This document shows positions 1 to 64,000 of a stretch of DNA of 64,000 bases, piece after piece. Under the pieces are notes generated by a model, which was not told the DNA's origin, ran no database searches, and worked only from the letters and a program-made list of their open reading frames with translations. Made by a program: the position numbers and the translations under genes. Position 1 is the first letter of the stretch; each line of letters opens with the position of its first letter. This DNA comes from Methylomonas sp. ZR1 (lineage in GTDB: Bacteria > Pseudomonadota > Gammaproteobacteria > Methylococcales > Methylomonadaceae), in the NCBI RefSeq assembly GCF_013141865.1, contig NZ_RCST01000001.1:1426001-1490000 (forward strand), in the 5' to 3' direction.

Positions 1-1398
1 GCGATCAAAAGTCGCTTCCCGGATGCCGGGTCGATAACGCTGCGCAACATCATGAGCCATCATTCCGGTTTGCCGGGTGATAGAGGCAATGGCATGTGGA
101 CTAACAACCCGGCGCCGTTCAGTCTGCTTGTCGACCCGCTGAAAGACGAATATGCCGCCTATCCGCCCAATTGCATTTGGGCCTATTCGAATCTGGGCAT
201 CACTTTATTAGGGACGATGTTGGAAAGGCTGACCGGCGAGGATTTCAGTCCTTATGCCGACCGGCAGCTATTAAAACCACTGGGCATGACGCATGCGGCA
301 TTTGCGCCGGGCATAGCGGGAGAGCTGGCCTCCAAAGCCTATAAGAGTGATCAGGAAAAGGCCGAAGTGGCACTGCGCGATATGCCGGCCGGCGGCTTGA
401 ATGCCAATGTTTTGGATCTAAGCCGTTTTATCGCCATGGTCTTGGCGGACGGCAAAGCCAATGGCCGGCAACTATTGAAGCCGGAAACCCTACATGAAAT
501 GCTGCGCCAGCAAAACCAGGACGTGGCGCTGGATGTGGGCAATAAAATCGGTTTGGGCTGGTTCTTGACCAGCAAGCCCGGTATCGGCGATGTGGCCGCA
601 CACGGCGGAGCAACGCTTTTTCACCGTAGCCTGCTGACGGTGCTGCCGGAACACAAGCTAGGCGTGGTCGTGCTGGCGAATTCCCCGCCCACCGGCGACT
701 TGATCGACAAAGTCACCGATAAGGCACTAAAACTGGCGGTTGCGATAAAAACCGGCCAGCCGCTGCTGGAGGACGCCGAAACGCCTGAAATCGAAACACG
801 CGGCTTAACCGCGCAAGAGCAACAATTGGGGGCAGGGCAGTATGCAACCGCGCTAGGCTACATCAAGTTATCAGCCGATGGCGACATCCTGGTCACCGAA
901 CTGAACGGCAAAAGTCTGGATTTGGTTGGTAGGGAAGATGGCAAATTCGGCATTCGCTATAAACTGCTGGGCTTGATTCCAATACAACCCAAGCAGCTGG
1001 CCGAAGTCGGCGTGTCGGTGCGCCATGTCGACGGCCATGATCTGGCGCTGGCCCATTGGCACGGCCAAACCTTGGTATTAGGTGAGAAAATCCAACCCGT
1101 ACCGATTCCCGCCGCCATGCGCAGCCGCTTGGGCGATTACGAAATCGTCAATCTTGCCGAAGGCGAGGCGATGGTTCCGGAAAAATGCGCGCTACGCGAG
1201 CGGGACGGTTTTTTGATGCTGGAGTATTCCATTCCCGCATTCGACCTGAATAATCTGACCCTCCCGATTGTACCGGTATCGGAAAACGCCGCCGTCATTC
1301 TTGGATTAGGACGCGGCATGCAGGAAACCGTGCGGCTGGAGACGATTAATGGCCAAGAGTTTGTGGCTTATTCCGGGTATTTATTGCGGAAGAAATGA
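1..1398 (+). CDS. Serine hydrolase, class C beta-lactamase family (5' end outside window)
   Basis: The reading frame is open from the first base and matches the family before the first ATG (residues reading TLRNIMSHHSG), so the gene begins upstream of the window. The usual YxN motif is present as YSN near residue 62, and an HGG motif follows around residue 200. The N-terminal SxxK nucleophile motif should lie in the missing part. A C-terminal extension of about 200 residues resembles the barrel domain often attached to these esterase or peptidase-like enzymes. The family hydrolyses beta-lactams, esters or D-amino-acid peptides; the substrate here cannot be told from sequence. It is probably periplasmic, but the signal peptide is not visible. 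Confidence 0.85.
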   Translation, partial: AIKSRFPDAGSITLRNIMSHHSGLPGDRGNGMWTNNPAPFSLLVDPLKDEYAAYPPNCIWAYSNLGITLLGTMLERLTGEDFSPYADRQLLKPLGMTHAAFAPGIAGELASKAYKSDQEKAEVALRDMPAGGLNANVLDLSRFIAMVLADGKANGRQLLKPETLHEMLRQQNQDVALDVGNKIGLGWFLTSKPGIGDVAAHGGATLFHRSLLTVLPEHKLGVVVLANSPPTGDLIDKVTDKALKLAVAIKTGQPLLEDAETPEIETRGLTAQEQQLGAGQYATALGYIKLSADGDILVTELNGKSLDLVGREDGKFGIRYKLLGLIPIQPKQLAEVGVSVRHVDGHDLALAHWHGQTLVLGEKIQPVPIPAAMRSRLGDYEIVNLAEGEAMVPEKCALRERDGFLMLEYSIPAFDLNNLTLPIVPVSENAAVILGLGRGMQETVRLETINGQEFVAYSGYLLRKK

Positions 1399-1479
1399 GC
1401 AAAGCCTTTAGGATCGCGATCTCCAGTCAAAACGGGTTTTATGAGTGTTCCCCATCTTGCCATCGTCCGTCAATAAGGT

Positions 1480-1857
1480 ATGCCGATGAGCGAATTTACC
1501 GCCTATTTGCCTGAAGTGTTCGAACTGTTCGGCACCATTCAGATCCGTAAGATGTTTGGGGGCTATGGTGTCTACCACGATGGCTTGATGTTCGCGCTGG
1601 TGGCGGACGATACTCTGTATCTCAAGGCGGATGCCGAGAATGCCAAATTTTTCGAGGAACAGGGGCTTGCGCCATTCGAATATCAGCGGGAAGGCAAAAT
1701 GACGAAAATGTCATATTACCAAGCGCCGGCCGAGTTTATGGAAGACCGGGAGCAGGCCGTTCTGTGGGCGCGGCGCTCGTACGACGCCGCGCGTAGAGCC
1801 CAACGTAAAAAACGCAAAAGCAAAACGGACACGACAGTGATACGTCATTTAGACTGA
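1480..1857 (+). CDS. TfoX/Sxy N-terminal domain protein
   Basis: A 125-residue protein with the TfoX N-terminal fold, recognisable by the early RKMFGGYGVY segment and the following FALVADDTLYLKAD stretch. In Enterobacteria and Haemophilus TfoX/Sxy activates competence genes together with CRP, but single-domain relatives like this one are widespread and mostly uncharacterised. The C-terminal TfoX domain is absent. The tail is rich in Lys and Arg (about residues 105-117), which could bind nucleic acid. A second ATG two codons in (1486) is an equally good start. It follows the serine hydrolase by about 80 bp in the same direction. Confidence 0.8.
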   Translation: MPMSEFTAYLPEVFELFGTIQIRKMFGGYGVYHDGLMFALVADDTLYLKADAENAKFFEEQGLAPFEYQREGKMTKMSYYQAPAEFMEDREQAVLWARRSYDAARRAQRKKRKSKTDTTVIRHLD

Positions 1858-1867
1858 TTCAGAACAC

Positions 1868-2353
1868 CTAATATCGAATAATGTTGAACCCCTCTTCCTG
1901 CTGAGGGGCGACGAAGAAACTTGTGATTAGGTCAAATTCGGTATCAGCCACTACAAAAGCGTGAGTGCCAGACGCGTTTCTCGCACGTAAACGTGTCAAG
2001 CATTTGTCGTCCGATACATCAAGAAAATGCAACACATGCCTTGATTCGGCTCTGTCGATAAGAGATCTCATCCATTTTCGGTTTGCGACGGTGTTGGCTG
2101 GAAAATCCAATACCACGGACACACCTATTCGAAGCAAATCGGTCACGTGTGGACCGATCGCGTCACGCAAATTCGAAGCACATCGAACATAGTCCGCCAC
2201 AGTCTTGATGTCGTCTGGATATAGATGTACAAGCCAAGTGTCCTCGCTGAGGATCACCGTGTCCGGCGTCTTGGCCAGTTCCTTTGCCAATGTCGATTTG
2301 CCAGAGGCGATTTTTCCGCAGAGCAGATGCAATGTTGGCAGTAGCTTTGGCAT
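1868..2353 (-). CDS. P-loop AAA-type kinase (zeta/chloramphenicol-phosphotransferase-like)
   Basis: A 161-residue ATP-binding protein. The Walker A motif GKIASGKST is at residues 13-21, and a phosphate-acceptor region SEDTW follows. The size and layout resemble small predicted kinases of the AAA_33 type, which phosphorylate small molecules or nucleic acid ends; the substrate is unknown. I chose the ATG at 2353 because the longer frame would run into the upstream gene and this start puts the P-loop at the usual distance. It begins one base after the stop of the SnoaL-like gene, so the two are almost certainly co-transcribed and translationally coupled. Confidence 0.75.
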   Translation of the reverse strand: MPKLLPTLHLLCGKIASGKSTLAKELAKTPDTVILSEDTWLVHLYPDDIKTVADYVRCASNLRDAIGPHVTDLLRIGVSVVLDFPANTVANRKWMRSLIDRAESRHVLHFLDVSDDKCLTRLRARNASGTHAFVVADTEFDLITSFFVAPQQEEGFNIIRY

Positions 2354-2354
2354 T

Positions 2355-2753
2355 TTATATGGCTCCCAGTAAGTCAGTGCCATACGAATTATCGATAACA
2401 CAAAGCCACTTGCCGACAGGGTCTTCCCGAAAGACATAGGTGGCGCGCCTTGACATGCAATTCGCTACACCGGCAGCATCCGCCGTTTCCAGAACGGTTT
2501 CCATGATCACTAGAGCCGTATTTCCGCTCTGAATGACATGCATCGCGCCTTGTTTGACCACAAGACTATGGTTGAAATATTCGGTGATCGCGAGGAACGC
2601 CTTATGGATTTGTTCCTTGCCTGTAGCAATCAAGCCTGGCTTGATGACGAGCGTTGCATTGTCTGCGTAGAAAGCCATCAAGGTAACGAAGTCCTCTTCA
2701 GTGATTGCTTTGTCAGCAGCTTCGATAATTTGTTTAAGTGGATGGTAAGCCAT
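2355..2753 (-). CDS. SnoaL-like / DUF4440 nuclear-transport-factor-2 fold protein
   Basis: A 132-residue single-domain protein with the NTF2-like cone fold pattern: an N-terminal helix with 'AITEEDFVTLMAFYADNATL', then alternating strands ending in WLCVIDNSYG. Members of this family (SgcJ/YybH/ketosteroid-isomerase-like) bind small hydrophobic ligands, and many have no assigned reaction. No catalytic residues can be assigned with confidence. It is the first gene of a two-gene leftward operon with the P-loop kinase, with one base between stop and start. A GGAGATCGATAT ribosome-binding region precedes the start. Confidence 0.75.
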   Translation of the reverse strand: MAYHPLKQIIEAADKAITEEDFVTLMAFYADNATLVIKPGLIATGKEQIHKAFLAITEYFNHSLVVKQGAMHVIQSGNTALVIMETVLETADAAGVANCMSRRATYVFREDPVGKWLCVIDNSYGTDLLGAI

Positions 2754-3008
2754 ATCGATCTCCTTGGTAGGTTAAGGCACCAAGAGACAGGCAATATTGA
2801 ACCCGCCTCAGGGCGGGTTGCAGTAGAAAGTAAACGTGCTAACCCACCATTGTTGAAATGGTGGTAATAATAGCCAGCAGGGTTGGGAGGACGTTAATCA
2901 TGATGGGATGCTAACAGAAGCTATAGTGCCGATCAAACGATAAACTAGCTGAGCATTTTTAGTAATTCGAATCTGCGTGCAATAAAACAACGCTAACAGA
3001 TCGAGCCG

Positions 3009-3353
3009 CAGTTAGTATTGCTGGAACTAGCGGAACTGGAACAGGCCGTGCGGACCTATCCCTTTCCCGACGCGGAAACCCAGCCCGATACATTGCACCT
3101 GAATTTTTTGCTGTCCGCACCGGCCAACCCCGACCTGGCCGCGCTGGCTGCTATCTAGAAAGACAGCGAACGGTTTAGTCTGATCGATCAAGTTTTCTAC
3201 CTGCATGCACCGGAAGGAATCGGCCGCTCGAAACTGGCGGCCCAGGCCGAAAAGCGCCTTGGTGTGGCGATGATCGGCCGCAATTGGCGAACGGTTTGCA
3301 AGCTCGTCGAACTGGCGAGAAGCATGACACTCCCAAACGCCGCGGATCGATAA
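3009..3353 (+). pseudogene. Decayed DUF1697 gene (C-terminal fragment with internal stop)
   Basis: One frame from 3009 to 3353 translates to the C-terminal two-thirds of a DUF1697 protein. Visible family signatures are YPFPDAETQPDTLHLNFLL near the start and YLHAPEGIGRSKLAAQAEKR followed by GRNWRTV near the end. The frame is interrupted once by TAG at 3156-3158, and about 65 N-terminal codons, including the usual initiation region, are missing. There is no plausible start, so this is a remnant. The flanking bases 2754-3008 and 3354-3564 hold no recognisable gene. Confidence 0.75.
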
Positions 3354-3564
3354 GCCAAGTGCGAGACGGCATTTGGTTTACCCGCGCATTCGTCATGTGC
3401 TTGCCCAGTGCATGCGGCCGCTCGGGCTCGTTCCCATTTCTTAACGTTTGGTTGGCAAATTCGGCGAATTTGTCGAGAACTGATGCCGCCGTGATAATTT
3501 CGTGATTAGATTTACGGCTCCGCTTGGCCGATAATCAGCTTTATTTTGTCTAAAACCGCCAACC

Positions 3565-4287
3565 ATGCCGCCTACGAAACACCTGCTCCTGGTCGAAGAC
3601 GATCCCGACATTGCCGGCCTGCTGGCCGCCAATTTGCGCGAGGAAGGCTACAGCGTGGATTGGGCGGCCGACGGCGAGGCCGCGCTGGCCGCGATTGCCG
3701 GCAATCGTTACGACTTGTTGCTGCTGGACGTCATGCTGCCCGGTGTGGACGGCTTGGAAATTTGCCGGCGGGTGCGGGCCGGGCCGGTTTATACCCCCAT
3801 CATCATCGTCAGTTCCAAATCCAGCGACGTGCAACGGGTGGTGGGTTTGGAAATGGGCGCCGACGACTACATCGTCAAACCGTTTGCATTGGCCGAGGTG
3901 GTCGCTAGAGTACGGGCGCTGTTGCGGCGGGTGGCGGCGTTGAGTGAACCCATCGCCATTCAAGCAGATGCCGTTCTGGTCGCTCACGGTTTGCGGATCG
4001 ATGTGCAAAGCCGCACGGTGGTTTTGGACGGCCAAACGCTGGCGCTGACCGCCCGCGAATTCGACTTGCTGCATTTCTTCGCTCGCCATCCGGGCCGTAT
4101 GTTCACCCGGCTGGAACTGTTGAACCAGGTCTGGGGCTACAACCACGACGGCTACGAACATACCGTCAACTCCCACATCAATCGCTTACGCGCCAAAATC
4201 GAAGCCGATCCGGCCAAACCGGCGCGAATACTGACGGTGTGGGGCGTTGGTTACAAGTTTGCCGAAGCGGACACCGCCGACGCATGA
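3565..4287 (+). CDS. OmpR/PhoB-family response regulator
   Basis: A 240-residue two-domain regulator. The receiver domain (about 5-120) has the acidic pair at residues 12-13, the phospho-acceptor Asp55 within LLLLDVMLPG, and the conserved Lys of IVKPF. The C-terminal winged helix (about 140-233) carries LTAREFDLLHFF and the closing VWGVGYKF typical of OmpR-type DNA-binding domains. The downstream kinase start overlaps its stop as ATGA, so the pair is co-translated. Likely targets are the porin-like and cupredoxin genes just downstream; the signal is unknown. Confidence 0.93.
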   Translation: MPPTKHLLLVEDDPDIAGLLAANLREEGYSVDWAADGEAALAAIAGNRYDLLLLDVMLPGVDGLEICRRVRAGPVYTPIIIVSSKSSDVQRVVGLEMGADDYIVKPFALAEVVARVRALLRRVAALSEPIAIQADAVLVAHGLRIDVQSRTVVLDGQTLALTAREFDLLHFFARHPGRMFTRLELLNQVWGYNHDGYEHTVNSHINRLRAKIEADPAKPARILTVWGVGYKFAEADTADA

Positions 4288-6041
4288 CGCTGAGCTTCCA
4301 AAGCCGCATCGCTCTATTGTTCGCGGCGCTGTTCGTCGCGGTGCAGGCGCTGACGGTGGCGTGCATTTACGTGGCGGTGCGAGACAACCTGTTGCACCAA
4401 CTCGACCAGGACTTGCGCTACGCCGAGCAAGCCTTCCGGCAACTGCTGGTCGAACGCGCCGAACGAGTCGCCGGCGAGGCCGGCTTGCTGGTCGCCGATT
4501 TTGGGTTTCGCAGCACCGTCACCGGCGGCGACCCGGCCACCATCGCCTCGGCCTTGGAAAACCTGCTGCTGCGCATCCACGCCCAACGCGGCTTGTTTAT
4601 CGATCCACAATTTCAGGTGCTCGCCGATAGCGCCGGCCAGTGGCAAGGCCAGCCGTTTCCGTATGCGCAAGCCTTGGCAAACACCGACGCCACCCGCTCA
4701 CTGGTCTGGTTCGGCGTGTTGGACGGCCGCTTGCAGGAATGGGCGCTGGTGCCGGTGTCGGCGCCGCTGCCGGTGGGCTGGGTGGCAGTGGCGCAGGCTG
4801 TCGACGAGCAGCGTATCGCCCGATTTCGGCAAAACTCGCTATTGCCGCTGCACATCGGTTTGGCCGAACTCAGTGCCGACGGCGGCCGCCTGCTGGCCGC
4901 GTCGGCACCGGACGCGGCCCTGGCCTTGCTGCACAGCTCGACCAACCGGGCGCTGGCAGCCACGGTCGATACCGCGCAAGGCCGCTACCTCGGCCGCATA
5001 CTGACGTTGCCGGCGGCCGGCGGCGATCAAGGCGTCGCCGCATTGCTGCAAATCAAGTTCACCGATGCCTTCGCCGGCTACCGCCATATGCTGTTACTGG
5101 CGGCCGGGGTGTTGCTGCTCGGCCTGTTGACGACGCTGGCTGGCAGCGTGGTCATCGCCCGCAATCTGTCGCGGCCGCTACGGGCCTTGGCCGGTGCCGG
5201 CGAACGAGCGGTCAACGGCGATTTCGCTGCCTCGCCGCTGACCGGCCGCAACGACGAATTGGGCCGACTGGCCGATACCTTCGTTCGCGCCGCCCAACTG
5301 GCCGGCCAACTGGGCGAACTGCGCCAAAAAGACCAGGAACGCCGCGAACTGGTGGCTTCGATGTCGCACGATTTACGCACGCCGTTGGCTGCGTTACGCG
5401 CTTTTCTCGAAACCATGCAGCGCAAGGCCGAGACCTTGCCGGCCACCGAACAACAGCATTTTCTGGATACCGCGTTGCGCCAGACCGAAAAAGTCAGTCG
5501 GCTGGCGCAGGAACTGTTCGAACTGGCCAAGTTGGAATGCGACGACGCCAGCTTGAATCCCGAACCCTTCAATCTGGCCGAATTGCTGCAAGACGTCGCC
5601 CAAAAATACCGGCTGCAGGCCGAACAGCGCGGCGTCAGCTTGCAAGCCGAACTGCGCCCGGAATTACCACTCATCAGCGCCGATATTGGCCTGATCGAGC
5701 GCCTGCTGACCAATCTGATCGACAACGCCTTGCGCCACACCCCGCCAGGCGGCCGAGTTCGGCTGGACGCCTGGCCGGCGCGCGGCCGGATAGCGGTGGC
5801 GGTGCGCGATACCGGCATCGGCATCGCCCCGGAATATCTACCAACCTTGTGCGATTGGGACTCGCCGCTGGCCCGCCGCGCCCGCGCCGACGGCGGCGGT
5901 TTCGGCTTGATCGTGGTTGGTAAGATCGCCCAGCTGCACGGCGGCCGCTTGCAAGTGGAAAGTACCTTGGGCGTTGGCAGCGAATTTCGCTTCGATTTGC
6001 CGCTGGCAGATTCGGCGCGCGCGGCCGACGGCAACCGGTAA
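4284..6041 (+). CDS. HAMP-containing sensor histidine kinase
   Basis: A 585-residue inner-membrane kinase. An N-terminal membrane helix (about 7-32) and a second one (about 270-295) flank a periplasmic sensor region of roughly 230 residues. A HAMP linker follows, then the dimerisation domain with phospho-acceptor His362 in SMSHDLRTP, then an ATPase domain with the N box NLIDNALRHTPPGG and the G1 box DTGIGI. A Gly-rich GGGFGL segment serves as the second G box. The ATG at 4284 overlaps the regulator stop; the longer open frame upstream would lie inside the regulator. It phosphorylates the preceding regulator. The periplasmic ligand cannot be read from the sequence. Confidence 0.92.
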   Translation: MTLSFQSRIALLFAALFVAVQALTVACIYVAVRDNLLHQLDQDLRYAEQAFRQLLVERAERVAGEAGLLVADFGFRSTVTGGDPATIASALENLLLRIHAQRGLFIDPQFQVLADSAGQWQGQPFPYAQALANTDATRSLVWFGVLDGRLQEWALVPVSAPLPVGWVAVAQAVDEQRIARFRQNSLLPLHIGLAELSADGGRLLAASAPDAALALLHSSTNRALAATVDTAQGRYLGRILTLPAAGGDQGVAALLQIKFTDAFAGYRHMLLLAAGVLLLGLLTTLAGSVVIARNLSRPLRALAGAGERAVNGDFAASPLTGRNDELGRLADTFVRAAQLAGQLGELRQKDQERRELVASMSHDLRTPLAALRAFLETMQRKAETLPATEQQHFLDTALRQTEKVSRLAQELFELAKLECDDASLNPEPFNLAELLQDVAQKYRLQAEQRGVSLQAELRPELPLISADIGLIERLLTNLIDNALRHTPPGGRVRLDAWPARGRIAVAVRDTGIGIAPEYLPTLCDWDSPLARRARADGGGFGLIVVGKIAQLHGGRLQVESTLGVGSEFRFDLPLADSARAADGNR

Positions 6042-6048
6042 CCGAACC

Positions 6049-7347
6049 ATGCGCAGCAGACCGCCAGCGTCGTTCCCGTTAAGGCCGGAGTCCGCGATTT
6101 CGGTCTGCCGCAGATTTTCCGTAGCGTTGCTGATTGTTTCCAGCTTGCAGTCACCAGCCCGAGGAGCCGCCGACGGCCAATTTCCGGAAGTGACCTGGCA
6201 CGGCCTGCTGGACCTGCGCTACCAACACAGCGACGCCGCGCCGGGTGAATTGGAACACGGCCTGGGCAAGCTGCGCGCCGGCGGCGAGCGCGACCGCTGG
6301 CGGGTTAACGAAGCCGCCGCCACCTTGCAAGTCAGGCTGGACTGGGATTGGATGCTGAACGCCACCGTCAAATACGCCGACCGTCAATCGACACCGCTGG
6401 ACTTGACCGAAGCCTATCTGGCCTACCGGCCGGTCGGCGCCGCCGGCTGGCGTCTGGCCGGCCGCCTGGGCATGTTCTTTCCGCCGATTTCGTTGGAAAA
6501 CACCGGCATCGCCTGGAGCAGCCCGTACACCTTGAGCTCGTCGACGATCAACGCCTGGGTCGGCGAAGAATTGCGCGCCTTCGGCGGCGAGTTGCGGCTG
6601 GATTACCAAACCGAAGCCGGCGACAAACTCGGCGTGTTCGGCGCCGGTTTCGCCAATAACGACACCGCCGGCCTGATGCTGACCTGGCGCGGCTGGAGTT
6701 TGCACGACTTCGAATCCACGTTGACCGGCCGCCTGCGTCTGCCGGAGGGCATTCGCATTCCGGCGCTGTTTCCCAAGCAGGCCAACGCCAGCCAGACCTT
6801 CGTCGAAGTGGACGGCCGGCCCGGCTTTTACGCTGGCATTGCCGCCGAACTGTCGCAACGCTACACGCTGCGCGCGCTGTATTACGACAACAACGCCGAT
6901 CCGGCCTTTGTGTCCGCAGGCCAATACGGCTGGCACACCCGCTTTTGGAGCCTGGGCGCCAAGGCCGAATTACCGTGGGAAACCACGCTGATTTCGCAAG
7001 TGCTGACCGGCCGTACCAGCATGGGCGAGTTACTCGGCGACTTGCGCGCGGTCGATGTTGGATTTTGGTCGGCGAGCTGGCTGTTGAGCCGGCCGCTGGG
7101 CGACGGCCGTTTCAGCGTGCGCTACGAACGCTTCGACAGCGACGAACGCGATTACCTGCCGCAAGACCGCAACGGCGAACACGGCCAAGCCTGGACCGTC
7201 AATTACAATCTGACCTTTGCCCAGCACCATCAATTGAACGTCGAGTTCAGCCGCATTTTCAGCACCCGCCCGGCGCGGCAGGAACGCGGCGAAGCCGTTT
7301 ATCAGGAGGACACGCTGTGGCAAGTCGCTTACCGGCTGTTTTTTTAA
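6049..7347 (+). CDS. Outer-membrane beta-barrel (porin-like) protein
   Basis: A 432-residue protein with an Arg-rich N terminus, a hydrophobic signal segment (about residues 22-40) and Ala-x-Ala-like cleavage near position 42. The rest alternates polar and aromatic residues in strand-sized blocks and ends in WQVAYRLFF, the terminal-Phe pattern recognised by the BAM machinery. No specific family is recognised. Its ATG is seven bases past the kinase stop, so it belongs to the regulator-kinase operon, and the next gene starts inside its 3' end. It is probably a channel or surface protein working with the periplasmic cupredoxin. Confidence 0.75.
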   Translation: MRSRPPASFPLRPESAISVCRRFSVALLIVSSLQSPARGAADGQFPEVTWHGLLDLRYQHSDAAPGELEHGLGKLRAGGERDRWRVNEAAATLQVRLDWDWMLNATVKYADRQSTPLDLTEAYLAYRPVGAAGWRLAGRLGMFFPPISLENTGIAWSSPYTLSSSTINAWVGEELRAFGGELRLDYQTEAGDKLGVFGAGFANNDTAGLMLTWRGWSLHDFESTLTGRLRLPEGIRIPALFPKQANASQTFVEVDGRPGFYAGIAAELSQRYTLRALYYDNNADPAFVSAGQYGWHTRFWSLGAKAELPWETTLISQVLTGRTSMGELLGDLRAVDVGFWSASWLLSRPLGDGRFSVRYERFDSDERDYLPQDRNGEHGQAWTVNYNLTFAQHHQLNVEFSRIFSTRPARQERGEAVYQEDTLWQVAYRLFF

Positions 7348-7964
7348 CGGCCTGGGCCGCCGTCGCGCCGGCCGCGGAATTGGCGGGCAAGGCCGTCGCC
7401 GGCGGCCGGCCGTTGGCCGATCTGGTGGTCGCCGCCCAAGCCTTGGATGCCGCCGGCCGGGTCAAAGCGCCGCCGGCGCCGGCGGCAATGGCGTTGGACC
7501 AGAAAAGCCGCGAATTCGTCCCGCACGTGTTGGCGGTGCGCAGCGGCACCCCGGTGTATTTCCCGAACAGCGACGCGATCAAGCACCACGTCTATTCGTT
7601 TTCCGCAGCCAAGCGATTTGAGATCAAGCTCTATAGCGGCGTGCCGCGCGAACCGGTGCGCTTCGACCAGCCCGGCATCGTCGCGCTGGGTTGTAACATT
7701 CACGATTGGATGCTGGGTTACGTCTACGTCAGCGATGCCGATTACCTTGCGGTTTCCGACGCCGAGGGCCGCTGGACGCTGGATTTGCCGGAGGGCCGCT
7801 ACCGCCTGAGCTTTTGGCATCCGGACGCAGCCGAACAAACGGCCGAGCAAATCGTCAGCGTACCGGCCGGTGAACTCGCGGTGACGGTGGAATTGAAAGC
7901 CCGCTTCCCCACCGGCAAGCCGCCAGCCAGCTTGCAAAATCAGGGTTACGGCGACGGGTTTTGA
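7317..7964 (+). CDS. Periplasmic cupredoxin-domain protein (annotated elsewhere as methylamine utilization protein)
   Basis: A 215-residue exported protein. The GTG at 7317 is chosen because AGGAGGA sits seven bases upstream (7304-7310) and the product then begins with a clean signal peptide ending in APAAE. A plastocyanin-like fold spans about residues 20-140. Candidate copper ligands are a His in KHHVYSF and the Cys, His and Met of CNIHDWM, the type-1 copper arrangement. A carboxypeptidase-regulatory-like beta domain follows (about 145-205). The gene overlaps the porin gene by 31 bp. It probably carries electrons or binds copper in the periplasm; the partner is unknown. Confidence 0.8.
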   Translation: MASRLPAVFLTAWAAVAPAAELAGKAVAGGRPLADLVVAAQALDAAGRVKAPPAPAAMALDQKSREFVPHVLAVRSGTPVYFPNSDAIKHHVYSFSAAKRFEIKLYSGVPREPVRFDQPGIVALGCNIHDWMLGYVYVSDADYLAVSDAEGRWTLDLPEGRYRLSFWHPDAAEQTAEQIVSVPAGELAVTVELKARFPTGKPPASLQNQGYGDGF

Positions 7965-7977
7965 TGCGGTGCGAAGC

Positions 7978-8005
7978 TGGAGTACAAATCTAGTTTTGCA
8001 CTCCA
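7978..8005. terminator. Hairpin between convergent genes, possible bidirectional terminator
   Basis: TGGAGT and ACTCCA pair around an inner CAAA/TTTG pairing with one mismatch. The hairpin lies in the 60-bp gap between the cupredoxin gene and the convergent CTERM gene. It has no good T-tract on either side, so intrinsic termination is uncertain. Confidence 0.4.
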
Positions 8006-8024
8006 CTGCGTTGAAGCGACCGCC

Positions 8025-8852
8025 TCAAGCCGGCAAAGCCGACACCGGCGCGCGCTTCCGGAACCAACCGAACAACGGCAACGCGCTGCCGAACAACCAT
8101 GCCGCCGCCGGAACCGGCACTTGCGACACCGCGCTGATTTGCAGCAGCGGCGTATTGGCGCCGGGCAGGTCGGTAAAGTTGTAACCGGCCGGCGTTCCTA
8201 ATCCGGCATAGACCGCGAAGTCGTGGTTGGCCTGAATCGTGCCGTTTTGCGCCGGGCTATCCGCCGCGTTAGACCCGACCAGGAACGCCGCGCCAGTGGT
8301 GCCGTCCAGTTCGGTGCCGGCGTCCCAAATGCTGCTGCCGTTCTCGACGAAGGTGCCGCCGGTGAAATGGCCTTGGGCGTCGAACAATTCGATTTCGGTC
8401 GGCGAATCGTTACCGACGAAACGGTCGTTGGACGGCACCACCATCGCGAAATAACTCAGATAACGGTTTTTCACCGGGTCCAGATCCAGGGTGACGCTGC
8501 CTTTGGCGCCGGGCAGGAAAATGCCAGGGCCGAAGGCGTTGACCGACGCGGTCACCGTCGCGCTGGAACCGCCGGCCGCTGCCGCGCTGCTGGCCGCGAA
8601 TGCCGACGACAAACCGGCGCCGCTGCCTAATTCGGCAATCGCTTCGATGGCCGACGACGCAGTGGTGCCGACATCGAACGCGTCGAACGAACCGTCGTGC
8701 AAGGCGATGAAAAACGGACTCAAGGCCGGCCCGTTGGCAGCAGACAAATTGCTGAAACTCAGCGTGACCTGCGCGGCCTCTGCCGAACTTAAAGGTGCCG
8801 CACTGGCCGCTAACAACAGCGCCGACAGCGTAAAAGCATGGTTTTTTTGCAT
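8025..8852 (-). CDS. Spondin-domain protein with VPLPA-type C-terminal sorting signal
   Basis: A 275-residue secreted protein with a signal peptide ending near AEAA (about residue 26). The main body matches the spondin_N domain, visible in SPFFIALHDGSFDAFDVGT and the following AIEAIAELG. The C terminus has VPVPAAAWLFGSAL, a hydrophobic helix and a basic tail FRKRAP, the PEP-CTERM/VPLPA-CTERM exosortase signal. In this class the tail is cleaved by an exosortase and the protein goes to the surface or matrix. The start at 8852 has AGGAGAAT upstream. It converges on the cupredoxin gene and has no matching exosortase in the window. Confidence 0.88.
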   Translation of the reverse strand: MQKNHAFTLSALLLAASAAPLSSAEAAQVTLSFSNLSAANGPALSPFFIALHDGSFDAFDVGTTASSAIEAIAELGSGAGLSSAFAASSAAAAGGSSATVTASVNAFGPGIFLPGAKGSVTLDLDPVKNRYLSYFAMVVPSNDRFVGNDSPTEIELFDAQGHFTGGTFVENGSSIWDAGTELDGTTGAAFLVGSNAADSPAQNGTIQANHDFAVYAGLGTPAGYNFTDLPGANTPLLQISAVSQVPVPAAAWLFGSALPLFGWFRKRAPVSALPA

Positions 8853-9140
8853 CGTGATTCTCCTTAATATGAATGCCAAATGGCGCGGCCATTGTGCAAT
8901 CGGAAAAGTCACGAAATCTTCACGGGGAGGTCAAATGCACGTGAGATGTGAGCTGTCATTGGGTCAAATGCCAGAAGGTATCAGTTCGGTCAAAAACAGC
9001 CAGACGGAACAGAATTACCAGTCTTAGATGGAAGGCATTGGGAGCGTTGAATTCACGAACCACACCGATCACGAACGATGTGCTTCACGCTGTTCAGATT
9101 ATCCATGGCCCTCCGGATTTTCGTTTTTGTTGCAAAACGA

Positions 9141-9557
9141 TCAGGATTGCCGAATTCGTGCCGCTTGCTGCAAATCGGCTATCAGCTGCTGCGGCTCTTC
9201 TCGATAGCGGCGCATGAGTTCCGGAGGAGCTGCCGTATGCTGGTCGTAAATGACGCTCCAGCGGCTAATTTCGAGTAGCACAGGTACCAGATCGAGCGCT
9301 TTTTCCGTTAGCTCATAAAACACTTGGCGTTTGTCTTCGGGCTTGTGTTTACGGATAACGAGTCCGTCCGCTTCCATTTTCTTCAGTCGCGAAGCCAGAA
9401 TATTGGTTGCGATTCCTTCTTTTGAAGTCATCAACTCCCGGTAATGCCGTTTGCCGCTTAGCATCAGATCGCGAAGTACGATCAGCGTCCATCGGTCTCC
9501 GAACACTTCGAGGGCATAATCAATTGGGCATCTATTTTTGAGCTTCAAGTCGGACAT
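9141..9557 (-). CDS. HxlR-family transcriptional regulator
   Basis: A 138-residue winged-helix repressor. The HxlR pattern is plain: CPIDYALEVFGDRWTLIVLR, then ASRLKKMEADGLV and the wing KRQVFYELTE. A Cys at residue 10 sits where several HxlR members sense reactive electrophiles or disulphide stress, so redox sensing is possible but not shown. The gene diverges from the MAPEG gene across 108 bp that contain paired TTGCA repeats, the likely operator for both promoters. The 288 bp between its stop and the CTERM gene show no recognisable gene. Confidence 0.9.
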   Translation of the reverse strand: MSDLKLKNRCPIDYALEVFGDRWTLIVLRDLMLSGKRHYRELMTSKEGIATNILASRLKKMEADGLVIRKHKPEDKRQVFYELTEKALDLVPVLLEISRWSVIYDQHTAAPPELMRRYREEPQQLIADLQQAARIRQS

Positions 9558-9568
9558 TTGGTTTAGTT

Positions 9569-9616
9569 ACTTGCACATTGCAATTGAAATAGGATAATTG
9601 GTTGCATATTGCAAGT
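9569..9616. promoter_or_regulatory. Putative HxlR operator repeats
   Basis: Two similar elements, TTGCACATTGCAA (left) and TTGCATATTGCAA (right), lie about 20 bp apart in the divergent HxlR/MAPEG intergenic region. Each is itself a near-palindrome, and the outer ACTTGCA/TGCAAGT ends form an inverted repeat. This is the expected place and symmetry for a dimeric winged-helix repressor. Binding is inferred. Confidence 0.6.
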
Positions 9617-9665
9617 ATATCAACCAAGAGTTATCCCGCAAACCACGTACATAAGGAGATCGTAT

Positions 9666-10214
9666 ATGTCGCTTATTAATTCTAAAGCCCCCGAAATGTC
9701 TTTGCTTCGGATTTACACGGCCCTAGGCATTATTGTTGGATCGGTCGTAGCTTGGCTACTCTGGCTATTGGCCGGTGAACATCACTCTGTACGACCGGAG
9801 CTGCTCATTTCTCCCATGGCCGCACTTTTTACTCTGACGGCTTTGGTGTGGTTGATTATGGTCGTGGCGCGAAATGTTGCCGTTATTCGAGGGCATGCGT
9901 CGATCAGGTATTTCGCGGATTACAAGGCGGATATTCCTGCCGATGATCGATTCGAGCGTCCGGCTCGAACCTTCAATAATCTAATGCAAGTACCCGCGCT
10001 TTTTTATGTTATTTGTCTATTGATGCTTGTCGAGAAAGAAGTGGACAACGTTCAGATCGCGCTTGCCTGGGCTTTTGTTGTACTCAGGTATGTCCATGCC
10101 ATCATTTATATGGCGGTAAACTGGGTGCCGTATCGCTTCGCGACGTGGGCTTCAAGCTGCATCGTTCTGGGCGCACTTTGGTTTCGCTTTGTGACGGCAG
10201 TTGGGTTGGGATAA
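9666..10214 (+). CDS. MAPEG-family membrane protein
   Basis: A 182-residue integral membrane protein with about four membrane helices. The MAPEG signature ERPARTFNNLMQVPALFY lies after the second helix. MAPEG enzymes conjugate glutathione to lipophilic electrophiles or reduce peroxides; bacterial members are poorly defined. The ATG at 9666 has AAGGAGAT just upstream and removes an implausible N-terminal extension. Divergent pairing with an HxlR regulator suggests induction by electrophiles or oxidants. Confidence 0.85.
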   Translation: MSLINSKAPEMSLLRIYTALGIIVGSVVAWLLWLLAGEHHSVRPELLISPMAALFTLTALVWLIMVVARNVAVIRGHASIRYFADYKADIPADDRFERPARTFNNLMQVPALFYVICLLMLVEKEVDNVQIALAWAFVVLRYVHAIIYMAVNWVPYRFATWASSCIVLGALWFRFVTAVGLG

Positions 10215-10241
10215 GCTTGGATGGAGTCCAGGCGATGGTTG

Positions 10242-10952
10242 TTACAAAAAACCGAGCATCGCCGCTTTAACGGCCGCCGCGGTTTTGTTGCTGGCATTTA
10301 ATTTCGCCGCAGCATTGCTGATATGAAAATTGACCGTTCGCTCGGTAATTTTCATGATATTGGCAATTTCGCCGGCGGTTTTGCCATCGGCCGTCCAGCG
10401 TAGTACCGCAATCTCGCGGTTCGATAGTTTCGCATCCGCTTCCGGCAGCAATTTGGGCAATAAGCGGCGCGATAGGGCCATATGCGCAGTTTGGGTCAAC
10501 CAAGCCATTTTAAAAGCCTTGTCCGCCAGCTCGGTTTCGCTCAGCGGCTCATCGGATCGCGCCAAAGTGAGCATGCCGGTGGCGCCGGGGACATCCCGCA
10601 TGGATTGCGCCCAACCGTAACGCAAGCCGAACGAGCGGGCTTCTTCCCAAAACGCCGCCGTCGAGGCGAACAAACCGTCGGTCCATAGAATGGGCTTTGA
10701 CGAGCGGAGAGCATGTTTGACTGTGGGATCGATCGCACAATAGTTTTTGGTTTGATATTGCGCTTGCCAAGCCGATGGATAATTACTCACTTTCACGATC
10801 TTCGGCTTGCTCAACGGCAGCACCAACCGGAGGCCGTAGGCGCAATAATCAAAACCCAATTCCGCACCCAACGCCGCAATGGTTTGGAAAAGCTGATGCT
10901 CGCTGTCGCTGGTTTGCAATGCTTGAAGTTGAATTTCTTGCCAGGCTTTCAT
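10242..10952 (-). CDS. LuxR-family quorum-sensing-type regulator (solo)
   Basis: A 236-residue protein with an N-terminal autoinducer-binding domain (about 10-160) and a C-terminal LuxR helix-turn-helix (about 170-235). The acyl-homoserine-lactone pocket residues W, Y, D, P are present in WQAQYQ...AIDP, and a further Trp follows in ILWTDG. The HTH shows LSNREIAVLRW and ITERTVNFHISNAAAKL. No luxI-type synthase occurs in the window; the nearby GNAT gene is not one. It may answer to signals made elsewhere in the genome or by neighbours. An unusual dyad lies just upstream. Confidence 0.9.
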   Translation of the reverse strand: MKAWQEIQLQALQTSDSEHQLFQTIAALGAELGFDYCAYGLRLVLPLSKPKIVKVSNYPSAWQAQYQTKNYCAIDPTVKHALRSSKPILWTDGLFASTAAFWEEARSFGLRYGWAQSMRDVPGATGMLTLARSDEPLSETELADKAFKMAWLTQTAHMALSRRLLPKLLPEADAKLSNREIAVLRWTADGKTAGEIANIMKITERTVNFHISNAAAKLNASNKTAAAVKAAMLGFL

Positions 10953-10975
10953 GAGCTTACCGTCGTTAAATCTGT

Positions 10976-11064
10976 TCGACAGCTTATCCTAAAGGCTGAG
11001 TTCACGGAAACCCCATGTCCGGTAATACTTACCGGCAAACCAGAATGGCGGTATAAGCTGTCGA
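10976..11064. repeat. Nested inverted repeats upstream of the luxR gene
   Basis: Perfect 12-bp arms TCGACAGCTTAT (10976-10987) and ATAAGCTGTCGA (11053-11064) enclose a separate 17-bp palindrome, CCGGTAA-TAC-TTACCGG (11019-11035). The inner palindrome lies about 67 bp upstream of the luxR start. It could be a regulator-binding site; the whole could also be a small non-autonomous mobile repeat. Confidence 0.55.
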
Positions 11065-11186
11065 TGTTGACAGTTGTTAGACCGTTGTAAATAGCGTCTA
11101 ATCCGGCTAAGCAGGTAGGTGTTTAAACTGCACCCGGTATTATGTTTCAAGCCAACAGCCCCCTTTTTGAGTATTAACCCGTAGCC

Positions 11187-11618
11187 ATGACTTTCGATAT
11201 TTTCATCGCCGCTACCGACGCGGAAATTCAAGCCTGTTTTCCGGTGTTCAGCGAGTTGCGCCCGCACCTCAAGCAAGAGCAGTTTCTAGCCCAGGTTCGC
11301 CGCCAGCGACTGCAGTCCTACCAAATTCTGGCTGTTAGACAGCAGGGCGCCGTTAAAAGCGTGGCGGGTTTTCGTTTCGCCGAGTTTTTGGCCTGGGGCA
11401 AAATACTGTATATCGACGATTTGGCCACGCGAAGCGGCGAGACTGCGCAAGGCTTCGCCAGCGCTTTGCTCGATTGGCTGATAGCCCATGCCAAAGCCCA
11501 CGATTGCCGGGGCGTGCATCTGGATTCCGGCCATCAGCGCTTTACCGCCCATCGCTTGTATCTTAACAAGGGCTTTCAGCTGAGCAGTCATCACTTTTCC
11601 CTGATCCTCAACATCTAG
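11187..11618 (+). CDS. GNAT-family N-acetyltransferase
   Basis: A 143-residue protein with the GNAT layout: a first strand and helices, the central KILYIDDLAT strand, then a helix ASALLDWLIAHAKAHDC and the last strand LDSGHQRFTAHRLYLNKGF. The acetyl-CoA pyrophosphate loop is atypical (SGETAQGF). The substrate is unknown. It is seven bases upstream of the FMN reductase-transglutaminase gene, so the two are probably one transcript. Confidence 0.8.
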   Translation: MTFDIFIAATDAEIQACFPVFSELRPHLKQEQFLAQVRRQRLQSYQILAVRQQGAVKSVAGFRFAEFLAWGKILYIDDLATRSGETAQGFASALLDWLIAHAKAHDCRGVHLDSGHQRFTAHRLYLNKGFQLSSHHFSLILNI

Positions 11619-11625
11619 ATTTGCC

Positions 11626-12735
11626 ATGAAAATTCTGGCCTTATCGGGCAGTTTGCGGGCGGCGTCTATCAATTCCGCCGTGCTGAGGGTCGTAAAACAG
11701 TTGGCACCGGCTTCGATTGAAGTCGGTCTGTTTTCCCGGCTTGGCGACTTGCCCTTATATAATCCGGATTTGGAAAACACGCCTCCAGCCGTCGCCCAGC
11801 AATTGCGCAATGACGTAGCCGCGGCGGATGCCTTACTGATCGCCAGCCCGGAATATGCCCACGGCGTTACCGGCACCATCAAAAACGCGCTGGATTGGTT
11901 GGTGGCATTCGAGGGCTTTGTTGACAAACCGGTGGCGGTATTGAACGCCACGCCACGCGCCCATCATGCCGATGCCGCGCTCCGGGAAACCTTGGTCACC
12001 ATGTCGGCCACGCTGATCGAAGCAGCATCGATCACCTTGCCGTTGCCGAGCGCGCACATAGGCGAAGCCGAGCTGTTGGCGATGCCGGAAATCGTTTCAC
12101 TACTGACCGGCGTATTAACCAAAATCCAACGCGCGGTAAAGTGGTTGCCGGACATGAAGCCTTATCTCGGCAGCAGTGTTTATATCGACAGCCAACATCC
12201 CGCTATCGTCGCTCAAGCCGCCAAGTTGGCGGAGGGCTGCGCCGATGAGGAAGTAATCGCCAAACGCTGTTTCGAATTCGTTCGCGACGAAATCAAACAT
12301 AGTTGGGATTACCGGCTGAACCCAGTGACCTGTAAAGCCTCCGATGTGTTAATCCACGGCACCGGCTACTGCTATGCCAAAAGCCATTTGTTGGCCGCAT
12401 TGTTGCGCGCCAACGGTATTCCGGCTGGACTGTGTTACCAGCGATTGACGATAGACGGCGACCAGCCGCCTTATTGCTTGCACGGTTTGAACGCAGTTTA
12501 CCTGCCGCAACACGGTTGGTACCGGGTTGATGCGCGCGGCAACAAGCCCGGCGTGGAGGCTGGCTTTTGCCCGCCGCTGGAGAAATTGGCCTTTCCGATT
12601 GTGAATCCCTTGGAACACGACTTGCCCGGCATCCATGCGGAACCCATACCGGCCGTCGTCAAAGCCTTAACCGAACACCAAACCGTCGAGCAGGTTTATC
12701 ACAACTTGCCGGACCTTGCCGTTACTGAACCATGA
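11626..12735 (+). CDS. NADPH-dependent FMN reductase fused to a transglutaminase-like domain
   Basis: A 369-residue fusion. Residues 1-170 form a flavodoxin-like NAD(P)H:FMN reductase, with the SGSLRAASINSAVLR phosphate-binding loop and the SPEYAHGVTGTIKNALDWL motif. From about residue 177 a transglutaminase-like cysteine-protease fold begins, with candidate catalytic triad Cys249 (GTGYCYAK), His286 (CLHGLNA) and Asp302 (RVDARGN). Each half normally exists as a free protein, and Met177 sits exactly where the stand-alone transglutaminase would start. The frame is continuous with no stop at the junction. An internal start at 12154 is possible but has no strong ribosome-binding site. The next gene overlaps as ATGA. 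Confidence 0.85.
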   Translation: MKILALSGSLRAASINSAVLRVVKQLAPASIEVGLFSRLGDLPLYNPDLENTPPAVAQQLRNDVAAADALLIASPEYAHGVTGTIKNALDWLVAFEGFVDKPVAVLNATPRAHHADAALRETLVTMSATLIEAASITLPLPSAHIGEAELLAMPEIVSLLTGVLTKIQRAVKWLPDMKPYLGSSVYIDSQHPAIVAQAAKLAEGCADEEVIAKRCFEFVRDEIKHSWDYRLNPVTCKASDVLIHGTGYCYAKSHLLAALLRANGIPAGLCYQRLTIDGDQPPYCLHGLNAVYLPQHGWYRVDARGNKPGVEAGFCPPLEKLAFPIVNPLEHDLPGIHAEPIPAVVKALTEHQTVEQVYHNLPDLAVTEP

Positions 12736-13226
12736 CGACAAACTCGCCGTTAATCATCCGTCCCGCTGTAGCAACCGATGCCGAGTGCGTCAGCCAACTG
12801 ATTGGCAGCGTTGCCAACCGTTGTACGATTACCCCAACAGGCGACGGTGCCGAGTTGTTTTATTCGAGCATCAGCCCGCAAGCGATTGGTTGCTACATCG
12901 CCGACGCTAATTTCCTTTATCTCGTCGGTTTGCTAAACGGTAAGCTGGCCGGTGTGGTTGCAGTTCGCGATGCCCGGCATCTGTTTCATCTGTTTGTGGC
13001 GCCTGACTGCCAATACCAAGGTATCGGCACGGCATTGGCGTTGCGCGCCATCAACTTATCGTTGGCCGCATGCCCGTCGGAGACCTTCACGGTGAATGCT
13101 TCGCTGCCCTCTGTGCCGTTTTATGCCCGACTGGGCTTTCAGCCGCTGGGGCCAAAGATTGAGGGCAAAGGTGTAGCATTCGTGCCCATGCAATTGCTAC
13201 TCTCAGCGCTAAACACCGTTACGTAG
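12732..13226 (+). CDS. GNAT-family N-acetyltransferase
   Basis: A 164-residue acetyltransferase. The acetyl-CoA motif is recognisable as the strand HLFHLFVAPDCQYQGIGTAL followed by a helix, and the C-terminal motif FYARLGFQPLG is typical. Its start overlaps the fusion gene stop (ATGA), implying translational coupling with the reductase-transglutaminase. The acyl acceptor is unknown. Confidence 0.85.
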   Translation: MTTNSPLIIRPAVATDAECVSQLIGSVANRCTITPTGDGAELFYSSISPQAIGCYIADANFLYLVGLLNGKLAGVVAVRDARHLFHLFVAPDCQYQGIGTALALRAINLSLAACPSETFTVNASLPSVPFYARLGFQPLGPKIEGKGVAFVPMQLLLSALNTVT

Positions 13227-13265
13227 CGATAATAGCCGTTTGTCCAAGAAACTTTAGATCCGCTT

Positions 13266-13826
13266 ATGGAAATTACTTTAATCCGACACGGTAAACCGGC
13301 GTTCGAGCTGAAAGGCAAAGTCAAAGCGCGGGACATCGGCGAAATTGTCAGCTGTTATGATTTATCCGGCATAGCTGACGAACCGCCGGAACACGCCAAG
13401 CAGCGCGCTTCGGCATGCCATGTCGCCGTTTGCAGCGACTTTATCCGTTCTCTGGAATCGGCCAAGGCATTGGGATTTGCTGATATTTTGCTGAGTGACC
13501 CGGTGTTTCGGGAAATTGCTGTCCCTCATTTCAAACAGGGTGGGTTGACGATGTCGGTTGGTGCCTGGGGCTTATTGTTACGCTGTCTGTCGACGATGGG
13601 ATTCTCGCGAAACGGCGAGTCGCTCGCCATGGCAAAACTGCGGGCGCAAGTCGCGGCATCGTTATTAATAGACCTGGCGCATGAGCATCAAAGCGTCTTG
13701 TTGGTGGGGCATGGTTTCGTTAATTACTTCATAGCCCAGGCGTTGTTAGCCCGAAATTGGGTTGGTCCCGCGAAGCCGGGCGGCGGCTATTGGGAATATG
13801 GGGTATATCGCTATCGTGCAACATGA
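13266..13826 (+). CDS. Histidine phosphatase family (phosphoglycerate-mutase-like) protein
   Basis: A 186-residue protein of the RHG superfamily. The N-terminal motif LIRHGKP carries the catalytic His, SDFIRSLESA gives the second phosphate-pocket Arg, and VGHGFVNY supplies the late catalytic His. It lacks the long insertions of glycolytic mutases, so a small-molecule or protein phosphatase is likelier. Spacing to both neighbours is about 40 bp. The substrate is unknown. Confidence 0.85.
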   Translation: MEITLIRHGKPAFELKGKVKARDIGEIVSCYDLSGIADEPPEHAKQRASACHVAVCSDFIRSLESAKALGFADILLSDPVFREIAVPHFKQGGLTMSVGAWGLLLRCLSTMGFSRNGESLAMAKLRAQVAASLLIDLAHEHQSVLLVGHGFVNYFIAQALLARNWVGPAKPGGGYWEYGVYRYRAT

Positions 13827-13862
13827 ACCGCAAAGGGAACAATTTAAGCCACATTCAACAAT

Positions 13863-14666
13863 ATGCTCGCATCGATTATCGGCAACACCAAAATATTCGG
13901 CGTCATCGCCGACCCGGTCAGCCAGGCCAGAACACCGGCTATGGCAAACGCATTATTGGGTGAACGGGGGCGCTGGGGTGACTTTGTCATGCTCCCCATG
14001 CAAGTATCGGCGCAAGGCTTTCCCGCCTTTATTGCCGGCCTGCGCGCCTTGAAAAACTTCGGGGGCGCCGTCGTTTCCATGCCACACAAAGTCGTTGCCG
14101 CCAGCTTGGTTGATGAACTGACGCCGGAGGCACGCCTGGTTGGTGCCGTGAATGTCATTCGCCGGAACGGTGACGGCCGCCTGATTGGTACCATGCTGGA
14201 CGGCGAAGGTTTTGTTGCCGGATTAGCCGGCGCCAGCTACAGCGTGAAAGGCACGCACATCCTTCTGGTCGGAGCCGGAGGCGCTGCATCGGCAATTGCT
14301 TTTGCCCTTGCCAAACACGGCTGCGCTTCACTTTGCATACAAAATCGAACACCGGAAAGAGCCAGTGCGCTGTCTGCTAGAGTCCGCCATGCCTATCCGC
14401 AAGTGACAATATCGACAGAGGTGCGTGCGAATTGCCACTACGATATTGCCATCAACGCTACTTCTCTCGGCATGAAGCCGAATGATGAGCTACCGATAGC
14501 CAATCCTTTGATACGGCATTGCGACTTGGTAGCCGAATGCGTGATCGCCCCTGAAATGACGCCGTTACTTCAGGAAGCGTCCGGCCAAAGGAAAATCATC
14601 CATACCGGCGTTCCCATGTTGGCCGCACAAATGCATCTGATGTTGGCGTTCATGGGGGCCGAGTGA
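13863..14666 (+). CDS. Shikimate/quinate dehydrogenase-like oxidoreductase
   Basis: A 267-residue AroE-family protein. The substrate-binding N half has the VSMPHK loop with the catalytic Lys, and Asn of AVNVIRR. The NADP-binding Rossmann half has LVGAGGAASAI and the NRTPERA cofactor loop. The family interconverts 3-dehydroshikimate and shikimate. Several positions differ from housekeeping AroE (for example IADPVSQARTP for the usual GxPixHSxSP), so this is probably a paralogue with another hydroaromatic substrate. It sits among unrelated accessory genes, not in an aromatic operon. Confidence 0.8.
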   Translation: MLASIIGNTKIFGVIADPVSQARTPAMANALLGERGRWGDFVMLPMQVSAQGFPAFIAGLRALKNFGGAVVSMPHKVVAASLVDELTPEARLVGAVNVIRRNGDGRLIGTMLDGEGFVAGLAGASYSVKGTHILLVGAGGAASAIAFALAKHGCASLCIQNRTPERASALSARVRHAYPQVTISTEVRANCHYDIAINATSLGMKPNDELPIANPLIRHCDLVAECVIAPEMTPLLQEASGQRKIIHTGVPMLAAQMHLMLAFMGAE

Positions 14667-14843
14667 GATGCAATGGGCCAAGAGCGCTTGTCGATATAGA
14701 ATAAGTACTAGATTGTGGTTGCAGTGATGGTGGATCATAAGCGAGCTGTACGCTATAGGTTACGAGTTTCACACCATAACCCTGTCAATACTGACAGTTG
14801 TTGCAAGGCCTGATCCTGAGTTGTAATTAACCCAAAATAATCC

Positions 14844-14859
14844 GTTTCTATATAGAAAC
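14844..14859. promoter_or_regulatory. Perfect 16-bp palindrome upstream of the DUF4260 gene
   Basis: GTTTCTATATAGAAAC reads the same on both strands and ends 13 bp before the DUF4260 ATG. The position covers the likely promoter or leader, and the symmetry resembles operators of small dimeric repressors. No regulator is adjacent. Confidence 0.5.
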
Positions 14860-14872
14860 TGCCGGAGTCCAA

Positions 14873-15274
14873 ATGCTAGGTGAAACCACAGGTGCCGTTC
14901 GGGTGTTATTGCGACTGGAGGGATTGTGCGTGCTGCTTGCCGCCTGCATCGCTTACGCAAAACTCGATCTGAACTGGAGCACTTTCGCACTCTACTTCCT
15001 GGTCCCCGATATTTCGTTGCTCGGTTATTTCGCCGGCGCTAAGGTTGGCGCTATTAGCTATAACACTGCGCACTCATACCTCGGTGCCGTTGCCAGTCTG
15101 GTGATTGGCTTCACGGTTCCGTCGTCGGCCCTCCAATGTGCCGGTTTGATCTGGTGCGCCCATATCGGTTTTGACCGGGCGCTGGGTTACGGACTCAAGT
15201 ATCCGGCGGGATTCGGTTTTACCCACCTTGGCCGCATCGGGCGATTTGCTGCCAAACATTCGGAAGCACAATAA
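14873..15274 (+). CDS. DUF4260 family membrane protein
   Basis: A 133-residue protein with about four hydrophobic helices. It matches the DUF4260 family, recognisable from LEGLCVLLAACIAYAKL, the LYFLVPDISLLGYFAGAKVG segment and the closing GYGLKYPAGFGFTHLGRIGR. The function of the family is unknown. A perfect palindrome just upstream suggests specific regulation. Confidence 0.8.
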   Translation: MLGETTGAVRVLLRLEGLCVLLAACIAYAKLDLNWSTFALYFLVPDISLLGYFAGAKVGAISYNTAHSYLGAVASLVIGFTVPSSALQCAGLIWCAHIGFDRALGYGLKYPAGFGFTHLGRIGRFAAKHSEAQ

Positions 15275-15310
15275 CCGGGTTTAAGACCCGAAACAGGTAA
15301 GGAACATAGG

Positions 15311-15994
15311 ATGGCTTTTACACTCGACAAGGTCGTACCCTGGGGGCGTTCATACGCGGAATATGTCAGCATGTTTAGCTTGAGCGAGGCCGATCTGGGT
15401 AGGCATATTTTGGGTTGCGGTGACGGGCCCGCCGGATTCAACGCTGAACTGACCCAACGTGGCGGGCATATCGTTTCAGTAGACCCTGTCTACATGTTTG
15501 ATGTCGAGCAGATCAAAAGCCGCATCGCCGAAACCTATGAAACTGTCATGGCTCAGACGCTTGAAAACCAACGCGACTTTATCTGGGATGTCATTCCTTC
15601 GATAGAGGCGCTAGGAGAAATCCGTATGACGGCCATGGACACTTTCCTTGCCGATTTCGAGTTGGGTAAACAACAAGGCCGATACCTAGCGGGAGAGTTA
15701 CCTGCACTGCCTTTTGAAGACAGACAATTCGATATGGCCTTGTCGTCGCATTTTTTGTTTTTGTACAGTGCACACTTGTCGGCGGAGTTTCATCTTCAGG
15801 CAGTACAGGAAATGTTGCGGGTAGCCCGAGAGGTACGGATATTTCCGCTGCTTGCGCTGGATAGGGTTCTGTCGCCATATCTTTCCATGGTCTGCGAAGA
15901 ATTTGCCAGCCGAGGATTTGACGTACAGATCGTTAAGGTTGATTATGAATTTCAACGCGGCGGCAATCAAATGCTGGTCATTAAGCCTCAATAA
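15311..15994 (+). CDS. SAM-dependent methyltransferase-like protein
   Basis: A 227-residue protein that opens with the glycine-rich loop HILGCGDGPAGFNAEL, like motif I of class I methyltransferases, followed by VSVDP at the end of strand 2. A later FDMALSSHFLFLYS corresponds to motif IV, where the family usually has the post-I acidic and aromatic residues. The target is unknown. AAGGAACATAGG before the ATG provides a ribosome-binding site. A hairpin (CGGGT/ACCCG) lies in the gap before it. Confidence 0.75.
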   Translation: MAFTLDKVVPWGRSYAEYVSMFSLSEADLGRHILGCGDGPAGFNAELTQRGGHIVSVDPVYMFDVEQIKSRIAETYETVMAQTLENQRDFIWDVIPSIEALGEIRMTAMDTFLADFELGKQQGRYLAGELPALPFEDRQFDMALSSHFLFLYSAHLSAEFHLQAVQEMLRVAREVRIFPLLALDRVLSPYLSMVCEEFASRGFDVQIVKVDYEFQRGGNQMLVIKPQ

Positions 15995-16065
15995 CGAACA
16001 GGGATCCCGTTCATAAACTCCGCGCTTTACCGAAACGTATGCGTTAGTTGCCATGAGAAAGCTTG

Positions 16066-16632
16066 ATGAAATACAGTAGATGGGTAGCCGTGATTTTCCT
16101 GTTAGTGCCGATTTCCGCGTGGGCTTTTTTCAAACCGGTTCGGGTACTGATCCCTGAAGTATTCGGCGTCCATTGCAACCCACAAAACCTATGCGTGGAT
16201 GATGTCTCTCAGCTTGCAACCGCTGAGTCATTGCTCAACGACTCGAAAATTTATCTTGCTACTCAATGGGGCTTGTCCATCGGCGAGCCGAAGATCGTGT
16301 TTTGCAGCACGGAGCAATGCCGGTCCGTATTCGGCCTATCAAACAAGGCAGGATTCACCTTGGGCAGTTTTGCTATCGCCATCGCGCCGCGAGGTTGGCA
16401 GCCACACTACGTGGCGCATGAGCTCATCCATCATTGGCAGGCCGACCAATTCGGCAGCCTGGCGCTGCTAACCGGTGAGCACTGGCTAATCGAAGGCATG
16501 GCCTACGCGCTAAGCAACGATCCGCGAGGGGAGCTGCATCAGCCTTTTGAATCTTATCGTCAGCGATTCAATGACTGGTACAGACTCCATGCCGATATGC
16601 CACTCAAGGAATCGCTGGCCGGAGCACTCTAA
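16066..16632 (+). CDS. Secreted gluzincin-like metallopeptidase (HEXXH), uncharacterised
   Basis: A 188-residue protein with a signal peptide ending in AWA (about residue 20). Residues HELIH (118-122) form an HEXXH zinc motif, and Glu143 in WLIEGMAYAL, 25 residues beyond the motif start, is the expected third zinc ligand of a gluzincin. No named peptidase family is recognised. The ATG at 16066 is preferred over the TTG one codon earlier. The stop directly abuts the ATG of the next gene, an alpha/beta hydrolase. It is probably periplasmic and proteolytic, but activity is inferred only from the motif. Confidence 0.7.
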   Translation: MKYSRWVAVIFLLVPISAWAFFKPVRVLIPEVFGVHCNPQNLCVDDVSQLATAESLLNDSKIYLATQWGLSIGEPKIVFCSTEQCRSVFGLSNKAGFTLGSFAIAIAPRGWQPHYVAHELIHHWQADQFGSLALLTGEHWLIEGMAYALSNDPRGELHQPFESYRQRFNDWYRLHADMPLKESLAGAL

Positions 16633-17760
16633 ATGGCAACCAATATTCTTACGCTATTGCGCAACGTTTGGCGCTGGATATATCGGGCCATAAAAGCCGG
16701 GTTGGTAGTGTTAACCGCATTGCTACTGATTGGGGCCGCTTATCAACACTTCGCGGTAAAGGCCGACTTGGAAAAATACCCGCCATCTGGTCGGACGGTC
16801 GACGTGGACGGGCATCTGTTTCATATTAATTGCTCGGGCGCAGGTCCATTGACCGTGATTCTCGAAGGCGGCGCAGGTGCTTCCTCGCTGGCTTGGGCCT
16901 GGATACAGCCGGAGGTGGCAAAAAATGCGAAGGTCTGTTCTTATGACAGAGCAGGATACAGTTGGAGCGCGCCAAGCGAGCTCCCGATGGATGCCATCAA
17001 TACCAGCCGGCAACTCCACCGATTATTGAGCGTTGCGAATATTCCCGGGCCCTATATTCTTGTTGGCCACTCTATCGGCGGAGCGTATGTGCGTATGTTT
17101 GCCGCAAATTACCCTCAGGATGTGGCAGGATTGGTTCTGGTCGATGCGACCAACCCGTCGGTGCTGGAAACCTATGCCGAAGTCGATTTACCGAAGGTCG
17201 AAGACTGGACGCCACCAACCGTTCAGGTATTTCCCTATCTGGCGTCTGTCGGGGCAATGCGCGCGGTTCTTGGCTTGGGGTTGTTCAATCTTGCCGCGGG
17301 ACTGCCCGCCGATACGGAAGCGGTCGCCAATGCCTTCCTTGCCCAAACCGATTACCTCAAAACCGTCGTTTGGGAATACCGTTTTCTACCGGACACGTTG
17401 AAGCAAATTCGTTCCTTGCAACCCTTAAACGATCTGCCGGTAGCGGTAATCGTAGCGGGCCAGTTTACCGGTCTGGATGCCGAGGCTGCGGCAAAATTCA
17501 TCGATTGGCATCGGAAACAACAGCGCAATTGGCTGAATTTATCGACGAACAGCTCGTTGCGAACCCTTGAAGAAGCCGATCATATATCCCTGATGACCAA
17601 TCATCGTCATGCTCACGAAGTTGCGAACACGATTTTACAAATGATCGAGACTATTACCGCGAGTGCTGTACAAAGTACTCCCGTTTTCCGAAGTCCTAAC
17701 GATTCTGCCTCGGACTCCGCATCAGTAAGCACATACTCTATGGCTATGGAGGTCGAGTGA
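16633..17760 (+). CDS. Membrane-anchored alpha/beta hydrolase
   Basis: A 375-residue protein with an N-terminal membrane helix (about 20-42), then an alpha/beta-hydrolase fold. The oxyanion region is LEGGAGASSL, the nucleophile elbow is GHSIGG, and a late His lies in EEADHISLM. It resembles haloalkane dehalogenase/esterase-like hydrolases, but the substrate is not evident. The start directly follows the stop of the metallopeptidase gene, and the next gene starts at GTG overlapping its stop. The last 40 residues are Ser-rich and low-complexity. Confidence 0.85.
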   Translation: MATNILTLLRNVWRWIYRAIKAGLVVLTALLLIGAAYQHFAVKADLEKYPPSGRTVDVDGHLFHINCSGAGPLTVILEGGAGASSLAWAWIQPEVAKNAKVCSYDRAGYSWSAPSELPMDAINTSRQLHRLLSVANIPGPYILVGHSIGGAYVRMFAANYPQDVAGLVLVDATNPSVLETYAEVDLPKVEDWTPPTVQVFPYLASVGAMRAVLGLGLFNLAAGLPADTEAVANAFLAQTDYLKTVVWEYRFLPDTLKQIRSLQPLNDLPVAVIVAGQFTGLDAEAAAKFIDWHRKQQRNWLNLSTNSSLRTLEEADHISLMTNHRHAHEVANTILQMIETITASAVQSTPVFRSPNDSASDSASVSTYSMAMEVE

Positions 17761-18386
17761 GTTCCAATAATCCTGTAGCGCTTGTCGATACCCAGCAAAA
17801 TGCATGGAACAAAATAGCCGGTGAAATCTCATTTTCGCTTGAGCCGGACTTGGATAAGTTAGCAACGCTAATTAGCAAGAATGCAAAAATACTGGATTAC
17901 GGTTGCGGCTATGGCAGGATAACGAGCGAGCTGCACGCCAGAGGATACGGTTGTTTGACAGGCGTAGATACGTCAATCGAAATGATCAGGCGCGGCTTAA
18001 AACACTATCCAACGCTCGATCTACGTTACATCGATAGCCATGAAATACTTGCCGACATTGGAAAATTCGACGTCATTTTATTTTGCGCCGTACTGACCTG
18101 CATTCCCATTAAGGCGCAGCGCATGAAAATCGTCGAATCGGCCTATGAGTCGCTGAATGAAGGTGGCATCATTTATTGCGTCGAATTTCATCGGTCGGAA
18201 AACATCCATTATTCTTCAACGGGCACGTTCACCGCATCTTTCAATGTGGCAATGAAACATTTTGTTCCTACAGAGATTGCTGAAGAATTATCGCTATTTG
18301 ATGAAATTAGCCATTTTGTCACTGAGGCCGCGACAGTTTCCGGTGCAAAAACCCATGCCATTCATTATTTCGGGAAAAAACGCTAA
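17757..18386 (+). CDS. Class I SAM-dependent methyltransferase
   Basis: A 209-residue methyltransferase starting at GTG, chosen because GGAGGT lies six bases upstream and it overlaps the preceding stop as GTGA. Motif I is ILDYGCGYGRIT, the strand-2 acidic residue is in TGVDTS, and motif IV reads DVILFCAVLTCIP. The substrate is unknown. Coupling with the hydrolase suggests a shared role. The 96 bp after its stop contain one more short coding-like stretch that cannot be assigned. Confidence 0.85.
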   Translation: MSSNNPVALVDTQQNAWNKIAGEISFSLEPDLDKLATLISKNAKILDYGCGYGRITSELHARGYGCLTGVDTSIEMIRRGLKHYPTLDLRYIDSHEILADIGKFDVILFCAVLTCIPIKAQRMKIVESAYESLNEGGIIYCVEFHRSENIHYSSTGTFTASFNVAMKHFVPTEIAEELSLFDEISHFVTEAATVSGAKTHAIHYFGKKR

Positions 18387-18482
18387 ATTGGAAAACGGAT
18401 GCGCAATTCGATGAGTGGCGTACTTTATTTAAAACTCACGATGTATTGGGAATCGAATAACTGAAAGACTACAGGAAATAGC

Positions 18483-19226
18483 ATGACCGTAAAAGAACAC
18501 TACGACCGGCATCTTGGCGATTTTTATGCGTGGATGGTTGGAGACTTCGACGCCAGGCAAAAAGAATTTCAACAATTCTTGGCGGCAAACGATTTATCTC
18601 CAAAAAGTAATTCAATTTCCTTAGATCTGGGAGCAGGGCACGGTGTACAAAGCGTATCCTTGGCCAAACTGGGATACACGGTAAAAGCAATCGACTTTAA
18701 CCAACAGCTGTTATCCGAATTGATCGACAATGCGCAGAGACTTTCCGTTATCGGCTTTAATGACGATATTCGTCAGGTCAAAGAATATGCCGATCCCAAA
18801 CCTGAACTTATTATTTGCTGCGGCGACACACTGACGCATCTCGAAAGCTTGGATGACATTCGGCAATTGATTATCGATTGCTGCGAATCGTTAATTGAAA
18901 GCGGAAAACTGGTTTTATCTTTTCGAGATTATTCAACGCCACTCACAGGCGATCAGCGCTTTATTCCAGTAAAAAGTGACGACACCAAAATACTGACCTG
19001 CTGCCTAGATTATGAGGCAGACCGGGTGCGGGTGACGGATTTGTTGCAGATTAAAACGGAAAACGGCTGGCAGCAAAAAGTGAGTTCCTACTATAAAGTC
19101 CGTGTCTCTCCAAACAATGTCGTGAAAATCCTTGCCGATTGTGGCTTGAGGATGGCGTTTAACGAAGTCGTTAATCGAATGACGACCATCGTAGCGATTA
19201 AGCCCCAACTTCGAGAGATGACATGA
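18483..19226 (+). CDS. Class I SAM-dependent methyltransferase
   Basis: A 247-residue methyltransferase of about the usual length. Motif I is LDLGAGHGVQSV, the strand-2 acidic residue is in KAIDFNQQ, and motif IV reads LIICCGDTLTHL. It is distinct in sequence from the other methyltransferases nearby, so this is not a tandem duplication. Its stop overlaps the ATG of the GFA-family gene. Confidence 0.85.
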   Translation: MTVKEHYDRHLGDFYAWMVGDFDARQKEFQQFLAANDLSPKSNSISLDLGAGHGVQSVSLAKLGYTVKAIDFNQQLLSELIDNAQRLSVIGFNDDIRQVKEYADPKPELIICCGDTLTHLESLDDIRQLIIDCCESLIESGKLVLSFRDYSTPLTGDQRFIPVKSDDTKILTCCLDYEADRVRVTDLLQIKTENGWQQKVSSYYKVRVSPNNVVKILADCGLRMAFNEVVNRMTTIVAIKPQLREMT

Positions 19227-19624
19227 GCGAATTTAAAGGCGGCTGCATATGCGGAGCGGTTCGATACGCAGTGAAATCCGCGCCGCGTTTGTCTTTTTTA
19301 TGCCAATGTCGGCAATGTCAAAGAATCACCGGCACAGGCCATTCGGCCGAGTTTGTGGCATCGGCAAACGACACGATGATTTCGGGAGCGCTGAAATTTT
19401 ACGAACTGACTGCCGATAGCGGCAATACCGTCACGAGCGGCTTTTGTCCGACTTGCGGCAATCCGGTTTTAAAGAAATCATCGGGTTATCCGGGCATGCT
19501 GTTTTTCCATGCCGCGACCTTGGACAATCCCGGTTTGTTTAAGCCACAAACCGTTTTTTGGCATGCAAGCCATCAGCCCTGGGACTTTGTAGATCCAAGT
19601 CTTGAAATAAAAGAACACGTCTAA
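19223..19624 (+). CDS. GFA (glutathione-dependent formaldehyde-activating) family protein
   Basis: A 133-residue zinc protein of the GFA/CENP-V family. The Cys sets are GGCICGAVRY, CQCRQCQRITGTG and FCPTCGNPV, together giving the two zinc sites. Only a few relatives are linked to S-hydroxymethylglutathione formation from formaldehyde; most are unassigned. In a methylotroph a formaldehyde link is tempting but not supported by neighbours. The start overlaps the methyltransferase stop as ATGA. Confidence 0.85.
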   Translation: MSEFKGGCICGAVRYAVKSAPRLSFLCQCRQCQRITGTGHSAEFVASANDTMISGALKFYELTADSGNTVTSGFCPTCGNPVLKKSSGYPGMLFFHAATLDNPGLFKPQTVFWHASHQPWDFVDPSLEIKEHV

Positions 19625-19641
19625 CCTGAGGAAACACCGAA

Positions 19642-20130
19642 ATGAACATGATGAAACGCGCACTCCTGGTCTTTATTGTGTTGGTCTCCTGCGTCGGTTG
19701 CGACCAGGCCACCAAGTCCATAGCCCAATCGTTTTTATCCGAGACCGAAGTCTGGTCGTTTTGGGGTGATACCGTGCGCTTGCAGTTGGCCCACAACCAC
19801 GGTGCATTTTTGGGTTTGGGGTCGTCGCTTCCGGACACCCTGCGCGACGGCTTGTTTTCAGGTGGTGTTGCCTTGGCGTTATTGGCTTTGCTGGGTTACA
19901 TCTTGCTTGCAAAATCGACCTCGCCGTCCTCAATATTGGCATATACGCTGTTATTGGCGGGTGGCTTGGGCAATCTGATCGATAGATTGATGTACGGCGG
20001 CTATGTGGTGGATTTTATCAACATGGGCATCGGGCCAATCCGCACCGGTGTGTTCAACGTGGCCGATGTGGTTGTGGTCGCTGGCGCGTTGATGTTATTT
20101 ATTGGTATGCCCTGCGTTAACAGGGGCTGA
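19642..20130 (+). CDS. lspA: Signal peptidase II (lipoprotein signal peptidase), likely an extra copy
   Basis: A 162-residue membrane aspartyl peptidase with four helices. The catalytic Asp residues lie in GNLIDR and VFNVADV, and VVDFINMGIGP.RTG is the family hallmark. It cleaves prolipoprotein signal peptides after lipidation, in the inner membrane. The housekeeping lspA usually sits between ileS and ispH; here it is alone among accessory enzymes, so it is probably a paralogue. The amidase gene follows by seven bases. Confidence 0.88.
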   Translation: MNMMKRALLVFIVLVSCVGCDQATKSIAQSFLSETEVWSFWGDTVRLQLAHNHGAFLGLGSSLPDTLRDGLFSGGVALALLALLGYILLAKSTSPSSILAYTLLLAGGLGNLIDRLMYGGYVVDFINMGIGPIRTGVFNVADVVVVAGALMLFIGMPCVNRG

Positions 20131-20137
20131 TTGAACA

Positions 20138-21634
20138 ATGAATCCTTTCCGAGAATATCCGCAATACGACGCCTTGGGCCTCGCGCAGTTGGTGCAATCC
20201 GGCGAGGTCACGGCTGGGGAATTGCTGAAGGCGGCTCAGGCGCGTTTGGCCGCTTTCAATCCGTTACTGAATGCCGTCGTCACGCCGATGGATGAATTGG
20301 CGGAATCGCTGGTGAAAAATCTAGGCAACCGTGGGCCGTTTACCGGCGTGCCGTTTCTGGTCAAGGATTTGATGCTGCGTTTTGCAGGCGTCCCGATGTC
20401 GAACGGTAGCGTGGCGACGAAGGATTACCGTCCCGCCGCCGATAGCGAAATGGCCACCGGGCTCAATACCGCCGGTTTGATTACTTTCGGCAAGACCAAC
20501 ACCTCCGAGCTCGGCGCATCGGCGCTGGCCAACAACGCCGTGTTCGGTAGCACCCGCAACCCCTGGGATTTAAGCCTTAATTCGGGTGGATCCAGTGGCG
20601 GCAGTGCCGCAGCCGTGGCTGCCCGCATCGTGCCTATGGCCTATTCCAGCGACGGCGGTGGATCGATCCGGCTGCCGGCTTCCTATTGCGGCATCTTCGG
20701 TTTCAAACCGTCCCGAGGCTTGAACCGCTTCGAAGATTTATCGAAGGCGTGGGGTGGGGCGGTGGTCAGCCATGTCTGCACGATCAGCGTGCGCGACAGC
20801 GCCGCCTATTTGGATCTGGTGACCGGCAACACCGATCAGGCTTACTCCGCGACCAAGCCGCCGCCCCAGTCTTATCTATATGCCGCCACGCAGCCACCGA
20901 AACGCCTGAAAATTGCGCTGATCAACCGGGCTCCGGTCGAAACGCCGATACACCGCGAGTGTATCGCTGCCGCGGCCAAAGCCGCCAAACACTGCGAAGC
21001 GCTCGGCCACGTTGTGGAGGAAGCGGCCTGGAACTTCGATGGCCGCGAATTGATGCGCGCCTTTCTGACCGTAATTTTTTACTATACCGCACGGGATGTC
21101 GCCAACATGGCGCAACTGCTGGAGCTGACCGAGCCTCAGCTGGCCATCGAATTGAATACCCGTCTGATGGCCGGCATCGGCAAAGGCGTGAGCGACGAAC
21201 AGCTGCAGCAGGCGCTGGCTGTCTGGCAGCGGATTGCCGGACGTTTGGCCGATTTTCATAGTCGCTACGACGTGATCCTGACGCCGACGGTCGCCACGCC
21301 ACCGTTGGCATCCGACGCGCTCGATCCCAACGTCTTGGAACAATGGCTGATGCGCGGATTGCTGGCGACCGGCTTGGCCGACAAGCTATTCTCCGACAGC
21401 TTGCTGGATGCGATCATCAGCAAAGCCGTGCAGCAAACGCCGTTCACCCCTCTTGCCAACATCACCGGCCAACCGGCCATGTCGATGCCGCTGTATTGGA
21501 GCGGCGACGGCTTGCCGCATGGCGCGCAGTTCATGGCGGCAACCGGTAACGACCGGCTATTGTTGCAACTGGCCGCCCAACTCGAACAAGCCGAACCTTG
21601 GAAACACAGGATGCCGCCGTTATGCCATCAATAG
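20138..21634 (+). CDS. Amidase signature family hydrolase
   Basis: A 498-residue enzyme of standard family length. The Ser-cisSer-Lys machinery is visible: the Lys in FLVKDL near residue 72, then the signature NSGGSSGGSAAAVAA and DGGGSIRLPAS with the nucleophile Ser. It resembles 6-aminohexanoate-cyclic-dimer hydrolase and general amidases; the actual amide is unknown. It follows lspA closely and its 3' end overlaps the start of a hydrolase gene. Confidence 0.9.
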   Translation: MNPFREYPQYDALGLAQLVQSGEVTAGELLKAAQARLAAFNPLLNAVVTPMDELAESLVKNLGNRGPFTGVPFLVKDLMLRFAGVPMSNGSVATKDYRPAADSEMATGLNTAGLITFGKTNTSELGASALANNAVFGSTRNPWDLSLNSGGSSGGSAAAVAARIVPMAYSSDGGGSIRLPASYCGIFGFKPSRGLNRFEDLSKAWGGAVVSHVCTISVRDSAAYLDLVTGNTDQAYSATKPPPQSYLYAATQPPKRLKIALINRAPVETPIHRECIAAAAKAAKHCEALGHVVEEAAWNFDGRELMRAFLTVIFYYTARDVANMAQLLELTEPQLAIELNTRLMAGIGKGVSDEQLQQALAVWQRIAGRLADFHSRYDVILTPTVATPPLASDALDPNVLEQWLMRGLLATGLADKLFSDSLLDAIISKAVQQTPFTPLANITGQPAMSMPLYWSGDGLPHGAQFMAATGNDRLLLQLAAQLEQAEPWKHRMPPLCHQ

Positions 21635-22440
21635 AATTTAGCCAATTCGGCGCCGCCGACGGCCGGCCGGTGATTTATTTCCACGGTACGCCGGGTTCGC
21701 CTGACGAATGCGAAATATTCGATATTTATGGCAAACAACATCAGCTGACCATAATTTGTTATGACCGCTCGACCATAGCCCCTAGTTTGCAAGGCGATGC
21801 TTATTACCAATGCATAGCCGATGAGATTGCCAAGAAGGTTGGCGATAAACCCGTTGATTTTATCGGCTTTTCGATCGGCGCTTTCGTTGCCTTGCAAGTT
21901 TGTCGCGCGATGAACGGCAAAGTCCGCAGCCTGCATTTGGTTTCCGCCGCCGCGCCGCTGGATGCCGGCAACTTTATCGACGCGGCGGCGGGAAAAGCCG
22001 TTTTCCGGCTGGCTCAAAATCATCCGTCGACATTTCTGCTGCTGGCTCGGGTACAAGGATGGTTGGCGAGTCGATTTCCCGGCCTGTTGTTGCGGATGTT
22101 ATTTGCCAGCGTAGCCGGCGAAGACCGAGCGTTGCTGGCCGATCAGGGGTTTCGGATCACGATGATGAAAACGCTCAAAACCTGCTTCAAGCGCGATTCC
22201 CTAGGCTATGCTCGCGACGTCATCGCCTACGTCCAGCCCTGGAAAGCAACGCTGGCCGATATCAACGTCGATACTCAGATCTGGCACGGCGCGGAAGACA
22301 ACTGGTCGCCGCTTGCCATGGCCGATTTTCTGGCATCGGCGTTGCCTAGCTGTTCGAAAATCACGGTACTGGACGGACTTTCTCATTATTCCTGCTTGTA
22401 TCGAACCGCACCGGCGATCTGTAAAGCGATCACCCCCTGA
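21622..22440 (+). CDS. Alpha/beta hydrolase
   Basis: A 272-residue alpha/beta-hydrolase. The oxyanion motif is YFHGTPGSPDE, the nucleophile elbow GFSIGA, and the late acid and His lie in WHGAEDNWS and LDGLSHYS. The ATG at 21622 is chosen because the product then begins at the first strand; one at 21598 is also open. Either way it overlaps the amidase end, so the two are coupled. The substrate is not predictable. Confidence 0.82.
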   Translation: MPSIEFSQFGAADGRPVIYFHGTPGSPDECEIFDIYGKQHQLTIICYDRSTIAPSLQGDAYYQCIADEIAKKVGDKPVDFIGFSIGAFVALQVCRAMNGKVRSLHLVSAAAPLDAGNFIDAAAGKAVFRLAQNHPSTFLLLARVQGWLASRFPGLLLRMLFASVAGEDRALLADQGFRITMMKTLKTCFKRDSLGYARDVIAYVQPWKATLADINVDTQIWHGAEDNWSPLAMADFLASALPSCSKITVLDGLSHYSCLYRTAPAICKAITP

Positions 22441-22464
22441 ACTCACCCAGAAATTGACTCAGCC

Positions 22465-23154
22465 ATGACTTTATCAATCGCATTGCTTGGCGAATACACG
22501 CCGACATTTCCGCCGCATTTGGCGACCAACGCCGCCATCGAACATGCCAAGGCGGCTTTGGGGTTGGAGATTAACGCCGACTGGGTTTCAACCGAGGACA
22601 TCGACCAAACGCTGTTCGAACGCTACTCCGGACTCTGGATTGCGCCCGGTAGTCCATATAAAAACATGGATAAAACGTTGTCGGCGATTCGCCATGCCCG
22701 AGAAAACAACATTCCATGCTTCGGCACCTGCGGTGGTTTTCAGCACATGATTTTGGAATACGCCCGCAATGTGCTGGGATTCAAAGACGCGCAACACGCC
22801 GAGTACGATCCCTATGCCTCGAGTTTATTTATTTCGCAGCTGGCTTGTTCGCTGGCTGGGCGGCAGTTGCCGCTGACCTTCAAGCCCGGCTCGCGCGTCG
22901 CCGAGATTTACGGCGCGTCGACCGCCGGCGAACAGTATTACTGCAATTTCGGCATCAACCCGAACTATATCGAGGTATTGAAACAAGGCTCGTTGCTAAT
23001 CACCGGTGCCGATGTCGAAGGCGAGATTCGGGTGATCGAATGGCCGGATCATCCGTTTTTCATTGGTACGCTGTTCGTGCCGCAAGCCCGATCCACGCCG
23101 GAGCAGCCGCACCCTTTGGTTTCGGCGTTTTTAAGGGCCGTGGCAAAACTATGA
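22465..23154 (+). CDS. Stand-alone CTP-synthase-like glutamine amidotransferase
   Basis: A 229-residue class I glutaminase resembling the C-terminal domain of CTP synthase, without the synthetase half. The nucleophile Cys89 is in FGTCGGFQH, the oxyanion Gly patch is WIAPGSPY, and the ending HPFFIGTLFVPQ resembles the CTP-synthase pattern. In CTP synthase this domain makes ammonia from glutamine. The role of free versions is unclear, and the partner enzyme is not in the window. Its stop overlaps the DUF1330 start. Confidence 0.82.
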   Translation: MTLSIALLGEYTPTFPPHLATNAAIEHAKAALGLEINADWVSTEDIDQTLFERYSGLWIAPGSPYKNMDKTLSAIRHARENNIPCFGTCGGFQHMILEYARNVLGFKDAQHAEYDPYASSLFISQLACSLAGRQLPLTFKPGSRVAEIYGASTAGEQYYCNFGINPNYIEVLKQGSLLITGADVEGEIRVIEWPDHPFFIGTLFVPQARSTPEQPHPLVSAFLRAVAKL

Positions 23155-23441
23155 ATGCCTATCTCATTTTGGATCTAACGATCCATGATTTTGATCGATT
23201 CCGAGAATACATCTTGAAAATACCGGCATTGATAGAAAAACATTCCGGAAGGTACGTGGTCCGGGGCGAACAGCCGACCGTTATCGAGGGTGATTGGAGC
23301 CCTGAAAGGGTCGTTGTCATCGAGTTTCCATCACGAGAACAAGCGAACAGCTTTCTTCAAGACCCCGAATCGCAAACGCTTTTTTCTTTACGCCATCAAA
23401 CAACCACCAGTAAACTCGTTTTAGTGGATGGATGTTTGTAA
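23151..23441 (+). CDS. DUF1330 family protein
   Basis: A 96-residue ferredoxin-like single-domain protein matching DUF1330: YLILDLTIHDFDRFREY at the start, GRYVVRGEQPTVIEGDW in the middle and VVIEFPSREQANSFLQDPE near the end. Function is unknown; relatives form small dimers like antibiotic-biosynthesis monooxygenases. I place the start at 23151, overlapping the previous stop as ATGA, since the longer open frame has no matching protein. Confidence 0.8.
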   Translation: MNAYLILDLTIHDFDRFREYILKIPALIEKHSGRYVVRGEQPTVIEGDWSPERVVVIEFPSREQANSFLQDPESQTLFSLRHQTTTSKLVLVDGCL

Positions 23442-23482
23442 CGCAACAGTCAAGCCCAACATAACAACGGTTAGATCATCAA

Positions 23483-23872
23483 ATGGCACAAATCAAAATC
23501 TACGGGATTAAAGACCATCTCAACCCCATCAAGCGGCAATTGTCCGATGTGATTCATGAATGCGTGGTGGAAGCGCTGAAGTTTCCGCAAGACAAGAGGG
23601 CGCACAGATTCTTCCCGCTGGAAAAAGACGACCTGTTCGCGCCCAGCGGCAGAACCGATGCCTATACGATCATCGAAATCACTATGATTAGCGGCCGGGA
23701 AACGGCAACCAAGAAAAAGCTGATTCGTTTGCTGTTCGATCGCATCCAAGAAAAAATCGGCATCGCTCACCAGGATATTGAAATTTGTATCTATGAAAGT
23801 CCCGCCTGCAATTGGGGATTCCGAGGCATGCATGGCGACGAAGTGACATTGAATTACAAAATCAATGTGTAA
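23483..23872 (+). CDS. Tautomerase-superfamily protein lacking the N-terminal proline
   Basis: A 129-residue protein of the tautomerase superfamily, recognised by AHRFFPLEKDDLF and the C-terminal DIEICIYESPACNWGFRG segment. Classical members use the proline right after Met as catalytic base; here the second residue is Ala (MAQIKIYG), so the usual chemistry is probably absent or altered. The gap before it (23442-23482) contains an attC-like GTTAGAT sequence. Confidence 0.75.
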   Translation: MAQIKIYGIKDHLNPIKRQLSDVIHECVVEALKFPQDKRAHRFFPLEKDDLFAPSGRTDAYTIIEITMISGRETATKKKLIRLLFDRIQEKIGIAHQDIEICIYESPACNWGFRGMHGDEVTLNYKINV

Positions 23873-23912
23873 CGGCATCGACACTTAAACAGTAAGCATC
23901 CAGCAAGCACTC

Positions 23913-24545
23913 ATGTATATCCCTAAGCATTTCAACGAACCCCGAATTGATGTCATGCAGACATTGATACGCGATTATCCGCTGGCGACGCTGGTTACCT
24001 TATCAGCCGACGGCCTCAACGCTAATCACATTCCGCTGCATTGGGTAGAGGACGACGGTTTGCCTTACGGCAGCTTGCGCGGCCATATCGCCCGATCGAA
24101 TCCGCTGTGGACGGACTTCGATCCGCAAACCGAAGTGTTGGCGGTGTTTCAAGCGGAAAACGCCTATATTTCGCCGTCCTGGTATGCAAGCAAACCGCAA
24201 ACAGGCAAGGTGGTGCCGACCTGGAACTACACCGCCGTGCATGCATACGGCAAACTAAGGATAATCGACGACCCGGCCTGGATTCGTGGGCAATTGCAGG
24301 CCATGACGGATGAATTCGAAGCCGGTTTCCCAGAGCCTTGGGCAATAGCGGACGCGCCCGCCGATTTTACCGAACGCTTGCTCACGCAAATTGTCGGCAT
24401 CGAAATCAGCGTGACCCGACTGCAAGGCAAATGGAAAGTCAGCCAAAACCAGCCGCCGGAAAACTGCAACAGCGTGATCGAAGCGTTGCGCGCATCCGGC
24501 CAGGCGGCCATGGCAAATTTGGTTGCCGACGTAGCTAAACCCTAA
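23913..24545 (+). CDS. FMN-binding negative transcriptional regulator, PaiB family
   Basis: A 210-residue flavin-reductase-fold protein matching PaiB: MYIPKHFNE at the start, ATLVTLSADGLNANHIPLH, then ISPSWYASKPQTGKVVPTWNY for FMN binding. PaiB of Bacillus represses sporulation and protease genes, but most homologues have no proven DNA-binding role. It is followed by a GNAT gene, echoing the paiA (acetyltransferase)-paiB pairing of Bacillus. Confidence 0.88.
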   Translation: MYIPKHFNEPRIDVMQTLIRDYPLATLVTLSADGLNANHIPLHWVEDDGLPYGSLRGHIARSNPLWTDFDPQTEVLAVFQAENAYISPSWYASKPQTGKVVPTWNYTAVHAYGKLRIIDDPAWIRGQLQAMTDEFEAGFPEPWAIADAPADFTERLLTQIVGIEISVTRLQGKWKVSQNQPPENCNSVIEALRASGQAAMANLVADVAKP

Positions 24546-24569
24546 CGCCAACCATTGATGGAAGCCGTC

Positions 24570-25043
24570 ATGAAGCCATTTTCCGTTCGTCAAGCCACGC
24601 TGTCCGACCTGGATGCACTCGTTCCGTTATTCGACGATTACCGCCGGTTTTACGGTAAATCCAGTGATCCGCATGCGGCGAAATCGTTTTTGCGGGATCG
24701 ATTCGAACACGGCGAATCGGTACTATTCCTGGCCGAGCAGGTCAATAGAGCCACCGGCTTTGTTCAGCTTTACCCCAGCTTTTCGTCAGTCTCGCTGGCT
24801 CGAACCTACATTCTCAACGATCTATTTGTCGATGCCGAATTTCGTAGGCAAGGCATTGCCGGCCGGCTCATAGCGGCGGCAGTCGAATATGCGGCAACCT
24901 TAGGCGCAGTCCGCCTGACCTTGTCGACGGCAGTAATCAACACCGAGGCGCAGGCACTTTATCGAACAACCGGTTGGACACGTGACGAACAGTTTTATGT
25001 CTACTATTTGCCTATCCCGGCCATTGAACCTTTAAACGACTAA
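24570..25043 (+). CDS. GNAT-family N-acetyltransferase
   Basis: A 157-residue acetyltransferase. The acetyl-CoA loop FRRQGIAGRLI is canonical (R/Q-x-x-G-x-G/A), with the preceding strand YILNDLFVDAE and the last helix AQALYRTTGW. ATG codons at 24558 and 24570 are both open; I use 24570, which has TGGAAG upstream. Placed right after the PaiB-like gene, it may be the functional counterpart of PaiA (polyamine acetylation), though the sequence is not close enough to say. Confidence 0.83.
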   Translation: MKPFSVRQATLSDLDALVPLFDDYRRFYGKSSDPHAAKSFLRDRFEHGESVLFLAEQVNRATGFVQLYPSFSSVSLARTYILNDLFVDAEFRRQGIAGRLIAAAVEYAATLGAVRLTLSTAVINTEAQALYRTTGWTRDEQFYVYYLPIPAIEPLND

Positions 25044-25209
25044 GCCGTGTATGGTTTATATGATGGGTATGGTTTGAATCGGGAAGTTTTTATCCTGGTC
25101 AGTTGCTGGCGCGGTCCCTCCATCGATCCATTGATGCGGATTGCTACAGAATTAGCCGGGATGTTGGTTAATGTTGTTCCTTAACTTTATTACGTAGGAG
25201 AAGAGTTCT

Positions 25210-25365
25210 ATGAAACATCACATCATCACCGTCATGATTTTAGCGGTAGCCGTGGCGTGTTATCTGGTCGGTTATTCCGGTATCGGTAACGCCGCTTTCA
25301 TCGTTGGTGCGGGCTTCGAGACATGGTTTTGGATTCGGCTCTTGATCAAACGTCCGTCCGCTTAA
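25210..25365 (+). CDS. Small two-helix membrane protein (51 aa)
   Basis: A 51-residue frame with a good ribosome-binding site (TAGGAGAAG, ten bases upstream of the ATG). It reads as two hydrophobic helices (about 5-20 and 25-45) separated by YSGIGN and ends in the basic KRPSA. No family is recognised. Tiny membrane proteins of this kind are common in gammaproteobacteria. It stands alone, with about 165 bp of empty sequence upstream. Confidence 0.6.
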   Translation: MKHHIITVMILAVAVACYLVGYSGIGNAAFIVGAGFETWFWIRLLIKRPSA

Positions 25366-25477
25366 AGCAGATTAGCGTTCGACGCTGATTGGCAGCCGGG
25401 TACGTGGCGCGCGGCAGATCGTTCACCGGTCGGCACAAGCTGAAGCGCCTCTTACTAATTGCCAAAACAGAGCCCCG

Positions 25478-25793
25478 ATGCACCATTCAAACGAAATGTT
25501 AAGCCAGGAACTGGTAGCGATGGCAAAAAACGACCTTTCAGTACGGGAGGCGTTGGTCGCCGATGGCTCTCTAGGCCACGCTCTCTATCACCCGTATATG
25601 GAAGCCGTACATATCAGCAATGCCGCTCGCCTTGCAGCCATCATCGAGCAATACGGTTGGCCTGTACACAGTCTTGTGGGCGAGGAGGGGGCTTGGGCCG
25701 CCTGGTTGGTCGCGCAACATGCCATCGGCAATCCGCCATTCATGCGTAATTGTCTGTTTTTGCTAAAGCAGGCCGCCGCCAGCAACGAGGTTA
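25478..25793 (+). pseudogene. Truncated DUF6624 gene, joined to foreign sequence
   Basis: The first 105 or so codons resemble DUF6624 proteins: LVAMAKNDLSVREALVADGS, then EAVHISNAARLAAIIEQYGW, VGEEGAWAAWLVAQHAIG and NPPFMRNCLFLLKQA. The family C terminus (an arm with a second conserved block) is missing; after NEV the frame runs into unrelated codons and stops at 25885. The break coincides with the point where another protein begins in a different frame. This indicates a deletion or recombination junction near 25790. Confidence 0.65.
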
Positions 25794-26073
25794 TCCGGAA
25801 ACCGCCTTTCTGTTACGAGACGCCGTCATCAAAAACGATCCGGCGGTGTTGGCGTTTAGAATTTCGGCTTCCGCGACGATATTGATCGGCATCGTGCTGT
25901 TTTGCCTGGCTATCTACCGTTCGACGATCTATCCCAAGCCGGCGGCATTATTGATCTTCGCCGGCGCCGTGGTTTATGCGCTGGGGCCTATGATTTCGGT
26001 GTATGTGTCTACTGTTGGGATTTTCACCTTTGCCGTGGGCTGTATGCTGCTTGGGGTTCGTTTATTGCGCTGA
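25788..26073 (+). pseudogene. C-terminal remnant of a membrane protein
   Basis: From about 25788 a different frame reads GYPETAFLLRDAVIKNDPAV, then three hydrophobic helices to the stop at 26073. There is no start codon of its own in a sensible place; the open frame upstream of the junction belongs, in another register, to the DUF6624 remnant. It looks like the rear half of a four- to six-helix membrane protein whose front was deleted. No family is recognised. Confidence 0.5.
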
Positions 26074-26250
26074 CCGCGAAGGGATGTCGTTGGCCGTCCC
26101 GCAGAAAATGCGATGCGAGGCGGTGACAGGGGGATCGGCTTTCTTCTATTGCACTTCAATCAAACCCATCATCTTGATTGGCGAAAACGTTAGGGTAGCT
26201 GTGCCGCCGGTGCTAACCTGCCGCTGTCATGGTTTGCAGGAGTTTTTACG

Positions 26251-26862
26251 ATGAACGATATTCGCGACCCGGTTTATGCGCGTCTGCTCAAGGCGGCGCT
26301 GGACTGTTTTCTCGCCGACGAATACCACAAGGTCACCACCCGCGCCATCGCCGATCAGGCGGGCGTCAATATCTCGATGATCCGCTATTACTTCGGTAAC
26401 AAGGAAGGCCTTTACGAAGAAATGATCCGCGAGACACTCAAGCCTCTCTTGGACATGCTTGACAGCGATACGCTGTCCGAGGCAGGTGGTTTCGCTGAAT
26501 ATCTACGCCTCTATTACGACACCATGCGCAAGCATCCCGAGTTTCCCAAGCTTATTCTCAAGGTGCTGGCCCTCAACCACGGGCCGGGCCGGCGTTTCAT
26601 CCTGCAATTACTGGAACGCGGCCGCAGCGGCGGTGCGCGGCGGCTGGAACAGCTGAAGGCAAGCGGCCAGATCGATATAACGATCAACCCCGACGTGGCG
26701 CGCATGGCTTTCGTCAGTCTTGCGATGATGCCGATGCTGCTGAAAGACATCTTCGAGGAACAGATGGGAGGGCAGATGGACGAAGCCTTCCACGACGAAC
26801 TCGCCGCTTTCAACGGCAAGCTGTTGGCGGCGGGCATGGCCGCCTCCCAAGCGGGAGCGTGA
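26251..26862 (+). CDS. TetR-family transcriptional regulator
   Basis: A 203-residue repressor. The N-terminal helix-turn-helix (about 10-55) reads KVTTRAIADQAGVNISMIRYYFGNKEGLYEEM, typical of TetR (given here in outline). The C-terminal ligand-binding part is helical and has no recognised ligand. The following gene is a broken methyltransferase in the same direction two bases after the stop, so the regulator probably once controlled that operon. GCAGGAG lies upstream of the ATG. Confidence 0.9.
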   Translation: MNDIRDPVYARLLKAALDCFLADEYHKVTTRAIADQAGVNISMIRYYFGNKEGLYEEMIRETLKPLLDMLDSDTLSEAGGFAEYLRLYYDTMRKHPEFPKLILKVLALNHGPGRRFILQLLERGRSGGARRLEQLKASGQIDITINPDVARMAFVSLAMMPMLLKDIFEEQMGGQMDEAFHDELAAFNGKLLAAGMAASQAGA

Positions 26863-26863
26863 C

Positions 26864-27403
26864 ATGACATTGCAAAACAACGCCGGCGCGGTGCGCCGCT
26901 TTGCCAAACTCGCCAGATTCGGTGCCTGGCTACAAAACCTGCCCAACAAACTCGTGCCTGCGCCGTTCCGCCTGATCCAGATCGGTTCGGCCTATTGGCA
27001 ATCGCGGGCGTTGTATGTCGCCGCGCGGTTGGACACTGCCGGCGCTTTGGCCGAAGGCGAAGCTAGCGCCCAAACTTTGGCCGACCGGGTCGGCGCCGAC
27101 GCCGATGCCCTCTACCGCTTGCTGCTTATGTTGGTGGCGATGGGCGTGTTCGAAGAAGTCTCGCAACGTCGCTTCCGCAATAACAAACTATCGACTTATC
27201 TGCGTCTGGACCATCCCAACAGCCTGCGGGCAATGGTGCTGATGCACAACTCGCCGGCAATGAGCCGGCCGTGGTTCGAACGGTTGGAGCAGGGTGTGCG
27301 TAGCGGCGGCGTGCCGTTCGAATCGGCGCACGGACAGGCTTTTTACGACTACATGGACAGCCACTCGCAGCGGACAGCAGGCCATTGTGTCGCCGAAACT
27401 TGA
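26864..27403 (+). pseudogene. Truncated O-methyltransferase (dimerisation domain only)
   Basis: The first 165 residues match the winged-helix dimerisation domain of COMT-type O-methyltransferases: RLIQIGSAYWQSRALYVAARLDTAG, ALYRLLLMLVAMGVFEE, and FERLEQGVRSGGVPFESAHG. The frame then leaves the family at DYMDSHSQ and stops at 27403. The whole SAM-binding catalytic domain (about 170 residues) is missing. The following 200 bp do not contain it in any frame I could follow. It probably cannot methylate anything. Confidence 0.75.
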
Positions 27404-27600
27404 GTGGCGATACTTCTGCCACGCTTGCATCCCTGGCAGGCCCCGCCTCCCGGGTGGTCGGCAAAACGGTGGCGTCCGACGATCTGCCGCACTCGCGCCA
27501 GTGCATTCCATTTGTTCTACGCATTTCCGGTATCAATTGAGCACGTTGAGTAAGGCGCGAAGATTAGGCGCTTGTTACAGTAGCGCTCGATTGAGGAGGT

Positions 27601-28464
27601 ATGAAAGTGGACGATAAAACGGCCAGCGCGGCCTATGCCATGCGTTTCGATTACATAGACCAACATCTGTTCAAGCCGTTGTCGGTCGACGAACTGAGCA
27701 AACAGGCCAATTTTTCCCGATTTCACTTTCAACGCCAGTTCTCCGCTTACACCGGGTTGAGCACGACGCGCTACATTCGGTTATTGCGCTTACGCAAGGC
27801 GTCTTACCAACTGGTATTTCAGGAGCGGCGCAGCATTACCGATATTGGCCTGGACGCCGGTTTCGAGAATGCGGAATCGTTTTCCCGCGCGTTCAAAAAA
27901 TGCATTGGACAAACGCCTACTCAATTTCGAAAGCACCCGGCATGGCAGCCATGGAATGAGCGCATGCTATTGCCCAAACGCCTAAGGAGTCCCCGGATGA
28001 ACGTTACCATCGTCGATTTTTCAGAAACCCTAGTCGCAGCGCTGGAGCACCGTGCATCACCCAGCCTGCTTATGGACACGGTCAGAGAATTCATAACCTG
28101 GCGTAAGCAAAGCGGCTTGTCGCCGATCATCAGTATTCGGACGTTCGGTATCGCGTATGACGACCCGACTAACACGCCCACGGACTCATTCCGATTCGAT
28201 GTCTGCGGGGAGGTCAAGCAACCCGTGCCGGCCAATTCGCACGGCGTGGCCAACAAGCAGATTCCGGAAGGGCGATACGCCGTGGTGCGCCATATCGGTT
28301 CAACCGACCGTATCAGCGACAGTGTTTATTACCTCTACCGGGAGTGGCTGCCGGAAAGTGGTGAGGAATTGCGGGAATTTCCGGTATTTTTTCATTACAT
28401 CAAACGCGTGTCTGAAACGGCCGAACACGAACAGGTTACCGATGTTTATCTGCCTTTGGTGTAA
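27601..28464 (+). CDS. AraC-family regulator with GyrI-like effector domain
   Basis: A 287-residue regulator. Two AraC helix-turn-helix motifs occupy residues 10-115: LSVDELSKQANFSRFHFQRQ and ITDIGLDAGFENAESFSRAF, ending with FRKHPAW. The C-terminal half (about 135-285) is a GyrI-like/SOUL-type ligand-binding domain with FRFDVCGEV and PEGRYAVVRHIGS. Such proteins (Rob/BmrR-like effector domains) sense small, often cationic molecules. GAGGAGGT upstream gives a strong ribosome-binding site. No obvious target is adjacent. Confidence 0.9.
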   Translation: MKVDDKTASAAYAMRFDYIDQHLFKPLSVDELSKQANFSRFHFQRQFSAYTGLSTTRYIRLLRLRKASYQLVFQERRSITDIGLDAGFENAESFSRAFKKCIGQTPTQFRKHPAWQPWNERMLLPKRLRSPRMNVTIVDFSETLVAALEHRASPSLLMDTVREFITWRKQSGLSPIISIRTFGIAYDDPTNTPTDSFRFDVCGEVKQPVPANSHGVANKQIPEGRYAVVRHIGSTDRISDSVYYLYREWLPESGEELREFPVFFHYIKRVSETAEHEQVTDVYLPLV

Positions 28465-28867
28465 GCGGAAAGCGGTCGAACTGCCGAGCTAGGGTAAAAC
28501 TCGGGGTGCGTGGAGGGCAGGGCCGGGTGACGATAATCTTTGCCATCCCTTGTGAAAAAGCGGAAGACTAAGATTTAGCTTTTCCGATGGCCTCCAGGGA
28601 GAAGAGTGTGTAAGCAGGCGTGTCATCGGTGTAAAAAAATCAGAACTGTGATCGCCTTGGTAAACACCTGCGCTTGGTCGACCTACGCCGATTTCTTCCG
28701 CAATAAATAGCCGGAATAAGCCACGTGTTCCCGGCCGGCGACATCGACTAGAAAGCCGGTAGTAACGAACAAGCGATCGATCAAACCAGCGTTGTGTGGT
28801 GTAGCGGATTTGAGATTCCAAAAAGCCAATCATCACTATCCAATAACCAGAGAATCAAGTTAAACAA
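28465..28867. other. Degenerate DNA, no intact gene
   Basis: Open frames here are short and compositionally poor. On the minus strand fragments such as LLDSDDWLF and QVFTKAITVLIFLH appear in different frames. They resemble pieces of the membrane gene that often follows traD in integrative conjugative elements, but are too broken to assign. Confidence 0.35.
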
Positions 28868-29126
28868 CTGCTTTCCGTGGCGATGAACGGGTGAATCTTG
28901 GCGCCTCGGCCTTTGTTCAAAACCTGAATGAAGAGATCATTGATGAGACTTACGTCGCCTCGTGGACAAAGACAGCCACGGGCCATTCCGAGACGCCATA
29001 GTTGTAGCGATTGCTAACGACGGCGGCCAGATCCGTCAACAGAATCGAATCAATGGTGCTGCCAACCATGCCATCCGATAATGAGTCAAAGCCAATGTGA
29101 GCGACTTGTACTTTAGTGGCGAGCCA
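28868..29126 (-). pseudogene. Remnant of conjugative coupling protein TraD (ICE type)
   Basis: Read leftward, the DNA encodes VQVAHIGFDSLSDGMVGSTI and SILLTDLAAVVSNRYNYGV, then after a one-base frameshift INDLFIQVLNKGRGAKIHPF and IATES. These are the C-terminal ATPase-region signatures of the SXT/TOL-type integrating-conjugative-element coupling factor TraD. Both ends are missing, and there is a stop plus a frameshift, so it is a fossil. It borders an IS5-type element and indicates that an ICE once occupied or passed through this locus. Confidence 0.7.
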
Positions 29127-29215
29127 CAGGGATGCGGAGTCAGCAGAAAAACATCATAATTTCAGTGTGAAATTTTCTGATAACAAAGAGTGTGTTGTGA
29201 AGATCTGGCACCTAA

Positions 29216-30594
29216 CAGGCTGGTTAAAAACCCACTGATATTTCCCCTTACCCACGGTTGCCGTGATTTTTTCGAGTTGAAATCGGTCATGACATCGAGT
29301 TTCAAGCGTTTTGCCCCGGTTTCAAGGGCTTTTGATTCGCCTGAAGCCGTCTGTGGACGGTTTTCAGGCGAACTTCACCCTAGGCGGGTGCACTCCACGC
29401 CGGTTTCGGCGTGAACACCAATAGGTTGAGCATGCGCGTCAGGTTGTAGGCGGCAAAGCAAAACAAGGCCTGACCCGCGACTTTGGCTAAGCCGATGTGA
29501 CGGGTTTTGCGCAGGCCGCCGACCGTTTTGACCCAGCCAAAGGCTTCTTCGACGATTTTGCGGCGCTTGAGACTTTGGGCGTAACCTTTGCCGCGCGCGG
29601 TGCGGCCGTCGACGGCACTGCCAATCTTTTTGCGGGCCACATGGGCTTTGATATCACGGGACTCGAGTCCGTTGACGAACGCCGGTTGGTCATAGCCTTT
29701 GTCGGCACCGACGCTGCCACCTTGGGGCACGCGGCGTTTGATCATGTTTTGCGCGGCTTCGATTTCGGCGGTGCCGGTGGCTTGAGTGGTTTCGACATCG
29801 ACAATCAGGCCGTTGCGATTCTCGGACAAGGCATGGGTGATGTAACGCAGTTTGGCCTCGGTGTATTCGCCTTTTTTGTAAAGCCGGGCTTCGGGATCGG
29901 TCGTACTGTGGTGGGTGGCGTTGCTGCTCTTTTCGCCGCTGAAGTCGACCTCGGGATTGCGGCCGGCGGGTTTGTCCGGGCCGCTGCCGTCTTTCTTACC
30001 CAAAGGGCATAAATGACGAAGCTTTTGTGGGAAGCCCAGGCTTCGATCAGGCTACCGTCAACGCTGAAGTGTTCGTCGGACACTAGGTTTTGCCATTCGG
30101 CTATGGCCAGTACCCGCTCAAAAAATTCGCGACTCAGGGCTTCGGACAGCAGGCGTTCGCGGTTGGCGCTGAACACGCTGCGCTCCCAGACAGCATCGTC
30201 GATACCCAAACCAACAAACCAACAAACCAGCGAAACAACAGGTTGTAGTCCAGTTGTTCCATCAACTGACGCTCGCTACGGACCGTATACAGGACTTGTA
30301 ACAGCAAGGCGCGCAGCAGTTTTTCGGGGGCAATCGAGGGACGGCCAGTGTGCGAGTAACGCGCGGCAAAGACGGCATCCATCGAGGCCAATACGCCATC
30401 GACCAACAGCCGTAAACGGCGCAACGGATGCTGTTTGGGAATGCGGTCTTCCAGGTTGATGTAGCTGAACCAGTTGTTTTGGATGGCATCGTGTCCGCGC
30501 ATTGAAAGGCTCCAAATTTAGGTAGCCTATTTTAACCTCTTGTAACCGCCACGATCCTTAGTGACGCTCGATAGCTCAGTTTTTCACCAGCCTG
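29216..30594 (-). mobile_element. IS5-family insertion sequence (1379 bp, defective)
   Basis: Terminal inverted repeats are CAGGCTGGTTAAAAAC at the left end and its near-complement, GTTTTTCACCAGCCTG, at the right. A 4-bp target duplication CTAA flanks the element (29212-29215 and 30595-30598), matching the YTAR target preference of the IS5 group. The transposase inside reads leftward and is broken by two frameshifts. The element lies beside the traD remnant and only 39 bp from a second IS. Confidence 0.85.
29380..30502 (-). pseudogene. IS5-family DDE transposase, frameshifted
   Basis: Three consecutive frames together give a full-length transposase: MRGHDAIQNNWFSYINLEDR to RWFVGL, then GIDDAVWERSVFSANR to ASHKSF, then KKDGSGPDKPAGRNP to the end. 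The first break is explained by an exact 8-bp tandem duplication (GTTGGTTT twice on the minus strand, about 30210-30230). The second is a frame change near 30005. Catalytic regions VDGSLIEAW, GADKGYD and the late RRKIVEEAFGW are all still recognisable. With two breaks the product is almost certainly inactive. Confidence 0.85.
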
Positions 30595-30633
30595 CTAAAA
30601 GCCAAGGAATTGAGACGATGAGGCGTTTCATTA

Positions 30634-31485
30634 GGGGCTGTTGCCATTTTGTCATAATCCCTTTGAAAATCGATTGGCGAGCCATATTGATTGAGTTTTC
30701 AATCAAACGATAACTAGCGAATGCCACGCCAACTGCTTACAGATACCCACTGGGAAAAGCTAAAAACGATTATGTTGAGTTTCAGCATTTACGACAAACC
30801 CGGTCTTCGGCAAACGGTCGAAGGGATTTTTTATCGCTTGCGTGTTGGCTGCCCTTGGCGAGACTTGCCCGTCGCTTTTGGCAAGTGGAATGCCGTTTAC
30901 AAGCGCTTCAATGCCTGGTCACTGCAAGAAAAGCTGAGGGGTATCTTTCAGGCGCTAGTGATTGAGCCTGATTTGGAATGGCTATTTATTGATGGCAGCA
31001 TTATTAAAGCCCATCAACACAGTAGCGGCGGCGCCCATGAAAATCCAACAGCCATCGGGAAATCGGTCGCAGGCAACACGACCAAAATCCATATGGCGGT
31101 TGATGCCGGTGGACTTCCCATCCAGTTCTCGATTACGGGGGGCGAAGTACATGACTGCAAAGAGGCGCCGGAATTTGTGGCCAAGCTCCCCCAGGCGGGC
31201 TACATGATTGCAGACAAAGGGTATGACAGCGAGCCGTTACGAATTCAAATTCGAGACCAAGGCACAGTCCCCATCATCCCAAGAAAACAAAATTCAATAA
31301 TCGGGAATGAGGAAATGGACTGGTGTCTCTATAAATATCGCCACCTCGTTGAAAACGTATTTGCGCGACTGAAACATTTTAGAGCTATTGCCACCCGATA
31401 TGACAAACTAAAACGCAATTTTGAAGGTGCTATCGCCCTGGCTTGTGCATTTATATGGTTACCGATGTGAAACGGCAACAGCCCC
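30634..31485 (+). mobile_element. IS5-family insertion sequence (852 bp, apparently intact)
   Basis: Terminal inverted repeats are GGGGCTGTTGCCATTTT at the left and the complement of GGGGCTGTTGCCGTTTC at the right. A TA dinucleotide flanks both ends (30632-30633, 31486-31487), fitting the 2-bp TA target duplication of the IS427-like subgroup. The single transposase gene fills the element and has no interruption, so it may be mobile. Confidence 0.85.
30721..31470 (+). CDS. IS5-family (IS427-like) DDE transposase
   Basis: A 249-residue transposase of normal length for short IS5-family elements. The N-terminal domain has VGCPWRDLPVAFGKWNAVYK, the first catalytic Asp is in LFIDGSIIKAH, the second in IADKGYDSE, and the Glu in LVENVFARLKHFRAIATRYD with its Y-(2)-R-(3)-E-like spacing. 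It cuts and joins the element ends as a dimer. The frame is complete from the ATG at 30721. Confidence 0.93.
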   Translation: MPRQLLTDTHWEKLKTIMLSFSIYDKPGLRQTVEGIFYRLRVGCPWRDLPVAFGKWNAVYKRFNAWSLQEKLRGIFQALVIEPDLEWLFIDGSIIKAHQHSSGGAHENPTAIGKSVAGNTTKIHMAVDAGGLPIQFSITGGEVHDCKEAPEFVAKLPQAGYMIADKGYDSEPLRIQIRDQGTVPIIPRKQNSIIGNEEMDWCLYKYRHLVENVFARLKHFRAIATRYDKLKRNFEGAIALACAFIWLPM

Positions 31486-32330
31486 TAGTGACAGTATAGG
31501 TTTTAGTATAGTAAATTAAGTTTAATATAAAAAAATCCTTATATTTCATGGGTAATACACTGTTGCATCATGGGCGTGTGTTGCATTTTCTCGTCTTGCT
31601 TGGTGCCCTGTGTTTTCTGATTATTCATTTTTAAATATTTGATATATAAGTAATATTTTTTATTAAAAATATTATCCACACTTTAGCGGGTAGTGTAGGT
31701 TTTAGTATGGGTTTCTTCAGGTTGTACACGTGCCTTCATTCGTTAAAAAACCTATATCAAATGCAATTCTACGCCTGCACCGCAACAGCTTTGCAACCTG
31801 GGCGGGAAATGGTTTTTGATGATTACCCTGGAATACGTTTGTCTAGGAAGGTGAGAATCTGATTTTGTCGTTATAGAAGCTGTATTGATGGATGTCTTCG
31901 GCAGGTATCGATTGGTCATTGGCCGGCTGTGTCGTTTCTATTGGCTATTGTCGCCTGGGAGGCTATGAAAAACCAGCGTGATTCTCGCAGTGATGCAGTA
32001 TTAGAAGCCAACTGGACATGTTTACCGCCATAGTGCCCCAAAGGCTTCAGCTGAAATTGCGAGGATGTTTTACACAATGCTAAGCGACATGGCGGATTTA
32101 CGATCCACTTTAATTAGCCGTGCAATGGCTTTTGATTTGATTCAAAAGTACGCTGCAGTATCGCTCGTGCAGGCTGGTATATTACGATGCGAGCTGGCGC
32201 TGCGTTGGATTATGCAATGGATGCTGGCAGACTGCCTGAAGCCGCGGTAGATTGGTGGCGCTTAATTTTGGCGTCTGCGACAAGATTTATGAGCTCAAAT
32301 AGCCCATTTACCAAGCCGTGTCTAAAAGCT
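31486..32330. other. AT-rich gene-poor stretch beside the IS elements
   Basis: The part 31500-31700 is markedly AT-rich compared with its surroundings and includes TTATCCACA (31671-31679), identical to the strong DnaA-box consensus. The phrase TAGGTTTTAGTAT occurs near 31497 and again near 31697, about 200 bp apart, in slightly longer imperfect copies. A 61-codon open frame (32065-32250) has no recognisable relatives and no good ribosome-binding site. I see no gene I can support. Confidence 0.5.
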
Positions 32331-32356
32331 AAGCCCGCTTTATGCGGGCTTTTTTG
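32331..32356 (+). terminator. Intrinsic terminator
   Basis: AAGCCCGC-TTTAT-GCGGGCTT is a perfect 8-bp stem followed by a T-run. It terminates rightward transcription. The stem also lies 17 bp beyond the stop of the leftward EAL-like gene and may serve it weakly. Confidence 0.85.
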
Positions 32357-32372
32357 TGCGGATTGCTCTGAA

Positions 32373-33221
32373 TTAGCCATTGGCCGCAGAGAGCTCGACG
32401 CTTCGTTCGAAATAGTCTCCCTGTACCAGATCAAAGCCGGTGTTACGAGCTAATGCGGCTGTGCGTTTGTCATCGATTTGCAGTATGAAGCTTCGGCTGT
32501 TGATCGAGCTTGCCAAACTGCTTAATTGTTGGAGTTTTTCCAGGAGTGTATTGTCGCGGATGCGGTCCAATTCCAGCGCCGAGATGCCGACGAAGTCGGG
32601 CGCCGCGCGAGCAATTAACTCGAAGGCCGATTTTTCCAGCGAGTGATAATCAAACTTCAATGCCAGTTGGTAACCGCGGCGTTGATAATTTTGCAGGCCG
32701 CGCAGCAGCAATTGATAAAAACCGGCATAGGCGTTGTTTGCTGTCAGTGTGATGGCGACGTTGGCGGTTTGCAGGCCGCAGGCCACTATCACCTCTTCAA
32801 AATAAGCGCCATGATCTTCCTTGACACCGAGAATATGCCGAGGGTCGACTTCCAGAAACAATAATTCGTCGAGATGCGCTTGCGGCAAATAGTTCAGCAT
32901 ATGCACGGCTCGCGACATCCGGTCGAAGTTGATGATGGACTCGATATTAGCCTGTTCGGCCTGGGGCTGGGCCAGGTATTGTTCCAGCTCGCTGCTTTGT
33001 ATCGTTTGTTTGTGAATAGTGGACACGTTCAGTTGCGCAATGTGCCCGATAACATTGGCCGTGCGCAAAGTCTGGCGCAGCGGCGACAATCTGCTGCCGA
33101 TGCAGATGGGGCCGAATACCCCGTGCACCGCGCCGTTATCCAGCACAAATGGCCGTAAGCCGTTATTGTGTTCCTGCTCCAGTCTATCGTTAAAATATTC
33201 GACTAATTGTTGTAAAGGCAT
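32373..33221 (-). CDS. Degenerate EAL-domain protein, probably catalytically inactive
   Basis: A 282-residue protein whose second half follows the EAL (c-di-GMP phosphodiesterase) fold: VAITLTANNAYAGFYQLLLR, LALKFDYHSLEKSAFELIAR, APDFVGISALELDRI, and the end with FDLVQGDYFERSVEL. The ExL signature and the metal-binding acidic residues are not seen in their usual places. It may bind c-di-GMP or act as a scaffold, but hydrolysis is unlikely. There is no GGDEF domain. The N-terminal 100 residues are unassigned. It stands alone between an IS-scarred region and a cytochrome operon. Confidence 0.7.
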   Translation of the reverse strand: MPLQQLVEYFNDRLEQEHNNGLRPFVLDNGAVHGVFGPICIGSRLSPLRQTLRTANVIGHIAQLNVSTIHKQTIQSSELEQYLAQPQAEQANIESIINFDRMSRAVHMLNYLPQAHLDELLFLEVDPRHILGVKEDHGAYFEEVIVACGLQTANVAITLTANNAYAGFYQLLLRGLQNYQRRGYQLALKFDYHSLEKSAFELIARAAPDFVGISALELDRIRDNTLLEKLQQLSSLASSINSRSFILQIDDKRTAALARNTGFDLVQGDYFERSVELSAANG

Positions 33222-33543
33222 GAGTATCTGTCCAGTAAGTCCCTAATAACGGATGGTTTGCTAATAAACGCAGAGGGTAGCGAAACTAACTCATTAAATA
33301 AAACGATAATATTTGAAATTAATATGCCTAAATTAGAAGTGCAGCCGCAAAGCCAGGCATGCCGATTTTTAGGAAAGTGGTCAAACGCGATATGACGTGT
33401 TGGTCGACCTTTGTGAACGGGTGTTTCTATTCGTGGTTTAGAAATGGAACTCGTCCGAATAGGCTTCGGACAAGTCCCGACAAGCCGGGTTGCTGGCTGG
33501 AAATGCTTTAAAGCTGGATATTTGGCGTTCAGAGCCGATGGAA
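33222..33543. other. Intergenic region without a gene
   Basis: This 322-bp stretch holds upstream sequence of the EAL-like gene and the 3' flank of the cytochrome c' gene. A short hairpin GTCCGA-ATAGGCT-TCGGAC lies near 33453, without a T-tract. No coding frame is convincing. Confidence 0.5.
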
Positions 33544-34005
33544 TTATTCGCGAACCCGAATCAAATCGTGGCAGCTTTTGCAGGTAGCGCCGACTTTGCC
33601 GAATTGGGCTTTAACTTCTGCGGCATCGCCATTGGCCGCCACTTTTTGCAACTCGTTGGCTTCCTTAATGAACGTCGCTTCAATTTCTTTCACCTCGTCC
33701 TGCTTTTCGAAAAATTCAGGTTTCAGACGAGTCGCTTTCCAGCCGGTGCCTTTATCGGTGCCCGGGCCGTAAAGGCTGAGCAGGCCGGAATTAGCGACCG
33801 CGGCAACGGCATTCGCGGCCGCGATCACCTGATCCTTGTTAAAGGTTTCCGGATGATCGGCTGCCTGCGCTTTGATTTTCGCGGTATTCCAGCCCAAAAA
33901 CGAGTAGGCGGATTGGCGGAAGCGGATCTGGTCTTCCACTTCGCCGGCCACGGCCGCCGTCGTGGCAGCGCCCAGCGCCAGTGCGACTATCAGTTTCAAT
34001 TTCAT
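33544..34005 (-). CDS. Cytochrome c' (class II c-type cytochrome)
   Basis: A 153-residue periplasmic haem protein with a clear signal peptide (cleavage after VAG, about residue 20). The haem attachment site CKSCH lies near the C terminus, the class II arrangement, and the N-terminal helix keeps IRFRQSAYSFLGWN with the haem-face Arg. Cytochromes c' bind NO and CO at a five-coordinate haem and probably protect against NO or accept electrons. It is the last gene of a leftward operon with a cytochrome b and a dienelactone hydrolase-like protein, 35 bp downstream of the cytochrome b gene. Confidence 0.9.
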   Translation of the reverse strand: MKLKLIVALALGAATTAAVAGEVEDQIRFRQSAYSFLGWNTAKIKAQAADHPETFNKDQVIAAANAVAAVANSGLLSLYGPGTDKGTGWKATRLKPEFFEKQDEVKEIEATFIKEANELQKVAANGDAAEVKAQFGKVGATCKSCHDLIRVRE

Positions 34006-34040
34006 GGGTTAACTCCTTGTGGTTGTAGAAAATGTAACGT

Positions 34041-34751
34041 TTAAGTTTTTGGATGGGCCGTAGCCGTTTGGAAGCTGGCCAACGGCGTCAGATAATTCAC
34101 AAAGCCGCCGCTCCAAACGCCCCAGACCACCGTCACCGCGATCAACAAAGTGATGACGAAACGGAACGGACCAACCGGCTTGATCGGGGAGGGCGCCAGT
34201 GATCTGGGCAATTGCTTTTTGCCGGTCAGCATCGCGCCGACCAGATTGGTTTTTTTCAGGCGTTGATATAGGATAATCGCGCTGACATGCACGGCTACTA
34301 AGCCCAGCAGGATATTCACCGCGTAAATATGCCAGCCGCTCAGTTTGTCGCTGAACTCTTTATCGATGCTATGAAACAGCGGGCCTTCAAAGGCAATATC
34401 GTCGTTAGCAAACAAGCCGGTGAAGGCCAGAAAGCTCAATACCGCCAGCAAAGCAATAATCGCTATCGCACCGGCCGGATTGTGGCCGACGCCTTGCCAT
34501 TCGCCTTTGACGTAGTCCACCAGTCTGGAAAAGGTCGGAAAGAAACTGGCGAACCTGGCATGCGTGGTGCCAATAAATCCCCAGATCAATCTGAATACCA
34601 ACAAGCCCAGAATCAAACTGCCGAAGCGGGCATGCCAGTCGGTCAGATTGCCGCCCAGTTTGCCCGTGGCGTAAGCGCCGACCACAGCTATGACCAACAA
34701 CCAATGAAACAGGCGTAATGGCCAATCCCAAATATGCACTTCCACTTTCAT
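34041..34751 (-). CDS. Cytochrome b561-type membrane protein
   Basis: A 236-residue membrane protein with four main helices plus a C-terminal one. Haem-ligand histidines fit at WPLRLFHWLLV, NLTDWHARFG, GWHIYAV and VAVHVSAI. The layout is that of bacterial b561 or hydrogenase-type b cytochromes that move electrons from quinol to periplasmic partners. The gene for a soluble cytochrome c' follows directly and could encode the electron acceptor. The start at 34751 has AGGATTTCAATG-like spacing; the preceding stop is 18 bp away. Confidence 0.88.
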   Translation of the reverse strand: MKVEVHIWDWPLRLFHWLLVIAVVGAYATGKLGGNLTDWHARFGSLILGLLVFRLIWGFIGTTHARFASFFPTFSRLVDYVKGEWQGVGHNPAGAIAIIALLAVLSFLAFTGLFANDDIAFEGPLFHSIDKEFSDKLSGWHIYAVNILLGLVAVHVSAIILYQRLKKTNLVGAMLTGKKQLPRSLAPSPIKPVGPFRFVITLLIAVTVVWGVWSGGFVNYLTPLASFQTATAHPKT

Positions 34752-34769
34752 TGAAATCCTCCCGATGAT

Positions 34770-35663
34770 TTAACTTTCGCGTAGATAAGCGTTGAAGAAA
34801 CTGATGGTTCTGTCCCAGGCCAGCTTGGCGGTGGCGGTGTCGTAGCGTGGGGTGGTGTCGTTGTTAAAGCCGTGCTGCACGCCCGGATAGGTGTGGGCTT
34901 CGTAATTGACGCCGGCTTTTTGCAAGGCCGCTTCATAGGCCGGCCAGCCGGCATTGATGCGGTCGTCGACGCCGGCGTAATGGATCAGTAACGGCGCCTT
35001 GATTTTTGCGGCCTGATCGGCGGCGGGTTGCGCGCCGTAGAACGGTACGCCGGCCCCCAGATCCGGCAGCCGGGTAGCCAGGAAGTTGACGATGCCGCCG
35101 CCGTAGCAAAAGCCTACCGCGCCCAATTTGCCGTTACTTTGCGGCAGTTTTTTAATGGCTTGCGCAGCCGCCAAAAAGTCGGCCTGGGTTTTGTCTTTAT
35201 CCAGTTTTTGGAACAATTCGCGGGCTTTGTCTTCGTCACCGGGATAACCACCCAAGGTAAACAGCGCGTCCGGGGCAAAGGCAATGAAATTATCCAGCGC
35301 CAGGCGCCGGGCGATGTCTTGGATATGCGGATTCAAACCCCGGTTTTCGTGGATAACCAACACCACGGGCAGTTTGCCGGCGGCTTTGGCCGGTTGCACC
35401 AAGTAGCCGCGAATCTTGCCGTTACCGTGTGGGGAGGGATATTCCACATACGTGGCTTTAATGTGCGGATCGTCGTCGGCGACTTGCTTCGCTTCGGCAA
35501 AACGCGGATTCAGCGCTTCCAGCAACGCTTCGGCGGTCAGGCCGAGCAGAGCGTACTTAGGTACCGACGATAAAAAATCCCGCCGGGAAATATCGCCATG
35601 CACGTATTTATCGAAAGCTTGTAAGGCTTCCGGATGAAAATCTTGAGCGGTTTTGCGCGCCAT
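34770..35663 (-). CDS. Dienelactone hydrolase family protein with Tat-like signal
   Basis: A 297-residue protein. An N-terminal SRRDFLSS motif followed by a hydrophobic stretch suggests twin-arginine export. The alpha/beta hydrolase part has the nucleophile Cys in GFCYGGG, the acid in YAGVDDRINAGW and the His in GVQHGFNN, the Cys-Asp-His triad of dienelactone hydrolases. The family hydrolyses cyclic enol-lactones. As first gene of the cytochrome b/cytochrome c' operon it may act in the periplasm, but the link between lactone hydrolysis and electron transfer is unclear. Confidence 0.9.
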   Translation of the reverse strand: MARKTAQDFHPEALQAFDKYVHGDISRRDFLSSVPKYALLGLTAEALLEALNPRFAEAKQVADDDPHIKATYVEYPSPHGNGKIRGYLVQPAKAAGKLPVVLVIHENRGLNPHIQDIARRLALDNFIAFAPDALFTLGGYPGDEDKARELFQKLDKDKTQADFLAAAQAIKKLPQSNGKLGAVGFCYGGGIVNFLATRLPDLGAGVPFYGAQPAADQAAKIKAPLLIHYAGVDDRINAGWPAYEAALQKAGVNYEAHTYPGVQHGFNNDTTPRYDTATAKLAWDRTISFFNAYLRES

Positions 35664-35821
35664 CCTACAGTTCTCCTAAAAGTTTGTGCCTAAACGCAAG
35701 GAAACCCTGGACGCAGCGGCTGCATCCTTGGTTTTGGCGTGGTTCGGATTGTGCTTGTGCCACGGCGTTTGCCGCCGTGATTAATCAGCCGGGCAAACTT
35801 GTTACCCGGCCAGTTCATGAT

Positions 35822-36232
35822 TTATTGCGGAACCGTCAGAACCGACAGCTTGGTGACGCCGGCTCGTTCGATGGATGACATCACCTTGGCGACGATGCCG
35901 TATTGCACCGCGTCGTCCGCGTTCAGATTTAACGCAAACTCCGGATTGGCAGCCAGGCGGTTTCTCAGTTCGCCTTCGATGATTTCCAATGGAAACTCCT
36001 GTTTATCGATGTAGATTTTGCCTTGCGCATCGACGCTTAAGTAAGACGCCTGTTTGTCATCCGGCGGCGCGGTTTCCGCGGTTTTCGGCAGGTTAACGTG
36101 TACCGCCTGGGTCAATAAGGGCGCTGTGACGATAAACACCACCAGCAGCACCAACATCACATCCACTAAGGGGGTGACGTTGATTTCACCCATGACGTCA
36201 TCGCCGCCGTCTTCTTTCGTATTAAATGCCAT
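35822..36232 (-). CDS. exbD: ExbD/TolR-family biopolymer transport protein
   Basis: A 136-residue protein with a single N-terminal membrane helix (about residues 18-38). The conserved Asp of the proton channel lies in INVTPLVDVMLVLLVVFIV. The remainder is the periplasmic domain. With ExbB and TonB it uses the proton gradient to energise outer-membrane receptors. Its start overlaps the ExbB stop by one base, and it is last in the tonB-exbB-exbD operon. 189 bp of empty sequence follow before the DLH gene upstream. Confidence 0.93.
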   Translation of the reverse strand: MAFNTKEDGGDDVMGEINVTPLVDVMLVLLVVFIVTAPLLTQAVHVNLPKTAETAPPDDKQASYLSVDAQGKIYIDKQEFPLEIIEGELRNRLAANPEFALNLNADDAVQYGIVAKVMSSIERAGVTKLSVLTVPQ

Positions 36233-36999
36233 TATGCGTGCGCCTCTTTCGCGATTAAGTCTTCATGGGTATCTTTGATATTGGATTTTTTGCCGCCGCT
36301 GACATCGGTCAAACGTGCGGACGCTGCCGGTTTGCTGCCGGTGCGTTCGATGATGAAAGAGCTTTTCAGGGCCAAGTGCACAAAGTCGATGGCAAAATCG
36401 TCCAGGAAGGCCCAAACCACTTTATTGCGGCGGATGAAAAAGTTGTAACCCACAACCGCTGGTACCGCGACCGCGATACCGACTGCCGTGGCGATCAATG
36501 CTTCACCAATAGGACCCGCAACGACTTCCAAACTGGCCGAGCCGGTTTTGCTGATATTGGTCAACGCGCCCATGATGCCCCACACCGTACCGAACAGACC
36601 GACGAATGGGGAAATACTGCCGATGGTGGCCAGCACCGCCAGGCCGCTTTCCAGCGAGCCGCGCTCTTTTTGCATTTGCTGACGCAAGCGTCTGTCCAGC
36701 AACTCCTGCCTATCCCAAGTGTGTTCCAGGTCGTGCGTAGAGGCGCCGCCGTCGGTTTCGATCAGTGTGGAGAAACCGATGCCGGCGACTCTGGCGGCCG
36801 GACCATCCTGATTTTCCAAATGTGCGGCAGCCTGGATATTGGGCGCGCTCCAAAACTCCTTGTTGTAACGGCGGTTGTGATAGGAAATGCGGATGTGTTG
36901 CACGCCTTTTATCAGGATTAAACCCCAGGTAACTACCGAGGCGGCAATTAATGTGTTCAGAGTGCCATCGACGATGACATTGGTTGCGATATCAGACAT
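36232..36999 (-). CDS. exbB: ExbB/TolQ-family proton-channel protein
   Basis: A 255-residue protein with three membrane helices, at about 10-30, 125-150 and 165-190. The MotA/TolQ/ExbB core reads ATIGSISPFVGLFGTVWGIM and IGEALIATAVGIAVAVPAV. It forms the pentameric channel around ExbD. The C-terminal cytoplasmic tail is longer than in E. coli and rich in Lys and Ser. It lies 17 bp after tonB. Confidence 0.92.
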   Translation of the reverse strand: MSDIATNVIVDGTLNTLIAASVVTWGLILIKGVQHIRISYHNRRYNKEFWSAPNIQAAAHLENQDGPAARVAGIGFSTLIETDGGASTHDLEHTWDRQELLDRRLRQQMQKERGSLESGLAVLATIGSISPFVGLFGTVWGIMGALTNISKTGSASLEVVAGPIGEALIATAVGIAVAVPAVVGYNFFIRRNKVVWAFLDDFAIDFVHLALKSSFIIERTGSKPAASARLTDVSGGKKSNIKDTHEDLIAKEAHA

Positions 37000-37016
37000 T
37001 TTTGATCCTCAAAAAA

Positions 37017-37826
37017 TTACAATTTAAAAGTGAATGGAACCGTGGTGTAGCGGGCAATCGCCGTATCGCCGCGTTTGGCCGGCACGAAAGACCACTTGAG
37101 AACGGCTTTGACGGCAGCATCGTCCAGGACTTTCTGGCCGCTTGATTTGCTGACGGTAACGCTATCGGTGGTGCCGTCCGGCAGCACGTGTACTTTCATC
37201 ACCACTTTGCCTTCCCAGCCGCGTTCTTGCGCAACTTCCGGGTATTCCGGCAGTGGGTTGTGCAGGTAAGCCGCGTCGGCTACCGGCTCGGTGATTTTTT
37301 CTTCAACCACCGGCGCGGGAGGCGCTGGCGGAGCCGGTGGGGCGTTTTCTACCACCGGCCCTTCAACAGGCGCCGGCGCCGGCGCTTCCTCAACGACTTT
37401 GGGCACGGGTTGGATTTTTGGCGGCTTTAGCGGTACGACCTTGGGTTTGGGTGGTTGCGGTTTAACTTTTGGCGGCGGTGGCGGCACCGGTTTGGGTTGC
37501 GGCCTGGTCAAAGTGATTTGTACTTTGGTTTCGGGCTTGATCGGCTCCACAATTTCTTGTTCAAACGCCGCGCCGCTGAAGTGATCGACTACCGTGTTGT
37601 GGATAAAGATTGTTAGTGCGCCGATTAATAGAAAATCGACCCATTTGTGATCGCGGGTTTCGGTGACGTATTTAAAGTCTCCCAAGGCCACCGCAACCCG
37701 TGAATGCGTCAAACCTTCCGGCAACGGAGTGACAGGCGATTTTAATGAAACCACCTCTGTCGCGTCCCAATCCGCGGGGGCTCCCGCCGGTACCAGTTTA
37801 TTAAAAGTTGCTAAAGGACTACTCAT
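37017..37826 (-). CDS. tonB: TonB energy-transducing protein
   Basis: A 269-residue TonB. A single membrane helix near residues 65-83 follows an unusually long 60-residue cytoplasmic N terminus (most TonBs start within 15 residues of the helix). A Pro/Lys/Val-rich spacer (about 100-185) spans the periplasm, and the C-terminal domain reads YPEVAQERGWEGKVVMKVHV with the typical ending. A start at 37841 adds five residues; 37826 has a better Shine-Dalgarno (GGGGAA). It is first in the operon with exbB and exbD. Confidence 0.9.
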   Translation of the reverse strand: MSSPLATFNKLVPAGAPADWDATEVVSLKSPVTPLPEGLTHSRVAVALGDFKYVTETRDHKWVDFLLIGALTIFIHNTVVDHFSGAAFEQEIVEPIKPETKVQITLTRPQPKPVPPPPPKVKPQPPKPKVVPLKPPKIQPVPKVVEEAPAPAPVEGPVVENAPPAPPAPPAPVVEEKITEPVADAAYLHNPLPEYPEVAQERGWEGKVVMKVHVLPDGTTDSVTVSKSSGQKVLDDAAVKAVLKWSFVPAKRGDTAIARYTTVPFTFKL

Positions 37827-37841
37827 GCCAATGTTCCCCAT

Positions 37842-38435
37842 TTCTTAAATATAAAGGCCATATTCCCCGTTGTGCCGCGTAAAGTAAGCGATTGTTTAGA
37901 ATGGTGAATAGGCTTTGATCGCTGCTATTGATTTCTAATAGAGCACGAGCTGTGCCAGATTGTCGGATGGCGTCGCTATATCTGGCTTGGATGGCGAGTT
38001 AGAGAGCTAAGTGGTTTATTTATCGATTGTTTTTCAGGGAAAACGCCGGGCGATGCGCGAGCGGATAGCTAGGAATTTCAGCGGATATTCAATCCCGTAT
38101 TGCTTGCTGAGCACCAATTTTCCGGAGCTTGTGTTTAAAGGGTGTTTACAGGGCAACAGTTGTTAAGTGCAAGAGATGTCTTAGCCGCAAACGACAACAT
38201 GCGCTGAGTGTGGGATGGGCCTAAGTAAGCCGGCGAGGCCACGCTGCTGTCGGCTTGGGTCGCCAATGCCGACAGCTACAGAAAACCTTTGGGTTTGGTC
38301 GGAGCTTTTGTCCGCCAGCAATTCCAATACCTGCCGCAAGCTTTGTTAGGCGGTTTGGGATTGCAATTGTTGCCGTTCCGCAAAAGGCATAAAGGCTAAC
38401 GGTATGTAAGGGCGGGGTTAATAGTTTGCTGGCAA
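37842..38435. other. Intergenic region with one coding-like open stretch
   Basis: No complete gene is supported in these 594 bp. The rightward frame 38229-38398 is open for 56 codons and ends with YLPQALLGGLGLQLLPFRKR before the stop, which looks protein-like, but it has no start and no family match. It may be the 3' end of a deleted gene. The first 150 bp hold the tonB upstream region. Confidence 0.4.
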
Positions 38436-39812
38436 CTACAAGTTTATGCCGTGTTGACTTAGCCATGGCTTTAGAAAGCTCCATAACAGCCCGGCCGTAC
38501 CGCTACCGACAATAACCGGAATAACCCCGGCTTTGTAACGAAACAAAGCCAGTATGGCGGCCAGTCCGATTACTAGAGCGACCTTGTCCGCCACGCCTTC
38601 AAGTCCTTGGGGCCAGAAGACGTGATAGGCAAAGAATACAGCCAGATTCAGAATGACACCTACCACGGCGGCGGTAACGCCGGTCAATGGTGCGGTGAAT
38701 TTCAAATTGTTGTGAGTTGATTCCACGAGCGGTCCGCCGGCCAAAATGAACAGAAAGCTGGGCAGGAAGGTGAAGTAAGTCACCACGGTAGCGGCTAGTG
38801 CGCCCGCTAAAAATAAATGCTCGCCGCCGAATAGTGTCTGGTTCCAGCCGGCGACGAAGCCGACGAAGGTGACCACCATGATCAGCGGACCGGGCGTGGT
38901 TTCGCCCAAGGCCAGACCGTCAATCATTTGCGTTGGTGTCAGCCAGTGGTAATGTTCCACCGCGCCTTGGTACACATAAGGCAGCACCGCATAGGCCCCA
39001 CCGAACGTGAGCAGGGCCGCTTTGGTAAAAAACCAACCCATCTGCGTTAATGCGCCGTCCCAGCCGTACTGAGTGCAAAGCCAACCGAGCGCACCGCCCC
39101 ATAATCCCAAAGCGATAAAGGCCAGCCTGACCAGCTTACCGGTATTGAAGCGGGCGTGCTCGGGTGGGGGCGTGTTGTCGTCTATCAATGCCGGGCCGAA
39201 ATGTGGGTTAGATTTGCCGTGACCGCCGCCTAAATTAAAATATTGGGGGGCCCATTTACCGCCGAGCGCACCAAGCAACCCGGCGACGAACACGATTAGC
39301 GGAAACGGTATTCGCAACGCAAAAATAGCCAGAAACGCTAGGGCGGCGATTGCCCATAACCAAGCGTTTTTCAAGGTCCGGGAGCCAATTCGATACGCGG
39401 CAAACAGCACAATCGCGGTCACGGCGGGCTTTATGCCATACAGTACCCCGGCCACGGCTGATAAATGCCCGTAAGCCATATAAACCCAACCCAAACCGAT
39501 TAGAATCAACAGGGATGGCAATACAAACAAGCCGCCGGCCATGATGCCGCCCCAGCTGCGATGCATCAGCCAGCCGATATAGGTTGCTAATTGTTGGGCT
39601 TCCGGGCCGGGCAGCAGCATGCAGTAATTTAAGGCATGCAGGTAACGGCGCTCGGAGATCCAGCGCTTATTTTCTACCAGATCCTGATGCATGATGGCGA
39701 TCTGTCCGGCGGGACCGCCGAAGCTGATAAAGCCCAGTTTCAGCCAATACCCAAAAGCCTGTTTCAAACTCACGGGCGGCGGTGGATTTCTGGATGCCTG
39801 ATTGTTGTTCAT
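38436..39812 (-). CDS. chrA: Chromate transporter ChrA (long, two-domain form)
   Basis: A 458-residue CHR-family membrane protein with two homologous halves of about six helices each. The N half keeps KLGFISFGGPAGQIAIMH and LPGPEAQQLATYIGW, and the C half repeats the pattern as FFTKAALLTFGGAYAVLPYV and LGETTPGPLIMVVTFVGF. The family exports chromate, and some members move sulfate. No chrB regulator is adjacent. Confidence 0.93.
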   Translation of the reverse strand: MNNNQASRNPPPPVSLKQAFGYWLKLGFISFGGPAGQIAIMHQDLVENKRWISERRYLHALNYCMLLPGPEAQQLATYIGWLMHRSWGGIMAGGLFVLPSLLILIGLGWVYMAYGHLSAVAGVLYGIKPAVTAIVLFAAYRIGSRTLKNAWLWAIAALAFLAIFALRIPFPLIVFVAGLLGALGGKWAPQYFNLGGGHGKSNPHFGPALIDDNTPPPEHARFNTGKLVRLAFIALGLWGGALGWLCTQYGWDGALTQMGWFFTKAALLTFGGAYAVLPYVYQGAVEHYHWLTPTQMIDGLALGETTPGPLIMVVTFVGFVAGWNQTLFGGEHLFLAGALAATVVTYFTFLPSFLFILAGGPLVESTHNNLKFTAPLTGVTAAVVGVILNLAVFFAYHVFWPQGLEGVADKVALVIGLAAILALFRYKAGVIPVIVGSGTAGLLWSFLKPWLSQHGINL

Positions 39813-40279
39813 CTGTTTGTTCCTGAGAGGGCCTTACAAAAAGTGTCGAAAATCTTTCCCGGTTTTGATCTGCGAAGCAAACGCGGCTTGCCATGACTTT
39901 GCCTGGTTTGGTGCGTGTCTTTGTTGTTTGGCATCAATTATGCTCGAAAATTTATGAGATTTATTCGTCAACTAATTGACTATCATAAGAAAAATTTTGC
40001 AACTAAGCGTTTTAAAATTCGCCACGCAACGGGTATCGGACTATTATTAGTCCTGTTTCCAGGATTGCATTTGCGGCCTGGTTCGCAGTACGGAATTAAA
40101 AATGTGTTAAGCGATCAATGCTTAGATAGGAACGCATTTGCCATAGCGGATTGTTAATCGTCAGGGTAATTTTGGCCGCTACCGGCAGATAGCTTAGACC
40201 GAGCGGGTTGGACAAGCGTCTTTAAAAGGAGGATTTGTTCGCCGAGCTCATAATGCCAACTTTGGAACAGGAGGAAATC
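39813..40279. other. Intergenic region without a supported gene
   Basis: These 467 bp separate chrA from a small secreted protein. Part of it is AT-rich (39940-40010) and holds likely promoter sequence for either side. An 80-codon rightward open frame (39915-40157) has no recognisable protein features. Nothing else is seen. Confidence 0.5.
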
Positions 40280-40639
40280 ATGAAAGCCCATGATTTTTCG
40301 TTTCTGAAGCAGTCCAAACCCATTTCCGCCGTCATTGGCGGCTGGCTGGTTATTTGTGCGCTAAATGTCCTCGCAGATGCGCCGCCGGTAAGTTTTGAAA
40401 CGCCTTCCGCGTTAATTCTGACTCCTTCGGATCAAGCACTGACAGCCGATGCCACTGATAGCTCGAATCTTTTGTTGAGTAATGCCGGGCGCAGCACGGC
40501 AAACATTAATCCGACTGAAAAACGCAAAAGCCGACCAGTAAACTTGGGTTGCGGTGTCGATGTAAACCAATTCGCCAGTGAAGACAATTCCCTGTCCAGT
40601 CGATTGGTTGGGGCATGCGATTTGAAGTTTCGTTACTGA
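40280..40639 (+). CDS. Small secreted protein of unknown function
   Basis: A 119-residue protein starting at ATG 40280, which has a strong AGGAGG six to eleven bases upstream. A hydrophobic stretch (about 16-33) ending in VLADA looks like a signal peptide. The mature part is Ser/Thr/Asn-rich with two Cys near the end (LGCGVD and GACDLKF) that could form a disulphide. No family is recognised. Its nearest neighbour on the right is convergent. Confidence 0.65.
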   Translation: MKAHDFSFLKQSKPISAVIGGWLVICALNVLADAPPVSFETPSALILTPSDQALTADATDSSNLLLSNAGRSTANINPTEKRKSRPVNLGCGVDVNQFASEDNSLSSRLVGACDLKFRY

Positions 40640-40685
40640 AATCAGGTATCTGTTGGTCGGACAAGATTCAAGTCTGGAAATGCGC

Positions 40686-41285
40686 TTAGCCGACCAAATG
40701 TTGGATTTGCTGACTGGTAATCGCGACGGTATTTAATTTGCGGATTTGCGGTTCGATGCCGTCGAAATTGCCACGAAATTCCATCAGACGCAGTTCGGCT
40801 TCAATATCAGCTACTTCCAGCAGGTTTTTCAGAAGCCTATCCTGCATTTCTCGCAAGCCGCGCTGCCGGCCGAAATAACCCTCCAGGCACTCGCCCACCA
40901 GCATGAATGCTGCCGCAAACACCGTCAATACTGCAAAAGCCAATACCAATTTTGGCACACCCTGGGTTAATGCCGCTATCAATGCGCCCGCCGACAGGGT
41001 GGCGATGGTGCTGCCGATCAAACGCAAGCGCACCGAGCCTCGCAAACGTGTGCTCAGCAAATTATAAATACTCAAACACTCCTGTCTGACCAGGCCTTTG
41101 GTGCTCATGGCTAAATCGACCAGTAACTGGGATTGCGACGAATTGTCTTGCCCGATTAATTTTCCGGGCCTGAGGGTTTCGGTGTAACCGGGATGCTTCG
41201 CGCAAATTTGATCCAGCAATTCCGGTCTTAACCTGCTGAGCAGATTGACCAGAGCCTGAATATCAAGAGCGATTGAGTCAAGCAT
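40686..41285 (-). CDS. Uncharacterised membrane protein
   Basis: A 199-residue protein. Two hydrophobic helices (about 103-122 and 126-148, ALIAALTQGVPKLVLAFAVL) separate a cytoplasmic-looking N part with a helical repeat of Leu from a charged C-terminal helix (REMQDRLLKNLLEVADIEAE). No family is recognised. The start at 41285 is preceded by GGTGGAG; a longer frame starting at 41402 is open but lacks a ribosome-binding site. Confidence 0.6.
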   Translation of the reverse strand: MLDSIALDIQALVNLLSRLRPELLDQICAKHPGYTETLRPGKLIGQDNSSQSQLLVDLAMSTKGLVRQECLSIYNLLSTRLRGSVRLRLIGSTIATLSAGALIAALTQGVPKLVLAFAVLTVFAAAFMLVGECLEGYFGRQRGLREMQDRLLKNLLEVADIEAELRLMEFRGNFDGIEPQIRKLNTVAITSQQIQHLVG

Positions 41286-41562
41286 GCATATCTCCACCGG
41301 GGCGTGTAAATGGACAACGGCCAATAATAACCGGGCTTTGGCTATTGCGGGCACTGATTTTTCGGCATTGCGCAAGTTTAGGAGAATTGGCGCAAAAACC
41401 AAGGAGGTAAGCGTTGTTAAAGCAACTGGCCTTGATGATGTACGTTTAGAACGCTGAAATGCCTTAATTGATCGGCGTTCTGTTGGAGCGAATTACGATA
41501 TTATCCAGATACGCCAGGCCTCGTGCTGCCTGGCGTACTGCTTAGAGATGGGTTGTGAGTGC

Positions 41563-42423
41563 CTAGCGGCAATCGAACTGCTTAGGCCAATCCCGATAAT
41601 TGAACACCTGACCTTCTTGGCGCACAGTATCCACTGCCGCTAAATCCAGGTCGGCATACACCCATTGCGCCTGGTTGTATTCACCAATCGCCAAAATCCC
41701 GTTGTTCGGAAAACCACGATCCACCGGCGTGTAAATCGCCGCCGCGCCGCAGTTGACGTCCACCGCTTCCGACCAATCGGCGTTACCGACCAAGGAGGCT
41801 TGTACGACATAGCATTGATTTTCCAAGGCGCGGGCTTGGCAGCCGATGCGCACTCGATAATAACCGGCTTCGGTGTCGGTACAACTGGGGACCAAAATTA
41901 AGGTTGCGCCGCGTTCCGCTTGTTGGCGGGCGTAATGCGGAAATTCGCTGTCGTAGCAGATATTGATAGCGACTTTACCGAATACGGTATCAAATAACTT
42001 GATGTCCAAGCCACGGGAAATATGCCATTGCTCGTTTTCAAAGCGAGTCATGGTCAGCTTTTCTTGATAATCCACGTCGCCTTGCGGGGTAAAGAAATAG
42101 GCGTGATTGCGAAATTCGCCGTTGGCGTGTTTGACCGGGTAAGTCCCTGCTTGAATGTAGACTCGGTATTCGGCGGCCAGCGCTTTAAATAGGTCCAGAT
42201 AGCCGGGCAATAAGGTTTGCAAAGCATCCAGTTGGCCGTTCAATGAAGAATAAACTTCCTTCGGAAACAACGATGCCAATTCCATGCAGGCATATTCCGG
42301 GAACAGCAGAATCTCGGCTTTGTTCTCGGCGGCTTCTTTGACCCAACGGCGGGCCTTTGTTTCGAAGTTTTCCCAGGTTTCCAGGAAGCTGATGTCGTAT
42401 TGGGCGCTGGCAATTTTAGGCAC
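41563..42423 (-). CDS. Carbon-nitrogen hydrolase (nitrilase superfamily)
   Basis: A 286-residue enzyme with the Glu-Lys-Cys triad of the superfamily: Glu in LLFPEYACMEL, Lys in YQEKLTMTRFE and Cys in AINICYDSEFP. The superfamily hydrolyses nitriles, aliphatic amides or carbamoyl groups; the branch resembles amidohydrolases found next to acetyltransferases. It overlaps the GNAT gene by eight bases, so the two are translationally coupled. In fused homologues the acetyltransferase and hydrolase form one chain, supporting a joint reaction. Confidence 0.9.
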   Translation of the reverse strand: MPKIASAQYDISFLETWENFETKARRWVKEAAENKAEILLFPEYACMELASLFPKEVYSSLNGQLDALQTLLPGYLDLFKALAAEYRVYIQAGTYPVKHANGEFRNHAYFFTPQGDVDYQEKLTMTRFENEQWHISRGLDIKLFDTVFGKVAINICYDSEFPHYARQQAERGATLILVPSCTDTEAGYYRVRIGCQARALENQCYVVQASLVGNADWSEAVDVNCGAAAIYTPVDRGFPNNGILAIGEYNQAQWVYADLDLAAVDTVRQEGQVFNYRDWPKQFDCR

Positions 42424-43018
42424 GGTCTTCTCTCAACCAAAAAGTCATCGGTTTGGCGGTTTCGGCGACATCGTCGAGGTCTTTCCAGGTGTAGGTGGTT
42501 TTCAGCTCGGGATGTTTGAAATAACCGCGCTTGTTCCAGAACGCATCCAGTGGCACGTAATCGGCTGGCCGGCGCGGGTGGTCAAGCGGGCGCTCGACGC
42601 AGCAAAAGGTGATGTGTCTGAAACCGCCCAAATCTTCGGCATGGGCTTCGCGTTGTTCGAAAAACTTCACGCCAATGCCGAGCCCGCGGTAGGCCTTGTT
42701 CAACACCGATTCACCACAATAAAACACTTGATTCGGATCGTAGCAATGTTCGATGAACGGCTTTTTGACCTCGTCGGTTTCATATTTCAACGGGATCGCC
42801 GTCGACGCGCCGATGATGGCGTCGCCATCGAATGCCAGCACGATGACGCTTTCCGGGCAATTTATGTAAGTTTGCAGGTATTTCTTTTCGTACTCGTAAT
42901 CGCCGTCATACAAATACGGAAAATCCCGGAACACCTCAATGCGCAGGCGCGCCAGTTCCGGAATGTATTGAATCAAGGCTTCGCCGCTGAGGCGCTGGAT
43001 GCGGATGTCTTTGCTCAT
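42416..43018 (-). CDS. GNAT-family acetyltransferase paired with the nitrilase-like enzyme
   Basis: A 200-residue acetyltransferase. The acetyl-CoA loop reads NKAYRGLGIGVKFFE, preceded by the strand VFYCGESVL, and the Cys-rich FCCVERP segment lies in the substrate part. It is first of a two-gene operon. The stop overlaps the hydrolase start. In some bacteria the same two domains occur as one bifunctional protein, in either order. Confidence 0.85.
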   Translation of the reverse strand: MSKDIRIQRLSGEALIQYIPELARLRIEVFRDFPYLYDGDYEYEKKYLQTYINCPESVIVLAFDGDAIIGASTAIPLKYETDEVKKPFIEHCYDPNQVFYCGESVLNKAYRGLGIGVKFFEQREAHAEDLGGFRHITFCCVERPLDHPRRPADYVPLDAFWNKRGYFKHPELKTTYTWKDLDDVAETAKPMTFWLREDRA

Positions 43019-43143
43019 GCTGGTTTGCGGTTGAATGAAAACAAAATGTCGGTCGCCAAGCTTAAGGCGCGAGAGACATATTGTATTGTAGGCGGTGGCG
43101 AATTGCCTATGGCAAAGGTTTATGAATCTATCACACCGGCCAG

Positions 43144-43470
43144 CTAATCAATTTTCAACGCAACTCCTGTTTCGTCAAAGCGTAACAGGTCGATCTCGCC
43201 GTCCGCATCCGTTATTTCCGCCTCGGCTAGAACCCCGTTAGCATGATAGGTATAGACGTGGCGTAATTCCACTTCCCCGTAGACGAGTTTTTCCAGCAGC
43301 ATCAGACGCTGGTCGGCAGCGTAGCAGCCGCGAAAGTAAGTATTGCGGTTTTCCAGATGGCTTTCGTCTGCCAGTTCGTTGACCAGTTTCAAGGGTAGTT
43401 TTACGCCGCTATAGCTGATGAAATAGCGGGTATCGCAGTTTTCTAATTCCACTTCAATTTTCCCAGGCAA
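43144..43470 (-). CDS. Conserved protein, possibly DUF6156
   Basis: A 108-residue protein starting with a strand-rich segment: RYFISYSGVKLPLKLVNEL, then YFRGCYAADQRLMLLEKLVY and HVYTYHANGVLAEAEI. I believe this is the DUF6156 family, but this is from memory. Function is unknown. It lies alone, 126 bp from the GNAT gene. Confidence 0.6.
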   Translation of the reverse strand: MPGKIEVELENCDTRYFISYSGVKLPLKLVNELADESHLENRNTYFRGCYAADQRLMLLEKLVYGEVELRHVYTYHANGVLAEAEITDADGEIDLLRFDETGVALKID

Positions 43471-43776
43471 AAAATCTAATTACCGCAATATTTGTGCCGA
43501 AATAGGTGCCCCGAATTACCTGGGGTCGCCGGTGCTTTGGCTAGGCTACGCTGTGACAAATCGTTCGCGGCTTATGCGGATTGTCGGTTTTGCTACAGTG
43601 TGCCGAGCAGCAATCCGGTTCGGAAATGTCACAATCGCATTAAAGGCATGGCGAATAAGCGCAGCGCATCCGCCAAGCACTGAAGGGAAAGCGGGATGCT
43701 TTGCGCTTATCCGCCCTATGCCGGTCCGACTGGCTTCGTTTTTGCTTGACCCAGGTTTTTAATCAGCCTGGTGCCT
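43471..43776. other. Intergenic region without a supported gene
   Basis: These 306 bp between divergent genes contain short open frames but none with protein-like composition. The rightward promoter of the Fe-S protein gene should lie here; no clear -35/-10 pair was identified. Confidence 0.4.
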
Positions 43777-45132
43777 ATGAAACTGTTTCTGGATTGGTCG
43801 TCTTATGAAAACGCCGGGATGGGCGACGCCTATGCTGATATTCCCAAGCATGGCGCCGATTTCGCCAAGGCCGTGGCGGTGTGCATCGGCAGCAAGCAAT
43901 GCGAACGGGATGCTAAAGGGGTGATGTGCCCTAGCTATAGGGTTACGCAAAATGCCGGTTTATCGCCGGGCGGACGAGTAAGGGCGTTGAAGGCAGCGTT
44001 GAACGCCTATAATGATGCGGCTTTTTTCAATCCGGAACTGGCCGAAACCATGGCCTTGTGTATCAGTTGCAAGGGTTGTAAGCGCGAGTGTGAGAACGAA
44101 GTGGATATGGCCTTGATCAAGGCCGAGTTTCTGGCGCAGCAAGTGCAGCGCAATGGCTTGACGCTGCGGCGGCGCCTGTGGGCGGAGTTGCCGAAAATAC
44201 TACGTTGGCGCGCGCTCCGGCCTTTGATTCAGTGGCGCAATCGGATGCCGCTGCTGGCGCGTTTAGGCGAAGCCGGGCTGGGCATCAGCGCCAAAGTCCG
44301 GCTGCCGGAGCCGGCGGCGCAACCGTTTCAGATTCCCACGCAATCCGAATTAAGTTTGCATCCGGAGTTAGCCGACAAACAGGTCGTGCTGCTGGTCGAT
44401 ACCTTTAACTATTACTTCAACCCGACTGCTGCAGAATCGGCTAAAAAGCTGCTGCATAGCGCCGGTTACCATGTGCATATCGCGACGCCCTCGGCTGGCG
44501 ATGAAGCGGATCGGCCCTTATGCTGTGGCCGCACCTACTTTTCCAATGGTCTGATCGATAAAGCCCGCATCGAAGCGCAGCGCATGCTGGCGGCGCTAGC
44601 CGAGCATGTCGCTGCGGGGCGCACGATTATTGGTCTGGAGCCCTCTTGTATTCTCAGTTTACGCGACGAATATTTAAAACTCGGCTTGGGCGAACCTGCA
44701 CAAAAACTGGCGGAAAAGGTCTTGTTATTGGAAGAGTTTATTGTCCGCGAACAAGCCGCTAAGCGCTGGCCTATCGAGTTTCAAGCCATCCCCGGCGTTA
44801 ACAGCTTGTTATTGCACGGCCACTGTCATCAAAAAGCAGTCGGCGCCATCAAGTCGGTTCGCAAGTTGCTCAAGCAACTGCCGGATTTGAAATTCGAGCT
44901 GATCGAATCGTCTTGCTGCGGCATGGCCGGCAATTTTGGTGTCGAAGCCGAGCATTTCGACCAATCCCAAGCCATGGCCGAGTTGGCCTTATTTCCAGCG
45001 CTGCGCGCCGAACCTGACGCATTGCTGGTCAGCAACGGTTTCTCTTGTCAGCAGCAGATCGGTAATGGCGGTTTCGCCAAGCCGCTGCATTTAGCCGAAG
45101 TACTTTGTTTAGCCTTACCGTCACAGGATTGA
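43777..45132 (+). CDS. Fe-S oxidoreductase with two 4Fe-4S clusters and CCG domains
   Basis: A 451-residue protein. Two 4Fe-4S sites near the N terminus read CIGSKQCERDAKGVMCPSY and CISCKGCKRECENEVD. Two cysteine-rich CCG repeats follow (around LCCGRTYFSNGL and SSCCGMAGNFG). This is the layout of GlpC, GlcF and the C-terminal part of FAD-linked D-lactate dehydrogenases, which pass electrons from a dehydrogenase to quinone. The usual FAD subunit is not adjacent, though it may be encoded elsewhere. ATG 43777 is preferred over GTG 43771. An AAA ATPase gene starts five bases downstream. Confidence 0.85.
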   Translation: MKLFLDWSSYENAGMGDAYADIPKHGADFAKAVAVCIGSKQCERDAKGVMCPSYRVTQNAGLSPGGRVRALKAALNAYNDAAFFNPELAETMALCISCKGCKRECENEVDMALIKAEFLAQQVQRNGLTLRRRLWAELPKILRWRALRPLIQWRNRMPLLARLGEAGLGISAKVRLPEPAAQPFQIPTQSELSLHPELADKQVVLLVDTFNYYFNPTAAESAKKLLHSAGYHVHIATPSAGDEADRPLCCGRTYFSNGLIDKARIEAQRMLAALAEHVAAGRTIIGLEPSCILSLRDEYLKLGLGEPAQKLAEKVLLLEEFIVREQAAKRWPIEFQAIPGVNSLLLHGHCHQKAVGAIKSVRKLLKQLPDLKFELIESSCCGMAGNFGVEAEHFDQSQAMAELALFPALRAEPDALLVSNGFSCQQQIGNGGFAKPLHLAEVLCLALPSQD

Positions 45133-45136
45133 TGCC

Positions 45137-46843
45137 ATGAAATTAACCATCGACAAACGTCATCTCGAACAACTGCTTAACGATCACCCCCGCTTACGAA
45201 GCATCAATGAGCAATTGCGTTTTGGCACCAAGGCGCAAGTGCCTTACGATTTACTCAGTGAGGCAGAATTAGCCAGTCTGGCCGACATCTACTTGCAACA
45301 CGGTGAAGCCTTACAACAGCAAGCAGCGCTATTGATAGCTTTGCAAGCGGCGCTGGCCGACAACAGCCATCGCTACAACGTCGATCAACTGGAAATGTTG
45401 TTGCCGGCCATTGCCAATTATTTATTGGAGGGCGGGCTGCGTGGTTGGCTATTCCATGTGCAGCCTTCCGGCAGAACCTTGGCTTATCTGATCACTCGCC
45501 TGGATTACACCCCACCGGGAGAAGAAGAAGCCGGGCGGATCCTGATCGAATTGAAGGCCAACACCAAGGGTAAAATCATGGTTGAGAGCCTCATCATTCG
45601 TAGCAAAGATCTGGCGAACAAAACCATCCCGGAGATTTTTGCCACGAAAGGCTATTTAAAAGAAACCCCGGAATTAATCGCCAGTTACGATGAGGCTACC
45701 GCCCGGTACTTTGATTGGCGAGCTCGCTATGGCGAACAGTTTTCCGGCTGGGGGACCGGCGAATATGCCGAGGACCCAACCGCCAGCCATCGCAGCAGCG
45801 ACTGGACGCGCAAGAATACGGTAGTCATGTCCTCGGGTGGCGGGATCTGCCGCTTGGTCAACGACGAAAATATCCTCAGCGAACGGGCTTTGAGTCTGGA
45901 CGCATCCGGCGACATTCTCGGCACCTATCTGCGCAAAGCCGGCAAAAGCATGCGTTACGACAGCAAAACCGAGAGCGCGATGGAAGCCGCCAAAGCCGAT
46001 GTACCCAAAGGTATGTTCACGGAAATGCCGGTGCATGGCTATATCCTGATGTTTCATTTGGAATTGCATCACCATGTTTGGGTGCATGTCGACGATACCC
46101 AGCCTTATGTGTATCAGCCGGAGTTGAAACAAAAGCTGATCCTGCCGCCCGAACAAACCGATTTGATCGACATCCTGACGGCGGAAATGGACATGCTGAT
46201 GGACGACATCGTCGCCGGCAAATCCGGCGGTACCACGGTGCTGTGTGCAGGTCCGGCGGGGGTCGGCAAAACGCTGACCGCCGAGGTGTATTCGGAAATC
46301 ATCAAGCGGCCCTTGTACCGGGTGCATTCCGGGCAGTTGGGTTTAAACGTCGCGGAGATGGAAAAAACCTTGAAGGACACTTTGATACGCGCCCAGCGCT
46401 GGGGGGCGGTGATGCTGATTGACGAAGCCGACGTTTACATCAAAAGCCGTGCCGACAACTTAGCCTCTAATGCAGTGGTGGGTGTGTTCTTGCGGGTGCT
46501 GGAGTATTTCAACGGCTTGTTGTTTCTGACCACCAATCGGGTCGATGACATCGACGAAGCGATCATTTCCCGCTGCATCGCCATGCTGCGCTACCACGCC
46601 CCGGACCACGCGGATAGATGCAAAATCTGGCGGGTGATGACTGAGCAATTTAGCTTGCCGGTCAAAGAAGAATTGATCGATGAATTGGCGGCCGTCTTTC
46701 CTGGCGCTACCGGTCGTGACATCAAGGGCCTGACCAAATTGGTCGCCAAGTTCTGCCAGCAAAAGAAATTGGCGCCGGAGTTGGAGGTATTTAAGCGCTG
46801 CTCGGTGTTTAGAGGCCTGGAGTTGCTGGACGAAGCCGCCTAA
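45137..46843 (+). CDS. AAA-family ATPase with long N-terminal region
   Basis: A 568-residue protein. The single AAA domain (about 340-530) has Walker A AGPAGVGKT, Walker B VMLIDEADVY, sensor 1 FLTTNRVDDID and an Arg-rich end (ISRCIAML). The N-terminal 330 residues are not recognised. The nearest known type is the AAA family of FtsH/Bcs1-like remodelers, so assembly or disassembly of a protein complex is a reasonable guess. It is next to the Fe-S oxidoreductase, with only four bases between stop and start. Confidence 0.82.
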   Translation: MKLTIDKRHLEQLLNDHPRLRSINEQLRFGTKAQVPYDLLSEAELASLADIYLQHGEALQQQAALLIALQAALADNSHRYNVDQLEMLLPAIANYLLEGGLRGWLFHVQPSGRTLAYLITRLDYTPPGEEEAGRILIELKANTKGKIMVESLIIRSKDLANKTIPEIFATKGYLKETPELIASYDEATARYFDWRARYGEQFSGWGTGEYAEDPTASHRSSDWTRKNTVVMSSGGGICRLVNDENILSERALSLDASGDILGTYLRKAGKSMRYDSKTESAMEAAKADVPKGMFTEMPVHGYILMFHLELHHHVWVHVDDTQPYVYQPELKQKLILPPEQTDLIDILTAEMDMLMDDIVAGKSGGTTVLCAGPAGVGKTLTAEVYSEIIKRPLYRVHSGQLGLNVAEMEKTLKDTLIRAQRWGAVMLIDEADVYIKSRADNLASNAVVGVFLRVLEYFNGLLFLTTNRVDDIDEAIISRCIAMLRYHAPDHADRCKIWRVMTEQFSLPVKEELIDELAAVFPGATGRDIKGLTKLVAKFCQQKKLAPELEVFKRCSVFRGLELLDEAA

Positions 46844-47022
46844 TTTAAAAAATAGGGTGGCTGTTTGCATCGAATAGGGGTGAATCACAAATACACTTAG
46901 TATTGTTACTGTTTTATTAAGTAAAACAATAAATTACCGCTTGCGTGTATTGTTGAATTTTAATAAGCCGATATAGTGAATGCGAGATTTCGTTTCGACC
47001 GATAAACGGTCCGGGAGGCCAA

Positions 47023-47214
47023 ATGAAGATCGCTAAGATAGGAAATACCGGCATAGCTATGCTGATCATTGTCATTGCCGGTTTGCTCGGCATATTACCG
47101 ATGGGATTGGTGTTTTCCATATTGCTCTTTGCCGCATTGATGCGTGGTAGCGTGATGTTGATTGATAAAGCCATTGATAGCGGGGCACAAGCGAAGGAAA
47201 TTGATCGGCATTAA
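47023..47214 (+). CDS. Small membrane protein (63 aa)
   Basis: A 63-residue protein starting with ATG 47023 after GGGAGGCC. It has two hydrophobic segments (about 10-25 and 28-43, GLLGILPMGLVFSILLFAAL) and a charged C terminus. It is not recognised. It follows the AAA gene by 180 bp. Confidence 0.55.
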   Translation: MKIAKIGNTGIAMLIIVIAGLLGILPMGLVFSILLFAALMRGSVMLIDKAIDSGAQAKEIDRH

Positions 47215-47297
47215 TGATATTTACCAATAGCCTGAAGTTTAGGAAAACCAATCCTTAGGACTCTGGTGGCCGGCATAAAAGTTAAGTTGTATACATT

Positions 47298-47326
47298 AAG
47301 CCCAACATTCGCATTTTGTTGGGCTT
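47298..47326. repeat. Intergenic inverted repeat
   Basis: AAGCCCAAC (47298-47306) pairs with GTTGGGCTT (47318-47326) around an 11-bp loop. There is no T-tract. It is probably an intergenic repeat rather than a terminator, at the outer edge of the cassette array. Confidence 0.5.
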
Positions 47327-47342
47327 CGCTCTGCTCTCTATA

Positions 47343-47501
47343 TTATTGCAATATCACAACCGGTTGAGCACCGTCGTGTCGGGCGGCTAGCGCCCCACCA
47401 TAGTAGTACTCTTGGCAAAGGAGGGCATCGAGGACTTTGTCATCAATATCCGGCCATTGCCCAATAAGCTCGAATTCAACGGAGTCCATTTTGCGGAACA
47501 T
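47343..47501 (-). CDS. Small protein (52 aa) in a gene cassette
   Basis: A 52-residue frame that starts at ATG 47501, three bases into cassette DNA after the attC-like site. It reads FELIGQWPDIDDKVLDALLC and then ARHDGAQPVVILQ. There is no family match. The short distance between cassette boundary and start codon is typical of integron cassettes. No third attC was found with certainty downstream of it. Confidence 0.45.
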   Translation of the reverse strand: MFRKMDSVEFELIGQWPDIDDKVLDALLCQEYYYGGALAARHDGAQPVVILQ

Positions 47502-47554
47502 AATGTTCGAATTAACGGGCGCCGCCAGGCGTCCCGTTGAATGAGGGGTTAGGT
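47502..47554 (-). repeat. attC-like recombination site (second)
   Basis: On the minus strand the site opens with ACCTAAC, matching RYYYAAC, followed by the hairpin AACGGGACGCC-TGGC-GGCGCCCGTT, in which one A is extrahelical (47514-47538). The far end is degenerate (GAACATTATG instead of GTTRRRY). The stop codon of the nuclease gene lies inside the ACCTAAC box, as often happens in cassettes. Confidence 0.75.
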
Positions 47555-48346
47555 TTCAATTTTTGATACTGAGCCATCGTCATTCAGGTAGCAAGCTTGA
47601 TTTGCTAAAACGTCTTCCATGATGGCCCGCGCTGTATCGTTCAGAACGACCTCATCAGTAGTTTGGAAGCGATGCATTGTTAGGCGGTATTGAACTTCAG
47701 CGATACGAAGCAAGCCTAGCTCCGTTTTGTCGTATATATCGACTGGCTCCACAGTGCCTATACCTTCTTCTGTCATTGTTTCGTTAACGAACTGAACGAG
47801 ACCAATTTTCTCTTCTCCATTCGCATCGAACAGCACGGTGTTTCGGTTCCACTGAGAAGCCATTGAAAAAGAAGTCAGCCCTCTTTCTTTGAGGAGCTCT
47901 TTGGCTTGTTCTTCGTCGTATTTGATTTGCAAGATATCCGTGTTCGGGGCAGTGAAATTTGAGGTGATGCTCACAGATTTGAGCAGGTGATTGACAGTGA
48001 CTAGGCGAACGCCATTCGCTTTGGCTATGAGTACGGCGCCTTGTTGATACCCTACGGTAGTAGCAAATACTCCAGTGACGTTTCCAATGTCTTGGATGGT
48101 TCCGACAAAAGAAGCTACATCAGATTTTTTTACTCGACTGTTGTAGTGCTTGCATTCGATACAGGTCTTGTAGGTGACGCCAGCAACTTTGAATTCCCAA
48201 TAGACATCAATTTGATACGTGGCCCCGGAACGGCCATTTATCTTCACGTTGTGAAGAACGTTTACGTTGTCAAATTGATCATTTCGGACGAGTGCCGCGT
48301 GAAGATCGCGTACAAGCACTTCATATTCAGTTGATATGCGTGTCAT
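47549..48346 (-). CDS. Mrr-like restriction endonuclease (PD-(D/E)XK) in a gene cassette
   Basis: A 265-residue protein. The nuclease core reads YQIDVYWEF followed by TCIECKHYNSRV: Asp, then Glu-x-Lys with the intervening strand, the PD-(D/E)XK pattern of the restriction_endonuclease/Mrr-cat family. A GVFATTVGYQQGAVLIA helix follows. The C-terminal half (about 140-265) is unassigned. The start at 48346 is used because the longer frame would run through the attC site. No methyltransferase is next to it. Cassettes like this often carry phage-defence functions. Confidence 0.75.
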   Translation of the reverse strand: MTRISTEYEVLVRDLHAALVRNDQFDNVNVLHNVKINGRSGATYQIDVYWEFKVAGVTYKTCIECKHYNSRVKKSDVASFVGTIQDIGNVTGVFATTVGYQQGAVLIAKANGVRLVTVNHLLKSVSITSNFTAPNTDILQIKYDEEQAKELLKERGLTSFSMASQWNRNTVLFDANGEEKIGLVQFVNETMTEEGIGTVEPVDIYDKTELGLLRIAEVQYRLTMHRFQTTDEVVLNDTARAIMEDVLANQACYLNDDGSVSKIET

Positions 48347-48361
48347 ATACGAGGGGTTGGA

Positions 48362-48430
48362 ACTTAACGTGGAGCTAAGGGGCGGCTGCCGGCTTGCCGG
48401 CAGGCGTCCCACTTGAGCGCAGGGTTAGAG
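48362..48430 (-). repeat. attC-like recombination site (first)
   Basis: On the minus strand the site starts with CTCTAAC, contains a long hairpin (GACGCCTGCCGGC-AA-GCCGGCAGCC) with mismatches, and ends with GTTAAGT, fitting GTTRRRY. The CTCTAAC box is the exact complement of GTTAGAG at the start of this same cassette (48904-48910 on the minus strand). This is the self-complementarity expected from integron chemistry. Confidence 0.78.
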
Positions 48431-48896
48431 CGCGCTTTGGGATGCGATCAGCCGGCGCTACCTTGGCGTTAAGTTTTGAAAGAGCTGAGACGGACACAGA
48501 GTGCAAATTTGTTTTCGTTGGCTTTCGGTTCTTCACGGCCTCCCAAGCGAGCGCGCCAGGGCCGTTGAATACCTCTGAAAATGTGCCATCGCTGTGAATT
48601 TGTATTCCGATGTAGTAGAGCGGGATGTGGTCAACCGGAAAGGTCAGATTCTTTTGCATTGTTGCTTTTATCTGAACAAGTCGGCCGTCACTGGCAGTTG
48701 CATCGTGGTGCTTTTGGATATCCTCAAATAGCTTGATGTCGTAAGCTTCTTCCGCCAATACCTCGCCGATGTCGCCGACCAATCGGCCATCGAGAGTGAA
48801 TTGTTTTTTCTGTGTCTTGTACGACTGGCGCAATAGCTCAACAATCGCAAGCAATTGCCTAACTGCATCGGGAATGGTGATTGGCTTCTGAGGCAT
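48375..48896 (-). CDS. DUF6998-like protein in a gene cassette
   Basis: A 173-residue protein. The core is LVGDIGEVLAEEAYDI, then HHDATASDGRLVQIKATMQK and FNGPGALAWEA, as in the DUF6998 family. The LVGDIGE/DGRLVQIKAT pattern is reminiscent of PD-(D/E)XK nucleases (E, D, QxK). The C terminus RSSGTPAGKPAAAP is encoded by the attC site itself, a well-known sign of cassette genes. The start at 48896 (MPQKPITIPD) lies right behind the cassette boundary GTTAGAG. Confidence 0.65.
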   Translation of the reverse strand: MPQKPITIPDAVRQLLAIVELLRQSYKTQKKQFTLDGRLVGDIGEVLAEEAYDIKLFEDIQKHHDATASDGRLVQIKATMQKNLTFPVDHIPLYYIGIQIHSDGTFSEVFNGPGALAWEAVKNRKPTKTNLHSVSVSALSKLNAKVAPADRIPKRALTLRSSGTPAGKPAAAP

Positions 48897-48927
48897 AAGC
48901 ACTCTAACTACAATTAGACATCCTAAA

Positions 48928-48947
48928 TGACGCAAAACATTGCGTCA
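48928..48947. promoter_or_regulatory. Perfect inverted repeat at cassette-array entry
   Basis: TGACGCAA-AACA-TTGCGTCA is a perfect 8-bp inverted repeat upstream of the first cassette. On the minus strand a TTGACG...17 bp...TAGGAT pair overlaps it, a possible promoter for the cassettes. It may be an operator; it has no T-tract. Confidence 0.45.
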
Positions 48948-49057
48948 AAACGATGTCAAAAAGTTTTAAAAAATAAAAATATCTTTTCATTTCAACTGTG
49001 TGTCTGCATTTAGCACTGCCTAAATCAAATTGGTTAACCATCAACAGATTACCCAGA

Positions 49058-49339
49058 CTACTTCTGCAACCGACCCCGCCTCGCATCCATCGGATTCTGC
49101 TTTAAAGATCGATAAATCTCGACACGATCTTCGGCGCTGAGATTCTTGTCCAAATTACAAATTTGCCCAAAAATTCCGACCTTCTGCTGACCTAAATCGA
49201 TTTCCGGAAACTCCCGCAAGATGCCGGAAGCTTCTATGGCTAGTTCGACGGTGGAATTTGCCGCCAGGCTGACAGGAATAAGTAGTTGCCGATCCGGCGT
49301 GGCGTAAGCCACTTCCACCGCTATCAAATCATCCGCCAT
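49058..49339 (-). CDS. rnfH: RnfH family (ubiquitin-like fold) protein
   Basis: A 93-residue protein with the RnfH pattern: VEVAYATPDRQLLIPVSLA, IEASGILREFPEIDL, KVGIFGQ and EDRVEIYRSL. The start at 49339 overlaps the end of ratA by eleven bases, and the fixed ratA-rnfH order is conserved in gammaproteobacteria (E. coli yfjG-yfjF). Function is unclear; the name comes from linkage with rnf genes. Confidence 0.88.
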   Translation of the reverse strand: MADDLIAVEVAYATPDRQLLIPVSLAANSTVELAIEASGILREFPEIDLGQQKVGIFGQICNLDKNLSAEDRVEIYRSLKQNPMDARRGRLQK

Positions 49340-49766
49340 ACAAGGCTTTGGCACGTTGGGTGAAGGAGGTGACCATGGTGTTGCAGATTTGGTTGAACAC
49401 CGGACCGAAGGCCAAATTGGCCAGCATGCCGGAGATTTCAAATTCCAGGTCCAGCGAGATTTTGCTGGCGTCCTCGCGCAGCGGCATGAAACTCCAAAAG
49501 CCCTCTAGCGAGGAAAACGGCCCGTCCAGCAAACTGATCTGGATTCGTCCGCCTTGATCGATCTTGTTACGTGTAGTGAAGGATTTATGAAAGCCTGCCT
49601 TGGCGATGTCGATTTGGCCTTCGACGATATTGCCTTCACGTTTCAGTATTTTGCTGCCCGAACACCAAGGTAAGAATTTGGGATACGACTCGATATCATC
49701 CACCAGGTCAAACATTTGTTTGGCGGAGAATTTGACCAAGGCGCTTTTTTGTACAACCGTGATCAT
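49329..49766 (-). CDS. ratA: RatA/Coq10-type START-domain protein
   Basis: A 145-residue single START-like domain. Landmarks are MFDLVDDIESYPKFLPWC and the final helix FGPVFNQICNTMVTSFTQRA. In E. coli the protein was described as a ribosome-association toxin; eukaryotic relatives (Coq10) bind ubiquinone. The stop of the sodium symporter directly abuts its start. The divergent smpB gene beyond the symporter reproduces a conserved neighbourhood. Confidence 0.9.
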   Translation of the reverse strand: MITVVQKSALVKFSAKQMFDLVDDIESYPKFLPWCSGSKILKREGNIVEGQIDIAKAGFHKSFTTRNKIDQGGRIQISLLDGPFSSLEGFWSFMPLREDASKISLDLEFEISGMLANLAFGPVFNQICNTMVTSFTQRAKALYGG

Positions 49767-51125
49767 TTACAGCACCCCGAGTACATGTAAGAAGACGATG
49801 AATACGGCAGCCGGCGCCACATATTTAATCAAAAATTGCCAGGCTTGAAAGCCTTGCGCAGGCAGTTCCAACTCTTGTTCGGCATGGGCTTGTTTCATCA
49901 TCCAGCCGGCAAACACGGCGATGCACAAACCGCCCAAGGGCAGCATCAAGTTGGCGGTCAGGTAATCCAGCAGTTCGAACAGATTTTTATCGGAGATTTT
50001 AAAGTCGGACCAAATGTTAAACGAAAACACCACGGCCACGCCCAAGCTCCAGCAAGCAGCGCCTGCCCAGATACAGGCTTTTTGCCTATCGATATTTTTG
50101 TTTTCCACCAGCCAGGCTACGGTCGGTTCAATTAAGGAAATGGACGAGGTGAGGGCGGCGAAAAACAGCAGTACAAAAAACAGCACGCCGAATAACCAAC
50201 CGCCGCTCATGTGCCCAAAGGCCAAGGGTAGGGTTTGAAAAATCAGACCAGGCCCGGTAGACACTTCTAACTGGTTGGCAAACACCAAGGGGAAGATGGC
50301 GATACCGGCTAACAAGGCTACCGCCGTGTCGGCGCCCGCGATGAAAAACGTGGTTTTGGCAATCGAGACATGACCGGGCAGGTAAGAGCCATACACCATA
50401 ATGGCACCCATGCCCAAGCTAAGCGTAAAGAAGGCGTGGCCCATCGCGGTCAGCACCGCATCAGCGGTGATTTTGCTGAAATCGGGGCTGAATAGAAAGT
50501 GGATGCCTTGCGCGTAATAGCCTGATGCCATCGCATAAGCCACTAAAATGATCAGTATCACGAACAAGGCAGGCATCAAAAAGCGTACGGCTTTTTCCAG
50601 GCCGCCTTTTACACCACGCATCACGACTTGCATGGTGATGAACATAAACACGGTGTGCCAGAAAATTTGCTGGATCGGGCTGGCCATCAAGTTGTCGAAT
50701 ATCTCCTTAACTTCGCCGCCGTCGGTGCCGAAGAAGCCGCCGAAAAAGGCTTTAAAAATGTAAGCCATAGCCCAGCCGGCAATCACGCTGTAATAGGACA
50801 GAATTAAGAAACCGGCGATCATGCCCATCCAGCCCAAATAGCCCCAGCGCGGATCGACTTTGGCTTCGGCAGCTAGGGTTTGCATGGTGTTGATCGGGCT
50901 TTGCCGGCCGCGGCGGCCCAGCATGATTTCCGCCATCATGATCGGTATGCCGATGGCTGCCACGCAGATTAAATACACCATCACAAAAGCGCCGCCGCCG
51001 TTTTGGCCGGTGATGTAAGGAAACTTCCAAATATTACCCAAACCGACCGCCGAACCGGTGGCGGCCAGAATAAAGGCGAAACGGGAGGACCATTCGCCGT
51101 GAATGGATGGGGTTTTATCGGTCAT
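49767..51125 (-). CDS. Sodium-dependent transporter (NSS/SNF family)
   Basis: A 452-residue transporter with about twelve membrane helices. The first helix carries AATGSAVGLGNIWKFPYITG, the sodium- and substrate-binding signature of the LeuT fold. The family imports amino acids or related amines with sodium. The start at 51125 fits the usual N terminus. The gene lies between ratA and smpB, reading away from smpB. Confidence 0.9.
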   Translation of the reverse strand: MTDKTPSIHGEWSSRFAFILAATGSAVGLGNIWKFPYITGQNGGGAFVMVYLICVAAIGIPIMMAEIMLGRRGRQSPINTMQTLAAEAKVDPRWGYLGWMGMIAGFLILSYYSVIAGWAMAYIFKAFFGGFFGTDGGEVKEIFDNLMASPIQQIFWHTVFMFITMQVVMRGVKGGLEKAVRFLMPALFVILIILVAYAMASGYYAQGIHFLFSPDFSKITADAVLTAMGHAFFTLSLGMGAIMVYGSYLPGHVSIAKTTFFIAGADTAVALLAGIAIFPLVFANQLEVSTGPGLIFQTLPLAFGHMSGGWLFGVLFFVLLFFAALTSSISLIEPTVAWLVENKNIDRQKACIWAGAACWSLGVAVVFSFNIWSDFKISDKNLFELLDYLTANLMLPLGGLCIAVFAGWMMKQAHAEQELELPAQGFQAWQFLIKYVAPAAVFIVFLHVLGVL

Positions 51126-51225
51126 GTTGGAGAGCCCTTGTGTTTTTATGTCGTTATTTAACGGGTGTGTGAGTAAAATATCAAAATTCACGTTTTCAGT
51201 CAGTTTAAAAAATCTTCGCTACGTA

Positions 51226-51711
51226 ATGGCAGCCAAAAAATCCAAGAAGGACAACAAAGCCACCGATAACACCATTGCGGTTAATCGCCAGGCCTCCCAC
51301 GAGTACACCATAGACGAGACTTTCGAAGCCGGTTTGGTATTGGAAGGCTGGGAAGTCAAAAGCCTGCGCGACGGTCGGATTCAACTCAAGGAAAGCTATG
51401 TCGAGATCAGGCGCGGCGAAGCCTGGTTGAGCGGTGCGCACGTGTCGGCGCTGCTGTCGGCATCTACCCATGTCAATCCCGATGCAGTGCGCAAGAAAAA
51501 ATTGCTATTACACAGACGTGAATTGAACAAATTAATCGGCTCCGTGGAGCGCAAGGGTTATACCTTGATTCCGTTGTCGATGTACTGGATTAAGGGCCGT
51601 GCCAAGCTGAAAATCGGTTTGGCGAAAGGTAAAAAACTGCACGACAAACGCGCCGCATCCAAAGATAAGGATTGGCAGCGCGACCGCGCGCGCATCATGA
51701 AGCACGGCTAA
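51226..51711 (+). CDS. smpB: SsrA-binding protein SmpB
   Basis: A 161-residue protein of the normal size. The tmRNA-binding barrel has VLEGWEVKSLRDGRIQLKES and YTLIPLSMYW, and the basic tail ends RAASKDKDWQRDRARIMKHG. With tmRNA it rescues stalled ribosomes and tags nascent chains. The ATG at 51226 is chosen from the family N terminus (MAAKKSKKD). No tmRNA gene was found next to it. Confidence 0.95.
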   Translation: MAAKKSKKDNKATDNTIAVNRQASHEYTIDETFEAGLVLEGWEVKSLRDGRIQLKESYVEIRRGEAWLSGAHVSALLSASTHVNPDAVRKKKLLLHRRELNKLIGSVERKGYTLIPLSMYWIKGRAKLKIGLAKGKKLHDKRAASKDKDWQRDRARIMKHG

Positions 51712-51716
51712 GCTCG

Positions 51717-52283
51717 ATGGCGACGCATCCCAATTTACTGGAGGCAGACAACAGCGTATTGCTGGTGGTGGACATTCAACAGCGTTTGTCGGCGGCGATG
51801 CCGGCTACCGACTTGCAACAAATGCTCTCGCACGGTCAGCGCTTACTGAAAGCCGCCGAGCTGTTGGATGTGTCGGTGTTAGTGACTGAACAGTATCCGC
51901 AAGGGCTAGGTTCCACTCAAGCAGAGATTAGCGAGTGTTTGCCCGGCAGTGCCCGGATTTTCAGTAAAACCGGTTTTTCTTGTTGCGCCGCGGACGGTTT
52001 CAAGCAAGCCCTGGCTGACACCGGTCGGCAGCAAGTTCTTATTATTGGTCAGGAAGCGCATGTGTGCGTGTTGCAAACCGCGCTTGAGTTGGTAAGTGCA
52101 AACTATCAAGTGCATGTGTTGGCTGATGTAGTTTGCTCGCGCCAAGTCCAGCACAAAGATTACGCCTTGCAGCGCATGCAGCAGCAAGGTGTTACGTTGA
52201 GTTGTCACGAATCCGTGTTGTTCGAATGGTTGCGGGATGCTCGGCATAGTCATTTCAAAACTATTTCAGCGCTTTTGCGCTAG
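51717..52283 (+). CDS. Isochorismatase-like cysteine hydrolase
   Basis: A 188-residue protein. The catalytic Asp is in LLVVDIQQRL, the Lys position near FSKTGFSC, and the nucleophile Cys in GQEAHVCVLQTALEL. Members of this branch (YcaC-like) hydrolyse amides or have no known substrate. The start at 51717 is six bases beyond smpB. Confidence 0.88.
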   Translation: MATHPNLLEADNSVLLVVDIQQRLSAAMPATDLQQMLSHGQRLLKAAELLDVSVLVTEQYPQGLGSTQAEISECLPGSARIFSKTGFSCCAADGFKQALADTGRQQVLIIGQEAHVCVLQTALELVSANYQVHVLADVVCSRQVQHKDYALQRMQQQGVTLSCHESVLFEWLRDARHSHFKTISALLR

Positions 52284-52298
52284 TGCCACGGGGGATTA

Positions 52299-53324
52299 AT
52301 GCTAAGGAAGGGATGGAACGCGGTCTTACTGGGACTGTTGCTGATACAAGGTTGTGCGGAGCCGCTGCCGCCGTTGCATACTTTTAGCGGTTTTGCGCAA
52401 GGGACCACCTACCATATTAGCTATTGGGCGCCGCAAGCCCTGGACGAGGCGCAGATCACCGCCGAAGTTGAAAAAGTTTTCCTGGATTTGGATAAAACCT
52501 TATCCAATTACCGACCTGATTCGCTAATCGAGCAGTTCAATGCCAACGCATCGACGAATGCTCAGCCAGTTGGCGAGGAAATCGTGGCTTTGGTTAAAAT
52601 CGCGCAGAACGTCAGCGCCCTGAGCCAGGGGTGTTACGATTTGACGATCAAACCTTTGTTCGAGCTTTGGGGCTTCATGGGTGATGATTTGACTATTCCC
52701 GACGATGCAACGTTACAGGCCGCTTTGGCGAATGTCGGCATGGACAAGTTGCAGTTGGTGGACGATAGCCATATATCAAAAAAACTGCCGAGGTTGCGTG
52801 TCGATGTGTCGTCGATAGCTCAGGGTTACAGCGTAGAGAAAATCAGCAATGCGCTGCAGGCGATGGGTATCCAAAACTACTTGGTGGAAATAGGCGGCGA
52901 GTTGAAAGCGCTGGGTAGCAAACCGGACGGCAAGGCTTGGCGGATTGCGGTAGAAAAACCGCTGCCGGGCGAACAAAAAATGCATAAGGTCGTGACCTTG
53001 CCGAAAGACAGCCCCATGTCGGTGATGACTTCCGGCACATATCGGCATTATTTTGACGTCAAAGGTAAACGCTACAGCCACATCCTCGATGCCCGTAGTG
53101 GCGCACCGGTTAGTCACGATTTAGTGGCGGTCAGTGTATTTAATGAAAGTCCGACTATCGCCGATGCCTGGTCTACCGCTTTGTTATGCCTGGGGCAAGA
53201 GGAGGGGATGAAACTTGCCGATGCCGAGAAATTGCAGGTGATGTTTATTCAGCAGCAAGGCACCGAGTTTTTGGAAAGTAAAACTAGAGCCTTGACCATG
53301 TCCACCCAAGTGACGATTAACTAG
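52299..53324 (+). CDS. apbE: FAD:protein FMN transferase
   Basis: A 341-residue lipoprotein. The signal sequence ends in LLIQGC (lipobox, Cys19). ApbE landmarks are FSGFAQGTTYHI, YRPDSLIEQFN, VDVSSIAQGYSVEKI and MTSGTYRHYF, RYSHILDARSG. It transfers FMN from FAD to Thr residues of NqrB/C or RnfD/G subunits in the periplasm. Those targets are not in the window. Confidence 0.93.
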   Translation: MLRKGWNAVLLGLLLIQGCAEPLPPLHTFSGFAQGTTYHISYWAPQALDEAQITAEVEKVFLDLDKTLSNYRPDSLIEQFNANASTNAQPVGEEIVALVKIAQNVSALSQGCYDLTIKPLFELWGFMGDDLTIPDDATLQAALANVGMDKLQLVDDSHISKKLPRLRVDVSSIAQGYSVEKISNALQAMGIQNYLVEIGGELKALGSKPDGKAWRIAVEKPLPGEQKMHKVVTLPKDSPMSVMTSGTYRHYFDVKGKRYSHILDARSGAPVSHDLVAVSVFNESPTIADAWSTALLCLGQEEGMKLADAEKLQVMFIQQQGTEFLESKTRALTMSTQVTIN

Positions 53325-53376
53325 GCTTAGTTCTATCGTGGTAGTATCCGCGCAAAACTAAATCGGGGGAGATTTT

Positions 53377-54138
53377 ATGTGGGGTATAAACGATCACTTG
53401 ACGTTCGCCGTGCATGGTGGCGGCGACAACGGCGGCGGAGTAGCTGGCGGGGTGGAGAGCTTATTGTCCTTCCTGGAAGTCCTGGTGCGGCAATCTCCGG
53501 CGGAAAGCTTTAATAGTGTGTTGCCAGGTATTGCCGCGCTTCAGAATATTCATCCCCTGCTGGTGCATTTTCCAATTGCGTTGCTGACCTTGTTCTTTAC
53601 ATTGGATTTGATCGGCAGCTTGGCGAAGCGCACCGAGTGGCGGCAGATTGCCGGTGCATTTTTGTATCTGGGTACTGTGTTCGCCGCGCTTACCGTGGCG
53701 GCGGGTTTAGTGGCGGCAGGGAGTGTGGCGCATGGTGGGGATGTTCACGAGATCATGGAGCATCACGAACATCTGGGTATCTCGGTATTGAGTCTGGCTA
53801 CTGCGCTGTCGGCGTGGCGTTTGTTTAGCAAAGGGCTGATAGCCGGACCGGCAAACACGCTGTATTTATTACTGGCGGCGATTTTATCGGCTTTGCTGGC
53901 TTTTACCGCCGATCTGGGTGGGCTGATGGTTTATAAGCATGGTGTGTCCGTGCAAGCGGCAGATCAGGTCAATCGCGCGGCAGCACTGGCCCATGAACAC
54001 GAGGGCGTTGCGCTGCAGAATTTGCCTGCAACGCCTGACGAAACCGAAGTTGAAGATTTGAATCCGGAAGATAGCCATCAGGATGAAACGCCGCATGGCG
54101 CTGCCGGTCATCATCACAACCATGATCATGCGCATTGA
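53377..54138 (+). CDS. DUF2231 membrane protein with His-rich tail
   Basis: A 253-residue protein. A Gly-rich N-terminal stretch (GGGDNGGGVAGG) is followed by about four membrane helices, with NIHPLLVHFPIALLTLFFTL as the DUF2231 signature and a conserved His pair in HEIMEHHEHLG. The last 40 residues are acidic and His-rich (HQDETPHGAAGHHHNHDHAH), suggesting metal binding. The family is uncharacterised. A terminator follows. Confidence 0.85.
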   Translation: MWGINDHLTFAVHGGGDNGGGVAGGVESLLSFLEVLVRQSPAESFNSVLPGIAALQNIHPLLVHFPIALLTLFFTLDLIGSLAKRTEWRQIAGAFLYLGTVFAALTVAAGLVAAGSVAHGGDVHEIMEHHEHLGISVLSLATALSAWRLFSKGLIAGPANTLYLLLAAILSALLAFTADLGGLMVYKHGVSVQAADQVNRAAALAHEHEGVALQNLPATPDETEVEDLNPEDSHQDETPHGAAGHHHNHDHAH

Positions 54139-54163
54139 CGCATGCCTGATGAGCCACCGGACG

Positions 54164-54190
54164 AAGGCTGACAAGGGTCAGCCTTTTTTT
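54164..54190 (+). terminator. Intrinsic terminator after the DUF2231 gene
   Basis: AAGGCTGA-CAAGGG-TCAGCCTT forms an 8-bp stem running into seven T residues. It ends rightward transcription from smpB/apbE/DUF2231 before the trp genes. Confidence 0.9.
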
Positions 54191-54257
54191 ATTGGCGCGG
54201 ACATGACATATCGGATACCTGTGTTATCCTACGCCGCCATTTTTTATGAGGCTTTCG

Positions 54258-54878
54258 ATGCGTACCCGCGTTAAAATTTGCGGCTTTACCCAAGTGGAAG
54301 ATGCGCTTTATGCGGCCAATTTGGGCGTCGACGCGATTGGGTTGGTGTTTTATCCGCCTAGTCTAAGAAACATCAGTATTGAACAAGCCGCAAGCATCAG
54401 TAGAGCGTTGCCAGCTTTTGTTAACGTGGTAGCCTTGTTCGTCGATGCTGAGCCGGCTTTGATCCGCGAAGTATTGAATAAAGTAAGGGTGGATTGCCTG
54501 CAATTTCATGGCGACGAGCCTGGTGAGGATTGCCGGATTTACGATAAATCGTATATCAAAGCCATTCGCATGCAATCCGATACCGACGTCGTAGGATTGC
54601 AACAGCAGTACCACGATGCGGCCGGGTTACTGTTGGATGCTTATCATCCGGGCGTGCAGGGCGGCAGCGGTAGCAGTTTTGACTGGGATTTGATTCCAAA
54701 GGCCCGCAGTTTGCCGATCATTCTCGCGGGTGGATTGATGCCGGAAAATGCCGGGGAAGCGATTAAAGCGGTAAAACCGTATGCGCTGGATGTCAGCAGC
54801 GGTGTTGAGGCCGGGAAAGGCATCAAGGATGCGGCGAAAATGGCTGCTTTCATAAGAATAACTAATCAAGCGACTTGA
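54258..54878 (+). CDS. trpF: Phosphoribosylanthranilate isomerase
   Basis: A 206-residue TIM-barrel enzyme converting N-(5'-phosphoribosyl)anthranilate to CdRP in tryptophan synthesis. Family landmarks are [13 protein letters not shown] with the catalytic Cys, [29 protein letters not shown], and the phosphate-binding [10 protein letters not shown]. The ATG at 54258 has GAGG upstream and gives the standard start. It is first in the trpFBA run; trpB follows after five bases. Confidence 0.95.
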
Positions 54879-54883
54879 GAACT

Positions 54884-56086
54884 ATGACAGATAGATACGA
54901 TATGCCGGATACCCGGGGCCATTTCGGGCCTTACGGCGGTATTTTTGTTGCGGAAACGCTGATGCCGGCCATAACCGAACTGAACGAAGCCTACCAGCGC
55001 TATATGCTGGATCCGGAGTTTATTGCCGAGCTGGATGCGGATCTGCGCGATTATGTTGGTCGGCCGTCGCCGCTGTATCACGCCGAACGCTGGAGCCAGC
55101 ATCTGGGCGGTGCGCAGATTTATCTGAAGCGTGAAGATCTCAATCACACCGGCGCGCACAAGGTAAATAACACTGTTGGGCAAGCTCTGCTGGCGAAGCG
55201 CATGGGCAAGACTCGTATCATCGCCGAAACCGGCGCTGGCCAGCACGGCGTTGCTACTGCCACTGTCGCTGCGCGCCTGGGTTTGGAATGCGTAGTGTAT
55301 ATGGGCGCTGTCGATGTCGCGCGCCAAGCCTTGAATGTATATCGGATGAAGTTGCTTGGCGCTACCGTGGTACCGGTCGAGTCAGGTTCCAAAACCCTGA
55401 AAGACGCGCTGAACGAAGCCTTGCGCGATTGGGTCACCAATATCGACAATACTTTTTACATTATCGGCACCGTAGCTGGTCCGCATCCTTATCCTGCTAT
55501 GGTCCGTGACTTCCAGGCCGTGATAGGCCGGGAAGCTCGCCAGCAATGTCTGGATCAAGCCGGCAAATTGCCCGATGCTTTGGTTGCTTGCGTTGGCGGT
55601 GGTTCCAATGCCATCGGTTTGTTCTATCCGTTTATCGACGATGCCGGTGTGAAGATGTATGGTGTCGAGGCTGCCGGCGACGGTATCGAAACCGGTCGTC
55701 ATTCCGCGCCGTTATCGGCCGGCAGACCCGGCGTATTGCACGGCAATCGCACCTATCTGATGGCCGACGACGACGGTGAGATTATTGAAACCCATTCGAT
55801 TTCCGCCGGTCTGGATTATCCCGGTGTCGGCCCGGAGCACGCCTGGTTGAAAGATACCGGCCGCGCTCAATATCCGAATATTACTGACGATGAGGCCCTG
55901 CAAGGCTTTCATGCTCTGACCAAAATGGAAGGCATTATCCCGGCGTTGGAGTCCAGCCACGCGATGGCTTACACGATGAAACTGGCGCCCACCATGCGCA
56001 AGGATCAAATTATTATCGTCAACCTGTCCGGACGCGGCGACAAAGACATGCACACCATTATGCAACGCGAGGGCATCAGTCTATGA
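54884..56086 (+). CDS. trpB: Tryptophan synthase beta subunit
   Basis: A 400-residue PLP enzyme that condenses indole with serine. The PLP Lys93 is in [10 protein letters not shown], the phosphate-binding loop is [10 protein letters not shown], and the catalytic Glu is in [12 protein letters not shown]. Length is standard. The start at 54884 is used rather than the TTG three codons earlier. Its stop overlaps the trpA ATG. Confidence 0.97.
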
Positions 56087-56886
56087 GTCGTTTAGCCAAC
56101 AAATTTGCTGAATTAAAAGCCTCCGGGCGCAAAGCCTTGATCCCTTTTATTACAGCCGGCGATCCTTATCCGGAATTTACCGTACCACTGCTGCATGAAA
56201 TGGTGGCAGCTGGCGCCGACTTGATCGAATTAGGCGTACCTTTCTCCGATCCAATGGCTGATGGACCAGTGATACAACGCGCCAGCGAGCGGGCTTTATC
56301 TCATCATGTCGGCTTGCGGAAAGTATTGAGCATGGCCATGGAGTTTCGTAAAACCGATCAGGACACCCCATTGGTGTTGATGGGCTATTTAAATCCGATA
56401 GAAATCATGGGTTACGAAGACTTTGCGAATGCCGTACAGCGCGCTGAGGTTGATGGTGTATTGACGGTGGATTTACCGCCGGAAGAGTCCGAGTCTTGTG
56501 TTCGCATGCTGCGCGAGCGTGGCATTGATCAGATCTTTTTACTGGCACCGAACACCAATGCCGAAAGGATCCAGAAAATGGATGCAGTGGGCAGCGGTTA
56601 CTTGTATTACGTGTCTCTGAAAGGCGTCACGGGTGCCGGCCATCTAGATACCGCCGATGTCGAAGAAAAGTTGCAACTCATTCGCCAGAATACCGCACTG
56701 CCTGTAGGTGTTGGTTTTGGTGTTAAAGATGCCGATACGGCGAAAACCATTGCAGCGATTGCCGACGGCGTCGTGGTGGGTAGCGCGTTGATCAGTAAAA
56801 TAGAAGCGAATCTCGATGATCCTCAGCGAGCCAAGCATGAGATCATCACTTTATTGAAATCCATGCGTGCAGCCATGGATCTTTAA
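56083..56886 (+). CDS. trpA: Tryptophan synthase alpha subunit
   Basis: A 267-residue TIM-barrel lyase that splits indole-3-glycerol phosphate and channels indole to TrpB. The catalytic Glu and Asp lie in [18 protein letters not shown] and [12 protein letters not shown]. The phosphate-binding GVGFGV and GSALISKIE are present. ATGA overlap with trpB gives tight coupling for the alpha2-beta2 complex. Confidence 0.97.
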
Positions 56887-56910
56887 GCTTTCAAGCGGAG
56901 ACTACACCGA

Positions 56911-57849
56911 ATGAGTTGGTTTGAAAAACTGGTTCCCTCTGCCATCAGAACCGAATCCTCGCAGAAAAAAACCACCGTGCCGGAAGGCTTGTGGAATAAA
57001 TGTCCGCGTTGCGATGCGATTTTGTTTAACGCCGAGCTGGAGAAAAACTTAAGCGTTTGCCCAAAATGCGATCACCATTTACGCATTTCGGCGCGTAAAC
57101 GCCTGAATATGTTTTTGGATGAAGATGGACGTCAAGAAATCGGTGCTGGATTAAAGCCCAGCGATCCTTTGAAATTTAAGGACAGCAAGCGCTATAAAGA
57201 CCGGATTAGTCAGGCGCAAAAACAAAGCAACGAAAACGATGCGTTGGTGGTGATGAAGGGCACGCTAAAAGGTGTCGGTATCGTTGCGGCGGCGTTTGAT
57301 TTTGGTTTCATGGGCGGCTCGATGGGTTCGGTGGTTGGCGAGCGATTCGTGCGCGGCGTAAACGAAAGTTTGCGTTCGGGCGTGCCGTTCATCGTCTTTA
57401 CTGCCAGCGGCGGTGCCAGAATGCAGGAGTCTTTGTTCTCCCTGTTTCAAATGACAAAAACCAGCGCAGCCTTAACCAAACTAGCCGAAGCCGGAATTCC
57501 TTATATTTCCTTCATGACCGACCCCACCATGGGTGGTGTTTCTGCTAGTCTGGCGATGTTAGGCGATATTAACGTCGCGGAGCCGGATGCCTTGATCGGC
57601 TTTGCCGGCCCGCGAGTCATCGAGCAAACCGTGCGCGAGAAGCTGCCGGAAGGTTTCCAACGTAGCGAATTTCTGCAGGAACATGGTGCCATAGACATGA
57701 TCGTTGATCGCCGCGAGATGCGCGATAAAATAGCCAGCATTCTGGCTATTATGTGCGCCGGCAGCAGCGCCGACGTGGTCGGAGTGATTGCCACCAGCGA
57801 GCCATTAAGCAATCAGGGTGAGAGCGATAATCTGCAGTCTCAGGAATAA
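56911..57849 (+). CDS. accD: Acetyl-CoA carboxylase carboxyltransferase subunit beta
   Basis: A 312-residue subunit. An N-terminal four-Cys zinc finger (CPRC and CPKC about 20 residues apart) precedes the crotonase-like carboxyltransferase fold with [25 protein letters not shown] and [10 protein letters not shown]. With AccA it moves CO2 from biotin to acetyl-CoA to start fatty-acid synthesis. The trpA-accD-folC order is widely conserved. Confidence 0.97.
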
Positions 57850-57860
57850 ATACGGTCGAA

Positions 57861-59126
57861 ATGACACGTTTTGATTCGCTGCAAGCCTGGTTGGATTGGC
57901 AGGAAAAACTACATCCTCGGCCTATCGATTTAGGGTTGGGAAGAGTTGCCGGCGTATATCGGCAGCTTAATCCCGAACAAAAAAAACCGCTAACCATCAC
58001 CGTTGCCGGTACCAACGGCAAGGGTTCCTGCGTGGCGTTTCTGGAAGCGATCTATCGGGCCGCGGGCTACCGGGTTGGCGCTTACACATCGCCGCATATT
58101 TTGCGCTATAACGAACGCATTCGTATTGATGGTGTGCCGGTCGAGGATGCTTTGATTTGCGATGCTTTTACCCGCATTGATGGGGCGCGCGGCGAGACCA
58201 GTTTGAGCTATTTCGAGTTTGGCACGTTGGCGGCTTTGAGTATTTTCGCCGAGGCAGATCTGGATATACAGTTACTGGAAGTCGGTTTAGGCGGCAGACT
58301 TGATGCGGTGAATATTATTGACCCCGATGCAGCGATTGTGACGACGATAGCACTTGATCATGTGGATTGGCTGGGGCATACCGAAGAAGCCATCGGTCGG
58401 GAAAAAGCCGGCATTTTTAGATCCGGTGTGGCGGCTATAATCGGCGATGCGCAAGCGCCACGCTCAGTAGTCGAAGTAGCCGAGCAAGTCGGAGCCATTG
58501 CGCTGCAAATGGACAGTGAATTCAGTTATCAAAAACAGCGCGATAGCTGGGAATGGCGCTCTGCGGATAAGCAAATACATCGCTTGCCGGCGCCGGCGTT
58601 TAAGGGCGAGCACCAATATCGAAATGCTTCCGCGGCGATAATGGCTATAAACACCCTACAGCCTCTATTAGCGGTCAGTGACGATGCAATTCGGCAAGGC
58701 TTGGAAAGTGCCCGGCTATCAGGACGTTTTCAGTTGATTGTCGGCGCGCCGCGCATTTTGCTTGACGTAGGGCACAACCCGCAGGCTGTGCAAACATTGA
58801 TCAACTATTTGTCTGAATACTTCCCCGAGATCAGAATACATGCAGTTTTTGCGATGATGCGGGATAAAGATATTGCCGGCGTATTGAACATGATGCGCGA
58901 CAGAGTGACCACGTGGTATTTGGCGCCACTTGCTAATCCTCGCGCTGCAACTCCGGATATGTTAGAAACCATTTTTCAGCAACAAGGCCTGGATAATGTC
59001 CGTAGCGGTTTTACCGATTTTACCGAGGCATTTCAAACTGCCCGGCAAAATACCGGACAGGACGACTTGCTTTTGATTTTTGGTTCTTTTTTTCTAGTAT
59101 CCGAATATTTATCGAAATTTTCTTAG
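57861..59126 (+). CDS. folC: Dihydrofolate/folylpolyglutamate synthase
   Basis: A 421-residue Mur-ligase-type enzyme. The ATP-binding loop GTNGKGS is at residues 50-56, followed by YTSPHILRYNERI, LLEVGLGGRLDAVN and the C-terminal domain entry LDVGHNPQAVQ. It adds glutamate to dihydropteroate and folates. It begins eleven bases after accD. Confidence 0.96.
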   Translation: MTRFDSLQAWLDWQEKLHPRPIDLGLGRVAGVYRQLNPEQKKPLTITVAGTNGKGSCVAFLEAIYRAAGYRVGAYTSPHILRYNERIRIDGVPVEDALICDAFTRIDGARGETSLSYFEFGTLAALSIFAEADLDIQLLEVGLGGRLDAVNIIDPDAAIVTTIALDHVDWLGHTEEAIGREKAGIFRSGVAAIIGDAQAPRSVVEVAEQVGAIALQMDSEFSYQKQRDSWEWRSADKQIHRLPAPAFKGEHQYRNASAAIMAINTLQPLLAVSDDAIRQGLESARLSGRFQLIVGAPRILLDVGHNPQAVQTLINYLSEYFPEIRIHAVFAMMRDKDIAGVLNMMRDRVTTWYLAPLANPRAATPDMLETIFQQQGLDNVRSGFTDFTEAFQTARQNTGQDDLLLIFGSFFLVSEYLSKFS

Positions 59127-59137
59127 AGGTGATCAGA

Positions 59138-59977
59138 ATGGATCAAGAGTTAAAGCAGCGATTGATTGGTGCGGCGGTCATTACCGCGTTGGCGGCGATT
59201 TTCGTACCAATGTTATTTGACGACCCGATAGACGAAACCGGCAAAAGCATCAATGAATTGAAAATCCCCGAGCTGCCTGCCAAGGCTCAGGACGTGGAAA
59301 TCATGCCTTTGCCGGAAAAAGTTGAAGAGGTAGCGGAAACTCTGCCGGCCGAGACTGCGCCCAAACAAACGATGAAAGTGCTGGAAGAAGGCGAATCGGA
59401 AGCCGAGTTGGAAGCGCCCAAGCCGCAGGTTAAATTGACTGCCAAAGAGACCGTGCCGGCGCCACGCAGTCTGCCGGCCGCCAAACCCGCTGCGCCATCG
59501 GCGGCGGTCGCGCAAGTCGATGAAGAACCTGCTGAAGCGGAAGATGTGCCGCCGGCAGTCCTCACTAAACCGAGCAAATCGCCTGTGCCTGCCGTCCAGC
59601 CTTTACAAGCGGTGAGTCCAACGCCGAAAGTGCTTAAACCGGTTAACAAATTACCTGAACCTAAAACAGAGGTGGCAGCAACGCCTGTGCCGGCACTAGC
59701 CGTCACGCCGGCCAGTAAAGCGCCTGTGGCAGCTGCCGAGGACAGCAATCGCTGGTATTTGCAGGTGGGTACGTTCAGTCAAAAACCCAACGCAGTCAGT
59801 TTGCAGGATAATCTCAAGCAACAAGGTTTCGCCGCATCGGTTAGAGAGGTTGCCAGCGATAAAGGTACTGTGTTTAAAGTACGCATAGGGCCTATCGTTG
59901 ATAAAGCCAAGGCTCAGGCGGTTAAGGCCAAATTGGCGCAAATTAACGTCAACAGTTTTGTTTCGGCGGACGAATAG
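59138..59977 (+). CDS. dedD: DedD-like SPOR-domain cell-division protein
   Basis: A 279-residue protein. A short cytoplasmic start (MDQELKQRLIG), one membrane helix (about 10-27), a long Pro/Ala/Glu-rich spacer, and a C-terminal SPOR domain (about 205-279; WYLQVGTFSQKPNAVSLQDN). SPOR domains bind denuded glycan strands at the septum. GAGGTGA precedes the ATG at 59138. Position after folC is typical for dedD. Confidence 0.9.
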   Translation: MDQELKQRLIGAAVITALAAIFVPMLFDDPIDETGKSINELKIPELPAKAQDVEIMPLPEKVEEVAETLPAETAPKQTMKVLEEGESEAELEAPKPQVKLTAKETVPAPRSLPAAKPAAPSAAVAQVDEEPAEAEDVPPAVLTKPSKSPVPAVQPLQAVSPTPKVLKPVNKLPEPKTEVAATPVPALAVTPASKAPVAAAEDSNRWYLQVGTFSQKPNAVSLQDNLKQQGFAASVREVASDKGTVFKVRIGPIVDKAKAQAVKAKLAQINVNSFVSADE

Positions 59978-60019
59978 CCCTTTGCCAACGTCGTTTTGTT
60001 TGATTTAGCCGGCTAGATC

Positions 60020-60538
60020 ATGTTGGATTTTGTACCCTGGGCCAAGTTGCTGTGGGTGGATTACGTCGTCATCTCCATTATCTTGATTTCGGCGATAATG
60101 GGCCTACTGCGCGGATTTGTTAAAGAAGCGTTTGCATTGGTGCTTTGGATAGTGGCGGTATGGGTGGCAACGCAGTACTGCCGCGATGTTTCGGTATTGT
60201 TGCAATCGACCATCAGCTATCCTTCGGCCAGAATCGCCGCCGCGTTCGCGTTGCTTTTTTTCGCCACCTTAATTTTGGGTAGTTTAATCAGTTTTTTGCT
60301 GAGTCAGCTTATCGAGAAGACCGGCTTGACCGGTAGTGATCGTCTGCTGGGTATGTTATTCGGTATTGCCCGCGGGGCGGTACTGGTTTCCTTGTTGGTG
60401 ATGCTGGCCGGGCTAACGCCGTTGCCGGAAGATCCCTGGTGGAAACAATCCCTTCTCATTCCTCCGTTCCAAGCCTTGGCGATGTGGTTGAAAACCCACA
60501 TGCCGACCGGTTTGGCGGATTACATCCATTATCGATAA
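60020..60538 (+). CDS. cvpA: CvpA-family membrane protein
   Basis: A 172-residue protein with four membrane helices. Family marks are WVDYVVISIILISAIMGLLR, GFVKEAFALVLW and GLTGSDRLLGMLFGIARGAV. In E. coli it is needed for colicin V production and lies just before purF, as here; its core function is membrane-related and incompletely known. It precedes purF by twelve bases. Confidence 0.93.
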   Translation: MLDFVPWAKLLWVDYVVISIILISAIMGLLRGFVKEAFALVLWIVAVWVATQYCRDVSVLLQSTISYPSARIAAAFALLFFATLILGSLISFLLSQLIEKTGLTGSDRLLGMLFGIARGAVLVSLLVMLAGLTPLPEDPWWKQSLLIPPFQALAMWLKTHMPTGLADYIHYR

Positions 60539-60550
60539 CTTGGGTCTGCT

Positions 60551-62059
60551 ATGTGTGGTATTGCCGCTATTGTTTCCAATCAAAGTGTTAATCAGGATTT
60601 ATACGACGCCCTGACGGTACTTCAGCACCGGGGTCAGGATGCCGCCGGTATTGTCACGTGCGACGGTAGCCGTTTGCATTTGCGTAAGGATAACGGTTTG
60701 GCGCGGGATGTATTTTCCAGCAAGCAAATGATGAAGCTGAAAGGCAATATGGGCATTGCCCATGTGCGCTATCCGACCGCGGGTTGCACCAGTTCCGCGG
60801 AAGCCCAACCTTTTTACGTGAACTCGCCGTTCGGTTTGACCTTGGCGCACAACGGCAATCTGACCAATACCGAAGAACTGAAATATCAGGTGTTCATGGA
60901 TGACCAACGTCACATCAATACCGATTCAGATTCCGAAGTATTGTTGAACGTATTCGCGCATGAATTGGCGCAATTCGGCAAACTCAAACTAACCGTGGAT
61001 GACGTGTTCCAGGCCGTCAGTGCCGTGCATAAGCGTATTCGCGGCGCCTATGCCGTGGTGGTGATGATCGCCGGTTTCGGCGTACTGGGTTTCCGAGACC
61101 CACATGGCATTCGCCCCATTGTGTTTGGCAAACGCAAAACCGAGGATGGCACTGATTACATGATCGCTTCCGAAAGCGTGGCGCTGGACGTGTTGGATTT
61201 TCAATTGATACGCGACATCGAGCCGGGCGAAGCCGTGTTCATCGAAGCGGATGGTCAGTTACATACCCGGCAATGTACCGAATTAGTCGATCATTGCCCG
61301 TGTATTTTCGAATATGTGTATTTCGCCCGGCCGGATTCGATCATCGACAATATTTCGGTGTACAAAGCCAGAATGCGGATGGGCAGAAAACTGGCAGAAA
61401 AAATTCAACGGGAATGGCCGGACCACGACATCGACGTGGTGATTCCGATTCCGGATACCAGCCGCACCGCTGCGTCCCAGATTGCCCACGACCTAGGTGT
61501 GAAGTTTCGCGAAGGCTTTATGAAAAACCGCTATATCGGCCGGACTTTCATAATGCCTGGACAAAAAATGCGCAAAAAATCGGTCAAGCAAAAACTGAAT
61601 GCTATTTCGCTGGAATTTGACGGTAAGAATGTATTGTTGGTAGACGATTCCATCGTGCGCGGCACGACTTCCGAGCAGATCATCCAGATGGCCCGCGATG
61701 CCGGTGCCAAGAAAGTATATTTTGCGTCTGCGGCGCCGCCGGTTCGTTATCCCAATGTCTATGGCATTGATATGCCTGCCGCGCATGAGTTAATAGCGCA
61801 CGACCGTACCGAGGAGGAAATTTGCCAGGCCTTGGGCGCGGATAAGCTGATTTATCAAAGCTTGGACGATCTGATCGAAGCGGTCGGTAGAGGTAATCCG
61901 GACATCAAGCATTTCGATACCTCATGCTTCAGCCACGATTACATTACCGGCGATATCGACGATGCTTATCTGGCGCGCATCGAAGCCTTGCGCAATGACA
62001 ATGCGCAGGAATTGCGCAACAGCAGCAGCTTTATCATAGAGATGCAGGTTGCAAAGTAA
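60551..62059 (+). CDS. purF: Amidophosphoribosyltransferase
   Basis: A 502-residue enzyme for the first committed purine step. The N-terminal nucleophile Cys2 (MCGIAAIV) becomes exposed after Met removal. The glutaminase domain has HVRYPTAG and LAHNGNLTN, and the phosphoribosyltransferase domain has the PRPP loop [13 protein letters not shown]. It converts PRPP and glutamine to phosphoribosylamine. Confidence 0.97.
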
Positions 62060-62070
62060 CAGGACCCGAA

Positions 62071-63258
62071 ATGAGTGAATTTGATTGGCAAGATTATGCC
62101 CCAGAAACTCAGGCCATCCGCACTGGGCACAAGCGTACTCACGAAGACGAACATAGCATCCCGATTTTTGCTACCTCCAGCTATGTGTTCAAATCGGCTG
62201 AGGAAGCGGCGCTGCGCTTTACCGGAAAGCAACCCGGCAATATCTACTCACGCTTCACCAACCCGACCGTCAGCGCGTTTCAAGAGCGTTTAGCGTATCT
62301 GGAAAAAGGCGAGCGCTGCCTGGCGTTTGCGTCGGGCATGGCGGCGATCATGGCGGTGGGTATGGCTCTGCTGAAGGCTGGCGACCATGTAGTCTGTTCG
62401 CGCAGTGTGTTCGGCAACACGGTACTGACTTTCCAAAATTATTTCGGCAAATTTGGCGTCGAGACCGATTTCGTCAGCTTGACCGATCCGGCGGCCTGGG
62501 AAGCGGCGATTAAGCCTAATACCCGGTTTCTGTTTCTGGAAACGCCGTCCAATCCTTTAATTGAAATCGCCGACATTCGGGCCATAGCCGATATAGCACA
62601 TCGGCATGGCGCGCTCTTGGTGGTTGATAACGTGTTCTGCACGCCGATCTTGCAGCAGCCATTAACCTTGGGCGCCGATTTGGTGGTGCATTCCACGACC
62701 AAATACATCGATGGCCAAGGGCGTTGCGTCGGCGGCGCGGTGGTAGCCAACGAAGAATTAATCGAAAAATACGTGTATCCCTATCTGCGTACCGGCGGCG
62801 CGACGATGAGCCCGTTCAATGCCTGGGTGTTTCTGGGTGGACTGGAAACGCTGGCTTTGCGCATGAAAGCGCATTGCGATAGTGCGTTTGAACTGGCCAA
62901 ATGGCTGGAGCAACAACCGGCTGTAGCCAAGGTGCATTACCCCGGATTGGAATCGCATGCCCAGCACGAGTTGGCTAAGCGCCAGCAGACGCATTTCGGC
63001 GCAGTGGTCAGTTTCGAATTGCAAGGCGGTAAAGATCACGCCTGGCAGCTGATTGACTCGACACGCATGTTGTCGATCACGGCGAATCTAGGCGATGTCA
63101 AAACCACTATCACCCATCCCGCAACGACCACGCATGGCCGGTTGACGCCGGAAGCGCGCGCCGAGGCTGGAATCAAAGACAGCTTGGTGAGAATTTCGGT
63201 GGGCTTGGAAAACATCGATGACATCAAGGCCGATTTGCTTAACGGACTGACAAGTTAA
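62071..63258 (+). CDS. metZ: O-succinylhomoserine sulfhydrylase
   Basis: A 395-residue PLP enzyme of the Cys/Met-metabolism family. The PLP Lys211 is in HSTTKYIDGQGR, with YSRFTNPTVSAFQ and FASGMAAIMAV as family marks. MetZ makes homocysteine directly from O-succinylhomoserine and sulfide. The purF-metZ adjacency is typical of Pseudomonas-like gammaproteobacteria and separates this from cystathionine gamma-synthase. Confidence 0.93.
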   Translation: MSEFDWQDYAPETQAIRTGHKRTHEDEHSIPIFATSSYVFKSAEEAALRFTGKQPGNIYSRFTNPTVSAFQERLAYLEKGERCLAFASGMAAIMAVGMALLKAGDHVVCSRSVFGNTVLTFQNYFGKFGVETDFVSLTDPAAWEAAIKPNTRFLFLETPSNPLIEIADIRAIADIAHRHGALLVVDNVFCTPILQQPLTLGADLVVHSTTKYIDGQGRCVGGAVVANEELIEKYVYPYLRTGGATMSPFNAWVFLGGLETLALRMKAHCDSAFELAKWLEQQPAVAKVHYPGLESHAQHELAKRQQTHFGAVVSFELQGGKDHAWQLIDSTRMLSITANLGDVKTTITHPATTTHGRLTPEARAEAGIKDSLVRISVGLENIDDIKADLLNGLTS

Positions 63259-63347
63259 TGATGGTGCGGGGCGGTCAAGCCTGCTGTCTCGCCACGCAAA
63301 TCCAAAATTAAGCTATCTTTGACCGACGTTATAGAGAGATTGCGATC

Positions 63348-63926
63348 ATGTTTCAGGATAGAAAAGAGTACCGAAAAAACTTTAACGCGGAAGGCCAACT
63401 GTTTGTGGGTGGCGAAACCTTGCAACTGAATTGCTACGATGTGTCGCTGAAAGGTGCGATGGTCGAAGTCAGTCCTGGCGATTTGCTCACCACTATTCAG
63501 GATTTCGAAGCGTTGCTGAACGAAGACCGGCAAGCTGAAATATTTGTCGCCGAATTAATGTTGGCCGGCGAGGTGGATATTGTTTGGGTTAAAAGGGAAC
63601 GCAACCGCATCATGATGGGCCTGGAGTTTCGGGATGTCGTGCATAACGCCCACAAACTCTGGCGCAAGCGGTGCGGTTACCGCAAACTCGAAGCGTTTAA
63701 AGCCGAATTGTTTATCGACAAGGAACGCTTCAACGTGGAAGGTGTGAATCGTTCGGTACAGGGTATGTGCCTGAAATTAAGCGGTCATCATTCCTGTATT
63801 AAGGTCAACGCTCCGGTTAAGTTGTTGGCTGCTGAACTGGGATTGAGCGCTTTGGGCAAAGTGGTTTGGGTAGAGAGCAACGAGCTGACCACTCGCCTTG
63901 GTCTGCAATTGGTCATCGTTAAATAA
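63348..63926 (+). CDS. PilZ-domain-like protein (two repeats)
   Basis: A 192-residue protein. The first half begins RKEYRKNFNAEGQLFV with LNCYDVSLKGAMVEV and VDIVWVKRERNRIMMGLEF, following the PilZ pattern (R-x-x-x-R, then D-x-S-x-x-G-x). The second half repeats it in a degenerate way (NRSVQGMCLKL, LGKVVWVESNEL). PilZ proteins bind c-di-GMP; the first Arg-motif seems partly kept, so binding is possible. The gene lies 89 bp after metZ. The last 74 bp of the window are non-coding. Confidence 0.78.
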   Translation: MFQDRKEYRKNFNAEGQLFVGGETLQLNCYDVSLKGAMVEVSPGDLLTTIQDFEALLNEDRQAEIFVAELMLAGEVDIVWVKRERNRIMMGLEFRDVVHNAHKLWRKRCGYRKLEAFKAELFIDKERFNVEGVNRSVQGMCLKLSGHHSCIKVNAPVKLLAAELGLSALGKVVWVESNELTTRLGLQLVIVK

Positions 63927-64000
63927 AGTCAGGTTAACCCGCTTGCGCCGGATCATTCGCTCTGGTGAGTTTTGGGCCAGACGTTAACGTGCACAATACG

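Follow-up and report, generated by a model that had tools for sequence, protein, structure and literature searches.

A conserved attI site heads an integrase-less cassette array 3' of rnfH in Methylomonas sp. ZR1

Cassette genes and attC sites

The window, a 64,000-base stretch of the Methylomonas sp. ZR1 genome (5.18 Mb, 2 contigs), corresponds to C1:1426001-1490000. It contains the gene pair ratA (49329..49766; PF03364, 106.9 bits) and rnfH (49058..49342; PF03658, 109.3 bits), both on the reverse strand, as are all oriented features of the array described below. An earlier note on this DNA had described a gene-cassette array as interrupting this pair. The pair is intact, and the array sits 3' of rnfH, which serves as its chromosomal anchor 5' of attI. 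Cassette 1 carries gene A (48375..48896), encoding a 173-residue, PD-(D/E)XK-like protein of family DUF6998 (PF22522, 162.4 bits; PADLOC mREase_II, 4.3e-5). Cassette 2 carries gene B (47549..48346), encoding a 265-residue protein with an Mrr_cat nuclease domain (PF04471, 41.3 bits; cut-off 21). These matches agree with the families first proposed for the two cassettes, DUF6998 and a PD-(D/E)XK-type nuclease, respectively. Gene B contains the domain that characterizes Mrr-type proteins and we classify it, by sequence, as an Mrr-like nuclease; gene A is probably also a nuclease. Sequence searches of the PDB matched nothing for gene A; for gene B, they returned only aldolases, which are irrelevant and weakly matched (E ≥0.23). 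A strict search of genome contigs with peptide patterns confirmed no relatives of gene A, and DUF6998 was absent from the open literature searched. A further 52-residue ORF, of no known family, starts inside the second attC site (47343..47501).

To locate attC sites, we used a covariance model built from 22 short attC sites that lie beside intI genes in other genomes of the order; none came from the present genome or from any rnfH locus. In this training set, the model stem had 84 cells changed on both sides versus 30.9 expected. In the 64,000-base window, the model matched attC1 at 48362..48430 (51.1 bits, E 1.3e-10) and attC2 at 47498..47554 (35.8 bits, E 9.7e-7), and no third site up to E 1. 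The earlier note had placed both sites there and had named their absence from such a model search as evidence against its reading. As a control, the same covariance models were run on 80 named ratA-neighbourhood loci (813 kb), yielding one attC and two attI; all of these proved to be the rnfH platforms of two genomes already in our comparison set. Rfam had no match in the array region.

Cassette 1 starts with GTTAGAG (48902-48908), which is exactly complementary to its CTCTAAC box (48424-48430), as had been claimed, and the start of cassette 2, GTTAAGT, is complementary to its own ACCTAAC box at 6 of 7 positions. Genes A and B were likewise correctly said to end within their attC sites, with stops at 48375 in attC1 and 47549 in attC2, respectively. 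By stopping inside attC1, gene A acquires the translated tail RSSGTPAGKPAAAP. By contrast, the GTTRRRY end attributed to one attC does not exist in attC2, whose last box is ATTATGT; a near-identical copy of attC2 in another species (G155) ends in GTTATGT and scores 44.7 bits. With its GTT gone, cassette 2 may now be fixed in place. The description of three genes separated by such sites also holds only in part: the two attC are real, but no separate attC follows the third ORF.

A cluster of attC sites lacking an integron integrase is termed a CALIN, with a default threshold of two attC, according to passages of PMC12444791. The array, with two attC and no nearby intI, falls in this class. Across the whole genome, scoring the best 150 of 2302 first-look candidates yielded at least six attC at E ≤0.1, arranged as three pairs: C1:1473498-1474430, which is the present array, C1:3818247-3818742 and C1:4168000-4168716. 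The latter two pairs (loci L140, L142, L144 and L145) have no attI match.

The attI site and the missing integrase

The array is headed by an attI with its leader (48902..48972), the core of which ends in GTTAGAG (48908-48902) with the crossover at G|TTAGAG. An attI model trained without this copy (model R2) scored it at 72.3 bits. In DNA searches with the array, many members of the genus matched the stretch just 5' of the first cassette. The aligned copies agree up to GTT and diverge thereafter, and several adjoin the start of intI. Over 52 copies, the mean information per column was 1.25 bits up to GTT versus 0.09 bits at positions +5 to +40; GTT was found at the junction in 48 copies and full GTTRRRY in 25. 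This profile includes orthologous copies, so that not all are independent, and it omits L080, which carries the same array as the window. An attI homologue lies 123 bp from an intI match at five loci of other genera (L014, L019, L023, L025 and L028), and the window attI is homologous over ~140 bp to attI adjoining intact intI in other genera.

The array thus has an attI with a G|TTRRRY insertion point, followed by attC cassettes in a single orientation; of the features of a complete integron, it lacks intI next to attI. Because it is anchored on a conserved attI, we regard the array as an integron platform without an integrase gene and not only a loose attC cluster. The earlier reading of an integrase-less array, or CALIN, was correct as to the integrase and overlooked the attI. 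No further attI was found in the genome in searches with the attI core and model.

Two elements were identified within attI. One is a dyad, TGACGCAA-TGTT-TTGCGTCA (48928..48947), in which 94.7% of cells are paired over 19 copies; pairing was 83.3% of cells versus 29-39% when the dyad was slid. Covariation did not exceed that of shuffles, 38 of 500 of which reached it, and the percentage paired was reached by 92 of 500. As the shuffle tests were negative, we discarded a hairpin or cruciform role and claim only sequence symmetry. In an attI from another family (G003, L139 1125-1193), the dyad reads GGCGCAA...TTGCGCC, with a matched change in both arms, hinting that the symmetry itself may matter. 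The other element is a promoter-like sequence, TTGACG-17-TAGGAT (48920..48948), a candidate cassette promoter. A promoter scan at attI found two sites, no more than in shuffles (2.1 expected by chance). The TTAGGAT portion is conserved in 87-100% of the 52 attI copies.

The earlier note had seen no integron integrase and suggested looking for intI elsewhere in the genome. The absence extends to the whole genome: no protein exceeded the TIGR02249 cut-off of 265, and the two best matches, at 82.8 and 74.5 bits, look like XerC/XerD. Nor was intI found in the 1.5 kb before the window attI. Within the order, 84 of 151 genomes have an intI over this cut-off. Where an attI copy does have intI, the start codon of that gene precedes the attI model by ~57 bp, and the window can be aligned with such copies up to TGATGG...AAT at 49029..49043. 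This may be an eroded relic of the first codons of a lost intI, although a resemblance of ~15 bp is weak and could be due to chance.

The rnfH locus in relatives

To place the array in context, we compared 34 ratA-rnfH loci, 33 from the genus and one from another genus of the family. Four of these (L097, L113, L114 and L115) end, or nearly end, soon after rnfH, so the absence of attI there is weakly tested. An attI was found 3' of rnfH at seven loci: those of the present genome, G155, G086, G076, G160, G164 and G063. None of the seven has intI beside it. Five have attC after the attI; none was matched in G160 or G063. The seven loci carry six different first cassettes: gene A is shared by the present genome and G155, and the other five differ from gene A and from each other. 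The first-cassette products include an amidase (G160) and an acyltransferase (G063), while a GNAT acetyltransferase is encoded by the second gene at the G164 platform. The first genes of G086, G076 and G164 matched no Pfam family at E 0.01. The suggestion of a small mobile defence array is therefore not supported as a general statement, as the nuclease pair is particular to the window's array. At three loci (L091, L107 and L116), the site is empty, rnfH being followed directly by the next conserved gene pair.

The variable segment spans about 47253..48908, other DNA being present instead in G167 and G164. In G167, which belongs to the same species, 47253-48924 is replaced by ~700 bp with another gene, and the replacement cuts attI within its dyad. 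Fixation of the arrangement among relatives, which the earlier note had named as evidence against its reading, was thus not observed: the array is missing in G167 and other cassettes occupy the site in other relatives. G155, which is another species, also has the array, and the two copies differ at 13 positions over 47146-48942 (99.3% identity), versus 93.7% and 88.4% identity in the flanks. At E 1e-10, gene A occurs in 2 of 201 genomes of the order, the present one and G155. From this distribution and the lower identity of the flanks, we infer that the array has moved between species. High identity continues past both ends of the array, by 107 bp at the distal edge and by 34 bp at the attI junction, a pattern that favours homologous exchange of the flanks over insertion by an integrase. 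Accordingly, the sharing with G155 is not evidence for an integrase acting in trans.

In a tree of the neighbouring transporter gene and ratA, several inner nodes of which are weak (0.60-0.80), all carriers of the rnfH attI except G063 fall in one clade (support 0.992). The same clade holds G040 and G167, which have half an attI, and G163, G036 and G134, which have none; secondary loss must be assumed for these three. The carriers and the half sites in one clade argue that the platform predates the cassette changes. Moreover, the stretch from rnfH to attI is collinear in the present genome, G155, G076, G086 and G160 (85-90% identity), so the form lacking intI is older than the differing cassettes. 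This shared, older stretch is the main argument that cassettes changed without intI in cis. Elsewhere in these genomes, intI is intact in G155, G086 and G063 and present as a fragment in G076. None exceeded the cut-off in the present genome, G160 or G164, and none was found in G167 at E 1e-24.

Other observations concern the same region. The stretch 3' of rnfH varies in gene content also where attI is absent or incomplete (G134, G036, G040 and G163), and this region is a general hot spot in Methylomonas. In G122, rnfH is immediately followed by an opposite-strand stretch (L088 1762-2094) with 31% identity to IntI, and attC is matched at 2771-2857; the stretch may be left over from a different integron at this address. 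A palindrome (47298..47326), AAGCCCAACA...TGTTGGGCTT, also written GCCCAACA...TGTTGGGC, lies close to the distal edge of the variable segment. It was rejected as a dispersed repeat of the present genome, where it is single-copy. It has the shape of bare R''/R' attC boxes, and stretches resembling it occur at several places in relatives G040, G162, G076, G161 and G134.

Origin of the array and dispersal of attI without intI

We consider it probable that the rnfH platform kept its attI and candidate cassette promoter without an integrase gene, and that circular cassettes were joined at G|TTRRRY, giving an arrangement, attI-A-attC1-B-attC2, that is canonical in order and orientation. In this model, intI would once have stood at the rnfH platform and later been deleted. 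Cassettes would have been gained and lost by means of an integrase acting in trans, encoded by a second integron, as in G155, G086 and G063, or arriving with foreign DNA. The candidate promoter in attI would drive genes A and B, whose proteins would cut foreign DNA.

Two other accounts of the array's origin were weighed against this model. That it is an ordinary CALIN, arising from off-target cassette insertion at an attG, with the conserved leader merely a hot target, would accord with the two other attC pairs of this genome, for which no attI was matched, and with passages of PMC12444791 and PMC12901181, which describe insertion at attG and report CALINs to be common. The target is, however, related to attI: it is homologous over ~140 bp to intI-linked attI of other genera, with the junction at the same base. 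Given this homology, we consider attG insertion very improbable. Alternatively, intI and the cassettes decayed together long ago, no integrase has acted since, and the species differences reflect deletions and homologous exchange. The lost GTT of attC2, the exchange tract with G155 that exceeds the array on both sides, and the partial or complete loss of the site in G167, G036, G134 and G163 would all fit such decay. But in each of the other five first cassettes the junction with attI falls exactly at GTT, despite an intI-less stretch common to the present genome, G155, G076, G086 and G160, and random deletion would not be expected to preserve that junction. We therefore judge long-standing decay unlikely.

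A further question is whether genes A and B form a defence pair, two nucleases directed against phage or plasmid DNA, with the platform serving as an outlet for defence genes. A defence role is plausible from the Mrr_cat domain of gene B and the DUF6998 assignment and mREase_II similarity of gene A. Moreover, D...ECK is kept in gene B and D...QIK in gene A, which we take to be nuclease motifs. Against such a pair, the PADLOC similarities of the cassette genes are weak (4.3e-5 and 1.5e-4), the array has no methyltransferase, and most cassettes that relatives carry at this attI do not resemble defence genes. On balance, we consider it rather unlikely that genes A and B are a defence pair with the platform as its outlet.

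The model of a platform kept without its integrase can be compared with known systems. The window array resembles a CALIN in having two attC and no intI, but differs in being headed by a conserved attI, copies of which are present at further loci and in further genomes. CALINs outnumber complete integrons, according to passages of PMC9668308, and both that paper and PMC12444791 state that CALIN cassettes can be mobilized in trans. attI, being less conserved than attC, is usually left out of searches, as stated in PMC3607928. The chromosomal integron at ilvD in Xanthomonas, as described in passages of PMC12444791, likewise has a fixed chromosomal address and an intI that is lost or broken in many lineages. 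There, strains with the same intI lesion usually have the same cassettes; here, by contrast, the cassettes at a single intI-less junction differ between species, and several genomes have multiple attI copies. In mobile integrons, cassettes whose ends are pieces of attI or a whole attI1 have been shown to excise and insert, according to passages of PMC12901181. Such Delta-attI-type cassettes share with the present copies, for example those at L209, an attI that lies away from its intI and inside arrays. The present copies differ in being chromosomal, in having a leader of at least ~140 bp and not only a short 3' piece, and in lacking resistance genes. For Methylococcus, which belongs to this order, passages of PMC8527097 describe a stand-alone integrase as well as complete integrons and separate attC sites; these passages contain no attI analysis.

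Here, a profile of attI specific to a clade shows an apparent CALIN to be a platform that has an insertion point of its own, which bears on how CALINs originate and on whether they stay active. It also makes testable the idea that an integrase elsewhere in the cell loads cassettes at an orphan attI which, if true, would alter the annotation of intI-less arrays and integron counts.

At E 0.01, the attI model had matches in 60 of the 151 genomes searched from the order and in 19 of 37 from the genus. From these and from the DNA search with the array, we chose 53 copies, being the stronger or better-placed matches and not all of them; several are mutually orthologous. The attI table of 86 rows lost 33 (opposite-strand dyad echoes, partial matches at L194 and L099, and a weak third match at L209), and the attC table of 112 rows lost 6 (echoes and matches of ≤23.8 bits). 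An intI piece or gene lies within 1.5 kb on the expected strand of 13 of the 53 copies, and 40 have none; for one copy, L227, only 291 bp were available before attI. attC follow the attI in 10 of the 13 copies with intI and 25 of the 40 without. In total, 35 of the 53 have attC within 3 kb downstream on the same strand, versus none on the opposite strand. Within ~1.5 kb before attI, attC occur in 2 of 53 copies (3 of 53 counting the dropped L204 match of 21.6 bits).

Genomes can hold multiple attI platforms without an intact integrase. G131 has seven attI copies of at least 57 bits and, as intI, only a 123-residue fragment (150 bits); of the eight copies retrieved from it, five have 220-235 bp in common, with no intI. 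At L209 of G136, the order is attI, gene, attC, gene, attI in one direction. Together, these copies and this order suggest that the intI-less module itself has multiplied. We tentatively propose, at somewhat less than even confidence, that such modules (a ~140-230-bp leader plus attI) are satellite integrons, multiplied and dispersed in Methylococcales as landing pads that each collect their own cassettes and are serviced in trans by a resident or passing integrase, the rnfH platform being one of them. The literature searched, in which subscription journals are thinly covered, yielded no report of attI sites dispersed without intI in methanotrophs. The L209 group (3169-6595) lies 3' of an sdhB-like gene and comprises two strong and one weak attI within 3.5 kb.
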